Source of the DNA: Streptacidiphilus neutrinimicus
Lineage (GTDB): Bacteria; Actinomycetota; Actinomycetes; Streptomycetales; Streptomycetaceae
Assembly: GCF_000787815.1 (NCBI RefSeq)
Contig: NZ_BBPO01000037.1
Location: 1 to 50,534, forward strand
Reading direction: 5' to 3'
DNA length: 50,534 nt
Positions within the stretch are counted from its first letter, which is position 1. Every line of letters starts with the position of its first letter. Made by a program: the position numbers and the translations under genes. A model generated the notes under the pieces. It worked only from the letters and a program-made list of their open reading frames with translations. It was not told the DNA's origin and made no database searches. This document shows positions 1 to 50,534 of the stretch, piece by piece.

Positions 1-114
1 CCGGGCCACAAGGACATCCTCAACCCGGTCGACAGCATCATCGCCGGCGTCCGCTACGCCAACGACCGCTACGGCTCCTTCGAGACCATCGCCTTCGGCA
101 AGCAGGGCTACTGA
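1..114 (+). CDS. C-terminal end of a lytic-transglycosylase-like protein (partial)
   Basis: The window opens inside a reading frame (frame 1) that ends in TGA at 112-114. The last 37 residues include ILNPVDSIIAGVRYANDRYG, the usual end of an SLT-type transglycosylase domain as found at the C-terminus of actinobacterial secreted transglycosylases and phage tape-measure-like proteins. The catalytic Glu would lie upstream of the window and cannot be seen, so activity is inferred only from this tail. There is no overlap with the next gene. Confidence 0.6.
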   Translation, partial: PGHKDILNPVDSIIAGVRYANDRYGSFETIAFGKQGY

Positions 115-185
115 TCGTTCCCCCACCCCAACCGATCCGCGCGCTCGTTCGTATGAGGTGATTGAGGGGTGACGGAGGGGGACGA

Positions 186-725
186 GTGGCCGAGTGGTCC
201 GAACTGCTCGCGGAGCTGGTGGAGGCCCGCGGGACCGAGCTGAACAGGTACGGCTTCCTGCTCTGCGGTGATCGCGGGGAGGGCGCCGACCTGTTGCAGG
301 ATGCGCTGGTCCGCGTCTTCACCCACCCGCGGGGCGGGTGGACGGTCCGGGACGTGGAGGGGTACGTCCGGCGGACGATGCTCAACCGCTACCTCGACCT
401 GTATCGCAGGCAGCAGCGCCTGCGCCTGCTGCTGCCGCGGCTGGGCCACGCGCAGCCGGAGTCGGTGCCGGACCACGGCGAGGGCGCCGACCGGCGCCTG
501 GACCTGCTGGCTGCGCTGGACGCGCTGACGCCGCGTCAACGCGCCTGTGTGGTGCTTCGGTTCTACGAGGATCTGCCGGTCGCCGAGGTGGCCCACCGGA
601 TGCGGCTGAGCCAGGGCACTGTCAAACGGCATCTGAGCGACGCCAACTCCCGCATGTCGGCGGCACTGGACAGCCCCGAGCAGGTCCGCACGGTCCGCGT
701 GGCGCACATGGGAGGGAACCGGTGA
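186..725 (+). CDS. SigE-family ECF RNA polymerase sigma factor
   Basis: A small sigma-70 factor of about 179 residues. Region 2 is visible as GADLLQDALVRVF followed by VEGYVRRTMLNRYLDLYRR. Region 4 is LDALTPRQRACVVLRFYEDL followed by the HTH VAHRMRLSQGTVKRHL. The size and the paired L-TPRQRA/VVLRFYEDL motifs fit the SigE group of ECF factors common in Streptomyces. A TTG at 162 is in frame, but GTG at 186 has a purine-rich ribosome site (174-180, ggagggg) at good spacing and is preferred. Its TGA overlaps the start of the next gene by 4 bp (GTGA), so the two are translationally coupled and the downstream membrane protein is a likely regulator or target. No autoregulatory promoter was resolved. 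Confidence 0.88.
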   Translation: MAEWSELLAELVEARGTELNRYGFLLCGDRGEGADLLQDALVRVFTHPRGGWTVRDVEGYVRRTMLNRYLDLYRRQQRLRLLLPRLGHAQPESVPDHGEGADRRLDLLAALDALTPRQRACVVLRFYEDLPVAEVAHRMRLSQGTVKRHLSDANSRMSAALDSPEQVRTVRVAHMGGNR

Positions 726-2002
726 ACCAGCAACCCATCGAGACCGGACTACGGGACCTCGCCGAGCTCGCCGGCCCGCACCAGATCGACCTGGAGCACG
801 TCGCCCACCGGATCCGCCGACGCCGCCGCACCCGTGTCGCGGTCGCGTCGGGCGCGGCCTGCGCGCTGGTCGCGGTCGGCGGCTGGCTGCTTCCCGCCTT
901 GCTCTCCGGCGGCACGGCCACGGTTCCGGTTCCTCCGGCCGCCTCCCCGGCCGCGCCGGCGCCCACTGCGGCCGCCTCCTTCCCGGATCTGCCGCTGCCC
1001 ACGCCCGAACCTCTGGATGCGGGTGCGCAGCAGGTGGCGGACATCCTGGGGCGGGTCCTGCCCTCGGGTCGGCTCACCGTCATGGGCGGCCGGGGCCTGC
1101 ATGACAAGGGCATGGCCAGCCCCTTCGGCAGCGGCACGTACGAGCCGACCGCCTGGGGCCTCTACGACGACGGCCACGGGCTGTCCGAGGTCTCGGTGGA
1201 CCTGACCCGGTGGGCGAACCCGGACACCACCCGGTTCCCGTACGTCTGCAAGCCCGACCCGGGCACGCCGGCGCTCGGACAGTGCCAGGTGGTCCACCTG
1301 TCGGGCGGCGGGGTGGTCGGCATCAACACGGTTCCCGCCGAGGGCTTCTCCGCCGCGTCATGGTGGGCGACGTACGCCGCGCCGGACGGCGCCCGCGTCG
1401 TGCTCGAGGAGGTCAACGCCCCGGAGGAGAAGGGCTACAAGCCCACCCGCCCACAACCGCCCTTCAGTTTCACGCAATTGGCACAGCTGGCGTCGAGTCC
1501 GCTGTGGAAGCCGCTGCTGGAGGCGATCCGCGCCTCGGGCGCGCAGGGCGCCGACGTCAACACGCCGTTCGGCCCGGACGGCATCGGCGCCATCTTCTAC
1601 CGCCTCATCCCGTCCGGCTTCACCCGCTCCGGCTTCGCGGGCGACCCGTCGCTCGGCAACACGATGGTGCTGTCCGACGCCCAGGGGAAGGGCAGCGTCT
1701 ACGGCGGCGGCATGTCCGGCGGGCCGACTCCGTCCGCGGCGCTCGCCGCCTTCCAGCGGGACTACCCGAACGCGACCCGCCTCCCGGACGGCTCCTGGCT
1801 CGGCACCGAGGAGGTCCCCGGCGAGGGCGGTCCGGGCACCGAGCAATACTGGGTCGCCGTCCAGCGGGGCGAAACCCGGGTGGTCGTCGTGGCCCTGAAC
1901 AGTGTCGGACTGAAGGGCCCGAAGACGCGGCCCACGCCAGTTCTGACGATTGCTCAACTCACCGCCATCGCCGAGAGCCCGACTTGGAGGGGCGCGATGT
2001 GA
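722..2002 (+). CDS. Single-pass membrane protein coupled to the ECF sigma factor
   Basis: A 426-residue protein with GTG start at 722 overlapping the sigma stop. The N-terminal ~40 residues are cytoplasmic (NQQPIETGLRDLAELAG), then a basic stop-transfer run (RIRRRRRTR) precedes one hydrophobic segment (about residues 43-63). A Pro/Ala-rich linker and a large extracytoplasmic domain with no recognised fold follow. SigE-group ECF factors are often followed by such proteins, which may act as anti-sigma factors or sensors. No zinc-binding anti-sigma motif (HxxxCxxC) is visible, so that role is only inferred from the coupling. The downstream end is separated from the convergent methyltransferase by about 107 bp. 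Confidence 0.75.
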   Translation: MNQQPIETGLRDLAELAGPHQIDLEHVAHRIRRRRRTRVAVASGAACALVAVGGWLLPALLSGGTATVPVPPAASPAAPAPTAAASFPDLPLPTPEPLDAGAQQVADILGRVLPSGRLTVMGGRGLHDKGMASPFGSGTYEPTAWGLYDDGHGLSEVSVDLTRWANPDTTRFPYVCKPDPGTPALGQCQVVHLSGGGVVGINTVPAEGFSAASWWATYAAPDGARVVLEEVNAPEEKGYKPTRPQPPFSFTQLAQLASSPLWKPLLEAIRASGAQGADVNTPFGPDGIGAIFYRLIPSGFTRSGFAGDPSLGNTMVLSDAQGKGSVYGGGMSGGPTPSAALAAFQRDYPNATRLPDGSWLGTEEVPGEGGPGTEQYWVAVQRGETRVVVVALNSVGLKGPKTRPTPVLTIAQLTAIAESPTWRGAM

Positions 2003-2109
2003 CCGCCCCGCCGCCCCGCCGCCCGGCGCCGGCTGCTCGCCGATGGCACCGCCGACGAGTCCGCGGTCGACGTCGGTCAGCGCGCCGGCGCCGATCAGGG
2101 CAGCCGTCC

Positions 2110-2796
2110 TCAGAGCGGTCGCACGTATGTCGCCACGCCGGGCTGGCCGGTCCAGGTGGGGCCGGCGTGGGGGTCGGCGCCGAGGTGCGCGAAGGGGAGG
2201 GAGGGCGGTCGGTCGGCCGAGCCCTCGTGGCGCAGGAGGTGGCGGCGGGCGTCGTATCCGTAGCCCGCGCCGCGCAGGGCGCGCAGGACCTGTCGGGCGG
2301 CGGAGCGGCCGTCGGGGAGCCGGAAGGAGTCCGGGTCCAGGTGGCCGACGAAGAGCCCGTCCGACCTCAGCCAGGTGGCGACGCGGGCGAGCAGGGCGAG
2401 CTTGTCGCCGAGGTAGTGGAGGCCGTGGACGCAGGTGATCAGGTCGTAGCGGCGGCCCGGCGGAGGCGTCCACGTGCTCAGGGAGGCGGTGACCAGCTCG
2501 GCCCCGGCCGGGCGGGGGAGCCGGGCCGTCGGCCCGACCAGATCGACCCCCGTCAGGACCGCCCCCGCGGGCAGCAGCCCCGCTGCCGTCCGCAGGGCGT
2601 GGCCCTCGCCACTGCACAGGTCCAGCCAGCTCGGCCGCTCGAGCCCCGCGAGCCGGGCGACCGGATCGAAGCCCAGCTCGCGGGCGTAGCTGTTGACCCC
2701 GCTGAGCCCGCGCTCGCGGTTCATGGTGTTGTTCGCGACGACCGAGGTGCGCTCCAACTCACTGTCCCGCAGCAACGGTTGCTGGTTCACGGCCAC
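2110..2796 (-). CDS. Class I SAM-dependent methyltransferase
   Basis: A 228-residue protein with the Rossmann glycine-rich motif I (WLDLCSGEGHALRTAA, around residues 57-72), an acidic motif II (VLTGVDLVGP) and a motif IV-like segment (YDLITCVHGLHYLGDKLALL). Substrate is unknown; it looks like a small-molecule methyltransferase of the Methyltransf_25 type. It starts at ATG 2796 and lies on the chromosomal side of attL, convergent with the sigma/membrane gene pair. The 3' remnant of the element's target gene begins about 40 bp upstream of this start and points the same way, so before the insertion this gene would have been immediately downstream of that conserved gene. Confidence 0.8.
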   Translation of the reverse strand: MAVNQQPLLRDSELERTSVVANNTMNRERGLSGVNSYARELGFDPVARLAGLERPSWLDLCSGEGHALRTAAGLLPAGAVLTGVDLVGPTARLPRPAGAELVTASLSTWTPPPGRRYDLITCVHGLHYLGDKLALLARVATWLRSDGLFVGHLDPDSFRLPDGRSAARQVLRALRGAGYGYDARRHLLRHEGSADRPPSLPFAHLGADPHAGPTWTGQPGVATYVRPL

Positions 2797-2836
2797 CTCA
2801 GGGCCGCCACCCCGACCCCCGGCTCACGCCCACGTG

Positions 2837-2915
2837 AGCTCACGGCCACATCAGGCAGTACAGCTGGTGTCCCGCCTCGTGCAGCCGGTTCGCGAAGTTT
2901 TGCCACTCGTGCAGC
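2837..2915 (-). repeat. attL: left copy of the target-gene 3' end
   Basis: This 79-bp segment matches 25527-25605 with only a few mismatches, including an exact 32-bp block (2844-2875 = 25534-25565). Read on the minus strand it encodes the last codons of the gene at 25530-26030, ending HQLYCLMWP and TGA at 2840-2842. The differences are synonymous or conservative (N for D, E for D), as expected for an attP copy that once came from another strain's homologue. It marks the left junction of the integrated element. The crossover most likely lies in the 32-bp block. Confidence 0.85.
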
Positions 2916-3122
2916 TATCCGCGCGGCCACTGCGCTGACCTGGGGAAACGCACGGAAAGTGCCCCTGAGCTGCAAGAATCACCTTTCATGATTTTCGCTG
3001 TTCGGGGGCGCTTTTCGGTGCCGTGTGCCCTGAAAGTGCCCTGTGGCCGACTCGCGGCTTCCTTGATCAGCCTTGCCCGGGGCATCGGCGGAAGGCACTG
3101 ACCGATCGCTCGGGTGAGGGGC
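2916..3122. promoter_or_regulatory. Left attP arm with repeated GTGCCCTG sites
   Basis: No gene is supported in this 207-bp stretch. It holds repeats of an (A)AGTGCCCTG-like word: 2956-2967 (aaagtgcccctg), 3023-3032 and 3033-3043, the last two in tandem. A matching tandem pair, gtgtgccct then atgtgccctg, lies at 25434-25454 within the integrase gene's last codons. Paired repeats beside both junctions are what arm-type binding sites of a tyrosine integrase look like. This assignment is inference from position and repetition. Confidence 0.45.
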
Positions 3123-3662
3123 CTAGCAATCTGGACAGTCCGGCATGTCGGGGACGTCCGGGAAGGTCCGGTGTCCCTGGAGCCAGTCGGCGAGCCACTC
3201 GGCGAACGTGAACTTCTCCGGGAAGAGACGATGGCGCTCGCAGAGGGAGTTCGGGTCCCAGCCCCACATCCTGCCTTCGGGGGTGCTGAGGTCGATGCAC
3301 CACCAGATCGCGCAACCCATAGTTGCGAGCGGCAGGATGTGGTTCGGGTAGAGGTCGAGTTGCTCCTGGGGCGTTGACCACTCCTGATGGATCTTGATGA
3401 GAGATTCCTCGTCGCTGAACCATCTGCCGTTGTCGGTGAGTGACACCACGTCGCCGTCGACTCCGAAGCCGCCGTTCGCGACCTCGCAGTAGAGCCTGCG
3501 AAGCAGGGACGGCATCGGGTGTCCCACGGCGGCCTCCAGTTCGGCGACCGCCTCGACCGGGGCGGGCGGGGGCAGCTGCTTGGAGTCGGCGTATGCGCGG
3601 ATCTTGGCGATGATCTCTTCGTCGGTCCATTCGGTCACGGTGAACAAGCTAGAGGTCACCAC
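3123..3662 (-). CDS. SMI1/KNR4 (SUKH) family protein
   Basis: About 179 residues. The fold signature is seen as PVEAVAELEAAVGHPMPSLL (the 'E..E..lg..lP..lr' helix pair), then RLYCEVANGGFG, and later LPLATMGCAIWWCIDLSTPEG followed by FAEWLADWLQG. These match the SUKH superfamily, whose bacterial members often act as immunity proteins for polymorphic toxins, though many have other or unknown roles. Start is GTG 3662; GTG 3638 is an in-frame alternative and neither has a clear ribosome site. It is the first cargo gene after the left attachment region, and no toxin gene adjoins it. Confidence 0.75.
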   Translation of the reverse strand: MVTSSLFTVTEWTDEEIIAKIRAYADSKQLPPPAPVEAVAELEAAVGHPMPSLLRRLYCEVANGGFGVDGDVVSLTDNGRWFSDEESLIKIHQEWSTPQEQLDLYPNHILPLATMGCAIWWCIDLSTPEGRMWGWDPNSLCERHRLFPEKFTFAEWLADWLQGHRTFPDVPDMPDCPDC

Positions 3663-3756
3663 TGACCGTGCCTGGCGGTTCGCCCGGCTGTGTGCCGGGG
3701 TGAGTCCTGCTGACTGGGCCCGGAGTCCCGCGACCGCGTCTGCGCAAACGGTGGGC

Positions 3757-4470
3757 TCAGACGTCGGCGTTCGGTGCCAGTTGGAGGCCGGCCATGGTGA
3801 GGAAGGCGGCGAGTTCGATGATGCCGCTGCCGGTTCCGTCGTCCCACAGTGTCCAGAGACGGGAGTCCTCGCCGTCCCACGTTTCGACGTCTTGGCTGGG
3901 ATGCTGTTCGACGCTTCCTTCGCCGTGGCGGTAACGGAGGTAGAGGTACTGGCCGCTGGTCGTCCACGCGTTCCATTGGGACGGGTGACTCGCTGATGTT
4001 TGCACGACGCGGGCGAGTACCACGTCCTCGTGGAGGTAGGCCTCGACTGTGCCCAGGTGCTGATCGCTGGCGATGACGAGCTCGTCGTCGAGGGCGAGCA
4101 GGCGGATGCTTCTGGCTGGGAACTGGAGTGTCAGGCCGGCCGCGAAGTCGACGTGGGAGTCCTTGTAGCGAATCTCCCGTACTGAGCGGATCCGTTGGCC
4201 GACGAATTGCGCTACGGGAACGTCAGGCGGTCCGTCGGTGACCGTCACGTAGCCGTACTCGTCCATTGAGTACGGCTCGTGGGGCTGGTCCTTCTGTAGC
4301 AACAGGCCGGTGCCGGGCGTGTGGATCTGGACTGGGCCGAGGCTCTCCAGGTGGAGCCACAGGTGCAGCAGTGAGGGTTGGTGCCCGGGGTAGTGGTGCC
4401 AGGAGGTGGTCACATGCAGCAACTGCTTGCCGACCAGCTCGGTGGGGGAGAGCTCCTCGTCGTCGGTCAC
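3757..4470 (-). CDS. Hypothetical protein
   Basis: About 237 residues from GTG 4468-4470 (VTDDEELSPTELVGKQLLHV). An open frame continues up to 4575, but its extra N-terminus is Arg/Pro/Cys-rich and looks non-coding. The protein is soluble and acidic, with tryptophan- and aromatic-rich stretches (SQWNAWTTSGQYLYLRYR, DSRLWTLWDDGTGSG) and no recognised catalytic motif. It follows the DUF4262 gene on the same strand (79 bp apart) and precedes the SMI1/KNR4 gene, so the three may form one transcript. Family unknown to me. Confidence 0.6.
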   Translation of the reverse strand: MTDDEELSPTELVGKQLLHVTTSWHHYPGHQPSLLHLWLHLESLGPVQIHTPGTGLLLQKDQPHEPYSMDEYGYVTVTDGPPDVPVAQFVGQRIRSVREIRYKDSHVDFAAGLTLQFPARSIRLLALDDELVIASDQHLGTVEAYLHEDVVLARVVQTSASHPSQWNAWTTSGQYLYLRYRHGEGSVEQHPSQDVETWDGEDSRLWTLWDDGTGSGIIELAAFLTMAGLQLAPNADV

Positions 4471-4549
4471 CTGGCGATGCTCGCACGGCCGGCGTGGGCA
4501 CCCAACCCGGTTTTCGGGCCGGTTTTGGAAGTGCCCTGGAGGACAGGTC

Positions 4550-5368
4550 TCAGCTGCCCGTAGGCCATGCTCCATCAGCCAGACGGAGAGCGCTCTGGCC
4601 GGGGGCGAGCCAGGCGATGTTCTTGAGGTCCGGATGGTGTCCCACGAGGTGCCCCAGCGTAGTTGTCACCAGTTCTTCGCGTCCCTGGGCGGAAGGATCC
4701 CCCTCGAACGTCCACACGCCGGCCTCCGACCGCTCGGCGCGCATGACGGGATTGGATCCGTCGGCGACGGAGGCTGCCGCGCGCACCTCGTGGTAGGGCA
4801 GCGTGGTAGTGAAGGGCCAGTTGCGCTTGGGGTCCTCGTCGGCCCAGGGCCCGGACGAGTCCTCCCGAGGGATCCACAGAAGCGGCTGCGTCGTGCGGCA
4901 CGCCTCGTCTACGCCCTCGTCCCAGGGGAAGCGGCCCTGCTTGTCCGGCCAGAACATCTGCGTGATGGGGAGGGGCGGACGCTGGTAGTAGTCCAGTCCG
5001 GCGCCGAAGAAGCTCTGGTACCAGCTGGGGTGGACCGGTCGGATGGCGACCGGATAGCCGGTGAGCACGTCGTGGCGGCGCTGGTCCGGTTCGAGGGGGT
5101 TGCCCTCGCGGATCGCATCCCCGAGTACGTTGAGGATGCGCATGCCCGTCTGTGCAGGGACTCCGAACACGGAGATCTCGGGGCTGCGCAGCGAGTGCCA
5201 GAGGCCGATGGTGTAGGACCAGTCGCCGGGCAGGTCCCCGCCGGCCACCCCGGACACGCTCCAGCCATGGCGGCCCACGTTGTCCGCGGTGCGCTGATCG
5301 CGGGAGTCCCAGGTGGAAGGGTCGCTCGATGCGTCGCAGAGCAGGCAGCCGCAGTCAGGTGTGGTCAC
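4550..5368 (-). CDS. DUF4262 domain protein
   Basis: A 272-residue protein starting at GTG 5368. The DUF4262 pattern is visible: GWSVSGVAGGD, then WSYTIGLWHSLRSPEISVFG, with a helical segment MRILNVLGDAIREGNPL and later HPSWYQSFFGAGLDYYQ. The N-terminus carries CGCLLC, a possible metal or structural cysteine pair. The biochemical role of DUF4262 is not known; members are common in actinobacterial accessory DNA. It reads divergently from the DUF6461-like gene at 5526 across 157 bp that must hold both promoters. Confidence 0.72.
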   Translation of the reverse strand: MTTPDCGCLLCDASSDPSTWDSRDQRTADNVGRHGWSVSGVAGGDLPGDWSYTIGLWHSLRSPEISVFGVPAQTGMRILNVLGDAIREGNPLEPDQRRHDVLTGYPVAIRPVHPSWYQSFFGAGLDYYQRPPLPITQMFWPDKQGRFPWDEGVDEACRTTQPLLWIPREDSSGPWADEDPKRNWPFTTTLPYHEVRAAASVADGSNPVMRAERSEAGVWTFEGDPSAQGREELVTTTLGHLVGHHPDLKNIAWLAPGQSALRLADGAWPTGS

Positions 5369-5525
5369 GACGGCAGGGTACGGCTGCCCTACGTCGCGCC
5401 CTCGGCTGGGGTCTGATCCTCGGCCTTAGCCGTCGCAGTCGGCGTGTCGGTGGCGGGTGCCACACTGCCGTCAACGATCGGTGGATCTCGTCGACCGCGA
5501 GGCCGGCTGTTGCGGTGGAGGGCTC

Positions 5526-6161
5526 ATGGAACATCTGACCGTGGCAGAGGCCGCCGAGAGGCGCTTCGCCTGGATCGACGAGTTGGAGGAGGACTACATC
5601 CTGCCCACCATCGCTGTGGTTGCGGGCATGGGCCGAGACGACGTGATCCGGCGTCTCCAGGGCGATCCCACCTCTCCCCGGCGTCTGACGGCCAGGCAGG
5701 CTGCAGACGAAGCGGTCAACCGTGATCGCGACGAGGATCTAGTCGGCGTGGGCACTGTCGGTGACCTCGTCTTCGTCGTGGAAGCGAGCGGCTACACCAC
5801 GGCGATCCCGGGGATCGTCCGTGACCTCTCGCATGGGGGACGCTGCTTCAGCGTGAGCATCGACATCAACGGGGGAGACCGGGTCGGCTATGCCGTGGAC
5901 GGCAGCCTGGTCGTCTTCGAGGAGCACTGGGGGCCCGTCCACCCGCTGAGAGAGGGCGATTCCCGATGGGATCCGGAGTGGTGCCGCGATCTCATCGACA
6001 CGGAGGATGAGAGCGAGATCTGGGGCGTGAAGATCTTCGCCCTGATGGACCGCGTGATGGGCGGGTCCGCCGACCCCTCCTGGTTCACACAGCCGTTGGA
6101 CACCTTTGCCATACCGTGTGCGGCCAGCTACATGAACACGCCCGCTTGGGATGTCCCCTGA
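5526..6161 (+). CDS. DUF6461-like hypothetical protein
   Basis: 211 residues from ATG 5526, chosen because ggagggc lies just upstream; the frame is open further up (5457) but that part is a low-complexity non-coding translation. The N-terminal part FAWIDELEEDYILPTIAVV, with AGMGRDDVIRRLQGDP and an Asp-rich YAVDGSLVVFEEHWG later, resembles the DUF6461 layout (an F-W.....D..L...A..GL.p.ev..rLga pattern). Function unknown; such genes occur in Streptomyces accessory regions. It is the only plus-strand gene among neighbouring minus-strand cargo genes. The family call is tentative. Confidence 0.55.
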   Translation: MEHLTVAEAAERRFAWIDELEEDYILPTIAVVAGMGRDDVIRRLQGDPTSPRRLTARQAADEAVNRDRDEDLVGVGTVGDLVFVVEASGYTTAIPGIVRDLSHGGRCFSVSIDINGGDRVGYAVDGSLVVFEEHWGPVHPLREGDSRWDPEWCRDLIDTEDESEIWGVKIFALMDRVMGGSADPSWFTQPLDTFAIPCAASYMNTPAWDVP

Positions 6162-6386
6162 TCGGAACCTGGGGCGCCACCGGTAGTAGCGACAGCCGTC
6201 CCGGCAGTGACTAGTCCAGCGTGCCGGGCTGGGGCATCAGTGCAGGTCGGCAGCGAACTGGTGGGTGTGGTCGCTCGGGCAAGCGAAGATCCGCAGTTCG
6301 CCCCAACAGCCGAATGTCTTCGACGACGACCGTCACATCGTCGCTGGTGATCGTGAACAGGAGCGTGCTGGGGGCGGCGTCGGTTC

Positions 6387-7460
6387 CTACCGGGGTAGCG
6401 GGGCAGAGAGGTGGTCAAGGTCGATCTCCTCGCTGCGCAGAAACCGCTCGTAGGTGAATTCTTCGGCTGTTAGGACCTCCCAGGCGAAGCCACCGCCGAC
6501 AACTGCGTCGCGGGCAGAGTCCGGTGCGCCAGACTTGACGCGGCAGGCAGCTGCCAGGGCGTGACCGAATGCGTCCCACCACCACATGCGCTCCCCGGCC
6601 GGAGCGTCGGCGGGGAGTGCCAACAGCTTCGTTGCGATTTCAGCTGCGCTGCGTCGGAGCGTTTCGCCATCCGCTTGGTACAGCCAGGAGCTGACCCCAG
6701 TGCTTGGCTCCATGGGCTCGACATCGTCCAGGATTGGTAGCAAGTCAGGGCGAACGATCACAACGAGCGTGAGACGCCAAGGCGCGGAGGAGTCCCAAGA
6801 CGGGTCACATTCAAGGCGAAGAGACTCGACCATTTCATCCAGGACCAGCCCTAGATCGCTGTTCGCGTTCCCGACCTTGTCCAGGACCACCCCCTTCAAC
6901 GACTGAAGCCAGTAGTTGATGTCGTCGGGGAACGCAAAACGGGAGAACTTCCGGCCCACCCGGGCACCGAAGCGCTTCAGTTCCATTGTCGTCAACGCTC
7001 CCCGCTTCGGGGCGAAGGTGGCGATGTAGCGCTTGTCGACGGTGGCTACATGCTCCAAGTCTGCGAATACGCCGTCGCCTGCCCCAGGCACCCCCACTCT
7101 GCCCGGGACGGCACCCTTGGAAGCTTGCCTGGCCTCGTTGCCTTCAAGGTGCACAAGCGGTGCGACTTGGACGAAATGCTTCGTATCGACGACGATGTCG
7201 CAAGTCTGCGTGATCAACGCCACACCCTGCGGCGTCTCAATCCACACCTCTTGGCCATTCGCACCCTGGACGGGTAGGCGAACAGACTCGACGATGTCGC
7301 CTTGCTGAAAGTCATCCATCTGGGGAGCTGGTCCGCGCTGGGCGTCATCCATGTGCGGAGCTGGTCCGCTGGGGGACCCTCCCTTCTCGGATGTGTCTTC
7401 CGCGCGCCCAAAGGCGTCGCGAATCTTCTGCAAGGCTCGAAACACCCCTGGCCGCCTCAC
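6387..7460 (-). CDS. Unknown protein with QTCDIV motif, third gene of a three-gene operon
   Basis: 357 residues from GTG 7460, with a GGAG site 7 bp upstream. The N-terminal ~50 residues hold a short internal repeat (GPAPHMDDAQR / GPAPQMDDFQQ) before QQGDIVESVRLP. A conserved-looking core follows: GVALITQTCDIVVDTKHFVQ, VAPLVHLEG and later VDKRYIATFAPKRG. I know the 'L(I)(S/T)QTCDIV' core from uncharacterised proteins in bacterial accessory islands but know no activity. It lies 72 bp downstream of the HTH gene on the same strand. About 225 bp between its end and 6161 hold no gene that I can support. Confidence 0.6.
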   Translation of the reverse strand: MRRPGVFRALQKIRDAFGRAEDTSEKGGSPSGPAPHMDDAQRGPAPQMDDFQQGDIVESVRLPVQGANGQEVWIETPQGVALITQTCDIVVDTKHFVQVAPLVHLEGNEARQASKGAVPGRVGVPGAGDGVFADLEHVATVDKRYIATFAPKRGALTTMELKRFGARVGRKFSRFAFPDDINYWLQSLKGVVLDKVGNANSDLGLVLDEMVESLRLECDPSWDSSAPWRLTLVVIVRPDLLPILDDVEPMEPSTGVSSWLYQADGETLRRSAAEIATKLLALPADAPAGERMWWWDAFGHALAAACRVKSGAPDSARDAVVGGGFAWEVLTAEEFTYERFLRSEEIDLDHLSAPLPR

Positions 7461-7532
7461 GTCAACGCTCCACGCACTTCTCAGCCCCGAGCATCAACGC
7501 CTAAGGCCGCCCTCGCTCATCCGCCATGATCC

Positions 7533-8171
7533 TCAGTCGTCGCTGATGTTCATGCCGAGCATCCCGGCCGGCGTGTACCCAGTGCCGGAGGCAGTCTGCT
7601 GGCCGTTGCGACGGTGAGTCGCCATGAACTCTTCCAGTGGGGTCACCCCTTCCCGATCTGGCGAGAAGAGCCACGCTCGACGTTCTTGAGGGTTGCCACC
7701 AGGAGCCTTGGAAACCAACTTCTCCAAGGCGCTCAGCAGTTCAATGTTACGGGCATTCATCTGCTTGCCCGATGCCCATAGATGAACTGCTCGCCGACTC
7801 ACGCCGAAAAGCCGACCCAACTGATCCCACGTCAACCCCGTGTCGGCACGCAGCTGAGTCACACCCGCTGCCGTGCTGGTACGCGGATTCGGCGCTTCAG
7901 GGCGGGCCTGCTCAGGTGTCGGAAGTTGCACATCGCGCATCTGCGGGTTGACGGTGCCTGCCTCCAGGGGCACCGCGAACGCGGGCTGGGTGGCTCCCAG
8001 GGTCAAGGTACCGACCATTGTCGCGGCCAGTGCGGCCCCCGCGACCCAGCAGCGTACGCGGGTTCCAGAATCGAGGGGCCCTAGGAGGGGCATTCCCGAT
8101 GGTTCCGGGTTTAGTGGACTGGGGCCGGGCCGGGGAGTGACAGGTTGCGGAGGGGTCAGGAGCATGTTCAT
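7533..8171 (-). CDS. Membrane-anchored HTH protein
   Basis: 212 residues if translation starts at ATG 8171, which overlaps the stop of the upstream TIGR04255-like gene by 4 bp (ATGA); that coupling decides the start over the open frame to 8246. A Pro-rich N-terminus leads to one hydrophobic segment (about 41-66, GAALAATMVGTLTLGATQPA) that ends in a signal-peptidase-like AFA. An XRE-like HTH then covers about 105-150 (LTWDQLGRLFGVSRRAVHLW, then a helix NIELLSALEKL). A DNA-binding domain after a single export-type segment is odd. It could be tail-in and cytoplasmic, making a membrane-tethered regulator, or the segment could be a degenerate insertion. Confidence 0.7.
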   Translation of the reverse strand: MNMLLTPPQPVTPRPGPSPLNPEPSGMPLLGPLDSGTRVRCWVAGAALAATMVGTLTLGATQPAFAVPLEAGTVNPQMRDVQLPTPEQARPEAPNPRTSTAAGVTQLRADTGLTWDQLGRLFGVSRRAVHLWASGKQMNARNIELLSALEKLVSKAPGGNPQERRAWLFSPDREGVTPLEEFMATHRRNGQQTASGTGYTPAGMLGMNISDD

Positions 8172-8989
8172 AGCTGTGCTCCAAACTCTTGAAGGTAGGC
8201 ATCCGTGACTGCCCAGCGAAAGAAGGTGTGCGCGTGCTCCGCGCAAGCCTCGGCCGTCTTGCCAACCTGGTCGAGAAGGAGGGCAGCACTGGCATCTGGG
8301 TACTCGATGAAGGCGTCCATGTCGAGTAGCCAGCTTGGCTCGCTGATTGGTGCCAGCGACGGGTCAATCGACGCGCCCGCAGGCATGCTGCCCCACTGGG
8401 CCAGCAGTCGCTGAGCTCCAGGTTCGAAGGCAAACAAGCCCTGCGACAAGGAGTAGAGCATCTGAGCGTTGGTGCTGTCTGCGGCCCCGACCACCCCTAG
8501 GAGCTCAGGGTGGATCATGTTCTGCAATTGATCGGCGCCGAAGCCCGTCAGTCGGTTGGTGTACCGGACGCCCAAGCGGGTGAAGGCAGGGAGCTTTGTC
8601 GCTGCCACCAGTGCGGTCGCAATGTCCTTAAGCTCCGCACAGAACGCTTCTCGGCCCTTGTAATCGGTGGTCTCCAGGGCGATCGAACCGTCGGTCAACG
8701 CCACTGACGTCCGCTGATCGGCAGACCGCAAGCGCCAGACACGCCCGACGTGGGACTGCTGGATCGGTTGGCCGATCGAGAACTGGATAACGGTGTCGGC
8801 GCCCTGCTCGCTGTAGGGGTAGCGATCGGCGAGTGCGCCGATGAACGACTGTGCTGCCTGATCCCCGGCCTGGAGCACGCTGAGTGCGCCGAACCGCAGC
8901 TGGCCGATGACTCGAACGATGGGCGGATTCGTCAGACGCACGTCTGGATAGGTTCGGCTGAACAACGTCTCCCGCTGACCAGTCTCCAC
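8168..8989 (-). CDS. TIGR04255 family protein
   Basis: 273 residues. The family pattern is seen near the N-terminus (LTNPPIVRVIGQLRFGAL, the 'L.naPIve...qirf' opening), followed by the central FTRLGVRYTNRL and the C-terminal FFRWAVTDAY. TIGR04255 proteins are widespread in phages, islands and near restriction or defence genes, but their activity is not established. It is the first gene of a three-gene minus-strand operon (8989 to 6387), coupled by 4 bp to the membrane HTH gene. Start is at 8989. The ~300 bp upstream (8990-9290) is a divergent promoter region without a supported gene. Confidence 0.75.
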   Translation of the reverse strand: METGQRETLFSRTYPDVRLTNPPIVRVIGQLRFGALSVLQAGDQAAQSFIGALADRYPYSEQGADTVIQFSIGQPIQQSHVGRVWRLRSADQRTSVALTDGSIALETTDYKGREAFCAELKDIATALVAATKLPAFTRLGVRYTNRLTGFGADQLQNMIHPELLGVVGAADSTNAQMLYSLSQGLFAFEPGAQRLLAQWGSMPAGASIDPSLAPISEPSWLLDMDAFIEYPDASAALLLDQVGKTAEACAEHAHTFFRWAVTDAYLQEFGAQL

Positions 8990-9290
8990 GCTTCACACTC
9001 TACTTCCCAGTTTCGACGACGCTCAAGAGTGTTACACCAACCAGCGGAAGGTCTGGCGCACATCGCCGCGGCCCTGCTAGCGACCACCCGCAAGGCCTTA
9101 TCGATGACCTGCGAGGCCAGCGACGGACGCCCCGGGGCGCTGTGATCTGCGTTCGGCGTCCTGTGGATCTTTGTTCTGGCGGGCAGACGCCCACTGGGCA
9201 CGTGGGTGGATTTCTTGCCGCGCTTCGAGGTGCCTGGCCAGCGGACCCCGGCTTTCGGAGCTGAACACCAGTGCTGCAGGATGGCCGCCC

Positions 9291-9719
9291 ATGGGATACA
9301 CCTTTACGGGCGAACGCCAGGTCCGCGCCTTCGAGTGTGGCTGTTGCAGGACCCAGGCAGACCGCACCTGGGCCTACCTCGACCGTGACGGCGAGCCATG
9401 TGCGGTCTTCTTCGCCTCCTGCTACCACCACCAAGGCAGCCCAGAGATCTACTTCGACGTCATCCTCGGCACCTGGGGCACTGACGACCAAAGCGACCAC
9501 GTCACCTTCGGCGCCCGCTACGGTGCAGTGCAAGGACAGCGGGAACCGGCGTGCTCCCTGGTGACAGGCGGCGCGGTCGCACCCGACAGTGCCATCTATG
9601 GGACCAAGCTGGACCGGGAAGGGGCTCTCGCCCATCCCCGGCTTGCCGAGTTCTGGCAGATCGTCGACTTCCTCATCGAGCACGACCCGGTAGTGAGCGA
9701 CTTCATCGCCGCCCATTGA
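9291..9719 (+). CDS. Conserved hypothetical protein
   Basis: 142 residues from ATG 9291 (MGYTFTGERQVRAFECGCCR). The open frame runs up to 9171 but that extension is non-protein-like. Two features stand out: a CGCC cysteine cluster followed by RTWAYLDRDGEPCAVFFASC and CYHHQGSPEIYFDVILGTWG. The pattern resembles a family of Streptomyces hypothetical proteins that I recall only by appearance. No catalytic function can be assigned. It is convergent with the methyltransferase at 9733, only 13 bp apart. Confidence 0.6.
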   Translation: MGYTFTGERQVRAFECGCCRTQADRTWAYLDRDGEPCAVFFASCYHHQGSPEIYFDVILGTWGTDDQSDHVTFGARYGAVQGQREPACSLVTGGAVAPDSAIYGTKLDREGALAHPRLAEFWQIVDFLIEHDPVVSDFIAAH

Positions 9720-9732
9720 GTCTCGACCCAGC

Positions 9733-10554
9733 TCAGGGCTTCCGGCCAAGCAGGATGCCTCCGAGGCATGTGACACGGAATGCCTTGTGCTCGGTGATCA
9801 CCGCGTCAGCCAGTTCCTCGGCCCTCATGACAGTGGTGTTGAAGGGGACTCCGAGTTGGTCTGCCCAAGCCTCGTAGGAAGCCAGGTGCGCGACGATCGG
9901 CTGGGACGTGGTGACCTCGATCAAGCCCGGCAATTCTTGGACGCGAACTTCCGAGAATGCGTTGCCGAGCAGGCGTGGTGCCGCTTCCATCGAGAAGCGC
10001 GAGCTGAGTGAGACGCGCGATGGCCCTTCAGGAAGCCCAAGTACGTCAGCGGCGGCTTGCCTCCAGAGCTGGTCGAGCTCGCGCTTGTCGGTGTCGCTGT
10101 TGGTGGAGGCGATCACGAGCCCGCCGGGCTTGAGGACGCGTGCCAGCTCATTGATCGCGGCCGGGATGTTGGGCACGTGGTAGAGCATGTGCATCGCCAG
10201 TACGGCGTCCATGGAGGCGTCGGCGAAGGGGAGCGCCTGGGCGTCGGCGACCACGACGGGGCGGGGGACGTCGGCGAGGATGCCGGCGGAGATATCCATC
10301 CCGATGACGCGGAGGTCGGGCCGGTCGTGGTGGAGGCGGGTGACGAACTTGCCGTTGCCGCAGCCGACGTCGAGGACGGTACCCGTGATCTCGGCGAGTT
10401 GCCCGACGACGATGCCGGGCAGGTCGTAGCGCGGCTGCTGCCACTGGTAGATCGACTGCCGTGCGGCGAGGTGCCGCTCGTCGGCGTAGGCGCTGGTGGC
10501 CAGACGGGCCTTATCGGTTACTGCGGCGTCCTGCTGTGCGGTGTTGCTCGTCAC
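9733..10554 (-). CDS. Class I SAM-dependent methyltransferase
   Basis: 273 residues with a textbook motif I (TVLDVGCGNGKFVTRL), motif II (RVIGMDISAGIL), motif III (VVVADAQALPFADASMDAVL) and motif IV-V (NELARVLKPGGLVIAST). This is the Methyltransf_11 layout of small-molecule methyltransferases. GTG at 10554 overlaps the stop of the XRE regulator (4-bp GTGA), so it is translationally coupled to that regulator and likely belongs to the same regulated locus as the peptide/oxygenase operon across the divergent promoter. It may modify the product of that operon; this is inference. Confidence 0.85.
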   Translation of the reverse strand: MTSNTAQQDAAVTDKARLATSAYADERHLAARQSIYQWQQPRYDLPGIVVGQLAEITGTVLDVGCGNGKFVTRLHHDRPDLRVIGMDISAGILADVPRPVVVADAQALPFADASMDAVLAMHMLYHVPNIPAAINELARVLKPGGLVIASTNSDTDKRELDQLWRQAAADVLGLPEGPSRVSLSSRFSMEAAPRLLGNAFSEVRVQELPGLIEVTTSQPIVAHLASYEAWADQLGVPFNTTVMRAEELADAVITEHKAFRVTCLGGILLGRKP

Positions 10555-11849
10555 GTGCTTGGCTCCGAGGTGGTCGTGAGGGCAGGGCGAGAGCAGGCTT
10601 CCTGGACATTCTTACGGAGGCTCAGGAGCGCGGGCGATCCAGCGAAGGGCTGCGAGGCGAGGCTGCTGTTCAGGGCCTGGAGGCGCTTGGCGATGCTGGC
10701 GGTGAGACGCTCTGGGCCAGCCTGCATCACGACGTTGAGCGCTTCCTGCGCGCCGTCGGTGTCTCGGCTGGCGAGGTGCGCCTTGGCGAGGTCGAGGTGG
10801 GCGGCAAGCAGGTCACCGGACGATTGGTCGGCCTCTGGAGCCGCTTGGTAGAGAGCGATGGCCAGATGCGATGCCTCGATCGCTTGGGGTACCCAGCGCG
10901 TGCTGTCGAGAGCGAGCAGCGCGGTGCCGGCGTAAGCCCACTGCTTGGCCTCGGGGAAGTCGAAGACGCCGGGTAGATCCACGACTGCCGAGCCGGTGCG
11001 GGCCTCAGCAGCGGACTCGATGGCGCGCAGCGTTGCGGCCTGGTCGCCGACCGCGGCACAGGCGCGGGCTTCGAGGCTGAGGAGGCGGGCGCCGACGGTG
11101 CCGCCGTCGCTGTACGGCATTCCTGCTCGGGCGAGGTCGGCGGCCCGGGCATAGTCACGCTGCCAGTAGGCGATCAGTGACTGGATGGAGCGGACCCAGG
11201 CGCGTAGCCCGTTGTGGCCCGCGTGTTCGGCGCAGAGCCAGGAGGTGCGAGCGTGAGTGGCGGCGACGGCGTAGTGGCCGAGGTCGAGGGCGATGTGGGT
11301 GGCGAGTCCGCCGAGGCGGCCTGCGGCGAGGTAGAGCCGGATGGTCTGCTGCGGGTGCTGGCGGCCCTGGAGGAGATCGAAGACGCTGCGGCGGAGGCAG
11401 CTGATCTCGTGGATCAGGTCGGGGACCGGCTTGCTGACGTACTCCACCGCGAGGCGGGCGATGTCCGCCTCCAACTGCTCCAGCAGGATGTCGTCGACGT
11501 TGGTGCTGCTGGCGAACCGCAGGAACAGGGCTGATTCGGCGGAGTCGGTCGCGATGGCGGCGACCATGTCCCGTGGGCTCGCGGATCGCCGAGCTTCGGG
11601 TAACTGCACGGGAACGGCGATAGGTCGGGCTGCCTCGGTGTCCGTTCCGTCGAGTAGGTCAGCGAGTTGATCGACGGTGACGTCGAGAGTCCCGGCCAGC
11701 TTGGGGCGCATCCACGGTTGGGGCGCGGCATGGCCGCTCTCCCACCGCCCGACGGTGGTCCGGTCGACCTCCATCGCCTCGGCCAGCGACTCCTGGGTGT
11801 GTCCGACCGCCTTGCGGCGCTCGATGAGCCTGGGCCTCCTGGTCGCCAT
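10551..11849 (-). CDS. XRE-family transcriptional regulator with TPR-like C-terminus
   Basis: 432 residues from ATG 11849, with a strong GGAGGA site just upstream; the frame is open to 12704 but the upstream part covers the divergent HATPase gene. The HTH is at the N-terminus (RKAVGHTQESLAEAMEVDRT, then TVGRWESGHAAPQPWMRPKL). The long C-terminal half is Ala/Leu-rich and helical, with TPR-like signals (ARDYARAADLARAG, DLAKAHLASRDTDGAQEAL). Streptomyces regulators of this build are often divergent from RsbW-like ATPases, as here (204-bp shared promoter region, 11850-12053). It is coupled downstream to the methyltransferase gene. Confidence 0.85.
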   Translation of the reverse strand: MATRRPRLIERRKAVGHTQESLAEAMEVDRTTVGRWESGHAAPQPWMRPKLAGTLDVTVDQLADLLDGTDTEAARPIAVPVQLPEARRSASPRDMVAAIATDSAESALFLRFASSTNVDDILLEQLEADIARLAVEYVSKPVPDLIHEISCLRRSVFDLLQGRQHPQQTIRLYLAAGRLGGLATHIALDLGHYAVAATHARTSWLCAEHAGHNGLRAWVRSIQSLIAYWQRDYARAADLARAGMPYSDGGTVGARLLSLEARACAAVGDQAATLRAIESAAEARTGSAVVDLPGVFDFPEAKQWAYAGTALLALDSTRWVPQAIEASHLAIALYQAAPEADQSSGDLLAAHLDLAKAHLASRDTDGAQEALNVVMQAGPERLTASIAKRLQALNSSLASQPFAGSPALLSLRKNVQEACSRPALTTTSEPST

Positions 11850-12053
11850 GCACGTCCTCCTCGACGAGCCGGACTCGCCTGGAGTGCGACGTCCCAGCTC
11901 AGCGGTCGGTTTGCAGCACGGATGCGTCCTGTGCGCATCAATTCTGCCGTGGTTCCGTGCTCTTGAGAGCGGTTTGGTGGAGACACCCGGGAGCGCCCGG
12001 GGTGAGAGAAGGCCGGCGGAAGTCGGTGCACGCTCCTCCTCGAAAGGCCAGCC

Positions 12054-12548
12054 ATGTCCGTTCTTGCCCCTCCGCCGAGTCAGCTCGGTCCGGGCTTCCG
12101 CGTGGAGCCCGCCGCCGACGCGGTGTCCGCTGCGCGCCGGACGATCTCGGACCTGGTGATCGGGCGCGAGCTGCCGCTGACCGATGCCGCCCGCCGAGAC
12201 GTGGCCCTGCTCTCGGCGGAGGTCATCACCAACGCCGCCCGGCACACGGGTGGTGCCTGCGTGGTGCTGGTCCTGTGGACCGGTGAGCGCCTGCGCGTCG
12301 AGGTCACCGACACCGACCCCGAACTGCCCACACCGAGGGGCTTCGACCCCACCGTGCCGCACGGTCGCGGTCTGCTCCTGGTGGCGGCCCTCGCCGCCGA
12401 CTGGGGAGCCGAACCCGACCCCGCCGGCAAGCGGGTCTGGTTCGAGGTCGGCCCAGACTCGCGCCTCGACGGCGAGGAACGGCTCACCGCACTCGTGCGC
12501 GTGGCCGCGCCGATGGCCGCCGGCTTCACCCCGAAAGGCAGCACCTGA
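12054..12548 (+). CDS. RsbW-like ATP-binding protein (HATPase_c)
   Basis: 164 residues starting at ATG 12054 with AAAGG upstream. The GHKL N-box is VALLSAEVITNAARHTGG, the G1 box is LRVEVTDTDPELP, and the G2 box is HGRGLLLVAALAADWG. Such stand-alone HATPase domains act as anti-sigma-factor kinases or unknown partners in Streptomyces, where there are dozens per genome. It begins the rightward operon that leads to the small peptide gene after 177 bp and stands opposite the XRE regulator. A second XRE/HATPase pair occurs at 45705/47212 in this window. Confidence 0.85.
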   Translation: MSVLAPPPSQLGPGFRVEPAADAVSAARRTISDLVIGRELPLTDAARRDVALLSAEVITNAARHTGGACVVLVLWTGERLRVEVTDTDPELPTPRGFDPTVPHGRGLLLVAALAADWGAEPDPAGKRVWFEVGPDSRLDGEERLTALVRVAAPMAAGFTPKGST

Positions 12549-12725
12549 CCCCCGGCTCCTGGCCCGGTCGCGACGCGGGCCAGGGAACGGAGCCCGGCCC
12601 CGGCCTGGGTTCCCGCACCACGCGGTGGCTCCCGGTTTCACGCTCCCCCGCGACGGGGCCGCCGCACACAACCCGATGGACCGGGCAACCGGCCCGGTCC
12701 GCACTTCTCACGCAGGAGGTCTGCG

Positions 12726-12869
12726 ATGCACGAGCACCTCACCAGCGCCACCGAGCAGGAGAGCGACGGCCTGCTCATCGCCCGCACCCGGGTCGCCGCC
12801 GCCCGCTCGCGTGCGGCCATGCAGGAGTCCGACGGCGGCTCCACCGGCGTCAGCGACAGCAACGACTGA
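12726..12869 (+). CDS. 47-residue peptide, candidate precursor
   Basis: ATG 12726 has a perfect AGGAGGT site at 12714-12720, the strongest in the neighbourhood, and a TGA at 12867-12869, only 11 bp before the oxygenase gene. The product begins MHEHLTSATEQESDGLL, has an Arg/Ala-rich middle (IARTRVAAARSRAAM) and ends in a Gly/Ser/Asp-rich tail (ESDGGSTGVSDSND). It has no Cys and no export signal. Position, ribosome site and composition fit a modified-peptide precursor with an N-terminal leader and Ser/Thr/Asp-rich core, but it could also be a small regulatory protein. No known precursor family is recognised. Confidence 0.7.
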   Translation: MHEHLTSATEQESDGLLIARTRVAAARSRAAMQESDGGSTGVSDSND

Positions 12870-12880
12870 CGGCTGATCCG

Positions 12881-14068
12881 ATGACCACCGAGCCCTTCTC
12901 GGTGGCCCAGCGCCTGGGCGGGGACGACTTCCTCGCCCAGGCGTTCGGCCGCAGCTACCTGGTCGCGCGCGGCGAAGCCGCGTCCGTCGCCTCTCTGATC
13001 AGCTGGGACGACCTGAACTCGATCCTGGCCCGGCACCGGCTCGACGCCCCACGGTTCCGCCTCGCCGCCGACGGAGAGCCCGTCCCCGCCTACCGCTACA
13101 CCCAGCCCGTCGTCACCCGCCGCAGCACCGTCTGGCAGCGCCTGCAGCCCGACGCCCTGCACCAGCAACTGGCCGCCGGAGCGACGCTGGTACTCGACGC
13201 CGTCGACGAGCTCCACCCCGGTCTGCACCACCTCGCCGCCCAGCTGGAGCGCTGGCTGCGCACCTCCTGCCAGATCAACCTCTACGCCTCCTGGACCGGC
13301 ACTGAGGGCTTCGGCACCCACTGGGACGACCACGACGTGGTCGTCGTCCAGCTCGATGGCGCCAAGCGCTGGCGTCTGTACGGCCCCACCCGCACCGCCC
13401 CCATGCACCGTGACGTCGAGGCGCCCGAGCCCCCGCCGTCCGAGCCTGTCGCGGACCTGGTCCTGTCCGCCGGCGATGTCCTCTACCTCCCACGTGGCTG
13501 GTGGCACGCGGTGGCCGCGTCCGAGGGCCAGCACTCCCTCCACGTCACCTGCGGCCTGCAGTCCCACAGCGGAGCCGACCTGATCACCTGGCTGTCCGAG
13601 ACGCTCCGCGCCCACGAGGGAGTCCGGGCAGAGGTGCCCCGCCTGGCTGGTGACGCGGACCAGCGGGCCTTCGTCGACGAGTTGCGCAAGCTGCTCCTGG
13701 AGGAGCTGGACAGTCCCGACCTCGTCGCCCGCTTTGCAGCGGCCCGGGATGCGACCGAGTCCCCGCGGCTTGCACCCTCTCTCCCTTTCGTCAACGGGGC
13801 CCCGCCGCAGCCGGATCTGCCGGTCCGCCTGCTGCCGTCGCGCCCGGCCCTGTCCACGGACAGCGATGGGAACGTCCACCTGGTCGCCGGGGGAGAGGAC
13901 TGGACGTTCGCCGCCCCCGTGCTGCCGCTCCTGGAGCAGCTCGCCGATGGCGGCCAGCATCGCCTCGCCCTCCTGGCCGACCGCGCAGGCCTCACCCTCA
14001 CCCAGGCGGCCTCCGTGGTCACCGAGCTCGTCAAGGGCAACGCCGCCGCCCTCGGGGGCAACAGGTGA
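12881..14068 (+). CDS. JmjC/cupin-type Fe(II)/2-oxoglutarate oxygenase
   Basis: 395 residues. The cupin_4/JmjC core is clear: the iron ligands H147-x-D149 in GTHWDDHDVVVVQLDGAKRW, and the distal His209 in GDVLYLPRGWWHAV. The LYGPT strand and the WxGTEGFG entry resemble the ribosomal-oxygenase (RoxA/YcfD-like) branch, whose known members hydroxylate residues of proteins. The last ~150 residues are a helical/winged-helix-like extension (QLADGGQHRLALLADRAGLT). ATG 12881 is 11 bp after the peptide gene and the stop overlaps the next start, so the oxygenase is likely to act on the peptide. That pairing is inferred. Confidence 0.85.
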   Translation: MTTEPFSVAQRLGGDDFLAQAFGRSYLVARGEAASVASLISWDDLNSILARHRLDAPRFRLAADGEPVPAYRYTQPVVTRRSTVWQRLQPDALHQQLAAGATLVLDAVDELHPGLHHLAAQLERWLRTSCQINLYASWTGTEGFGTHWDDHDVVVVQLDGAKRWRLYGPTRTAPMHRDVEAPEPPPSEPVADLVLSAGDVLYLPRGWWHAVAASEGQHSLHVTCGLQSHSGADLITWLSETLRAHEGVRAEVPRLAGDADQRAFVDELRKLLLEELDSPDLVARFAAARDATESPRLAPSLPFVNGAPPQPDLPVRLLPSRPALSTDSDGNVHLVAGGEDWTFAAPVLPLLEQLADGGQHRLALLADRAGLTLTQAASVVTELVKGNAAALGGNR

Positions 14069-14961
14069 GAACTCGCATGGGGCTGGGTACCTACCGCTGC
14101 CCCGACGTCCGCCGGGCCGCCTCGATGGCGGCCCGGTGTGGCGCCGACTGGCTCGACACTGCCCCCAACTACGCCGCAGGCCAAGCAGAGACAGCCCTCG
14201 CCCCCGTCCTGGCCCGGCACTCCCGCGTCCGGGTCTCCACCAAGGTCGGCTTCATCGCTGAAACCGACCGGTCCGTCGCCGTCGCGGCAGGGGTCCTCAC
14301 CGAGGTAGAAGCCACGGAAGGCCACAGCCTCAAGCCGGACTATCTGCGCTGGCAGATCGCACGCAGCCGCCGCCATCTCGGCCGGATGCCCGACCTTGTC
14401 TTCCTCCACAACCCCGAGCACCACTGCCCACCCGAGCACGTCAACGAGCTGCTGTACACGGCGTTCACCGTGCTGGAGGAAGCCTGCGCCGACGGTCAAC
14501 TGCGTGCCTACGGCGTCGCCACCTGGAGCGGGTTCAGCGGCGGCCTGTTCGACATCCCCACCCTCCTGGGCGCCGCCTTCCGCGCTGGGGGAGCCGACCA
14601 CCGCCTGCGTGCCGTCCAACTCCCGCTCTCCATCGTGCGCCTCGCCCCCATCGCCCAGGCGCTCGAAGGACGCGGTGTCCTCGCTGACGCCCGCGCCGCG
14701 GGCCTGGCCGTCTTCGCGTCCGCGCCGCTGCACGGCGGCCAGGTCCCCGAGCTGTTCACCCCGGAGCTGATCGACCTGATCGCGCCGGGAGGCACTCCGG
14801 CCCAGGCAGCGCTCGCCGTGATCGGGTCCGCGCCGGGCGTGCGCCGAGTCCTCATCAGCACCGGCAGCCAGGAACACTGGCACCAGGCCGTAACCGCGCT
14901 CGACGGCCCTGTGTTGAGCAGGGACCAACTCCAGAGGATCACGGATGTACTCGGAACCTGA
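14065..14961 (+). CDS. Aldo/keto reductase
   Basis: 298 residues from GTG 14065 (overlapping the oxygenase stop by 4 bp); ATG 14077 (MGLGTYRC) is an alternative. The full AKR tetrad is present: Asp31 and Tyr36 in WLDTAPNYAAG, Lys60 in VSTKVGF, and His115 in LVFLHNPEH. The C-terminal cofactor region (VIGSAPGVRRVLISTGSQEH) fits NADP(H) binding. It would reduce a carbonyl or aldehyde, possibly one made by the preceding oxygenase. Its stop overlaps the next gene by 17 bp, so the operon is tight. Confidence 0.87.
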   Translation: MRTRMGLGTYRCPDVRRAASMAARCGADWLDTAPNYAAGQAETALAPVLARHSRVRVSTKVGFIAETDRSVAVAAGVLTEVEATEGHSLKPDYLRWQIARSRRHLGRMPDLVFLHNPEHHCPPEHVNELLYTAFTVLEEACADGQLRAYGVATWSGFSGGLFDIPTLLGAAFRAGGADHRLRAVQLPLSIVRLAPIAQALEGRGVLADARAAGLAVFASAPLHGGQVPELFTPELIDLIAPGGTPAQAALAVIGSAPGVRRVLISTGSQEHWHQAVTALDGPVLSRDQLQRITDVLGT

Positions 14962-15799
14962 CACCGCCACTGCCGACCGCATGCGCAAAGCCCACGCCAA
15001 CGCCGCGCGGACCTTCAGAGCCCGAGTCGTCGGCGAGGGTGAATCATGGGGCTGGCGCGGACGCACCCTCAGCAGGCGCGTCACCACCGAGGAAGGCGAG
15101 CGCTGGCTCCGCCTCGTCTCGGCACCGGCCGACAAGGCCGGCGGCAAGCTATGGGAGGGCCCCACCGAGGCGGAACTCGCAATGCCCGCGAGCGTCCCCC
15201 GCCCGCGACTACGCGCCTCTTCCGCCTGGACGGACGACACGGACGCCTACCTGGCCGAGCTCTATGACGTCGTCGCGGACACGACGATCGCCACGGACAG
15301 CCCCGTCCTGCGCTCTGCTCCGCGCCTCTCGGGAGAGTGGTGGGTCGGGCTGATGATCGCGCTCGACGCGGTCCGTGACGTCCCCACCGCCCGAGTCGCG
15401 CTGCGCCAGGAGTACCTGGAGCGGGCCATGCCGGAGTACCTGGGTTTCATGCCCGGTCAGGACGGAGTCGTCTGGGCCGCCGCTCACGGTGACCTGCACT
15501 GGGCCAATCTGACCGCTCCAGGGCTGCACATCCTCGACTGGGAGGGATGGGGCATGGCACCTGCGGGCTACGACGCCGCCATGCTCCACACCTACAGCCT
15601 CCTCGTCCCCGACGTTGCGGCGGACGTCCGGCACCACCTGTCCAACCAGCTCGACACGCCTTCGGGTCGCTTCGCCGAACTCGCGGTGATCACCCAGCTT
15701 CTGCAGACCAACAGGAGAGGTGACAACCTCGACCTCGCAGAGCCCCTCCGAGCCCGGCTGGCGATCCTGCGAGAGGCAGAGGACGTCGCGCTGGGGTAA
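14945..15799 (+). CDS. APH-family phosphotransferase
   Basis: 284 residues. The kinase-like catalytic loop is intact: His181-Gly-Asp183 to Asn188 (AAHGDLHWANL), then the metal-binding Asp198 in LHILDWEGWGMAPAGYD. The N-lobe is short and weakly conserved. APH-fold enzymes phosphorylate small molecules, and relatives act on Ser/Thr in class V lanthipeptide and thioamitide pathways. The start ATG 14945 lies within the end of the aldo/keto reductase gene. In this operon a peptide Ser/Thr or a small molecule could be the acceptor; the sequence does not decide. Confidence 0.82.
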   Translation: MYSEPDTATADRMRKAHANAARTFRARVVGEGESWGWRGRTLSRRVTTEEGERWLRLVSAPADKAGGKLWEGPTEAELAMPASVPRPRLRASSAWTDDTDAYLAELYDVVADTTIATDSPVLRSAPRLSGEWWVGLMIALDAVRDVPTARVALRQEYLERAMPEYLGFMPGQDGVVWAAAHGDLHWANLTAPGLHILDWEGWGMAPAGYDAAMLHTYSLLVPDVAADVRHHLSNQLDTPSGRFAELAVITQLLQTNRRGDNLDLAEPLRARLAILREAEDVALG

Positions 15800-15801
15800 C
15801 C

Positions 15802-16554
15802 GTGTCCAGCCCGCTGTCCGGCCGGGCCGGACGTGCACGTACTCTCTCGGGCATGCGCCACCAGTACCACCCGGCTGAGCCCGTTGCCGAGGGCCTGTGC
15901 CCGTCCATATGTAAGGCCGACCTGGATGCGGTGCTCGCGGTGGGCTGGGTTGACCTTGGTCACCTCGCTCCTGGCGAGCGGCGCTTGGCCTCGCGTTTTT
16001 ACGAGACGGCGGCTGTCGACCGCGCGCGTCTCCGGGCCGTGCAGGAGGTCGCGCGCTCCTCATATGAGGAGTGGACCGGGAGTCGCCCGCATCCGATGGG
16101 GTCGTCGTACGCGGGGACTGCGCTCGGGTGCTCGGATATCGATCTGTACGCCCCGATGCCCGAGGGCTGCGGGAGCCTGGGAGAGCTGGAGACGTTGCTG
16201 GCGGGGAGGGCGGTCTACCGCAAGACCCGCCCGGGGCCGACTGGTGAGGACCGGCATCTGTTCAGCTACCACGAGGGCGGAACCAGGGTAGACCTCAACT
16301 TCGTTCCGCCCTCCGACTACCGGCTCGCGCTGGCGGTCGTCCACGAGATCCGCAGGGGCCTGACCCGCGAGGACCGCGTCGCGCACACCTGGGTCAAGCA
16401 CCTGCTCCAGGAGCGCGCGGCCGACGACAGCTACGACGCTTGGAAGACCGCCATGCGTCTGCGGTCCTCGGCGACGCTTCGGGCGCTGATGGCGACCGGC
16501 GCTGCTGACAGCCCGGGGTGGCTCCAGGACTGCGCTCCCCTTGGTTGTGGGTGA
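15802..16554 (+). CDS. Nucleotidyltransferase-fold protein
   Basis: About 250 residues from GTG 15802, two bases after the previous stop; ATG 15853 (MRHQYHPAEP) is a possible later start. The polymerase-beta-type motif is clear: MGSSYAGTALGCSDIDLYAP with two catalytic Asp residues and a third at GGTRVDLNFVPP. A helical C-terminus follows (EDRVAHTWVKHLLQER). Members transfer NMP to small molecules, proteins or RNA. It ends the peptide/oxygenase operon before a strong terminator at 16761-16799. It might be part of the pathway or a self-protection enzyme; neither is shown. Confidence 0.75.
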   Translation: MSSPLSGRAGRARTLSGMRHQYHPAEPVAEGLCPSICKADLDAVLAVGWVDLGHLAPGERRLASRFYETAAVDRARLRAVQEVARSSYEEWTGSRPHPMGSSYAGTALGCSDIDLYAPMPEGCGSLGELETLLAGRAVYRKTRPGPTGEDRHLFSYHEGGTRVDLNFVPPSDYRLALAVVHEIRRGLTREDRVAHTWVKHLLQERAADDSYDAWKTAMRLRSSATLRALMATGAADSPGWLQDCAPLGCG

Positions 16555-16603
16555 GTTGCCGGGGCTCGGCGGGCACCGCTGTTGGAGGGGCTTGGGGGTG
16601 GGA

Positions 16604-16686
16604 GCGAAAACACTCGTTGCACCCGTCGCACCGCAGGTCAGGTGGAGTACGGGTATCGAATCTGGGACGGGTGCAGCCGTCCCAGA
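16604..16686 (-). repeat. Hairpin-plus-direct-repeat unit, copy C (inverted)
   Basis: Read on the minus strand this segment matches two units at 19965-20058 and 20099-20192: a hairpin (CTGGGACGG, loop, CCGTCCCAG at 16662-16685), then a CCCGTA word, CTGACCTGCG, and a tandem GCGACGGGT-type pair. Position downstream of the nucleotidyltransferase gene and in opposite orientation to the other two copies makes a simple gene-leader role unlikely. See findings for possible functions (oriT, replication or regulatory unit). Confidence 0.75.
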
Positions 16687-16760
16687 CCCGTCCGCCATGG
16701 TCGACACATGGACTGGTCGGCGGGCGCGGCACGTCAGCAGCGGCGGACCAGGAACACGCC

Positions 16761-16799
16761 GCGGCCCCACATCGCTCGGGTTGAGCGATGTGGGGCCGC
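16761..16799. terminator. Bidirectional terminator hairpin
   Basis: A perfect 17-bp stem (16761-16777 with 16783-16799) and a 5-base loop lie between the convergent genes ending at 16554 and 16827. There is no long U run on either side, as is common in high-GC actinobacteria. Length and position make it the strongest terminator candidate in the element. Confidence 0.85.
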
Positions 16800-16826
16800 C
16801 GTCGGCGGTGCGGCTCACGTTGGCGG

Positions 16827-17471
16827 CTACTCGTAGCGGAACTGGTCGTAGAGGTCGCCGAGGCGGTCGAGTTCGGCGCGGTCCTTGGCGCTCAGCCGGG
16901 ACTCGACGAGGTCCAGGTCCGGCTTGCCGCCGTTGTTGCGCAGGTCGTCCGCGGTGATGTGACGGATGAGGATTTCCGCGATCTTGAGACTGATCTGCTC
17001 CTTGGTGCGGGTCTGCGCGCCACGGGTGTAGTCCTTGCGGATGCGGCGACCGCCAACGACGTCGGAGAGGTAGTCGTACTCGGCGCAGTCCTCGGCCGTC
17101 ATGCGGGAGCGCATCATCGCCGGGGTGATGAGCGTGCCCGGCAGGTACACCTCGACGTAGGGGTCGATGAGGGTGTCGAGGCGGAGCTGGGCCTCGGGGC
17201 GGGTGATGTTGTCGCCCGGCTTCGCCCTGCGGGTCTTGATGTCCGCGATGGCCCCGTCGGTGGCGTCGTAGTCGCGCATGAGTCGGCTGGCGTTGTCGAA
17301 CGCCTCCTTCTCGGCGCGCGTGGCGCTCTTGAGCAGCGCCATCTCGACCGGGGTGAACGCGCGGCCGTCGCGCAGGTGGGAGAAGGTTTCGGGGCCGCGC
17401 TGCTCGCGGGGGAGGAAGTCACAGTCGAAGAGCAGGTCGAGGACGTCGCGGCGGATGGCGGGCTTGGGCAT
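16827..17471 (-). CDS. Hypothetical mobilization-module protein
   Basis: 214 residues from ATG 17471, which has AAGGAG just upstream; the open frame extends to 17576 but that part is Pro-rich and overlaps the relaxase end. The sequence is soluble and helical with many charged residues (MPKPAIRRDVLDLLFDCDFL near the start, RKDYTRGAQTRTKEQISLKI in the middle, SRLSAKDRAELDRLGDLYDQ at the end). It is the last gene of the minus-strand run MobC-relaxase-this gene, and probably an accessory mobilization factor. I recognise no family. Confidence 0.65.
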   Translation of the reverse strand: MPKPAIRRDVLDLLFDCDFLPREQRGPETFSHLRDGRAFTPVEMALLKSATRAEKEAFDNASRLMRDYDATDGAIADIKTRRAKPGDNITRPEAQLRLDTLIDPYVEVYLPGTLITPAMMRSRMTAEDCAEYDYLSDVVGGRRIRKDYTRGAQTRTKEQISLKIAEILIRHITADDLRNNGGKPDLDLVESRLSAKDRAELDRLGDLYDQFRYE

Positions 17472-17572
17472 GAGGGCTCCTTCGGGTGTGCGGCAGGGGT
17501 TCGGGGGCGGTGACGAGCTCGGGGGCCGACAGCGTGGAGGTGGTGATCGGGGCATGTGTTGATCCCTGCTGG

Positions 17573-19237
17573 TCATCGGTGACGGTTGCGGTCCGGGGTG
17601 ATGCCCGGCGTCCGTGCACTGGACGCCGGCGTGCTGGGCCTAGTGGTGAGGCGGCTTCGGGTGAGGGCGCTGTGGGCGCGGCGGTGGTGCTGCTGGGCTT
17701 GCTGGTCGTGGATCCGCCACAGGAGCAGCGCGGCCGGGTTGTCGGCCTGGCCGAGGTCCTTTCGGTCGTCGTCCCCGAGGGCAACTGATCCGCTGCCGCT
17801 TGCGTCGGCGTGGTGGAGGGCGGTTGCCAGGGCGGGCCAGTGGGGGTCGGTGGTGATCCGCTCGGCCAGCCCGGGGGCATGGGCGTGGATCCAGGTCTGC
17901 CAGCGGGCGTTGACGCGCGGGTCGGGGGCCTGGCGCGTGAGGTGGGCCAGCGGCTGGGCGGCGGTCTGCTGGTAGGCGGCGCGCAGGTGGATGAGGGTCT
18001 GACGGGCGGCGTGTTCCTGCTGCTCGTGGCGGTGGGCCTGGTGCCAGCGAGCGGCGGCGAAGACGGCGTCGATGAGCACGCAGAGGAGCCAGGTGACGGC
18101 GTCGCCGGTGCCGTGGGTGTGGGTGAGCTGGTAGGCGAGTTCGCGTGTCGCTCGGCCGGCCTGGTAGTCGGCCTCCTTCCTGGAGCGGGTGGCGCGTTCG
18201 AACACGACGGTGGCGGCACGAAGTTCGTTGCGCACTGCCGCTGGTGCGGTGTGGGTGGTGGCGTCGAGGAGGGCGCCGAGGGCGTGTATGTGGTCGGCGG
18301 CCTCCTGGTCGGTGGCGTGGTCGAGTGTGCGCGGGTAGTGGTCGAGATGGCGGGCAGCGTGCCGCCACGGGTCGCCGGGCTGGTAGCCGCCTACGAAGTG
18401 CTCGGCCGCCGCGAGGCGGGTGAGGATCTTCGGGAGGGACAGGTCGGGAGCGAGGCGGCTGCCGGAGAACCACACCGGTTCGCGGCCGGGCTCGGGTTGG
18501 TGGGCGAAGGTGATGCCGCGGATGTCGCCGGACGGCTTGCGCGCCACGTTCGCGAGCACGCCCTGGACGGCGAGGTGGGCGACCAGCTCGTCCACCGAGG
18601 CGCTGGCCGTGAGGGCTTCGCGGACTGCGGTGCGCAGCCGGACGCTCGCGGCAGGCCGGTTCTGCCGGGTGGCCTTGAAGTGCTCCTTGTGTCCTGGGCG
18701 TTTTGCCGCGGTGCCGTCGCCGCGCCGCACCAACTGGAGGCCGAGGTCTTGCTCGATGCGGTCGACCTCGCGTCGCATCTCCTTGATCCAGTACTTGGGT
18801 TGTTCGGGGGCGCGGCCGTCCTGGCGGACCAGGCCGACCAGGAGGTGGATGTGGTCATCCGCGTGCCGCACCGCGATCCACCGCGGGCCTTTGGTGTCGC
18901 CGTCGACCAGTAGGCCGCCGGCCGTCAGGACGCGTCGGGCAACGCTCGCCCACTCGGCGTCGGTGAGCTGCCTGTCGCCGGGGGCGGTGCGGATGGGGAT
19001 GTGCAGGTACTTCACCTTCGGTCGCTGGTCTGGGCGCAGGGCCTTGATGGGGATGTCGAGTCGGGCGGCGAGCTGGCCGACCGTGTGCTGGTCGGGGTGG
19101 CGGCCGGGGTCTGGGGCGCGGTCGATCCAGGCTGCGACCAGGTGCGGGTCGGTGTGCTCGTTGGAGCGGCCCGGCCCGAAGAGGTAAGCCACGGTGTTGT
19201 GGGCGTAGCTGCGGGTGGAGATGGGCTTGACGATCAA
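17573..19237 (-). CDS. Relaxase/mobilization nuclease
   Basis: 554 residues. The N-terminal ~200 form a conjugative relaxase domain: a candidate catalytic tyrosine in TRSYAHNTVAYLFGPGR (Tyr11 or Tyr18) and the metal-binding histidine triad at 125/129/131 (AVRHADDHIHLLVGLV). The rest is Ala/His/Gln-rich and helical, likely contacts with DNA or a coupling protein. Relaxases nick the plasmid or element at oriT for single-strand transfer; many Streptomyces elements instead use TraB double-strand transfer, so a relaxase here points to mobilization by a helper. It starts 12 bp after the MobC-like stop. Confidence 0.85.
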   Translation of the reverse strand: MIVKPISTRSYAHNTVAYLFGPGRSNEHTDPHLVAAWIDRAPDPGRHPDQHTVGQLAARLDIPIKALRPDQRPKVKYLHIPIRTAPGDRQLTDAEWASVARRVLTAGGLLVDGDTKGPRWIAVRHADDHIHLLVGLVRQDGRAPEQPKYWIKEMRREVDRIEQDLGLQLVRRGDGTAAKRPGHKEHFKATRQNRPAASVRLRTAVREALTASASVDELVAHLAVQGVLANVARKPSGDIRGITFAHQPEPGREPVWFSGSRLAPDLSLPKILTRLAAAEHFVGGYQPGDPWRHAARHLDHYPRTLDHATDQEAADHIHALGALLDATTHTAPAAVRNELRAATVVFERATRSRKEADYQAGRATRELAYQLTHTHGTGDAVTWLLCVLIDAVFAAARWHQAHRHEQQEHAARQTLIHLRAAYQQTAAQPLAHLTRQAPDPRVNARWQTWIHAHAPGLAERITTDPHWPALATALHHADASGSGSVALGDDDRKDLGQADNPAALLLWRIHDQQAQQHHRRAHSALTRSRLTTRPSTPASSARTPGITPDRNRHR

Positions 19238-19249
19238 GTGCGGTTCTCC

Positions 19250-19900
19250 TCAGTCCCGCACGAGGCGGACGGCGGTGGTCTCGACGCGGTCGACGGCCTC
19301 GTCGATCCGTTCAAGCAGCCGCGCGTGCGCCTCGGTGAGCGTGCCGCCCTGGTGGAGGTAGCGGGTCCACTGGTTCAGCAGGTTGCCAATCTGGTCCAGG
19401 GCGGTGGTGGCCTCGTCGAGGCGCTGGATGCCGGCGCGGAAGTCAGCGACGGCGGCGCGTGGGTCGTCGTGTCCGGCGGCGAGGAGGGTGGCGAGCGCGG
19501 TGTACGTGCCCGGCATGCAGTCGTTGGCCTTGGCGGCGGCGGTGATCGCCGTCCACTCGGTGTCGTTGAAGCGCGGGTACGCGCGGTTCTCCCGCTGCTG
19601 CGGATCGCGCTTACGGCGGCGCACGCGTTCCAGGAACGGCACCCCCGGGCCGGACTCTCGCTCGGCCGTCCCGGTCGGGCGCGCCGCCCCCACCGGGGTG
19701 GCACCGGGATAGGGACGCCTTATCCCGCTACTTGCTCCCCCGTCAGGGGCCTCCCGGTCAGCCGACCAACCGTCACCATGACCGGTGACGGTCACCATCT
19801 CTGAACCGAGGTCAGTGCCCCGGTTGCCCTGGTTGGTCGGGTCGGTGCGGTCACTGGCGGAGGCCAGGGGAGTGCGGTCGGGCTGCTGGCCGGTGGGCAT
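19250..19900 (-). CDS. MobC-like relaxosome accessory protein
   Basis: 216 residues. The N-terminal ~95 are a disordered Pro/Gly/Asp-rich region. The C-terminal part has the MobC pattern: RAYPRFNDTEWTAITAAAKA, MPGTYTALATLL, then LDQIGNLLNQWTRYLHQGG, which is the typical 'N.iarNlNQia' motif position, and a helix TEAHARLLERIDEAVDRVE. MobC proteins bind oriT and extend strand melting for the relaxase. ATG 19900 with a GGAG site nearby. Two copies of the hairpin unit lie just upstream (19965-20192), a fitting position for oriT. Confidence 0.82.
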   Translation of the reverse strand: MPTGQQPDRTPLASASDRTDPTNQGNRGTDLGSEMVTVTGHGDGWSADREAPDGGASSGIRRPYPGATPVGAARPTGTAERESGPGVPFLERVRRRKRDPQQRENRAYPRFNDTEWTAITAAAKANDCMPGTYTALATLLAAGHDDPRAAVADFRAGIQRLDEATTALDQIGNLLNQWTRYLHQGGTLTEAHARLLERIDEAVDRVETTAVRLVRD

Positions 19901-19964
19901 GGAGGTGCTCCAAATGTCGTGTGGAGGGGTGGGCCCGGCTCGGCGGCTGGCTGGCGATCTGACT

Positions 19965-20058
19965 GCGGGACGACTGCACTCGTCCCGGCTTGCGCTCGCG
20001 TAACGCTCCTGACCTGCGACGCGACGAGTGGGACGAGTACACGCGCAAGGAGGGGTAG
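19965..20058 (+). repeat. Hairpin-plus-direct-repeat unit, copy A
   Basis: Contains an 8-bp stem (19966-19973 with 19980-19987, loop CTGCAC), a CGTAACG word, CTGACCTGCG at about 20009, a tandem of GCGACGAGTG/GGACGAGT type, and ends in CAAGGAGGGGTAG. Copy B begins 41 bp later with the same order of parts. It sits between the MobC-like gene start and the DUF3631 gene end. Confidence 0.85.
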
Positions 20059-20098
20059 CATCCGCAGTCCCGCGCGGTGCTCGGGGCGGGGGAGGGTT

Positions 20099-20192
20099 GC
20101 CGGGACGTCTGCACTCGTCCCGGCAGCCGCTCCCGTAACGGCCCTGACCTGCGATGCGACGGGTGCGACGGGTGTACGCGCAAGGAGGGTAG
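20099..20192 (+). repeat. Hairpin-plus-direct-repeat unit, copy B
   Basis: A 9-bp stem (20099-20107 with 20116-20124), then CCCGTAACGG, CTGACCTGCG, a tandem GCGACGGGT pair (around 20157-20174) and CAAGGAGGGTAG. It matches copy A closely and copy C (16604-16686, inverted) over the hairpin and the CTGACCTGCG to GACGGGTG part. It ends 9 bp before the DUF3631 stop codon. Confidence 0.85.
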
Positions 20193-20200
20193 GCGGGGGG

Positions 20201-21784
20201 TCAGCGGCCCCGTCGGGGCCCGCCGTCGGCGGTCGGAGGCCGGTACCCCGCAGCAGGACCCGTGCCCGGCGTCCGGTTGATGGTGCCGATCGCCTCGCTC
20301 CGGCGGGTGGCGGCGGTGAGGCGCTCCCGGGTGGCGGCCATCTCAGCCGAGACTTCCCGCTCCCCGACCGACGCGCTCGCCTGCGGGGCCGGTTCGAGCT
20401 GCCGCTGCCCGGCGGCCTCCGGCTGCCCGGAGAGCTCCCCGCCGCGTGACAGATCGACCTCCTGCAGCTCCGAGTCGGCCGTCGCGGCAGAACCTGCCCT
20501 GGCCGTCCCGGCGGCCTTCAGGACGCTGGGGCAGTAGCGGGTCCAGGCGTCGAGGAACTGGGCGCGGGCGAATCCCTTGGCCTGACCCCGACCCTCGAAG
20601 CGGTAGTTCTTCGAGCTGATGTCGAAGTCCCGCAGCAGCATCTGCAGGTAGCGCGGCGTCAGCCCGCCACTGCGGGACCCGTAGGTGGGCCAGGGGCTCT
20701 CCTCGTCCGAGCACAGCAGCACGATCAGCTGCTTGGTCGGCATCAGCTCCGGGTGGCCCACGCTCGCGAACGCGCCATGGATGTCGACCAGGAGCTGCAG
20801 CGGATAGTCCTCCAGCCCCGGCCGCTCCGACTCGCGCGCCGTCATGACCCGGCACGCCTGCCGAGCCAGGTCCGGCCATGCCCCGCCGGCAAGGTCGGCG
20901 ACGATGACCAGCGGTTCCCAGGTGTCCGCCGCGCGGTCCTCGACCGGCATCGCCGGATCCATGTCCTTCGCCCGCTCGGCGATCGTCGTCGCCCACGCGG
21001 CGAGGCGTTCGCGCAGCGGGGCGAGGGCGTCGGAGTCGCGGGTCCGGAACGACTCGACGGTTTCGGCGGCGGTGCGGCGCCGCATCCGGACCACGACCGA
21101 ACGGTCCATGATCGTGTCGGGCAGGTCCCCAATCCCGGCCAGCGCGGCCATGGCGAACGTCTTGTGGGTCTCCAGCTCCATGCTCTTGCCGTTGATCCGC
21201 AAGGTGTCGCGCTTGCGCTGGTGGCCGCCGTTGAGGATGCCGCGAAGCGCCTCGGCGTCACCCGCGGCCTTGGGGCCGAAGATGGTGTCGGCCTCGTCCA
21301 CCAGCAAGGTGGGCGGGTTCTCGCCGATGGAGCGGTAGATCGCCGCCACGGAGGCGTTGACCGTCATGATCGGACGGTGGCAGGTCGCCTCGACCACGTC
21401 CAGCAGCCGCGACTTGCCGCACCGCTTCTGCGGCCCGGTGATCGCCAACCGCGGTGCGTGCTGGAAGGCCGGCTGCAGGTGCGAAGCTGCGATCCACAGC
21501 GTGACCGCGTTCAGGGCGTGCTGGTCCGGTAGCACCACGTACCGGGCCACGATCGCGCGCAGCTCGTCCAGCATCACCGCTCCGTCCGGAACCTGATCCG
21601 GACCGGCGGCCGGGGCGGCCGGAACGTGGTCCGGGGATTCGGCGGCCAGACCGGAGGTTCCGGCGGGGATGAGGTCGAGCTGCCCGTCGAGGACGGGACG
21701 GGGCTGTTCGGCCTGCTTCAACAGGTCATCAGGGTTCAAGAGGGAGAACCACCTTCCGGTGATCGTGGCGTGTGCGGCGGCCAC
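20201..21784 (-). CDS. DUF3631 domain ATPase, likely replication protein of the element
   Basis: 527 residues from GTG 21784 (no clear ribosome site, so start uncertain). The Walker A-like loop is ITGPQKRCGKSRLLDVVEAT and Walker B is NPPTLLVDEADTIFGPKAAG. ALAGIGDLPDTIMDRSVVVR is the sensor/arginine part typical of DUF3631, a domain often attached to primase/helicase proteins of mobile elements. A low-complexity tail follows. It probably acts as a helicase-like or replication-initiator motor. It sits between the DnaB-N-like gene and the hairpin repeats. Confidence 0.8.
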   Translation of the reverse strand: MAAAHATITGRWFSLLNPDDLLKQAEQPRPVLDGQLDLIPAGTSGLAAESPDHVPAAPAAGPDQVPDGAVMLDELRAIVARYVVLPDQHALNAVTLWIAASHLQPAFQHAPRLAITGPQKRCGKSRLLDVVEATCHRPIMTVNASVAAIYRSIGENPPTLLVDEADTIFGPKAAGDAEALRGILNGGHQRKRDTLRINGKSMELETHKTFAMAALAGIGDLPDTIMDRSVVVRMRRRTAAETVESFRTRDSDALAPLRERLAAWATTIAERAKDMDPAMPVEDRAADTWEPLVIVADLAGGAWPDLARQACRVMTARESERPGLEDYPLQLLVDIHGAFASVGHPELMPTKQLIVLLCSDEESPWPTYGSRSGGLTPRYLQMLLRDFDISSKNYRFEGRGQAKGFARAQFLDAWTRYCPSVLKAAGTARAGSAATADSELQEVDLSRGGELSGQPEAAGQRQLEPAPQASASVGEREVSAEMAATRERLTAATRRSEAIGTINRTPGTGPAAGYRPPTADGGPRRGR

Positions 21785-21927
21785 CGCGCATGCCAGTGAG
21801 GTGTCGCTTGCGAGAGAAGGGCGGTCCGCCCTGCGGCGTTGGTAGCGCCGGATTCAGGGCAGGACGGACCGCAGGTGGAGATAAGGCCCGCGGCTAGGGA
21901 GAGCTCGGCTGGTCCCGGCTCAGGTGA

Positions 21928-22494
21928 TCAGGAGGCCGGCCGCCGGTGCAGCGGACGGACCACCGCGACCTCGGGACGGGGACAGCCCCCGGACAGTGAT
22001 CTCCCGGCGGCCAGAGCGGAGAGTCGGTTGACCGCTTCGGTCTGGACCTCGGCAGGGTCGTGGCCGTGAACGGTGGCCTGGATCAGCCACTTGCCCAGGG
22101 CGTGCAGGCGCGCGGACCACGCCTGCTCGGCCACGATCGCCGCGTAGTGGTCCACCGCCGCGACCGAGTGGACCGCGCTCGCCAGCCCGGACACATAGGC
22201 CGGACCGCCCGCCTGGTGAAGCACGCCCTGGCGGCGCAGCTGATGCGTCACCAGCACCGGATCAACCGGGCAGTCCTCCTGGCGCAGGGCGAGCATCGCC
22301 GCCCACACCAGCCCGTGGGCTGGGGACGCGAAGTCCTCCGCCCCGAGCATCCCGCCAGCGGTGTCGAGGGCGGTGGGGCTGTGCAGGCACGCTGCCAGCA
22401 CGGCGCGTTCAGCGTCCACAGCCTGTGGAGGCCGCGCCCACGACCAGGCCCCGGCATGGGCTTGGCGTTCGAGCGGCGGGGCCGTAGGGTGCAC
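21928..22494 (-). CDS. DnaB-like helicase N-terminal domain protein
   Basis: About 188 residues from GTG 22494, which has AGAGG 5 bp upstream; longer open frame to 22602 lacks such support. The DnaB-N pattern is visible: DAERAVLAACLHSPTALDTA, MLGAEDFASPAHGLVWAAML, a VDPVLVTHQLRRQGVL segment and YVSGLASAVHSVAAVDHYAA. There is no ATPase (RecA) domain, so this is a stand-alone primase/loader-binding domain, perhaps replacing part of a helicase together with the DUF3631 ATPase that follows (143 bp apart). Confidence 0.8.
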   Translation of the reverse strand: MHPTAPPLERQAHAGAWSWARPPQAVDAERAVLAACLHSPTALDTAGGMLGAEDFASPAHGLVWAAMLALRQEDCPVDPVLVTHQLRRQGVLHQAGGPAYVSGLASAVHSVAAVDHYAAIVAEQAWSARLHALGKWLIQATVHGHDPAEVQTEAVNRLSALAAGRSLSGGCPRPEVAVVRPLHRRPAS

Positions 22495-22632
22495 ATGAAC
22501 CTCTTCTCTTCCAGCGGGGCATGGCCGGCCAGCCACCCCGCCTGGGTGATCAGTGAGTTGTCGCTTGCTGGAGAGTTCTCGGGCCGTCGGTGTTGGTAGC
22601 ACCGATGGCCTTCTCCATGTCCGGGGTCGCGG

Positions 22633-22863
22633 TCAGGCCGCGCGGTCGACCGCCTGGTCTTCCAGCCATGCCTCCACCTCCGCCCAGCGGTAGCGCAGGT
22701 GACGCCCGACCTTGTGGACGGGCGGCCCCTGGCGGCGGTGGTTCCACACGTAGACCGTGCTGATCGGCACCTGCAGGAACTCGGCGAGTTCCTGGGCGCT
22801 GAGCAGCGGACGATTGTCCGTGCTTGCGGTGGTGCGGCTGGTGCGGGCGGTGCTTCGGCCCAA
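22633..22863 (-). CDS. Excisionase-type HTH protein, copy 1
   Basis: 76 residues from TTG 22863 with AAGGAG at good spacing. It is a MerR/HTH_17 Xis-type fold: LLSAQELAEFLQVPISTVYV, then WNHRRQGPPVHKVGRHLRYR and WAEVEAWLEDQ. Such proteins direct excision and sometimes regulate element genes. A close paralogue lies at 23505-23750; the nucleotide identity is very high across the C-terminal half. A 20-bp inverted repeat lies 80 bp upstream of the start (22946-23022) and is the likely operator or Xis site. Confidence 0.82.
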   Translation of the reverse strand: MGRSTARTSRTTASTDNRPLLSAQELAEFLQVPISTVYVWNHRRQGPPVHKVGRHLRYRWAEVEAWLEDQAVDRAA

Positions 22864-22945
22864 TGCGTGCTCCTTGGTGATGTGGCGTCAGCGGGGTGCG
22901 CTGCGTGGTTGGCATGTCGGCTGGGAGGGCAACGATCCCCGAAAA

Positions 22946-23022
22946 CCGACTCGCGACCTAATTGGAAATGCCGGGCCGATGCGGCCTTTCGCGAGGGCCG
23001 GACCAATTAGGCCGCGAGTCGG
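22946..23022. promoter_or_regulatory. 20-bp inverted repeat with 37-bp spacer
   Basis: The left arm (22946-22965, CCGACTCGCGACCTAATTGG) and right arm (23003-23022) are inverted copies with one mismatch. The AT-containing centre CCTAATTGG stands out in this GC-rich DNA. It lies upstream of the excisionase-type gene on the minus strand and away from any coding ORF that I can support. It may be an operator bound by a dimer pair, or part of a replication origin. It is not a terminator, as the arms are far apart. Confidence 0.75.
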
Positions 23023-23258
23023 AAGGCTCGTAGCGTGCTCCGGCATCGCGCTTGGCACGGCAGGTGGTTCGGCGCATCGGTTCATCCTTCGCGGATCGGC
23101 AGCAGGACCCTCTCGGCGACCGCCGCGAGGCGGTGATCACCGGTGGGACGCACACGATGCCCGAAGATTCCGGCAGCGCCAAACAGCGAAAACCGCTGAC
23201 CAGAGCCCCGAAGATCCTGCATGTCCGAGTTGGCCCGATGTGACCGCTGGACTGGGCT

Positions 23259-23317
23259 GGACGATCCGACACTGGTGAGCACGATCGGGACCGTGTGGGA
23301 CGATCCGACACTGGTGA
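23259..23317. repeat. Two exact 20-bp direct repeats, 39-bp period
   Basis: GGACGATCCGACACTGGTGA occurs at 23259-23278 and again at 23298-23317. The spacing of 39 bp is close to four helical turns, so proteins would bind on roughly the same face. It falls in the ~640-bp gene-poor interval (22864-23504) between the two excisionase-type genes, where only short frames exist. It may be a control region for one of those genes or a binding array for Xis. Nothing else in 23023-23504 is supported as a gene. Confidence 0.75.
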
Positions 23318-23504
23318 AAGCTTTACCTTCCACCTGTCCCAACGTGCCCCGTGCGCCAGCCGATTTGGCGCGGCCGGGGGCCGATCGTAGGGTGCGACGT
23401 GCCCGCCTCGGCGGGGGCAGGCCGGCCAGCCCACCCCCTACCGACGGGACCTCAGGCCGCCGTTGGTAGCGCCCGGCCCACCCTGATCCCCACGACCGCC
23501 GCGC

Positions 23505-23750
23505 TCACGCGGCCCTGTCGACGGCCTGGTCTTCCAGCCATGCCTCCACCTCCGCCCAGCGGTAGCGCAGGTGACGCCCGACCTTGTGCGCGGGCGGCCC
23601 CTGGCGGCGGTGGTTCCACACGTAGACGGTGCTCAATGGCACCTGCAGGAACCCCGCCAGCTCCTCCGCGCTCAACAGCGGACGCCGGTCGGACTCCCCA
23701 CGCAAACCTCCGCGGGAATGGGCGGCAGGACGAACCACGAACTCTCCCAA
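23505..23750 (-). CDS. Excisionase-type HTH protein, copy 2
   Basis: 81 residues if it begins at TTG 23750 (no ribosome site seen; start uncertain). The domain is the same as copy 1: LLSAEELAGFLQVPLSTVYV, WNHRRQGPPAHKVGRHLRYR, WAEVEAWLEDQAVDRAA. The shared C-terminal 40 residues are almost identical also at the DNA level, including non-selected third positions, which points to recent duplication or gene conversion. The N-terminus differs. It is the closer of the two to the integrase, but on the opposite strand. Confidence 0.72.
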   Translation of the reverse strand: MGEFVVRPAAHSRGGLRGESDRRPLLSAEELAGFLQVPLSTVYVWNHRRQGPPAHKVGRHLRYRWAEVEAWLEDQAVDRAA

Positions 23751-23882
23751 CTACTCGCCGAACAGGAACAGGCGCCGCCGCAAAGCAATGCCGAAGACCA
23801 CCTGGCGAAGACCATAAGCAGTGCGCAAGCGAAAGGGCAAGGGTTGTTGCCTTCCTTGGAATTATTTGCCAGATGCCTCTGA
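23718..23882 (+). CDS. Possible small protein upstream of the zinc-finger ORF
   Basis: 54 residues from ATG 23718 (MGGRTNHELSQLLAEQEQAP...). The sequence is soluble with Gln/Glu/Ala-rich helices and a leucine tail (LLPSLELFARCL), plausible as a folded peptide. Its end overlaps ATG 23873 of the next small ORF. It overlaps the weakly supported start of excisionase copy 2 on the opposite strand by about 33 bp. No clear ribosome site (gcggga). The lower GC of 23.76-24.07 kb fits foreign DNA. Weak call. Confidence 0.3.
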   Translation: MGGRTNHELSQLLAEQEQAPPQSNAEDHLAKTISSAQAKGQGLLPSLELFARCL

Positions 23883-24040
23883 AGCGAGCATCATGTGCGG
23901 CCATCACCGCAGGTCAAGGCACACGTTCTGCACGCTGGTGCGCGGATTGCGCGACAGTACCCGGCATTCCCCGACGCATTCCGGCACGGCACTGCCGCCG
24001 CTGCTTAAAAGTTTTCATCCTTTGTAGGAGAACTGATTGA
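23873..24040 (+). CDS. Small putative zinc-finger protein
   Basis: 55 residues from ATG 23873, overlapping the previous small ORF. Two Cys pairs frame a short loop: RWCADCATVPG and RHCRRCL, a CxxC-n-CxxC layout that suits a zinc ribbon, with Arg-rich flanks. It ends 97 bp before the integrase start, after a small hairpin (24039-24054). It could be a DNA-binding accessory of the integrase or regulator. Lacks a strong ribosome site and could be fortuitous, but the paired cysteines in low-GC DNA are unusual for a shadow ORF. Confidence 0.4.
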   Translation: MPLKRASCAAITAGQGTRSARWCADCATVPGIPRRIPARHCRRCLKVFILCRRTD

Positions 24041-24137
24041 CGCCGAGCGGCGTCTCGATTTAGATCAACCGCATGCCGACTGCTCGCCACGTGGGCAGTC
24101 GAGAGCCCCACTCTCACCCCAGTCGAAGGAGACACCC

Positions 24138-25463
24138 TTGGCGAACGTCTACGACCGCTGGCACAAGTCCCGTGCCAGCAAGGGGGATCAGCAGTGCCCC
24201 GAGCACAAGGGCAAGGTTGCCTCCTCGGAGCACGGTGTCGGCAAGCGCTGGCAGGTCCGCTACCGCGACCCCGCCGGCGAGCAGCGCAAGGAGAACTTCG
24301 AGCGAAAGGCCGACGCCGAACGCCGCGCGGCCGAGCTGCAGAGCAGCCTCGACGTCGGCACCTACGTCGACCCGGCCGCCGCCAAGGTCACGCTGGGCTC
24401 CTACGCCCAGCAGTGGCTCGCCTCGAACACGGCAGGGCCGACGACTGGCCTCCGGTACGAGGGCGTCGTCCGCAACCACATCGAGGCGCGGCTGGGCCAT
24501 CACGAGCTGCGCGCGCTCAACCAGCCCTCGCTCATCCGGGCATGGATCAAGGAGCTGCAGGAGGTGCCCCTCGCTGCGTCAACGATCCTGGGCGTGGGCG
24601 ACGTGCTCGCCGCCATCCTGGACGCCGCCGTTGACGACGGCAGGATGCCGCGCAATCCGTGCAAGGCGAAGACCGTCAAGTGGCCGACGACTCCCAAGAA
24701 GCCCGTCGTGCCGTGGACTCGCGAGCGCGTCGCCGCGGTGATCGAGGGGCTGCCCGACCGCTTCCAGGCCGGCGGCAAGGTCGGCATCGGCTGCGGCCTG
24801 CGCCAGGGTGAGATCTTCGCCCTGGCCGACGACAGCATCGACTTCAAGGGCGGCTGGATCCACGTCAACGCGCAGATACGTTTCGTCGGCAAGACCATGG
24901 TCTTCGCGCTCCCGAAAGGGCAGAAGATCCGCTCGGTCCCTATGTCACGCGGTCTGGCTCTCGCGCTCAAGGCGCACATGAAGGCGTTCCCGCCGGTGGA
25001 GGTCACGCTGCCGTGGGACGAGGCCGAGGGCGACCCGAGGACGCTGCGGCTGCTCTTCGTCGACCCGAAGGGCAACGCCTACAACCGAAGCGTGTTCAAC
25101 CAGGGGGACTGGAAGCGTGCTCTGGTCCACGCCGGGGTGATCCCGCCCCGGACCACCGGCTCGCAGTATTTCCAGGCGGCCCCGGAGGACGGCATGCATG
25201 CCCTCCGTCACACCTACGCCTCGGCCCAGCTCGAAGGCGGGACGAACATCAAGGCCCTGGCCGTCTACCTCGGCCACTCGGACCCCGGCTTCACCCTCCG
25301 CACCTACACGCACCTCATGCCCAGCAGTGAAGGGCGGAGCCGTGACGCGGCCGACGCCTTCCTGCTCGGGACTGCGGGAGCCACGAGCCCGACGGGCGAG
25401 ACGCAGGGCACAGCCGACCTCGCTTCCGAAGCCGTGTGCCCTCAATGTGCCCTGGCGGCCTGA
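24138..25463 (+). CDS. Tyrosine site-specific integrase
   Basis: 441 residues from TTG 24138 with GAAGGA upstream. An AP2-like/arm-binding N-terminus (KRWQVRYRDPAGEQRKENFE) precedes the SAM-like core-binding domain (VTLGSYAQQWLASNT). The catalytic residues are all present: Arg222 in CGLRQGEIFALADD, His354-x-x-Arg357 in HALRHTYASAQ, His380 in YLGHSDPGF, and the nucleophile Tyr390 in RTYTHLMPS. It reads toward attR, whose core starts 70 bp after its stop. It catalyses integration into the 3' end of the gene at 25530-26030. Confidence 0.93.
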   Translation: MANVYDRWHKSRASKGDQQCPEHKGKVASSEHGVGKRWQVRYRDPAGEQRKENFERKADAERRAAELQSSLDVGTYVDPAAAKVTLGSYAQQWLASNTAGPTTGLRYEGVVRNHIEARLGHHELRALNQPSLIRAWIKELQEVPLAASTILGVGDVLAAILDAAVDDGRMPRNPCKAKTVKWPTTPKKPVVPWTRERVAAVIEGLPDRFQAGGKVGIGCGLRQGEIFALADDSIDFKGGWIHVNAQIRFVGKTMVFALPKGQKIRSVPMSRGLALALKAHMKAFPPVEVTLPWDEAEGDPRTLRLLFVDPKGNAYNRSVFNQGDWKRALVHAGVIPPRTTGSQYFQAAPEDGMHALRHTYASAQLEGGTNIKALAVYLGHSDPGFTLRTYTHLMPSSEGRSRDAADAFLLGTAGATSPTGETQGTADLASEAVCPQCALAA

Positions 25464-25526
25464 GCGGGTGCTTCTGATGAAGCCTCAGCAGGCCCTCGCC
25501 TGATCCCGACGATCAAGCAAACACCC

Positions 25527-25605
25527 AGCTCAGGGCCACATCAGGCAGTACAGCTGGTGTCCCGCGTCGTGCAGGCGGTTCGCGAAGTCCTGCCACTCGT
25601 GCAGC
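25527..25605 (-). repeat. attR: right junction inside the target gene
   Basis: The 79-bp partner of 2837-2915, with an exact 32-bp core at 25534-25565. It lies in frame at the end of the conserved gene and supplies its last 25 codons (ending HQLYCLMWP) and TGA at 25530-25532. The four to six differences from attL are mostly at wobble positions, so both halves remain coding. Confidence 0.85.
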
Positions 25606-26030
25606 ATCTGGTAGATCACGAACGCGTCGCGGGGGCCCCGGCGGTCGGGGACCGTGGACCAGATGAAGGCCGCGGTGCCGAGGACGGCCTCGTCCGCCTT
25701 CAGCAGCGGCTCGACGACCGTCTGGGGGAGCTGGACCACGGCGTAGTCCGGGTGCAGGACCACCAGCTCCAGCGGGGGCACCTCGTTGAGGGGCATGCCG
25801 AGGATGCCGGTGAGGACCATCGCGCTGACGGTCTCCGGCTTGATCTTGGTGGAGAGGCTGCCGCTGATGGACTCCTCGGTGCCGCCGTCCAGGCCGAACA
25901 GCTCGCCGAGGCGGCCCAGGGTGGCCAGGTCACCGGCTTCGAGGCCGAGGCCGTCGCGACCCAGGGCGGTGGGGACGCGGGCGGCCGTGGCGCGGTCGGG
26001 TGCGCCGAAGTACTTGTAGGTCACCCCCAC
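25530..26030 (-). CDS. Conserved protein, integration target of the element
   Basis: 166 residues from GTG 26030 (ggaggt 9 bp upstream); GTG 26024 (VTYKYFGAPD) is an alternative and the open frame reaches 26150. The product has YFGAPDRATAARVPTALGRD near its start and LPLNEV-type helical segments, ending QLYCLMWP. I do not recognise a named family. It lies upstream of and divergent from hemL. The 3' end is the attachment site; the insertion keeps the reading frame, so the protein is unchanged in length. Confidence 0.7.
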   Translation of the reverse strand: MGVTYKYFGAPDRATAARVPTALGRDGLGLEAGDLATLGRLGELFGLDGGTEESISGSLSTKIKPETVSAMVLTGILGMPLNEVPPLELVVLHPDYAVVQLPQTVVEPLLKADEAVLGTAAFIWSTVPDRRGPRDAFVIYQMLHEWQDFANRLHDAGHQLYCLMWP

Positions 26031-26241
26031 GCGGCCCGCACCTCCACCTCCGTCGCGCCGTCGCGACGTCGTCCCGTCCAACCCGCGCGCACGGCGCGCG
26101 GAGCGGCCACGCTCCGCGCCGCAGTCGGAGTCCTCACACTGCTCGGACACCCCGGACCATCCTTACCGTCCGTCGCCAATTTGCCAACAGGCCGCCGCGT
26201 ACCTCCGCAGGACGGGCACACGCGTGCGCGCCGGGTGGCCA

Positions 26242-26261
26242 GATCATCGTCCCAGATGATC
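26242..26261. promoter_or_regulatory. Inverted repeat upstream of hemL
   Basis: GATCATC (26242-26248), a 6-base spacer and GATGATC (26255-26261) form a short palindrome about 65 bp before hemL's GTG. It lies in the 295-bp intergenic DNA between the divergent target gene and hemL. It could be an operator; too short to exclude chance. Confidence 0.3.
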
Positions 26262-26325
26262 GGCGCGGACATGCCGTAAGTGAGGCTGCGATTTTGAAAC
26301 GACGGCGATTTGAGACCATGTTCCC

Positions 26326-27690
26326 GTGAGCGATCCCGTGAGCAAGCACACCATCGGCAGTCCGTACCCGTACGAGGCACCCATCTCCCAGGCGTTGTTC
26401 GAACGCGCATCCGTCGTGACGCCCGGAGGGGTGAACTCCCCGGTCCGCGCCTTCAAGGCGGTCGGCGGCACCCCCCGCTTCATGGTCTCAGGCCAGGGGC
26501 CGTGGCTGACCGACGCCGACGGCCGAGAGTACGTCGACCTGGTGTGCAGCTGGGGTCCGATGATCCTCGGCCATGCCCACCCCGAGGTCATCGCCGCAGT
26601 TCAGGACGGTGTCGCGCGCGGCACCTCGTTCGGCACGCCCGGTCAGGGCGAGGTCGAGCTGGCCGAGGAGATCGTGGCGCGGATCACGCCGGTCGAGCAG
26701 GTCCGCCTGGTCTCCTCCGGCACCGAGGCGACCATGTCCGCGATCCGGCTGGCCCGCGGTTTCACCGGACGCGCCAAGGTCGTGAAGTTCGCCGGGTGTT
26801 ACCACGGTCACGTCGACGCGCTGCTGGCCGCTGCCGGCTCCGGCGTCGCGACCTTCGCGCTCCCCGACACGCCCGGCGTCACCGGCGCCCAGGCCGGCGA
26901 CACGATCGTGCTGCCCTACAACGACCTCGACGCCGTCCGGGCCGCCTTCGCCGCGCACCCCGGCGAGATCGCCTGTGTGATCACCGAGGCCTCCCCGGGG
27001 AACATGGGCGTCGTTCCGCCGCTGCCCGGCTTCAACAAGGGCCTGTTCGAACTCTGCCGCGAGAACGGCGCGCTGTTCGTCTCCGACGAGGTGATGACCG
27101 GCTTCCGCGTCTCCAAGGCCGGCTGGTACGGGTTCGAATCCGTGAACGAAGGGTGGTCCGCGGAGGTCAAGCCGGACCTGATGACCTTCGGCAAGGTCAT
27201 GGGCGGCGGCTTCCCCGCCGCGGCCTTCGGCGGCCGCGCCGACGTGATGGCGTACCTCGCCCCCGCCGGCCCCGTCTACCAGGCGGGCACCCTCTCCGGG
27301 AACCCGGTCGCCACCGCCGCCGGCCTGGCCCAGCTGCGCGCCTGCACCGACGCCGTCTACGCGACCGTCGACCAGGTCGCCGCCGAGGTCGGCGCGCTGG
27401 TTGCCGAGGCGCTGCACAAGGAGGGCGTCGCGCACCGGCTGCAGACCGCCGGGAACATGTTCTCGGTCTTCTTCACCGAGCAGCCCGTCACCAACTACGA
27501 CGAGGCGCGCGGCCAGGAGTCGTTCCGCTTCACCGCCTTCTTCCATGCCATGCTCAGCCAGGGCGTCTACCTGCCGCCCTCGGCCTTCGAGTCGTGGTTC
27601 GTCTCCGCCGCGCACGACGAGCGCGCGCTGGAGCGCATCGCCGCCGCCCTCCCCGTGGCCGCCCGCGCGGCGGCGGAAGCCACTGCCTAG
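26326..27690 (+). CDS. hemL: Glutamate-1-semialdehyde 2,1-aminomutase
   Basis: 454 residues from GTG 26326. PLP-dependent aminomutase of the C5 route to 5-aminolaevulinate and haem. Seen: [19 protein letters not shown] at the start, [20 protein letters not shown], the cofactor Asp254 in [18 protein letters not shown], and the PLP lysine 290 in [15 protein letters not shown]. Length and motifs are typical. Ribosome site is weak; an in-frame GTG at 26338 is possible. It begins a co-directional run ending in ccsA, consistent with haem supply for cytochrome c maturation. Confidence 0.95.
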
Positions 27691-27702
27691 GAGCACTGAG
27701 CT

Positions 27703-28377
27703 GTGAGCAAGAAGGACATCACCGTCGTCCACCTGATGCGGCACGGCGAGGTGCACAACCCGGAGGGCGTCCTGTACGGGCGGCTGCCCGACTACCACCT
27801 CTCCGAGCTGGGCCGGAAGATGGCCGACCGGGTCGCGGACCACCTCGCCGGACGTGACATCACGCACGTCGTCGCCTCCCCGCTGGACCGGGCGCAGGAG
27901 ACCGCCGCGCCGATCGGCGCCGCGCACGGGCTGACCGTCGCCGCCGACGAGCGGCTGATCGAGGCCGCCAACATCTTCGAGGGCAAGACCTTCGGCGTCG
28001 GCGACGGCTCGCTGCGCAACCCGTCGCACTGGAAGTACCTGACCAATCCGTTCCGCCCGTCCTGGGGCGAGCCGTACATCGAGCAGGTCGTGCGGATGAT
28101 GGGCGCGCTCGGCGCGGCCCGGGACGCCGCCCGCGGCCATGAGGCGGTCTGCGTCAGCCACCAGCTGCCGATCTGGGTCACCCGCTGCTTCGCCGAGCAC
28201 CGTCGCCTGTGGCACGACCCGCGCCGCCGTCAGTGCTCGCTGGCGAGCCTGACGTCCTTCACCTACGAGGGCGACAAGATCGTCTCCATTGGCTACAGCG
28301 AGCCCGCCCGCGATCTTCTTCCGGCTCATCTGGCCGGGAAGAAGGGTCCGCTCACCAACAAGTCCTTCGGGGCGTAA
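27703..28377 (+). CDS. Histidine phosphatase (phosphoglycerate-mutase-like) family protein
   Basis: 224 residues from GTG 27703, 12 bp after hemL. The RHG motif is VVHLMRHGEVHNPEGVLYGR, followed by LSELGRKMADRVADHL, the ASPLDRAQETAAP loop and the second histidine in VCVSHQLPIWV. The branch with 'SPLDRAQETA' contains phosphatases of many substrates, so mutase activity should not be assumed. It is placed between hemL and the cytochrome c genes in a layout also known in other Streptomyces. A hairpin follows. Confidence 0.88.
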   Translation: MSKKDITVVHLMRHGEVHNPEGVLYGRLPDYHLSELGRKMADRVADHLAGRDITHVVASPLDRAQETAAPIGAAHGLTVAADERLIEAANIFEGKTFGVGDGSLRNPSHWKYLTNPFRPSWGEPYIEQVVRMMGALGAARDAARGHEAVCVSHQLPIWVTRCFAEHRRLWHDPRRRQCSLASLTSFTYEGDKIVSIGYSEPARDLLPAHLAGKKGPLTNKSFGA

Positions 28378-28398
28378 AGATCAATTAAATATCCACTA

Positions 28399-28444
28399 CA
28401 CGAAGCGTCGTGGCAGGTCAAGGGCCTACCACGCCGCTTTCGTG
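28399..28444 (+). terminator. Imperfect terminator hairpin after the phosphatase gene
   Basis: The arms 28399-28417 and 28425-28444 pair nearly throughout with a one-base bulge and few mismatches, 7-base loop, followed by GGGGG rather than T. It separates the hemL/phosphatase pair from resA, which starts 44 bp later, so readthrough or a resA promoter must be assumed. Confidence 0.6.
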
Positions 28445-28487
28445 GGGGTCGTGAAATCGGCCTAAACAAGCATGCGAAACTCTTCAC

Positions 28488-29081
28488 ATGACTCGCCGCC
28501 GCTCCGCGCTCGCACTCGCCGCCCTGAGCGGCGTTCTCATGCTGTCCGCCTGCAGCGGCACCAACACCGCCGAGACCGGCGGCGGCAGTGACAGCGGCTA
28601 CGTCGCCGGCACCGGCGAGTCCGTGGCCGTCCCGGCGGCCCAGCGCGGCGCGGCGATCAACCTCACCGGCAAGGACCTGAACGGCAAGTCGCTCGACCTC
28701 GCGGCCTACCGCGGCAAGGTCGTCGTGCTCAACGTCTGGGGCTCCTGGTGCGGCCCGTGCCGCGCGGAGGCCGACGACTTCGAGAGCGTCTTCGCCGCCG
28801 ACCAGGCCAAGGGCGTCGAGTTCGTGGGCATCAACACCCGCGACACCCAGATCGACCAGGCCCAGCAGTTCGTCGCGGCGCACAAGCTGACGTACCCGAG
28901 CTTCTACGACGAGGACGGCTCGCTGCTGCTGCAGTTCCCCAAGGGCAGCCTCAACCCGCAGGCCATCCCCTCCACGCTGATCCTGGACCGCCAGGGCCGC
29001 ATCGCCGTGCGCGCGCTCCAGCCGCTGACCAGCGACCAGCTGAGCAAGATCCTCGATCCGGTGATTGCGGAGAAGTCGTGA
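28488..29081 (+). CDS. resA: Thioredoxin-fold lipoprotein for cytochrome c maturation
   Basis: 197 residues. A lipoprotein signal peptide ends in the lipobox LSAC (Cys22), so it is membrane-anchored and extracellular. The TlpA/ResA redox domain has the active site WGSWCGPCRAE (Cys88, Cys91), and the downstream cis-Pro region SLNPQAIPSTLILD. It reduces the haem-binding cysteines of apocytochrome c, with electrons from CcdA. Its stop overlaps the ccdA start by 4 bp (GTGA). Confidence 0.92.
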   Translation: MTRRRSALALAALSGVLMLSACSGTNTAETGGGSDSGYVAGTGESVAVPAAQRGAAINLTGKDLNGKSLDLAAYRGKVVVLNVWGSWCGPCRAEADDFESVFAADQAKGVEFVGINTRDTQIDQAQQFVAAHKLTYPSFYDEDGSLLLQFPKGSLNPQAIPSTLILDRQGRIAVRALQPLTSDQLSKILDPVIAEKS

Positions 29082-29824
29082 GCGGGACGGTCCTGCACGG
29101 AGCCCTGCTGCTAGCGCTCCCAGTCGCGCTGCTCGCCGGACTGGTGTCGTTCTTCTCACCCTGCGTGCTGCCGCTGGTCCCCGGCTACCTCTCCTACGTC
29201 ACCGGCTTCTCCGCCGCCGACCTCGCCGACGCCGACGGCCGCCGCCGCGGCCGGATGGCGCTCGGCGCGCTGCTGTTCGTGCTGGGCTTCACGGCCGTCT
29301 TCGTCTCGATGGGCGCGTTCTTCGGCTTCTTCGGCCAGACCGTCAAGCAGCACCAGACGCTGATCACGGAGATCTCCGGCGGGGTGATCATCCTGATGGG
29401 CCTGGCCTTCATGGGCCTGCTTCCCGGCTTCACCCAGCGTGAGCTGCGCAGCCACCGCAAGCCCACCATGGGGCTGATCGGCGCGCCGCTGCTGGGCGTC
29501 GTCTTCGGCCTCGGCTGGACGCCCTGCGTCGGCCCGACCCTGGGCGCGGTCCAGTTCCTGTCCTGGAACCAGTCCAGCGCCGGCCGCGGCGCGCTGCTGA
29601 CTCTCGCCTACTGCCTGGGCCTCGGCCTGCCGTTCATCCTGGCCGCCCTCGCCTTCCGGCGGACGCTCTCCGCGTTCGGTTGGATCAAGCGGCACAACCA
29701 GTGGGTGATGCGGATCGGCGGCGGCATGCTCGTCGCCGTCGGCGTGCTGCTGGTCACGGGCCTGTGGACGGACGTGACGAACCAGCTGCAGTACTGGACC
29801 GACAACTACCAGGTGGGCATCTGA
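29078..29824 (+). CDS. ccdA: CcdA cytochrome c biogenesis transmembrane protein
   Basis: 248 residues from GTG 29078. About six membrane segments and the redox cysteines characteristic of CcdA/DsbD-beta: FFSPCVLPLVPGYLSYVTG (Cys29) and GLGWTPCVGPTLGAVQ. It carries electrons from cytoplasmic thioredoxin to ResA. The stop and the resB start overlap (TGATG), so the operon is translationally coupled throughout. Confidence 0.93.
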   Translation: MSGTVLHGALLLALPVALLAGLVSFFSPCVLPLVPGYLSYVTGFSAADLADADGRRRGRMALGALLFVLGFTAVFVSMGAFFGFFGQTVKQHQTLITEISGGVIILMGLAFMGLLPGFTQRELRSHRKPTMGLIGAPLLGVVFGLGWTPCVGPTLGAVQFLSWNQSSAGRGALLTLAYCLGLGLPFILAALAFRRTLSAFGWIKRHNQWVMRIGGGMLVAVGVLLVTGLWTDVTNQLQYWTDNYQVGI

Positions 29825-31611
29825 TGACGACCGACCTCGACGCCGCAGAGCGGCTGAGCTCCGCCCCCGCGGACGACGACGGGGCCGGCGGCGAAGTCGG
29901 CATCGGCCTGCTCGGCTGGCTGCGCTGGGGCTGGCGGCAGCTCACGTCCATGCGCACCGCGCTGATCCTGCTGTTCCTGCTCTCGCTCGCGGCCATCCCC
30001 GGCTCGCTGGTGCCGCAGACCGCGGCGTCGCCGACCAGGGTCGCCCAGTTCGTCAGCAACCACACCACCCTCGCGCCGATCTACCAGAAGCTCGGGCTGT
30101 TCCACGTCTACAGCTCGTTCTGGTTCTCCGCGATCTACATCCTGCTCTTCGTCTCCCTCGCCGGCTGCATCATCCCGCGCACCTGGCAGTTCGTCGGCGT
30201 GCTGCGGGCTCAGCCGCCGGCCGCGCCCAGGCACCTGGTGCGGCTGCCCGTCTACGCCGCCTGGCGCTCCGGCGGCCAGGACGGCGAGGCCCGCGCGGAG
30301 AAGACCCTCGACGCCGCGGAGGCGCTGCTGCGCCGGCGCCGCTTCCGGGTCGCCCGCAACGGCGACGCGATCATGTCCGAGAAGGGCTACCTGCGCGAGG
30401 TCGGCAACCTGCTGTTCCACATCTCCCTGTTCGGCATGCTGATCACCTTCGCGGTCGGCAAGCTGTTCGGGGGGATGGGCACCGTCCTGGTCATCGAAGG
30501 CAAGGCGTTCAGCAACAACGTCGCCATGTACGACGACTTCATGCCGAGCACCTTCTACACGGCCGACAGCCTGGTGCCCTTCGGCTTCCGGCTGAACAAG
30601 CTCGACGCGTCGTACCAGACCAGCGGCACCCAGGTCGGCAACGCGCGCAACTTCCAGGCCAACGTCTCGTACTGGACCGGCAGCGACCCGAGCAAGGCCA
30701 AGCGGGCGTCCATCGAGGTCAACCACCCGCTCAGTATCGACAACAGCAACGTCTACCTGACCAACAACGGCTACGCGCCGATCATCAAGGTCACCGACGC
30801 CAAGGGTCAGGTCATCTTCGACGGGCCGACCCCGTGTCTGCCGCAGGACGGGAACAACACCTCGACCTGCGCGATCAAGGTCAACGACGGCTACGTCGAC
30901 GACAAGGGCAACGCGACCCAGCTCGGCTTCTCGGCCCTGTTCACGCCGACCGCCGCGCCGCAGTCCGAGTTCAAGACGATGGGCCCGCACTCGATCTTCC
31001 CCGAGCTGCTCGACCCGCACCTGTACATCAACGTGTACCACGGTGACCTGGGCGACAACTCCGGTGCGCCGCAGAGCATCTACGAGCTCGACACCAAGCA
31101 CATGAAGCAGTACATGCTGGACGGCCAGCCGCTGAAGTTCGACCGGACGCCGGGTCAGGGCTTCAAGCTGCCCGACGGCGGCACGGTGACCTTCACCGGG
31201 GTCGACCAGTGGGCCAACTTCACCGTCGCCCACAACCCGGGCACCGGCTGGGCGCTGGGCAGCGCGATGATGGCCGTCGTCGGCCTGATCGGCTCGCTGT
31301 TCGTGCAGCGCCGCCGCATCTGGGTGCGCGCCGTGGCCGGCCCGGACGGCACCACCACCGTCGAGGTCGCGGGCCTGGCCCGCAGCGAGTCGGCCCGCAT
31401 CGCCGAGGAGCTCGCCGAGCTCGCCCTCGAACTCCAGGACACCGCGCCCGCCGACCAGCCGGACGACGACGCACCCGCCGACCAGCCGGACGACGACGCG
31501 GCCGCAGACGGCGCTCCCACAGGCGCCGCCGCCCCAGCAGACCCCGCCCCAGCAGACCCCGCAGCGGCCGACACCGCCGACACCGCCGACACCGCAGCCG
31601 AGAAGGAGTGA
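29824..31611 (+). CDS. resB: Cytochrome c biogenesis protein ResB
   Basis: 595 residues from ATG 29824. The N-terminal membrane segments (MRTALILLFLLSLAAIPGSL with VPQTA), the extracytoplasmic domain and the last TM (AMMAVVGLIGSLFVQRRRIW) are typical of system II ResB, which with CcsA forms the haem-delivery/ligation complex. Odd point: the last ~50 residues are a low-complexity acidic/Ala/Pro tail with repeated DQPDDDAPA and AADTADTADTA units that most ResB proteins lack. Confidence 0.92.
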   Translation: MTTDLDAAERLSSAPADDDGAGGEVGIGLLGWLRWGWRQLTSMRTALILLFLLSLAAIPGSLVPQTAASPTRVAQFVSNHTTLAPIYQKLGLFHVYSSFWFSAIYILLFVSLAGCIIPRTWQFVGVLRAQPPAAPRHLVRLPVYAAWRSGGQDGEARAEKTLDAAEALLRRRRFRVARNGDAIMSEKGYLREVGNLLFHISLFGMLITFAVGKLFGGMGTVLVIEGKAFSNNVAMYDDFMPSTFYTADSLVPFGFRLNKLDASYQTSGTQVGNARNFQANVSYWTGSDPSKAKRASIEVNHPLSIDNSNVYLTNNGYAPIIKVTDAKGQVIFDGPTPCLPQDGNNTSTCAIKVNDGYVDDKGNATQLGFSALFTPTAAPQSEFKTMGPHSIFPELLDPHLYINVYHGDLGDNSGAPQSIYELDTKHMKQYMLDGQPLKFDRTPGQGFKLPDGGTVTFTGVDQWANFTVAHNPGTGWALGSAMMAVVGLIGSLFVQRRRIWVRAVAGPDGTTTVEVAGLARSESARIAEELAELALELQDTAPADQPDDDAPADQPDDDAAADGAPTGAAAPADPAPADPAAADTADTADTAAEKE

Positions 31612-31613
31612 AC

Positions 31614-32774
31614 GTGATCCTCGCCGAGGCGGCGATCGACACCAAGTTCGCCAATATCTCCAACATCCTGGTCTACTCCGCGATGGCGGTGTTCCTGCTG
31701 GCCTTCCTCGCCTACGCGGCCGAGTGGACCTTCGGCGGACGCAGCCGCGTCGCGCGGCAGTCCGCCGCGCTGGCGGCCAAGGCCGGCGCCTCCCTCGGGC
31801 AGGCCGTGGCCGACGCCGAGGCCGAGGGCAAGGCCGCGCGCACCGCGCCGACCGTCGCCGTCAAGGTCACCGGCGCGGGCGGCAGCACCACCACGCTGAC
31901 CCGCACCGTCGCCGCCAAGGCCGGCAAGGTCGACGTCGTCACCCGCGGTGACGCCGCCCCGCCCGTCGACGGCGTGGGCGCCTCCGGCGGCGACGAGGGC
32001 GCGGACCGGATCGGCCGCATCGCCGTCTCGCTGACCACCCTCGCCGCGCTGCTCAACCTGTGCGCCGTCATCACCCGCGGCATCTCCGCGCACCGGCCGC
32101 CGTGGGGCAACCTCTACGAGTTCACCGTCGCCCTGACGATGATCGCCTCGCTGCTCTTCGTGGCGCTGCTCGCGGCCGGCAAGAACGTGCGCTGGATGGG
32201 CCTGCCGGTCACCCTCGGCGCGGTGCTCGGCCTCGGCATCGCCGTCACCGAGTTCTACGTGGACTCCGAGCAACTCGTCCCCGCGCTGCACTCGTACTGG
32301 CTGTGGATCCACGTCTCCGGGGCGATGGTCTGCGGCGGCGCCCTCTACGCGGGCGCGATCGCCGCGATCCTCTACGTCGCCAAGGACGTGTACGAGTCCC
32401 GCAAGGCCAAGGAGACGGTCAAGGCGGACGGCTGGTGGTCGGACGTCTTCGAGCGCCTGCCCGCCGCCGCGACGCTGGACAAGTGGTCCTACCGGATCAA
32501 CGCCTTCGTCTTCCCGCTGTGGACCTTCACGATCATCGCGGGCGCGATCTGGGCCGAGGCCGCGTGGGGTCACTACTGGGAGTGGGACCCGACCGAGACC
32601 TGGGCGTTCATCACCTGGGTCGCCTACGCCTGCTACCTGCACGCCCGCGCCACCGCCGGGTGGAAGGGCCGCAAGGCGGCGATCCTGGTCTTCATCGCCT
32701 TCGCCTGCTACCTGTTCAACGCCTACGGCGTGAGCATCTTCATCAACGGCAAGCACAGCTACGCCGGGCTCTGA
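31614..32774 (+). CDS. ccsA: Cytochrome c biogenesis protein CcsA
   Basis: 386 residues from GTG 31614 with GAAGGAG upstream. The haem-handling Trp-rich loop WGHYWEWDPTETWAFITW is intact, and a TM-rich C-terminal half holds the conserved histidines (e.g. LHSYWLWIHVSGAM, ISAHRPPWGNLYEF). An N-terminal ~90-residue extension with Ala-rich charged sequence separates the first TM from the CcsA core, a common actinobacterial feature. It completes system II haem attachment with ResB. Confidence 0.93.
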   Translation: MILAEAAIDTKFANISNILVYSAMAVFLLAFLAYAAEWTFGGRSRVARQSAALAAKAGASLGQAVADAEAEGKAARTAPTVAVKVTGAGGSTTTLTRTVAAKAGKVDVVTRGDAAPPVDGVGASGGDEGADRIGRIAVSLTTLAALLNLCAVITRGISAHRPPWGNLYEFTVALTMIASLLFVALLAAGKNVRWMGLPVTLGAVLGLGIAVTEFYVDSEQLVPALHSYWLWIHVSGAMVCGGALYAGAIAAILYVAKDVYESRKAKETVKADGWWSDVFERLPAAATLDKWSYRINAFVFPLWTFTIIAGAIWAEAAWGHYWEWDPTETWAFITWVAYACYLHARATAGWKGRKAAILVFIAFACYLFNAYGVSIFINGKHSYAGL

Positions 32775-32795
32775 GGCCCGCGGGACGAGCCGAGG

Positions 32796-32832
32796 AAACG
32801 GGACGCCGGGTGACCACCCCGGCGTCCCGTTT
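32796..32832 (+). terminator. Strong terminator after ccsA
   Basis: A perfect 15-bp stem (32796-32810 with 32818-32832), 7-base loop, then a T-rich end (TTTT). It closes the resA-ccsA operon before the next gene's ribosome site. Confidence 0.9.
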
Positions 32833-32922
32833 TCGTCGCTGTCACCCGAACCGGGCAGAATGCGGCCACGGCTTTCTGCCACGGCTCTCTGCCGCGGCTC
32901 CAACGGGGACCGGGAGGACGGC

Positions 32923-35900
32923 ATGACCGCCAGGACGGCTACGGACGCGTTCGGCACCGACGGCAGCGAGGGCGCCGACCCGTTCGGCACCGCCGCGCTG
33001 CGCAGGCGGGTGCTCGACGCGTGGGCGGCCGCGCCCGCCCGGTTCCGCGAGGACGCCAACGCCGAGGAGGAGCTGGCCCTCGGCGGCTACCGGGACCGGC
33101 TCGTCGTCGAGCTCGCCCAGAACGCCGCCGACGCCGCCAGGCGCGCCGGGGTGCCGGGCCGCCTCCGGCTGACGCTGCGCGGCGGCGTGCTGGCCGCCGC
33201 CAACACCGGCGCGCACCTGGACGCGGAGGGCGTCGAGTCCCTCTCCACGCTGCGCGCCTCCTCCAAGCGCGGGGACCGTGACGCCGGTTCCGTCGGCCGC
33301 TTCGGCGTCGGCTTCTCCGCCGTGCTGTCCGTCACCGACGAGCCGAGCATCATCGGCGTCCCGGGCGGGGTGCGCTGGTCGCTCGCCGAGGCGCGGCAGC
33401 TGGCCGCCGACGCGGCGCAGCGCCCCGGCGCGGACGCGGGCCTGACGGAGGAGCTGCGCCGCCGCGAGGGCCACGTCCCCCTGCTGCGCCTGCCGCTGCC
33501 CGCCGAGGGCACGCCGCCCGCCGGCTACGACACCGTCGTCCTGCTGCCCCTGCGCGACGCGGCCGCCCAGGACCTGACCCGGCGGCTCCTCGACGACACC
33601 GACGACGCGCTGCTGCTGGCCCTCCCCGGGCTGGCCGAGGTGGTCGTCGAGACCGAGGACGGGGTGCGCACCCTGGCCCGCCACGAGCCCGCGGGAGCCG
33701 CTGGAGCAGGCGGAACCCTCGGGGACGTGGACGAGGTCGTCATCGCCGACGACGGCTCCGAGACCCGCTGGCAGGTGCTCAGCCGCGGCGGCCCGCTCGA
33801 CGCCGAGCTGCTGGCCGACCGCACCACCGAGGAGCGCCACCGCCCGTTCTGGTCGCTCACCTGGGCCGTCCCCGTCGACGGCGCGGGCGACCCGGTCCGC
33901 GTCCGCTCCGCCTACCTGCACGCGCCCACGCCCAGCGACGAGCCGCTCGGCCTGCCCGCGCTGTTGATCGCCAGCTTCCCTCTCGACTCCACCCGCCGCC
34001 ACGTCGCGCCGGGCCGGCTCACCGACTTCCTCGTCGAGGAGGCCGCCGACGCCTACGCCGAACTGGTCCGCCGCCGCGGCGCGAGCCTCGGCTCGCTGCG
34101 CCTCGTCCCCGCCCCGCTCGGCAAGGGCGAGCTGGACGCCAAGCTGCGCCGCGCGATCCTGGCCCGGCTCCCCGAGACGCCCTTCCTGCCGGAGGCGGGA
34201 CAAGGGCTCAGCCTGCCGGAGGCGGGACAAGGGCTCAGCCTGCCGGAGGCGGGACAAGGGCTCAGCCTGCCGGAGGCGGGACAGGAGCAAGCCCTGCCGG
34301 AGGCCGTCGAGGAGGAGCGGGAGGCGGCGCTGCGGCCGCGCGACGCCGTCCTGCTCGAGGGCGCCGACGCCGAGGTCGTCCGCGCGCTGGCCACCGTCCT
34401 GCCGGGCCTGCTGCCCGCCGGGCTGGAGCGCCGCCAGGAGCTGCGCTCGCTGGAGGTGCGTCGCGTCGCCCTCGCCGAGACCGTGGACCAGCTCGCCAAC
34501 CTCGACCGCGAGCCCGAGTGGTGGCGCAACCTGTACGGCTCCCTTGCCGGCGCCGACCCGGAGGCGCTCGGCGCGCTGCCCGTCCCGCTCGCCGACGGTC
34601 GGATGGTCCGCGGCCCGCGCCGCGTCCTGGTGCCGGTGACCTGGAGCGGTCCCGCCGCGACGGGGGACGCGACGGGGGAGGAGGGCGCCGTCCGCGCCGA
34701 GGACCTGGAGATCCTCGGCCTGCGCCTGGCCCACCCCGACGCCGCCCACCCGCTGCTGGAGAAGCTCGGCGCGGGCGTCGCCACGCCCGCCGGTGTGCTG
34801 GAGACGCCGGAGGTACGGGCCGCCGTGGCCCGCTCCGCCGACCTCGACGACGACGAGGAGGCCGAGGAGCTGGCCGAGGCCGTCCTCCGCATCGTCCGAT
34901 CCGCCCTCGCAGAAGGAGAGTTGGCGGAAGGTCAACATCCGTGGCTGGCGAGGCTGGCACTCGCGGACGAGGAGGGCGAGTGGGCCCCGGCCGGTGAACT
35001 CGTCTTGCCTGGCAGCCCGTTGGCCGCCCTCGTGCACGAGGACGACGCCGTCTTCCTCGACGAGGAGCTGGTCGAGCGCTGGGGCGCGGACGTGCTGCGC
35101 GCCGTCGGCGTCGCCCACACCTTCGGCCTGCTGCGCGCCGAGGAGGCCGTCCTCGACCCGGACGACCTGGAGCGCTTCGACCCCACCGCGGCTGCCGACC
35201 GCGCGCTCGGCGGCGAGCCCGCCACCCTCCTCGACGAGGCGCCCGACGGCCTCGCCGAGTGGGCCGAGGACGTCACCGACCCGCTGTTGCGCGGCGACGA
35301 GCTGCCGCCCGGCATCCCGCCCGTCCCGCCCGTCGCCGCCGAACTCCTCGCGGTGCGCGACCTCGACCTCGTCGACGACGACGCCTGGCCCCAGGCCCTC
35401 GCGCTGCTCGCCCAGCCGCCGCTGCGCAGCGCCGTCGTCGACAAGGTCCGGCTGCTGCTGCCCGACGGCGGCACCGCCGAGGTCGTCCCCTACGCCGCCT
35501 GGTGGCTGCGCGACCACCCCGTCCTCGACGGCCGCGCCCCGGCGGGCCTGCGCGCCGCCGGCGGCGACAAGCTGCTGCGCGGCCTCTACGACGAGGCCCG
35601 CACCGACCTCGACGAGACCTTCCTGCACGCGCTCGGCGTCCGCACCACGCTCGCCGCGCTGCTGGAGGACCCGGACGGCCCCGACGACGTCCTCGACCGA
35701 CTCGCCGACGCGGAGCGACCCGTGGCGCACCGTCAGCTCCACGGCATCTACACCGCGCTGGCCACCGTCCCGCTGGACCGCGTGCCGCTGCCGGACGAGG
35801 TCCGCGCCCTGCCGCCGCTCGACCCGGCCACCCACCGGCGTCCCGCGCACACCGTCATCGTCGACGTCGCCGACGCGGTCGTCGCCGACGCGCCGGACCT

Positions 35901-36387
35901 GGTGCAGCTGCTGGACGACTTCCCGTTGATCACCGTCGCGCCCGCGCTGGCCACCGCGCTCGCCGAGCGCCTGCACGTCTCGCTCGCCAGCGAGATCGCG
36001 GGTGGACGCGTGCTCTCGGAGGGCACGGTCCGCGCCGTCCCCGAGGAGATCCGCGAGTTGCTGCCCGGCTGCCCCGCCGTCTACGAGGAGCACGAGGAGC
36101 TGCTCGTCGTCGGACCCGACGGCGAGGAGGCGCCGGTGGGTTGGCGCTGGGACGCCGAGACCGAGGCCCCGGCGCTGCCGGAGGGCGAGGAGGCCTCGGC
36201 GGACGAACCGGACGAGTTCGCGCCCGTCGTCCCCTACGGCACCCTGCACGCCGCCACCCCGGAGGGCCTGGCTGCCGGCCTCGCCTGGGCGGCGGGCGCC
36301 TGGCAGCGCCGCTTCGAGGTGCTGGCCCTGCTCGGTGACCCGGACCGGGCCTACGAGCTCGGCGCCGCACGGGACTTCGAGGGCTGA
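32923..36387 (+). CDS. Sacsin-type HSP90-like ATPase protein
   Basis: 1154 residues from ATG 32923 (GGGAGG upstream; the open frame to 32860 is excluded). An N-terminal GHKL ATPase module is clear: LVVELAQNAADAARRAG (N-box), LAAANTGAHLDAEGVESLST, SSKRGDRDAGSVGRFGVGFS (the glycine-rich lid). This is the sacsin/HSP90-like ATP-binding arrangement found in large actinobacterial proteins, presumably a chaperone or regulator. The remaining ~900 residues are acidic and Ala/Leu-rich. A 27-bp tandem repeat is inside the gene (34186-34293). No relation to the cytochrome c genes beyond direction. Confidence 0.85.
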   Translation: MTARTATDAFGTDGSEGADPFGTAALRRRVLDAWAAAPARFREDANAEEELALGGYRDRLVVELAQNAADAARRAGVPGRLRLTLRGGVLAAANTGAHLDAEGVESLSTLRASSKRGDRDAGSVGRFGVGFSAVLSVTDEPSIIGVPGGVRWSLAEARQLAADAAQRPGADAGLTEELRRREGHVPLLRLPLPAEGTPPAGYDTVVLLPLRDAAAQDLTRRLLDDTDDALLLALPGLAEVVVETEDGVRTLARHEPAGAAGAGGTLGDVDEVVIADDGSETRWQVLSRGGPLDAELLADRTTEERHRPFWSLTWAVPVDGAGDPVRVRSAYLHAPTPSDEPLGLPALLIASFPLDSTRRHVAPGRLTDFLVEEAADAYAELVRRRGASLGSLRLVPAPLGKGELDAKLRRAILARLPETPFLPEAGQGLSLPEAGQGLSLPEAGQGLSLPEAGQEQALPEAVEEEREAALRPRDAVLLEGADAEVVRALATVLPGLLPAGLERRQELRSLEVRRVALAETVDQLANLDREPEWWRNLYGSLAGADPEALGALPVPLADGRMVRGPRRVLVPVTWSGPAATGDATGEEGAVRAEDLEILGLRLAHPDAAHPLLEKLGAGVATPAGVLETPEVRAAVARSADLDDDEEAEELAEAVLRIVRSALAEGELAEGQHPWLARLALADEEGEWAPAGELVLPGSPLAALVHEDDAVFLDEELVERWGADVLRAVGVAHTFGLLRAEEAVLDPDDLERFDPTAAADRALGGEPATLLDEAPDGLAEWAEDVTDPLLRGDELPPGIPPVPPVAAELLAVRDLDLVDDDAWPQALALLAQPPLRSAVVDKVRLLLPDGGTAEVVPYAAWWLRDHPVLDGRAPAGLRAAGGDKLLRGLYDEARTDLDETFLHALGVRTTLAALLEDPDGPDDVLDRLADAERPVAHRQLHGIYTALATVPLDRVPLPDEVRALPPLDPATHRRPAHTVIVDVADAVVADAPDLVQLLDDFPLITVAPALATALAERLHVSLASEIAGGRVLSEGTVRAVPEEIRELLPGCPAVYEEHEELLVVGPDGEEAPVGWRWDAETEAPALPEGEEASADEPDEFAPVVPYGTLHAATPEGLAAGLAWAAGAWQRRFEVLALLGDPDRAYELGAARDFEG
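34186..34293 (+). repeat. 27-bp in-frame tandem repeats in the sacsin-like gene
   Basis: Three perfect copies of a 27-bp unit (34186, 34213, 34240) and a diverged fourth (34267), each encoding LPEAGQGLS. The perfect DNA identity means recent expansion. The repeats lie in a linker before a Glu-rich stretch, so the copy number may vary between strains. Confidence 0.95.
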
Positions 36388-36416
36388 GCGGGCTGCGAGG
36401 GCTGAGGGTGCTTCGA

Positions 36417-36446
36417 GAGCCCCGGGGCGGCGCGCCCCCGGGGCTC
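36417..36446. terminator. Convergent terminator hairpin
   Basis: An 11-bp perfect GC stem (36417-36427 with 36436-36446) with an 8-base loop between the sacsin-like gene and the DUF2079 gene; the latter's stop codon overlaps its right arm by two bases. Works for both directions. Confidence 0.8.
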
Positions 36447-37914
36447 AGCTCACCTGCTCCAGCACGGCGAACTGCATCTGGTCCGTCAGGACCCGGTAGC
36501 TGTGCCCGGGGTGCAGCTGCGCAGCGTAGGCGGGGAGGTCGGCGGGCGGTGACGGGGACCAGCCGTAGGAGAGGTCCAGCACCAGGTACTGCGGCCCGGC
36601 CGTCGCGCCGCCCAGCCAGTACAGGTCGGTGCGGGCGGCCAGGCGCGACATCCCGGTGATGTTGGACTCCACCACCGCGCCGTCCGGCACCAGCGCGAGC
36701 GCGCGCGAGATCGCGTCGCCGCGCGGCGTCGACGTGTACGTCGAGGGCCGCAGCACCGACGCCGCGGGCAGCGACAGCGTCGCGCACAGCGCGAGCGCGA
36801 CCGCCGTCACCGCCGGGACGACGGCGCGGTCCGCGTAGGCGCGCAGCCAGCCGGGCGCGTCCTCACGGTCCCGCAGCCGGCGGACCGCGTCGACCAGGGC
36901 CAGGAAGAGCACCGGCATCAGCACCGCGTTGTAGTGCCAGGCGGTGCCCCAGTAGTCCGGATCGGAGGAGACGAAGCGCCAGCCCAGCGTCGGCAGCGCC
37001 ACCAGCAGCAGCGGGGAGCGCAGCGCGAGGAAGCCGGTGACGCCCAGGAGCATGCCGAGCGTGGTCAGCTTGACGTCCGCCGGGCTGAGCAGGCCCGTCA
37101 GAAGGTGCGTCCAGCCGCCGCTGGGCAGCTTGTCCCGGTAGCCGTAGCGGCCCGACGAGTTGAAGTGCGGGATCACGCCCCACACCGTCAGCGCCGTCAT
37201 CCCGAGGCCGAAGACCGCCAGCATCGCCCCGAGCACGCGCTCCCGCAGCAGGAACAGCAGCAGCCCGATCGCGGCGACGGTGACGCCCAGATCCTCCTTG
37301 ACCATCGTCAGCGGCAGCGCCCAGAACGCCGCCCGGTGGAACCGGCGCAGCAGCACGTTGCGCAGCACCACCGCCAGGATCGGCACCGCGAAGGCGATCT
37401 CGTGCAAGTCGAAGTCGACCGCGCGCTGCAGCCCCCAGGAGAGCCCGTACGCCGTGCCCAGGCAGAGCGCCTTGGCGCGGGAGACGAACCGCCCGGCCGT
37501 CGCGGACACCACCGTCACCGAGCTCGCGAACAGCGCGGACTGGGCGAGCAGCAGCGTCGCCGTCGACGGGAGGAGCCACCAGAGCGGGGCCAGCAGGGCC
37601 ATGATCGGGCTGAAGTGGTCGCCGAGGATGTTCGCGTCGGCGCCCTTGACGTGCACGATCGGCGCGTGGAAGTCCGCGTACTGCCGGACCTCCTCGACGA
37701 AGATCGCGGTGTCCCAGGACATCGAGCCGTCGTGCAGGTACCGGCTGAGCGAGACGACCGAGTAGCCGACGCAGAAGACCAGCCCGAGCAGCAGGTACGG
37801 CCAGGTGGTCCGCTTCGGCAGCAGTCGGTGTCGCGAGCGCCCGGCCCCGCGCTGGGCGGGGATCCTGGCGGTCGCGCGGTCGGCTGCGGTGGCGTCCTGG
37901 CTCACCCGCCGCAC
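36445..37914 (-). CDS. DUF2079 polytopic membrane protein
   Basis: 489 residues from GTG 37914 (or GTG 37905). An N-terminal basic tail, then about ten membrane segments and conserved DUF2079 signatures: SMSWDTAIFVEEVRQYADF and LGDHFSPIMALLAPLWWLLP, and RAVDFDLHEIAFAVPILAVV. Such proteins resemble glycosyltransferase-family membrane enzymes of the GT-C type but have no assigned activity. Transcribed convergently with the sacsin-like gene; followed on the same strand by nothing. It lies just after the P-type ATPase gene on the same strand (31 bp apart), so the two may be co-transcribed. Confidence 0.82.
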   Translation of the reverse strand: MRRVSQDATAADRATARIPAQRGAGRSRHRLLPKRTTWPYLLLGLVFCVGYSVVSLSRYLHDGSMSWDTAIFVEEVRQYADFHAPIVHVKGADANILGDHFSPIMALLAPLWWLLPSTATLLLAQSALFASSVTVVSATAGRFVSRAKALCLGTAYGLSWGLQRAVDFDLHEIAFAVPILAVVLRNVLLRRFHRAAFWALPLTMVKEDLGVTVAAIGLLLFLLRERVLGAMLAVFGLGMTALTVWGVIPHFNSSGRYGYRDKLPSGGWTHLLTGLLSPADVKLTTLGMLLGVTGFLALRSPLLLVALPTLGWRFVSSDPDYWGTAWHYNAVLMPVLFLALVDAVRRLRDREDAPGWLRAYADRAVVPAVTAVALALCATLSLPAASVLRPSTYTSTPRGDAISRALALVPDGAVVESNITGMSRLAARTDLYWLGGATAGPQYLVLDLSYGWSPSPPADLPAYAAQLHPGHSYRVLTDQMQFAVLEQVS

Positions 37915-37945
37915 GGTACCGGTGCGGCAGGCTCCGCAGAAGGGT

Positions 37946-40387
37946 CTACTCCTGTGAGCGCACCGGTGGTTCCGGCTGCGAGTCGTGCGAACGCCGGGCC
38001 CGCACGCTCGACGGCTGTGGCAGGCCGATGTTGATCCACCTCCAGACGATCTCCAGCAGCACCCCGGCCACCAGCGCGATCGCCACCCCCGTCAACGGGT
38101 CGCGCCAGCCCTCCAGATGCAGCTGGAAGAAGGTCTGCGCCCACGGCACGGTCATCACCAGCACGAAGCCGAGGCCCATCGCCGCCACCAGGACCAGCTT
38201 CCACAGCGCGTAGGGCCGCGCGATGATCGCCAGCACCCACAGCGCCACGATGAACAGCGTCAGCGTCGCCGTCGAGGTGTCGGCCACCTGGCCCGTCGCG
38301 TGGTTCGCGCGCGCCAGCATGTACGCGGTGAACGCCGCCGCGCCCGCGATCACGCCCGCCGGGATCGCGAAGCGCAGTACCCGGCGCACGAACCCCGGCC
38401 GCGCCCGCTCGTTGTTGGGCGCGAGCGCCAGGAAGAAGGCCGGGATGCCGATGGTCAGCCCGCTCAGCACGGTGGAGTGCCGCGGCAGGAACGGGTACGG
38501 CACCCGGCAGACGATCGTCGCCAGCGCCAGCAGCACCGCGTAGACCGTCTTCACCAGGAACAGGTTGGCGACGCGCTCGATGTTGCCGATCACCCGCCGG
38601 CCCTCGGCGACGACCAGCGGGAGCGTCGAGAACCGGTTGTCCAGCAGCACGATCTGCGCCACGGCCCGGGTCGCCTCGCTGCCCGAGCCCATCGCCACGC
38701 CGATGTCGGCGTCCTTCAGCGCCAGCACGTCGTTGACGCCGTCGCCGGTCATCGCCACGTGGTGGCCGCGCGACTGCAGCGCGCCGACCATGTCCCGCTT
38801 CTGCTGAGGCGAGACCCGGCCGAAGACCGAGTGGCCCTCCACCGCCGCCGCGAGGTCCTCCGGGTCCATCGCGGCCTTCGGCAGCCGCCGCGCGTCCATC
38901 GGGTCCTGCGCGCCCGGCAGCCCGAGGGAGTTCGCGACCGCGCCGACCGACAACGCGTTGTCGCCGGAGATCACCTTGGCGGAGACGTTCTGCCGCGCGA
39001 AGTAGCGCAGCGTGTCCGCCGCGTCCGGTCGCACCCGCTGCCGCAGCACCACCAGGGCCCGGGGCGCGAGGCCCACGGCCGGGTCCGGCGCGTCCAGCGG
39101 CGTCGGCGTCCGCGCCAGCAGCAGCACCCGCAGCCCCTGCGCCCCGAGCCGGTCCACCTCAGCCAGCGCCGGGCTCTCCGCGGGCAGCAGTACGTCCGGC
39201 GCGCCCAGCAGCCATGTCCCGACGCCGCCGTCGTCCTCCCGCAGTTCCGCCCCGGACCACTTGCGGGCCGAGGAGAACGCAGCCGCCTGCTCCACGGCCC
39301 AGCCCGCCCGCTCGTCGTCGGTCGCGGCCGGGTGCACGTCGATGATCGCCTGGAGGCTGGCATTGGGACGCGGGTCCGCCGTGCCGAGCGCGGTGAGCGC
39401 CCGCGCGATCTCCTCGGGGCCCGCGCCGTCGAGGGGACGGATCTCCTCGACGTCCATGCCGCCCTCGGTGAGCGTGCCGGTCTTGTCCAGGCACACCGTG
39501 TCGACGCGGGCCAGCCCCTCGATCGCGGGCAGCTCCTGCACCAGACACTGCCTGCGGCCCAGCCGGATCACGCCGATCGCGAAGGCCACCGAGGTCAGCA
39601 GCACCAGGCCCTCCGGCACCATCGGCACGATGCCCGCCACCATGCGCCGGATCGCCTCACGCAGATCGCTGCCCGAGACGTAGAGCTGGCTGAGGATCAG
39701 CCCGATCGCCGTCGGGATCAGCAGGTAGGTGATGAAGCGCAGGATGGTGTCGATGCCGGTGCGCAGCTCCGACTCGACCAGGGTGAACCGGCTCGCCTCC
39801 TCGGCCAGCTGTGCGGCGTACGCCTCGCGCCCGACCTTCGTGGTGGCGAACGAACCGCCGCCGGCCACCACGAAGCTGCCCGAGAGCACCGGGTCGCCCG
39901 GGTGCTTGAGCACCGGGTCCGCCTCGCCGGTCAGCAGCGACTCGTCGACCTCCAGCCCGTCGGCCTCGGCCACCTGCCCGTCGACGGTGATCTTGTCCCC
40001 GGATCCCAGCTCGACCAGGTCGCCGAGCACGATCTCGCTGTTGCTGACCGCGACGCTCGTCCCGTTGCGCCGCACCCGGGGCTTGGCCTCGCCGATCACG
40101 GCCAGGTTGTCGAGCGTCTGCTTGGCCCGCAGCTCCTGCACGATCCCGATGCCGGTGTTGGCGACGATGATGAAGCCGAACAGCCCGTCCTGGATCGGCC
40201 CGACCACGAGGATCACCACGAAAAGCGAGCCGATGATCGCGTTGAAGCGGGTGAAGACATTGGCCCGGACGATCTCGGCGGTCGACCGGCTGGACCGCAG
40301 CGGGACGTCGTTCACCTGACCCGCGGCGACACGCTGCGCCACCTCGGCGTCCGTCAGTCCGGTGAGGGTCGGCAGCGTGCTGGTCAT
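37946..40387 (-). CDS. P-type cation-transporting ATPase
   Basis: 813 residues from ATG 40387; the longer frame to 40462 adds a non-conserved basic leader. Motifs: TGEADP at 153-158, the VPEGL loop (257-261), the phosphorylated Asp301 in CLDKTGTLTEGG, and the TGDGVND-type hinge near the C-terminal half (MTGDGVNDVLALKDADIGVA). About eight TM segments, including a long C-terminal set. The cation is not clear; an intact CPx metal motif is not visible. Probably a Mg/Ca-like or type IIA/III ATPase. Confidence 0.93.
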   Translation of the reverse strand: MTSTLPTLTGLTDAEVAQRVAAGQVNDVPLRSSRSTAEIVRANVFTRFNAIIGSLFVVILVVGPIQDGLFGFIIVANTGIGIVQELRAKQTLDNLAVIGEAKPRVRRNGTSVAVSNSEIVLGDLVELGSGDKITVDGQVAEADGLEVDESLLTGEADPVLKHPGDPVLSGSFVVAGGGSFATTKVGREAYAAQLAEEASRFTLVESELRTGIDTILRFITYLLIPTAIGLILSQLYVSGSDLREAIRRMVAGIVPMVPEGLVLLTSVAFAIGVIRLGRRQCLVQELPAIEGLARVDTVCLDKTGTLTEGGMDVEEIRPLDGAGPEEIARALTALGTADPRPNASLQAIIDVHPAATDDERAGWAVEQAAAFSSARKWSGAELREDDGGVGTWLLGAPDVLLPAESPALAEVDRLGAQGLRVLLLARTPTPLDAPDPAVGLAPRALVVLRQRVRPDAADTLRYFARQNVSAKVISGDNALSVGAVANSLGLPGAQDPMDARRLPKAAMDPEDLAAAVEGHSVFGRVSPQQKRDMVGALQSRGHHVAMTGDGVNDVLALKDADIGVAMGSGSEATRAVAQIVLLDNRFSTLPLVVAEGRRVIGNIERVANLFLVKTVYAVLLALATIVCRVPYPFLPRHSTVLSGLTIGIPAFFLALAPNNERARPGFVRRVLRFAIPAGVIAGAAAFTAYMLARANHATGQVADTSTATLTLFIVALWVLAIIARPYALWKLVLVAAMGLGFVLVMTVPWAQTFFQLHLEGWRDPLTGVAIALVAGVLLEIVWRWINIGLPQPSSVRARRSHDSQPEPPVRSQE

Positions 40388-40406
40388 ACGGCCGACCCTA
40401 GGTTGG

Positions 40407-40715
40407 CTACTGCTCGGGCGCCCGCTGGGCACGCCGGGCCTCGTCGCGGCGCGCCGTGTCACGGCGGATCGCGTCGCGCCGGGCGCGGCAGTACCAGATG
40501 CCGATCAGCCCGAGCCCGAATCCGGCCAGGCAGATCCACTGCCAGTCGCCCCGGCCGTGGGCGGCCATGGAGGAGTGGAAGGGCAGCAGCACGAGGAAGC
40601 CGATCAACCACACCACTGTGCCGCCGGTCACGATGGCGACGTCGTTCGCCTCCATCGGCGGGGCGGAGGGCAGCTTGGTCGTCTGCTTCATCAGGCCGGG
40701 CATCTTCACCTTCAC
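40407..40715 (-). CDS. DUF2530 membrane protein
   Basis: 102 residues with two membrane segments: VAIVTGGTVVWLIGFLVLLP and WICLAGFGLGLIGIWYCRARR, followed by a basic/Arg-rich tail. This is the DUF2530 pattern (DVAIVTGGTVVW...GLGLIGIWYC), a small actinobacterial membrane protein of unknown role. It lies upstream of and divergent from the NCS2 permease gene, as is common for this family next to purine permeases. Start may be ATG 40715 or a Met a few codons later. Confidence 0.85.
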   Translation of the reverse strand: MKVKMPGLMKQTTKLPSAPPMEANDVAIVTGGTVVWLIGFLVLLPFHSSMAAHGRGDWQWICLAGFGLGLIGIWYCRARRDAIRRDTARRDEARRAQRAPEQ

Positions 40716-40739
40716 GTCGCTGAGCGTACCGCGACGCCT

Positions 40740-40855
40740 CGGAGCGCCCTTTGTTTAGAGGTTTGTACAGTCTACGCGCGCAGATGGCTAAAACCTTTTG
40801 TTTATTTGATACTGGACGCGCTCGAACCCCGCCCCAAATCAGGAAAGCCCCCTCC
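40740..40855 (+). promoter_or_regulatory. AT-rich promoter region of the NCS2 permease
   Basis: This divergent intergenic segment is markedly lower in GC than its surroundings, with runs such as ttgtttagaggtttgtac and aaccttttgtttatttgata. A site for a purine-type repressor is plausible because purine permeases are usually so controlled. No defined operator or riboswitch fold could be seen by eye. Confidence 0.4.
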
Positions 40856-42313
40856 ATGACCTCGGCCGCCCCTGCCACGACCGCGCCCGCCGATCCCGGA
40901 CCCCACACGCCTCGCAACGGCCTGGACCGGTACTTCAAGATCTCCGAGCGGGGCTCCAGCTTCGGCCGTGAGATCCGCGGCGGCGCCGCGACCTTCTTCG
41001 CGATGGCCTACATCATCGTGCTGAACCCGATCATCCTTTCCTCGGCGACGGACAAATTCGGCCACCACCTGAACAGCGGTCAGCTGGTCACCGCCACGGT
41101 CATCACCGCCGGGTTCACCACGCTGCTGATGGGCGTCTTCGCCAACGTCCCGATCGCGCTCGCCGCCGGCCTCGGCGTCAACAGCGTCGTCGCGCTCCAG
41201 CTCGCGCCGAAGATGACCTGGCCGGACGCGATGGGCATGGTGGTCCTCGCCGGTATCGCGATCATGGTCCTGGTCGCCACGGGCCTGCGCGAGCGCGTCA
41301 TGGCGGCGGTGCCGCTGAGCCTGCGCAAGGCCATCGCCATCGGCATCGGCCTCTTCATCGCCCTGATCGGCATGGTCGACGGCGGCTTCGTCACCCGCAT
41401 CCCGGACGCCGCCCACACCACCGTCCCGCTCCAGCTCGGCGGCAACGGTCACCTCAACGGCTGGCCGACCCTGGTCTTCATCCTGGGCACGCTGCTCACC
41501 CTGATCCTGATCGTCCGCAAGGTCCCGGGCGCGATCCTGATCTCCATCGTGGTCGCCACGGTCTTCGCGATGATCGTCGACAAGGTCGCCACGATCCCCG
41601 CCGACAGCTGGGGCCTGACCGTCCCCGCCCTCCCGCACAGCGCCGTCGCCACCCCGGACTTCGGCCTGCTCGGCAAGGTCTCCCTCTTCGGCGGCTTCGG
41701 TCAGGTCGGCGTGCTGACCGGCGTCCTCTTCGTCTTCACCGTGCTGCTGTCCTGCTTCTTCGACGCCATGGGCACCGTCCTGGGCGTCGCCGAGGAGGCC
41801 CACCTCCTCGACAAGCAGGGCAACCTGCCGGGCATGAACAAGGTCCTGATGATCGACGGCATCGCGACCCTCACCGGCGGCGCGACCTCCAGCTCCGCCG
41901 GCACCTGCTTCGCCGAGTCCACCACCGGCGTCGGCGAGGGCGCCCGCACCGGCCTCGCCTCCGTCGTCACCGGCCTCCTCTTCGTCGCGGCGCTCTTCCT
42001 GACCCCCCTGGCCACCATGGTCCCCAGCCAGGCGGCCACCCCGGCCCTCCTGGTCGTCGGCTTCCTGATCATGGCCAGCGGGATCAAGGAGATCGACTGG
42101 TCGGACTACACGATCGCCATCCCGGCGTTCCTGACCATGATCATCATGCCGTTCACGTACTCAATCACTAACGGAATAGGGATTGGTTTTATCGTCTTCT
42201 GCATCCTGCGCATCGCGACGGGGCGTTGGCGTGAGGTGCCGGTGGCGCTGTACGTGGTGGCGGGCGTGTTCGCCTTCTACTACCTGATGCCGGCGCTGGG
42301 GATCGGGCAGTGA
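40856..42313 (+). CDS. NCS2-family purine/uracil permease
   Basis: 485 residues from ATG 40856; the open frame upstream is discarded. NCS2 (AzgA-like) features: GLDRYFKISERGSSFGREIR near the N-terminus, FFAMAYIIVLNPIILS, the conserved NSVVALQLAPKMTWPDAMG-type segment, SCFFDAMGTVLGVAEEA, and SSAGTCFAESTTGVGEGART. About 12 TM segments. Imports a purine base such as adenine, guanine or hypoxanthine. Its last 95 bp are found again at two places downstream, see the repeats. Confidence 0.93.
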   Translation: MTSAAPATTAPADPGPHTPRNGLDRYFKISERGSSFGREIRGGAATFFAMAYIIVLNPIILSSATDKFGHHLNSGQLVTATVITAGFTTLLMGVFANVPIALAAGLGVNSVVALQLAPKMTWPDAMGMVVLAGIAIMVLVATGLRERVMAAVPLSLRKAIAIGIGLFIALIGMVDGGFVTRIPDAAHTTVPLQLGGNGHLNGWPTLVFILGTLLTLILIVRKVPGAILISIVVATVFAMIVDKVATIPADSWGLTVPALPHSAVATPDFGLLGKVSLFGGFGQVGVLTGVLFVFTVLLSCFFDAMGTVLGVAEEAHLLDKQGNLPGMNKVLMIDGIATLTGGATSSSAGTCFAESTTGVGEGARTGLASVVTGLLFVAALFLTPLATMVPSQAATPALLVVGFLIMASGIKEIDWSDYTIAIPAFLTMIIMPFTYSITNGIGIGFIVFCILRIATGRWREVPVALYVVAGVFAFYYLMPALGIGQ

Positions 42314-42372
42314 CCTGCGGCTGAGCAAGCCAAAGGGCCCGCCCACCGGTGTCGAATCTGGTGGGCGGGCCC
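42217..42372 (+). repeat. NCS2 3'-end repeat, copy 1 (native end plus terminator)
   Basis: The last ~97 bp of the permease gene plus ~60 bp including the terminator. It matches 45537-45690 across both parts, with 4 substitutions and one 3-bp gap in the coding part. It matches 44562-44658 in the coding part only (4 mismatches in 95). Confidence 0.9.
42335..42372. terminator. Terminator after the NCS2 permease gene
   Basis: A perfect 13-bp GC-rich stem (42335-42347 with 42360-42372) and 12-base loop, between the permease and the convergent gene at 42402. A near copy is at 45651-45690. Confidence 0.85.
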
Positions 42373-42401
42373 CGTCGCTGTTCGGCGTCGGGCAGCAGCG
42401 C

Positions 42402-44450
42402 TCAGGGGGTGGCTCCGATCGGTACCGCCATGGCTGCGGCTTCGGTGGCGTCGGTGGGCACTGCGGCCTCGGGGCGGCGCAGGTCGAGCACGATGAGGAC
42501 GAGCCCTGCGGCGCCGAGGTAGATGAGCAGGTTGATCAGTTCCTGGCTGGTTCCGTGTCCGTCGAAGTAGATCGATTGGTGCAGCAGGATGTAGGCGTTG
42601 CGGGGCGGGAGGTAGGGCCCGAGGTCGCGCCAGAACGTGGGGAGGTAGGGCACTCCGCTCGCCCCGCCGGAGGACGGGTTGCCGAGCAGGATCACTACGA
42701 TGACGGTGATCAGCGTGCCGATGGGCCCGAGCAGTTTTTGCAGGACCGCCGCGACGAAGGCGACCACGGCGACGATCAGTGAGCAGATGATCCAGAACCT
42801 GCTGCTGGGGAACGCCTGCAGCCAGTAGCACACGACCAGGTCGACGATCAGGCCGCTGACGATGGCGAATCCGGCGAGCTGTGCGGCGCGCCAGCGGCCG
42901 GCGGCCTTGCCGGTGGCGGCCATGAGCAGGGTCGAGCTCATGTATCCGCCGATAAGCAGGGGAACGAGCATGAGCCCTTGGACCAGGCCGAAGGGGTCCT
43001 TGGCGGCCAAGGGGAGCGGAGCGTACTGCTGCACCGCCAGCGTCTGGCCGGTGGTCTTGGCCGCCGCTTCGAATCGCACCGCGAGGTCGAGCGGTGCCAG
43101 GTCGCTCATGGACGGCACCACGATCAGCGTGGTGGTACCGCCGGACGAGACCAGCGCGCCGAAGAGTCGGGCCTGATCGATGGCGGTTTTCGCGGCCGAC
43201 TCGCTGGGGTACTGGGTGACCTTCAGTGAGATGGTCTTCTCGGCTTCGGCCAGCATGGGCGAGGCTCCGACGACGCCGATGGGCAGGTTCGATGCCTTGG
43301 GCGCGTGCTCGGCGTCCATGTAGGTGGTCGCGAAGAGGCATTGCATGACGGCGCAGATGCCCAGCGCGACGAGCATCCCGATCGCGGCCCGCCGCCGGCC
43401 TGCAGGCTTGGCCGCGGGTGTGCCCTGGTCCGGCGCGTCGGCCTGGGCGCCGCCCGTCGGGGTGGCGCTCCTGGCGGGACGGATGCGACCGAACCAGGCG
43501 ATGACGGCTGTACCGGCGGCCGCGTAGAGCAGCAGGACGATCAGCGGGGTCGTGATGCCGTTCCCGCCGAAGTACAGCACGCGGTTGATCAGAGTGATCG
43601 CACTCTGGGGCGGCAAGATCACGCCGATGTTGCGCCAGTAGACCGGCAGCAGGTAGGTGCCCAGCCCCCCAGCGGGTGGGCCGCCGACGACGATGAACAG
43701 CACCGCTACCAGCAGCGTGCCCATTTTGCCCACCAGAGCCTGCAGCGCGGCGGCGGCCAGCGCCACCGCGGAGGTCACGAGCCAGAAGCAGGGCAAGAGT
43801 GGCCAGAAGTGGCTGCTGGAGAACGCCGCGATTCCCAGCCCGGCGATCAAGTCGGTCAGCAGGGCGCCGGCCAGGGCGTATCCGGCAAGGATGGCCGCTC
43901 GCCAGGGCGCGGCGGCGACGCCGTGGGCTGCCTTGAAGACCAGCACAGCGGCCAGATAGCCGCCGATGAGCAACGGCAGCAGCAGCAACGACGTCACCGC
44001 GGCGACGGGGTCGCTGGCCGGAAGCGGCTTGACGTTCTGCACCGTGACGGGTCTGTCCAGCTTGTGTGCGGCGTCCAGAAACGCCGGCTCCAGCTCGGTC
44101 TGGGCGAAGAAGCTCTTCGGGGGGACCACGATCAGCGTGTCGGTGGAGCCACCGCTGATGTAAGCGCCGTACAGCTCGCCGCGGTCGGCCGCATTCGTCG
44201 CCGCCGACGCGTTCGGATACTCGGTCAGTGCGAGTCCCGCTCTCGACGCCACTGCGGCGACCACGGGTGAGGGCGGCCCGGACACGCCGAAGGGCATGTT
44301 CCGCGGCACCAGTAGCTGCTGGGCGCTGACCAGGCATAGGGCGAACAATGCCTGTGCGAAGAGCACCAATCCGAGGGAGATGACGATCTTCATCGTGATG
44401 CGCCGCCGCACGCCCCCAGCCGAAGCGGGATGTGCCGTCCGACTCGCCAT
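42402..44450 (-). CDS. Membrane protein with two similar halves (DUF3533/YhgE-like)
   Basis: 682 residues from ATG 44450 (GGAGGA upstream). Two homologous halves, about 1-330 and 340-682, each have an N-terminal membrane anchor (VISLGLVLFAQALFALCLVS; IGMLVALGICAVMQCLFATT), a 120-residue outer domain (LALTEYPNASAAT... ; SLKVTQYPSESAAK...; both 'ITLIVVPP/S' strands), and a C-terminal set of membrane segments ending in paired motifs (LPVYWRNIGVILPPQSAITL ; LPTFWRDLGPYLPPRNAYIL). Similar to the YhgE/Pip/DUF3533 ABC-2-like membrane proteins, which normally carry one unit. Function unknown. Confidence 0.75.
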   Translation of the reverse strand: MASRTAHPASAGGVRRRITMKIVISLGLVLFAQALFALCLVSAQQLLVPRNMPFGVSGPPSPVVAAVASRAGLALTEYPNASAATNAADRGELYGAYISGGSTDTLIVVPPKSFFAQTELEPAFLDAAHKLDRPVTVQNVKPLPASDPVAAVTSLLLLPLLIGGYLAAVLVFKAAHGVAAAPWRAAILAGYALAGALLTDLIAGLGIAAFSSSHFWPLLPCFWLVTSAVALAAAALQALVGKMGTLLVAVLFIVVGGPPAGGLGTYLLPVYWRNIGVILPPQSAITLINRVLYFGGNGITTPLIVLLLYAAAGTAVIAWFGRIRPARSATPTGGAQADAPDQGTPAAKPAGRRRAAIGMLVALGICAVMQCLFATTYMDAEHAPKASNLPIGVVGASPMLAEAEKTISLKVTQYPSESAAKTAIDQARLFGALVSSGGTTTLIVVPSMSDLAPLDLAVRFEAAAKTTGQTLAVQQYAPLPLAAKDPFGLVQGLMLVPLLIGGYMSSTLLMAATGKAAGRWRAAQLAGFAIVSGLIVDLVVCYWLQAFPSSRFWIICSLIVAVVAFVAAVLQKLLGPIGTLITVIVVILLGNPSSGGASGVPYLPTFWRDLGPYLPPRNAYILLHQSIYFDGHGTSQELINLLIYLGAAGLVLIVLDLRRPEAAVPTDATEAAAMAVPIGATP

Positions 44451-44561
44451 CGCCGTCCTCCCAATGCACTCCGTGGCGACATCTGAGCTGTGAAAGGACT
44501 AGGCAGGGGTCGCCTGAGCCGTCATCAGCCCGACGCCTCTTCCGTGCAATCACCACACGGC

Positions 44562-44658
44562 GACGGAGCGTTGGCGCGAGGTGCCGGTGGCGCTGTACGT
44601 GGTGGCGGGCGTGTTCACGTTCTACTACCTGATGCCGGCGCTGGGGATCGGGCAGTAG
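44562..44658 (+). repeat. NCS2 3'-end repeat, copy 2 (coding end only)
   Basis: Matches the last 95 bp of the permease gene with four mismatches and ends in TAG at 44656-44658 instead of TGA. The terminator part is absent. Preceded by DNA unlike the permease gene, so it is a displaced end and not a truncated gene. It lies between two inserted units. Confidence 0.9.
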
Positions 44659-44971
44659 AGTCTGGCGGCCTGAACGAGCAGAGGTGGCGGACCTTTGACC
44701 GGTCCGCGGCCTGTTGCGATCTCAGGCAGATCCCGGTCAGGTTCACTAGGGCTTCGATCGTGGCCGGGGTGGGGCGACCGCCGCGACCCCGCTTGTGTGG
44801 GGTAGCCACGGAACGCCCGTATTGATCGACGCGCGGCCAGGGCCCCTGTCGTAGCGCGTTGCGCGGCCGTCACTTGCAGGCCCTCGATACCTCGGGCGGT
44901 GCCGCATCCCTGGACCGCTTGGTGAACGCCTGCCAGGATGATGTTCAGGTCGGAGTTATCGGGGGGTACAC
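44659..44971. other. Gene-poor stretch after repeat copy 2
   Basis: About 310 bp with only short frames on both strands (e.g. minus 44615-44873, Arg/Pro-rich) and no ribosome site that fits. The last bases hold the ribosome site of the next gene (GGGGGG before 44972). I see no terminal repeats or transposase motif here. Confidence 0.6.
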
Positions 44972-45502
44972 ATGGCCGGAGTGACGCAGCGCGTGACTGC
45001 AGATCAAGTGCTCCAAGCGATACGCCTACTTGGCATCGACATGCATCCCGATCCGGAAGTCCTGCCGAACGGGCCGACTGACGAGCACATCCCGAGTCTT
45101 CTGGGTGCCCTGAGCGCGACCGTGGATCAAAAGATCGCAGCCCTTGGCCCGGGGCAAGAGGTCCGCGAAAAGGTCATAGGAGCTTACCTGAGCCGTTTTG
45201 TGGACCCCGCCACGGAAGGAGTATTGGTCGGGGACTTCCTGACGGCGCAAGCGGCTGTTGTGTTCCGCGTCGCTGAACTGCTGGTGGCTTTGGAGGGCCA
45301 CCGCGTCGGAGAGGCGGCCAACTACTTGGCAGCAGCCTTGTTCCGGTCACTCGTACTGATGTCGAGAATGGTGCGGCGACATGGGCCCGACTTCTCGCAG
45401 GACGCCCGAGCGCTCGAAGTCATCGAGGGGGAGATTCGGGCATCCCTGGATGCCATCGAGAGCAGCATCAGCATGCTGCGCGAAGGCGGCGCTGGCGCCT
45501 GA
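44972..45502 (+). CDS. Hypothetical protein in the NCS2-end insertion region
   Basis: 176 residues from ATG 44972. Mostly helical with an Ala/Leu-rich middle (FLTAQAAVVFRVAELLVALE, NYLAAALFRSLVLMSRMVRR) and a C-terminal acidic helix (DARALEVIEGEIRASLDAIE). No TM segment or motif that I can place in a family. It is the sole gene of the second insertion unit, between repeat copies 2 and 3, and ends 34 bp before copy 3 begins. Confidence 0.6.
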   Translation: MAGVTQRVTADQVLQAIRLLGIDMHPDPEVLPNGPTDEHIPSLLGALSATVDQKIAALGPGQEVREKVIGAYLSRFVDPATEGVLVGDFLTAQAAVVFRVAELLVALEGHRVGEAANYLAAALFRSLVLMSRMVRRHGPDFSQDARALEVIEGEIRASLDAIESSISMLREGGAGA

Positions 45503-45536
45503 GTGCCTCGTGGCTGGGTGTCCTCTTCAGCGCGGT

Positions 45537-45690
45537 GACGGGGCGTTGGCGTGAGGTGCCGGTGGCGCTGTGCGTGGTGGCGGGCGTGTTCGCGTTCTAC
45601 CTGATGCCGGCGCTGGAGATCGGCCAGTGACCTGCGCCTGGGCAAGTCAAAGGGCCCGCCTACCAGTCTCGAACCTGGTGGGCGGGCCCT
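45537..45690 (+). repeat. NCS2 3'-end repeat, copy 3 (end plus terminator)
   Basis: Coding part 45537-45630 matches the permease end with a 3-bp deletion and four substitutions, followed by a second, slightly changed terminator (45651-45690) like that after copy 1. This is a full copy of the original gene end and flank. Confidence 0.9.
45651..45690. terminator. Terminator in repeat copy 3
   Basis: A 15-bp stem with one mismatch (45651-45665 with 45676-45690) and a 10-base loop; paralogous to the one at 42335. Also lies just before the stop of the convergent regulator gene at 45705. Confidence 0.85.
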
Positions 45691-45704
45691 CCTGTTGCCT
45701 GGTC

Positions 45705-47063
45705 TCAAGCAGCGGAGAGCAGGTCGCGGGCCCGCTCGTTGAAGTCGGCCACGAGCTGGTGTTTGCCGTAGGGGACCATCCGGCGCTTGAGGTCCTGCAC
45801 CGCCTCGATGCAGCGGGAGGACTTCACCTGCCGAGAGAGCTTGATCGTCCGGATCCCGGCGGCGTGGGCCGCTTCTAGATCCCGGTTCTGGAGGTGGGAT
45901 CCGGCGAGAGCGGCTTGGGACATCGCGCCACGACGGGCCCGCTGCTGAGAGGCGGCATGGGCGATCGAACGGCGGGCGAACTCGGCTGCCCGCTCGTTGT
46001 CGCCGACGTCCCGGAGCGTGTTCGCGTGCTCGCCGTTGAGGTACGCCGGGTCGATGAAGCGGGCCCATTCCGGCTCGGCATCCGGGTTGACGTTCTCGTA
46101 GATGCGCTCGCCCTCGGCCACGGCGTGTGCGGCGGCGCGCCTGTCGCCAAGGCGAGCCAGTGCGCGGCCTTCGAGAGTCCACAGGTCGGCCAGGCACGCC
46201 CTGGACTCGGGGTTGGTCTTGGACAGGCCGTTGCGCCCGGCCTGGGCCAGACGGCGACCCTCCTCGGGGTGCCCCAAGAGCGTCGCCTGATCTGCCATGC
46301 CGGCGAGCACGTGCGCGCCGAGAGCCGGATTGTGTGACTCCTCCGCGAGCCGCAGGGACTGGATCAGGTAGCGCTGTGCCGTGCCGTGCTCGCCGTTGTC
46401 GTAAGCCATCCAGCCGAGGAGATAGGTCTGCTCCGCGGCGGCCTCGCACAGGGCGCGTCGAACCTCCTCGGTGTGCGACTGGCGCAGCAGCGGGTAGACG
46501 TGCTCGTTCATGTAGGCGGCCAGTGCGAGGCGGCCGGAACCCCCGCCCTGGAAGATGTCCATCTGCTGGAACGCACCGAACATGTTCTTCACGGCGGTCA
46601 CGTCTTCAAGCCGGACCTGTCGACCGGGCTCGGGCATCTGGTCCAGCGTCTGCAAGAGCCAATCGCGTGATGGCCCAACGGCAGCCGCAATGGCGAAAGT
46701 TGATCCTGTCAGGAACTTGCGACGGTCCACGTCAGCCCTCCCAAGGTCAGCGACCGCTTCCACGGTATCTGCGTAGGACTGGCTGTAGACGAGCGACCTG
46801 TCAGCCACCGATTCGCTCTCGAAGCCGAGATCGTAGGCCGTGACGCGGTAACCGAAGTGTCCGGAGAAGACATCGGCCAAGAGCTCCGGAACCGGCCACC
46901 GGGGGTTCTCCCCGCTCAGCCAGCGCCGGACGGTCGACGCGTCGGCGAACACATGGACCTGGCCACGCTCGACAGCGCGGGCCCGCACTCTGCGCGCGAG
47001 CTCGCTGCGAGACCAGCCAGTTCGCTTCAACCAGTCGTCTAACAAGCTATTCGCTGTGGCCAT
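45705..47063 (-). CDS. XRE/TPR transcriptional regulator (NsdA-like)
   Basis: 452 residues from ATG 47063. An N-terminal HTH-like region (LLDDWLKRTGWSRSELARRV ... DASTVRRWLSGENPRWPVPE) is followed by the RRKFLTGSTFAIAAAVG segment typical of Streptomyces NsdA-like regulators, then TPR repeats (e.g. YLIQSLRLAEESHNPALGAH, AYLNGEHANTLRDVGDNERA, and a final LKRRMVPYGKHQLVADFNER). Divergent from a HATPase gene across 148 bp, the same layout as the XRE/HATPase pair in the element. Confidence 0.85.
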   Translation of the reverse strand: MATANSLLDDWLKRTGWSRSELARRVRARAVERGQVHVFADASTVRRWLSGENPRWPVPELLADVFSGHFGYRVTAYDLGFESESVADRSLVYSQSYADTVEAVADLGRADVDRRKFLTGSTFAIAAAVGPSRDWLLQTLDQMPEPGRQVRLEDVTAVKNMFGAFQQMDIFQGGGSGRLALAAYMNEHVYPLLRQSHTEEVRRALCEAAAEQTYLLGWMAYDNGEHGTAQRYLIQSLRLAEESHNPALGAHVLAGMADQATLLGHPEEGRRLAQAGRNGLSKTNPESRACLADLWTLEGRALARLGDRRAAAHAVAEGERIYENVNPDAEPEWARFIDPAYLNGEHANTLRDVGDNERAAEFARRSIAHAASQQRARRGAMSQAALAGSHLQNRDLEAAHAAGIRTIKLSRQVKSSRCIEAVQDLKRRMVPYGKHQLVADFNERARDLLSAA

Positions 47064-47211
47064 CTCGGCACCCTCGGATCTTGACCTGGCGGCCGTTCAA
47101 CAGGCTTCAACACCCCAATAGACCGTACTCCCATATGCCGCACGGGTGTTGTCTGAATGTCAAGAACCCCAGCTGGGACCACATGTCGGCTCCAGCGGTC
47201 CGGAGGATGTG

Positions 47212-47772
47212 ATGACGATCGAATCCGCTGAGATCCCGATGGCCGAGATAGGGCGCGTTCGGGTTGTCCTGTCCGAGATGGATTGGAGGGAGGTGCTCCG
47301 ACAGAGCCACCGGTACCGCTGCTGGGCCTGGTCGACTTCGCAGGTTGCGGCGGAGGGTCTCGCCATCGCGGGCGTGGCACGGGGGCTCGTGGCTGAGGCG
47401 CTGGCCGACTGGCGTCTCGGTCCCATGGTGGATGACGTGGCCTTATGTGCCGACGAGCTGATCGGTAACGCCGTGACGCATGGGCGGGAGGCGGGGCATC
47501 CCGCTCTGTCGCTGGGGCTGCGCTACTTCCCGACCTCTTGCCTCTTCGTGGAGGTCGGGGATCCGAGCCCGGAAGCCCCGCTGCTGACCTGGCTTGACCC
47601 GGAGGTTGACCCGGCGGCGGTTCTCTTCACTGATGGTCGTGGGTTGATGATCGTGCGGGAGTTGGCGGATCACATGTGGTGGTCGCGCCAAAGTACGGGC
47701 GGAAAGATCGTTTACGCCCGGCTGGACGTCGCGCGGCACTTCGCACCGTTGGCGGGCGGTCGTCGTGGCTGA
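47212..47772 (+). CDS. RsbW-like ATP-binding protein (HATPase_c)
   Basis: 186 residues from ATG 47212 (CGGAGG upstream); the frame is open to 47146. GHKL motifs: N-box VALCADELIGNAVTHGREAG, G1 LFVEVGDPSPEAPLL, G2 FTDGRGLMIVRELADHMWW. A relative of anti-sigma kinases. Its stop overlaps the start of a small downstream gene by 8 bp, so the small genes are coupled to it. Confidence 0.85.
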   Translation: MTIESAEIPMAEIGRVRVVLSEMDWREVLRQSHRYRCWAWSTSQVAAEGLAIAGVARGLVAEALADWRLGPMVDDVALCADELIGNAVTHGREAGHPALSLGLRYFPTSCLFVEVGDPSPEAPLLTWLDPEVDPAAVLFTDGRGLMIVRELADHMWWSRQSTGGKIVYARLDVARHFAPLAGGRRG

Positions 47773-47959
47773 GGAGAGGCATTGGAAGCCGAGTCCGCTG
47801 GCTGGCTACACGTGGAGTACCTGGCTGGCTCCTGCGTACGAGCCGAGGCCCGCGGCTGCTTCTCCGGCTGATCCGCCACCGGATGCTGAGCCCGCGAGGG
47901 ACGGCGAGTCGCACGGCTGGGAGGAGATCGACCTTGCAGAGGCAGGGGAGGAGAACTGA
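47765..47959 (+). CDS. Small acidic protein coupled to the HATPase
   Basis: 64 residues from GTG 47765. Pro/Ala/Glu-rich with a short aromatic N-terminus (WKPSPLAGYTWSTWLAPAYE) and a very acidic end (SHGWEEIDLAEAGEEN). It overlaps both neighbours (8 bp and 1 bp). The layout recalls the small partners of other XRE/HATPase loci, but no family is recognised. Confidence 0.6.
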   Translation: MAEERHWKPSPLAGYTWSTWLAPAYEPRPAAASPADPPPDAEPARDGESHGWEEIDLAEAGEEN

Positions 47960-48120
47960 TGTTCCGCTGGGTTGATCGCAGTTCGCGGGCGAGCCGGGCG
48001 CAGGTGTTCCGCTGTGGCTACTGCCACGGGAAGGTGCGCGCTGACAGGGCCCGCATCGAGAAGGTGCGCGGCGTGCAGCAGTACGTGCATGCGTGGCATC
48101 CGTCGCGGGGGCAGCAGTGA
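47959..48120 (+). CDS. Small basic protein with a possible zinc knuckle
   Basis: 53 residues from ATG 47959 (stop-start overlap TGATG with the previous gene). The N-terminus is RWVDRSSRASRAQVFRCGYC, and the single CxxC (FRCGYCHGKVRADR), with later histidine (HAWHPSRGQQ), could bind zinc. It is the end of a HATPase-small-small run. The ribosome site is shared with the end of the upstream gene (ggggagg). No family recognised. Confidence 0.55.
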   Translation: MFRWVDRSSRASRAQVFRCGYCHGKVRADRARIEKVRGVQQYVHAWHPSRGQQ

Positions 48121-48391
48121 TGGCTGCGTTCTGACGGCCCCCCGCTCCCGGCCGCACCTGGACCGCCGGTCGGGAGCCTCTCGCTTGTAGCAATCGAAGA
48201 TTGTGCCGGACCACCCTCAGACCTTGGCGGGGAGTGGGTGGTCCGGTGGGTTTGCACCCGGTGCCAATGGTACTCGGGTGATCACGCATGTCTGGGCATA
48301 TGCCCGTCAACTCCGGTCGTTTTTGGTCGGATTGGTCGCCGGAGTGGTGGTGCCGCAGGGTCAGCACTGGGACGTGGAACCTGGGGACGGG

Positions 48392-48694
48392 ATGGCCATG
48401 GACGACGGCGGGGCACGCGCCGATGACGGAATGGAGGGGTACGAACTGGAGCTGGACGGCGGGGCTTTGGTGCATGGCGTGGACTACGAAGGGGAGTGGC
48501 TCCGTGCGCGGGCGGCCGCGTGCAAGCTGAATGCCGCGCTGGGGCGGCTCGGGGTCGCGCGTGAGCGGCTGCGGGCGCAGGCCGGTTGGGCGGATGACGG
48601 TTCCGGCGTGGTGCACGTACGCCTGGATACGGGGACGGCCACATGCCTGGCGCGGCTCCTGGAGCTGGCGGCGGGGCACGGTACGGCGGCTTGA
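48392..48694 (+). CDS. Hypothetical protein
   Basis: 100 residues from ATG 48392 (or ATG 48398) with a GGGACGGG site; the frame is open to 48203 but the part before is weak. The product is acidic at the start (MAMDDGGARADDGMEGYELE), with a helical middle (LRARAAACKLNAALGRLG) and an Arg/Gly-rich end. Family unknown. The 270 bp from 48121 to here hold no other gene that I can support. Confidence 0.5.
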   Translation: MAMDDGGARADDGMEGYELELDGGALVHGVDYEGEWLRARAAACKLNAALGRLGVARERLRAQAGWADDGSGVVHVRLDTGTATCLARLLELAAGHGTAA

Positions 48695-49413
48695 TGGTGT
48701 CGCCCTGCGCTTCTGCGCATGCCGGGGGCCTGAGCGGTGTGGTCCCTCGTCGATCGGGCAGCTTCGCCGAGCCGGGGTTCTTCGGGGGCCGCCAAGGCTC
48801 ACGGGTGACCCTTGGGCTTGGCCTTGGCGGGCCCCGGAGGTTCCCGGTACGCCTCCGGTGTCCGGTCGGCGAGGGGGCGCGCCGCGACCCGGCCCACCAC
48901 TCACTCGTTCGCTGCTGTCGCTGATGGGCGGTCCCTCGGAGGAGGGCCGGGGGCTCGGGGGCAGCGCCCCCGAAGAGTCGGTGTGGTGGTCGTTCCTGCT
49001 GCATGGCGCAGCTTGGGTCTGGGGCGGGTTGCCGCTCGGCCGGGACCGGCCGGAGGCCGCAGCCCGGCCGAGGGCGGCAGGTCCGCCCGGCGGCGCGAAC
49101 GCGCCGCCGCTTGAGACAGTAAATGAACTCTCCAACAGCCTTTCCGGCGCGCTCCCCGCCCCCGCCCCCGTCCCCGGCCCCCGGTCATTGCGGCGGGGCG
49201 CCGCGGGTGGGGCAGGCACCGGAGCTGGTGGAGGGTGCTCGGTACAGCCGACTAGGGGAAGCTGGGCCGGTCTGGTCGACGAGTCAGAGCACGGCAGCGC
49301 GCGGTGTACGCGGGACCGTCCGCACGCCTGTCGGTCAGATGGTGAGCCTCGGCCGATATCTGCGTGCTGTCATCCGGAGCCCTGGAGCAGGCCCGAGGCT
49401 GCGTTCTGGCAGC
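48695..49413. other. Gene-poor, very GC-rich stretch with hairpins
   Basis: About 720 bp without a supported gene. It contains an imperfect long hairpin (about 48786-48836, arms GGGGCCGCCAAGGC-like), an 8-bp hairpin with loop AGC at 48955-48973 and a 10-bp stem with a two-base loop at 49088-49109. The short ORFs that cross it are Arg/Pro/Gly-rich translations of high-GC DNA. It may hold a promoter for the previous or the divergent gene; none was resolved. Confidence 0.55.
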
Positions 49414-50532
49414 TCATGTCGGGTCCGTCACGGTTCGGGGCCCGGGCAGATCCTTGCACTGGCTGGGCGCCTGGCGATGCTGGAGGAAGCGTCGCCCGAT
49501 GCCCGTGACGCGGAGAAGAGCGTGATCGGGAAGGAAGACGGCGTCGGCGATGATCATCGCACCGGAGAAGACCGGTAGCCCGAGGAGGACGGCGATCCCG
49601 ATGTGCATGCCGATCAAAAGGCTGAGGAGGACGTATTTGAGCCTGCTGAACAGGGCGAACGGAAACGCCACCTGGACCAGGACAGTCGCGTAGCCGGCGA
49701 GTGCGATCAGGAGCTGGTGGTCGTCGGCGAGGTGCGAGAGCGTGGGCCAGGGTCGGAACAGGTCGAGATTGACCACGTAGTGCAGCGCGGTGCCGTCCTG
49801 CCACAGGCCTCCTTGCACTTTGTAGAGGCCGGCCGACCCGTAGAGGATGCACACCTGAGCCGCGATCACGAACATGCCGCAGTTGTGCACAAGCGTGGTC
49901 AGCTGCGTCCGGACCACTGCCGCCTGCTGCCAGGCGGGCCGCGACCGGAGGCTGGCCGACTCGCGACCACGCTCGTGGGCGGACGCGCGGAGTCGTCGCC
50001 TGCGGGCGTCCAGGGACCAGCGGTGGCCACATGCCGTGAACATCAGGTAGATGGCCATCAAGACGATCAGGTTGTCCCCACCGTCGGTCATGAAGATGGC
50101 GCGGCCGTGGAACGAGGTCACCACGAGGGCGAACAGAACGGATGTCACCCTGGTGTGCCAGCCCAGCATGAACACGGTGCACGTGAGCAGGGCCAGGACG
50201 TAGCAGGCCTCGAAGTACGTACCGTTGTCGGAGAGTGTGAGCAGGCTGAACCAGCCGTTTTGGCGGAACAGCTCGCGGGCCAGATTCGGGGTCCAGGGGG
50301 ATCCCGGTCCCCAGATCTCGTCGCGGTGGGGGAACTCCCGCAATAGAAACGTCAGGTAGAGCAGTCCGTAGCCGATGCGCAGCACGGCTGCCGCGTGGAG
50401 CGAGACCGCGTGTTCGGTCAGGAAGGTGAACGCCCTGGTGACGGGGTCGGGGCGCCTCGTTGCGCTGCAGGGGGCGAGCGGCGGCCGGCCCTCGTGACGG
50501 GTTTCGGTGTGGGATGTCCGGTCAGTGATCAC
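49414..50532 (-). CDS. HTTM/SdpB-like membrane protein
   Basis: 372 residues beginning at GTG 50532, two bases from the window edge, so the true start may be further out. Eight or so membrane segments with HTTM-domain features: LHAAAVLRIGYGLLYLTFLL near the start, GWFSLLTLSDNGTYFEACYV, HTRVTSVLFALVVTSFHGRA, and a YKVQGGLWQDGTALHYVVNL loop, as in SdpB (sporulation-delaying toxin system) and vitamin K-dependent carboxylase-like proteins. No SdpC toxin or SdpA gene lies in view. An Arg-rich loop (DARRRRLRASAHERGRESAS) is in the middle. Confidence 0.75.
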   Translation of the reverse strand: MITDRTSHTETRHEGRPPLAPCSATRRPDPVTRAFTFLTEHAVSLHAAAVLRIGYGLLYLTFLLREFPHRDEIWGPGSPWTPNLARELFRQNGWFSLLTLSDNGTYFEACYVLALLTCTVFMLGWHTRVTSVLFALVVTSFHGRAIFMTDGGDNLIVLMAIYLMFTACGHRWSLDARRRRLRASAHERGRESASLRSRPAWQQAAVVRTQLTTLVHNCGMFVIAAQVCILYGSAGLYKVQGGLWQDGTALHYVVNLDLFRPWPTLSHLADDHQLLIALAGYATVLVQVAFPFALFSRLKYVLLSLLIGMHIGIAVLLGLPVFSGAMIIADAVFLPDHALLRVTGIGRRFLQHRQAPSQCKDLPGPRTVTDPT

Positions 50533-50534
50533 GG

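What the first reader, a model, noticed from the sequence alone, without database searches (positions are those of the whole stretch)
12054..16554. Peptide gene followed by JmjC oxygenase, aldo/keto reductase, APH kinase and nucleotidyltransferase: candidate undescribed peptide-modifying operon
A 47-residue ORF with a perfect AGGAGGT site lies 11 bp before a RoxA-like Fe/2OG oxygenase; the next four genes overlap or touch. All catalytic residues are intact (HxD...H, D-Y-K-H, HGD...N...D, GS..SDID). Known peptide pathways include oxygenases of this fold and APH-like kinases, but I know of no pathway with this set. A divergent XRE regulator coupled to a methyltransferase flanks it. It sits in mobile DNA, which suits an accessory product. 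A regulatory or RNA-modifying alternative cannot be ruled out.
Basis: partly seen in the sequence, partly recalled or inferred. Interest (0 to 1): 0.88.

Follow-up and report, generated by a model that had tools for sequence, protein, structure and literature searches.

The report
Undescribed Streptomyces peptide-modifying gene cluster
A tiny gene for a 47-residue peptide and three enzyme genes behind it recur together in Streptomyces relatives and on their plasmids, and look like an undescribed pathway that makes a modified acidic peptide whose structure and role are still unknown.

Summary
The 47-aa ORF (12726-12869) is a real gene: 56 of 65 related loci carry an intact homologous short ORF before the JmjC oxygenase, with a conserved leader (GLLxARxxIxAARSR) and acidic C-terminus (SDGGSTGxSDxND). 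In 391 order genomes, all 46 strong peptide hits lie beside a JmjC gene or a broken one, and 43 of 45 JmjC genes of this clade have the peptide. A second, diverged peptide family (42 of 391 genomes) precedes the same JmjC, aldo/keto reductase (AKR) and APH-like kinase set (17 of 20 genomes checked). The nucleotidyltransferase recurs in 1 of 65 loci: not part. AKR presence tracks one core residue: 84 AKR+ rows have Ser/Thr before the second Asp, 16 AKR- rows have Gly, but on one branch only. The cluster also sits on Streptomyces plasmids. Best reading: a RiPP-type pathway with an enzyme set not found in the literature searched. Which residue is modified, the product and its role are inferred or unknown.

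The parts
9733..10554 (-). class I methyltransferase, stop-start overlap with the XRE gene; accessory flank
   Evidence: Methyltransf_11 8.7e-23; family in 16 of 66 loci incl. the window; not in most loci, so optional
10551..11849 (-). divergent XRE/TPR regulator, NsdA-type
   Evidence: NsdA_fam_reg 3.4e-28; this family in 24 of 66 loci, other regulators elsewhere
12054..12548 (+). HATPase_c_2 (anti-sigma-like) protein, upstream regulator, variable
   Evidence: HATPase_c_2 2.9e-9; family in 26 of 66 loci, not always upstream
12714..12720 (+). AGGAGGT ribosome-binding site
   Evidence: read from sequence
12726..12869 (+). precursor peptide gene, 47 aa
   Evidence: homologous short ORF in 56 of 65 loci; 46 strong hits in 391 genomes
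12768..12812 (+). conserved leader motif GLLIARTRVAAARSR (residues 15-29)
   Evidence: alignment A2; shared LL..V...L......R pattern in family 2
12828..12866 (+). conserved acidic C-terminus / putative core SDGGSTGVSDSND (residues 35-47); D36, G41, D44, N46, D47 invariant in 35 of 35 rows
12881..14068 (+). JmjC (PF08007) Fe(II)/2OG oxygenase, ROX-like, with C-terminal beta-rich/three-helix domain (model residues 314-391)
14065..14961 (+). aldo/keto reductase, complete D-Y-K-H set
   Evidence: family in 49 of 66 loci
14945..15799 (+). APH-fold kinase-like protein
   Evidence: weak Pfam APH; HGD..N..D motifs conserved; family in 56 of 66 loci
15802..16554 (+). nucleotidyltransferase-like protein: NOT part of the conserved set
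   Evidence: found in 1 of 65 related loci, the nearest relative L004

Best explanation
A RiPP-type biosynthetic operon. SHOWN by comparison: the 47-aa ORF is a conserved precursor-like peptide with leader and acidic C-terminal core, coupled to a JmjC Fe(II)/2OG oxygenase, usually with an aldo/keto reductase (AKR) and nearly always an APH-fold kinase; the set persists in two diverged peptide families. INFERRED: the leader motif is bound by the C-terminal RRE-like/winged-helix domain of the JmjC protein; the oxygenase hydroxylates an invariant core Asp or Asn (D36, D44, N46, D47); the AKR acts at or next to Ser/Thr-43; the kinase phosphorylates a side-chain hydroxyl; a host peptidase removes the leader, since no protease or transporter gene is conserved beside the set. 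The product would be a short acidic peptide of about 13 residues, made under control of a divergent XRE/TPR regulator.
For: 56 of 65 loci with intact homologous ORF. 46 of 46 peptide hits with E<=1.5e-8 lie next to JmjC: 43 beside hits of >=429 bits, G308 and G136 beside JmjC pieces, G388 beside a broken gene; 43 of 45 such JmjC hits have the peptide, the two others being a rearranged locus that keeps ...GKGDGND (G020) and a JmjC lacking its N-terminus (G156). Family 2 peptides in 42 of 391 genomes, followed by JmjC, AKR and kinase in 17 of 20 genomes with a JmjC match. AKR+ rows 84 of 84 Ser/Thr, AKR- rows 16 of 16 Gly before core Asp-44, 9 of 9 opened plasmid loci agree. JmjC model pLDDT 90, matches protein hydroxylases NO66, MINA53, YcfD. 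In a read-through model of L005 peptide plus JmjC, the leader motif was the better-ordered part of the peptide (residues 14-26 at or above 50; strand 17-22), the core below 50.
Against: No product, mass or activity is known. The core is unusually conserved for a RiPP. No dedicated protease or transporter. APH match is weak (1.6e-3). The AKR-Ser/Thr association is a single event on the tree and does not carry over simply to family 2, which has AKR but Gly before its later Asp residues. Three decayed loci (L113, L120, L121) keep Ser/Thr without AKR or kinase. Pfam gives only sub-threshold PqqD or ROXA_wH hits, in 1 of 4 C-terminal domains scanned. The leader ordering has no control and no coordinates were available. 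Codon tests are weak: dN<dS in 9 of 12 pairs, one pair misaligned; pN/pS 0.98 N-terminus, 0.63 leader, 0.64 core, near saturation.
Confidence: 0.78

Rival explanations
1. The peptide is a carrier: its C-terminal residues are modified and cut off to give a small molecule, as in scaffold-peptide (pearlin-type) pathways.
For: The C-terminus is nearly invariant and the N-terminal part varies, which suits a fixed small product better than a diversifying antibiotic.
Against: No peptide aminoacyl-tRNA ligase or LanB-like gene was seen among conserved neighbours; conservation spans 13 residues, not the last one or two; the tail after ND varies (ND, NDT, NDS, NDN, NDNRIG). Pearlin comparison is recalled.
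Confidence: 0.12
2. The peptide is an unprocessed regulator or sensor whose hydroxylation and phosphorylation report oxygen, 2-oxoglutarate or redox state to the neighbouring XRE/HATPase regulators.
For: Regulator genes flank many loci; JmjC hydroxylases of this fold act on proteins in regulation and translation (titles).
Against: Regulators differ between loci while peptide, JmjC, AKR and kinase stay; accessory and plasmid distribution.
Confidence: 0.1
3. A plasmid-maintenance or toxin-antitoxin-like module in which the kinase or oxygenase neutralises a peptide.
For: Presence on 38 Streptomyces plasmid records and beside mobilisation genes here.
Against: No PADLOC match for peptide or enzymes; the XRE gene had only weak RmrA/capH hits in its HTH part. 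Also chromosomal in many genomes. Acidic, soluble core without hydrophobic stretch.
Confidence: 0.05
4. The short ORF is a chance ORF and the enzymes form an unrelated oxidoreductase operon or ribosomal-oxygenase system.
For: The enzyme folds alone do not require a peptide; nearest solved structures are ribosomal oxygenases.
Against: Conservation of ORF, position and sequence in 56 of 65 loci and 43 of 45.
Confidence: 0.02

Closest known systems
Biphenomycin JmjC hydroxylases BipG / BpmG (PMC12707348, PMC12257519; passages read)
   Same: JmjC Fe(II)/2OG enzyme encoded with a RiPP precursor, shown to hydroxylate a peptide residue (Orn)
   Different: Those clusters also have an MNIO, B12-radical SAM enzyme, arginase and TldD protease and act on an FRF-type core; here AKR and APH-like kinase, and an Asp/Asn/Gly/Ser core without Phe
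Class V lanthipeptides and thioamitides (LanK/CaoK, TvaC; PMC9486802 passages; PMC7794033 passages)
   Same: APH-family kinase acting on a RiPP precursor in Streptomyces
   Different: They need a HopA1-like lyase and Cys; no HopA1 match in the whole genome of the window and Cys in 1 of 57 peptides, outside the core
Alpha-KG dioxygenase Cys-Tyr macrocyclization, Xia et al. 2025 (paper not held; known only from one sentence in the introduction of PMC12636437)
   Same: Fe/2OG enzyme modifying a RiPP precursor
   Different: Cross-links Cys and Tyr; no Cys, Tyr, Trp, His or Phe in the last 14 residues of 57 peptides here. Whether that enzyme is of JmjC type I could not check
JmjC proteins with RRE-like domain (PMC12710340, section 6 read)
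   Same: Reports RRE-like beta3-alpha3 domains fused to PF08007 JmjC and says bacterial homologues sit in RiPP-like contexts
   Different: Gives no gene set, peptide family or product for those bacterial homologues in the section read; so the general idea is in print, this cluster was not found there
Ribosomal oxygenases NO66, MINA53, YcfD/RoxA
   Different: About 20% identity; substrate here is most likely the linked peptide, not a ribosomal protein

Membership tests
RiPP pathway | genetically encoded precursor next to modifying enzymes, conserved together | tested here: met
RiPP pathway | leader and core regions in the precursor | tested here: met
   two conserved blocks, variable N-terminus; core assignment itself is inferred
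RiPP pathway | post-translational modification of the core and leader removal | not testable with these tools
   needs mass spectrometry
RRE-containing RiPP enzyme | beta3-alpha3 PqqD-like domain binding the leader | tested here: inconclusive
   model shows strands 314-343 then helices 345-385; PqqD only 0.089 in 1 of 4 domains; leader strand in read-through model, no contacts seen
Biphenomycin-type cluster | MNIO, B12-radical SAM, arginase partners | tested here: not met
   conserved neighbours in 66 loci are AKR, kinase and regulators
Class V lanthipeptide / thioamitide | HopA1-like lyase and core Cys | tested here: not met
   0 HopA1 matches in the genome; no Cys in core of 57 peptides
Ribosomal oxygenase (ROX) | JmjC fold with facial triad and C-terminal winged-helix | tested here: met
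Ribosomal oxygenase (ROX) | hydroxylates a ribosomal protein | not testable with these tools
   enzyme assay needed; linkage to peptide argues against
Known anti-phage defence system | match to PADLOC models | tested here: not met
   no hit for HATPase, peptide, JmjC, AKR, kinase, nucleotidyltransferase; only weak RmrA/capH hits to the XRE gene

The most novel reading that the evidence does not exclude
A new RiPP class, spread over about a fifth of Streptomycetales genomes and many Streptomyces plasmids, in which a ROX-like JmjC enzyme with a built-in leader-binding domain hydroxylates core Asp/Asn, an aldo/keto reductase changes the neighbouring Ser/Thr (for example to a carbonyl) and an APH-fold kinase phosphorylates the product, giving acidic peptides that could bind metals or carry a reactive carbonyl. 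AKR chemistry on a ribosomal peptide would be, to my knowledge (recalled), unprecedented.
Probability: 0.35. Interest if true: 0.82.

Novelty: new variant of a known kind. Interest (0 to 1): 0.7.

Why it matters
RiPP searches mostly start from known marker enzymes; this set has none of the usual ones and its peptide is annotated only as a hypothetical protein, or not at all, in the plasmid records opened. If real it adds a compact, common and plasmid-borne pathway whose precursor is known, so enzyme order and chemistry can be tested by simple co-expression. It would give the ROX-like JmjC fold a clear peptide substrate and could reveal aldo/keto reductase and APH-kinase chemistry on one ribosomal peptide.

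Tried and rejected
Nucleotidyltransferase as a member: rejected (1 of 65). Chance ORF: rejected. Lanthipeptide-type dehydration: no HopA1 lyase in the genome and no core Cys. Defence system: no PADLOC match for the set. Phage origin: no JmjC match in 50,697 phage records at 1e-10; PHROGs gave only unknown-function matches. Wider spread: peptide profile in 296 phylum genomes gave three true-looking hits, all in the own family, and seven at E 0.0016-0.0095 that look like chance; JmjC profile in 292 phylum genomes gave clade-level scores only in the same three.

AKR versus Ser/Thr: of 117 locus rows with a JmjC match, 9 had no peptide call and 8 were set aside (contig or locus end: L058, L064, L067, L115, L080; decayed JmjC without AKR or kinase: L113, L120, L121, all with Ser/Thr); L122 had no JmjC and was dropped. 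The remaining 100 rows hold duplicates from two collections: 80 distinct peptide ends, 67 AKR+ (56 Ser, 11 Thr) and 13 AKR- (Gly). The tree shows one branch (12 AKR- against 71 AKR+ rows), so it is one event, not independent evidence.

Leads that went nowhere: C-terminal domain in Pfam; pairwise and pooled codon tests, weak; literature searches for core strings and gene-set words.
Full report
Observation. The gene layout is as described: a 47-aa ORF with AGGAGGT five bases before its ATG, JmjC 11 bases on, then AKR and APH-like kinase overlapping, then a nucleotidyltransferase two bases later. The stated start is that of a HATPase gene. Pfam supports JmjC and AKR strongly, the kinase weakly and the nucleotidyltransferase hardly; NCBIfam, PHROGs and PADLOC give nothing informative for the peptide.

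The peptide is a real gene. A scan of one genome per species with the JmjC protein gave 65 loci. 56 have an intact homologous short ORF upstream. The other nine: L055, deletion fusing the peptide into JmjC; L051, rearranged, keeping ...GKGDGND; L059, frame-shifted; L062, JmjC interrupted; L066 and L068, JmjC fragments; L061, L063, L065, distant relatives. The alignment shows a variable N-terminus, a leader block GLLxARxxIxAARSR and a core SDGGSTG[RVK][ST]D[GST]ND, or SDNTGGKSDMNDT; L16, D36, G41, D44, N46 and D47 are invariant in 35 of 35 rows.

Linkage. In 391 genomes of the order the peptide profile gave 46 hits at E<=1.5e-8 in 44 genomes. All lie beside JmjC: 43 beside hits of at least 429 bits, three beside partial or broken genes (G308, G136, G388). 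Conversely 43 of the 45 JmjC hits of at least 429 bits have the peptide; the exceptions are damaged loci. Below that score comes a gap and then other JmjC families.

Second family. Upstream of a diverged JmjC group (about 30% identity to the window's JmjC) lies another short peptide, for example with core SDPTGTSAGDDGENRDGLN or SDNAGSSGDAPWPGGDGNL, sharing the LL..VE.L....R leader layout and the SD start. It matches in 42 of 391 genomes at E<=0.001 (G278 is weak and its fetched region showed no JmjC). Of 20 genomes with a JmjC match that I examined, 17 have JmjC, AKR and kinase matches, with the kinase often in the opposite direction; three lack one or two, and G350 and G303 have shortened matches. 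With the six genomes in both lists counted once, about 80 of 391 genomes carry one or the other family.

Composition. Among the 65 loci the nucleotidyltransferase occurs once. Regulators vary: XRE family in 24 of 66 loci incl. the window, HATPase in 26, methyltransferase in 16. No conserved transporter or protease appeared in the gene clustering, which used a simple home-made gene finder.

AKR and core. In 100 scorable locus rows, 84 with AKR have Ser or Thr before core Asp-44 and 16 without have Gly. Nine plasmid loci opened later agree: six with AKR and Ser, three without and Gly. The tree places the change on one branch with full support, so it is a strong hint for a bench test, not statistical proof. 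Family 2 does not show the same residue.

Enzymes. The JmjC model (pLDDT 90.1) matches NO66, MINA53 and YcfD over its whole length. Its C-terminal part has strands followed by three helices, the order given for RRE-like domains fused to PF08007 in PMC12710340 (section 6). Reading through the stop in L005 let peptide and enzyme be folded as one chain: residues 14-26 of the peptide were above pLDDT 50 with a strand at 17-22, the core below 50. Contacts could not be inspected.

Distribution. 72 plasmid records match the JmjC protein at 1e-20, 38 of them Streptomyces. In pSV2 (NC_004934) the order is hypothetical (47 aa), cupin, aldo/keto reductase, hypothetical. In the window the operon lies near a relaxase and an integrase.

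Literature. Ten searches of the held library found JmjC hydroxylases in biphenomycin clusters (passages) and the RRE paper, but no description of this gene set. Subscription papers and supplements were not searched, so prior description is possible.

Conclusion. A RiPP-type pathway is the best explanation (0.78, unchanged by the recount of L055). Modification sites, order and product are inferred.

Noticed in passing
L199 (NZ_CP023830.1), 376-3601: E. coli mobilisable plasmids of about 7.9 kb (25 Escherichia records match) carry a distant JmjC/cupin gene (31.6% identity over 55%) after an ABC transporter gene and a 232-aa hypothetical gene.
   Followed up: partly
L134, L135, L136: Another JmjC group has a conserved 53-aa upstream ORF (MADNTARNTEEQEFPEVEVKV...FGDSVK) and downstream genes that read like an arginase-type hydrolase, a radical SAM protein and a second cupin (names by eye, not by a family search).
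   Followed up: no
L143, L144: A further JmjC group has an upstream ORF made of GTPGVHDGGADGG-type repeats.
   Followed up: no
L002, L003 (own genome contig C172, 37084-38636): Two adjacent JmjC-like genes elsewhere in the window's own genome (34% and 26% identity).
   Followed up: no
L015-L018, L020, L033, L057: In a subset of loci the XRE gene is paired with a gene that reads like a 5-formyltetrahydrofolate cyclo-ligase (by eye) instead of the methyltransferase (8 loci in all).
   Followed up: no
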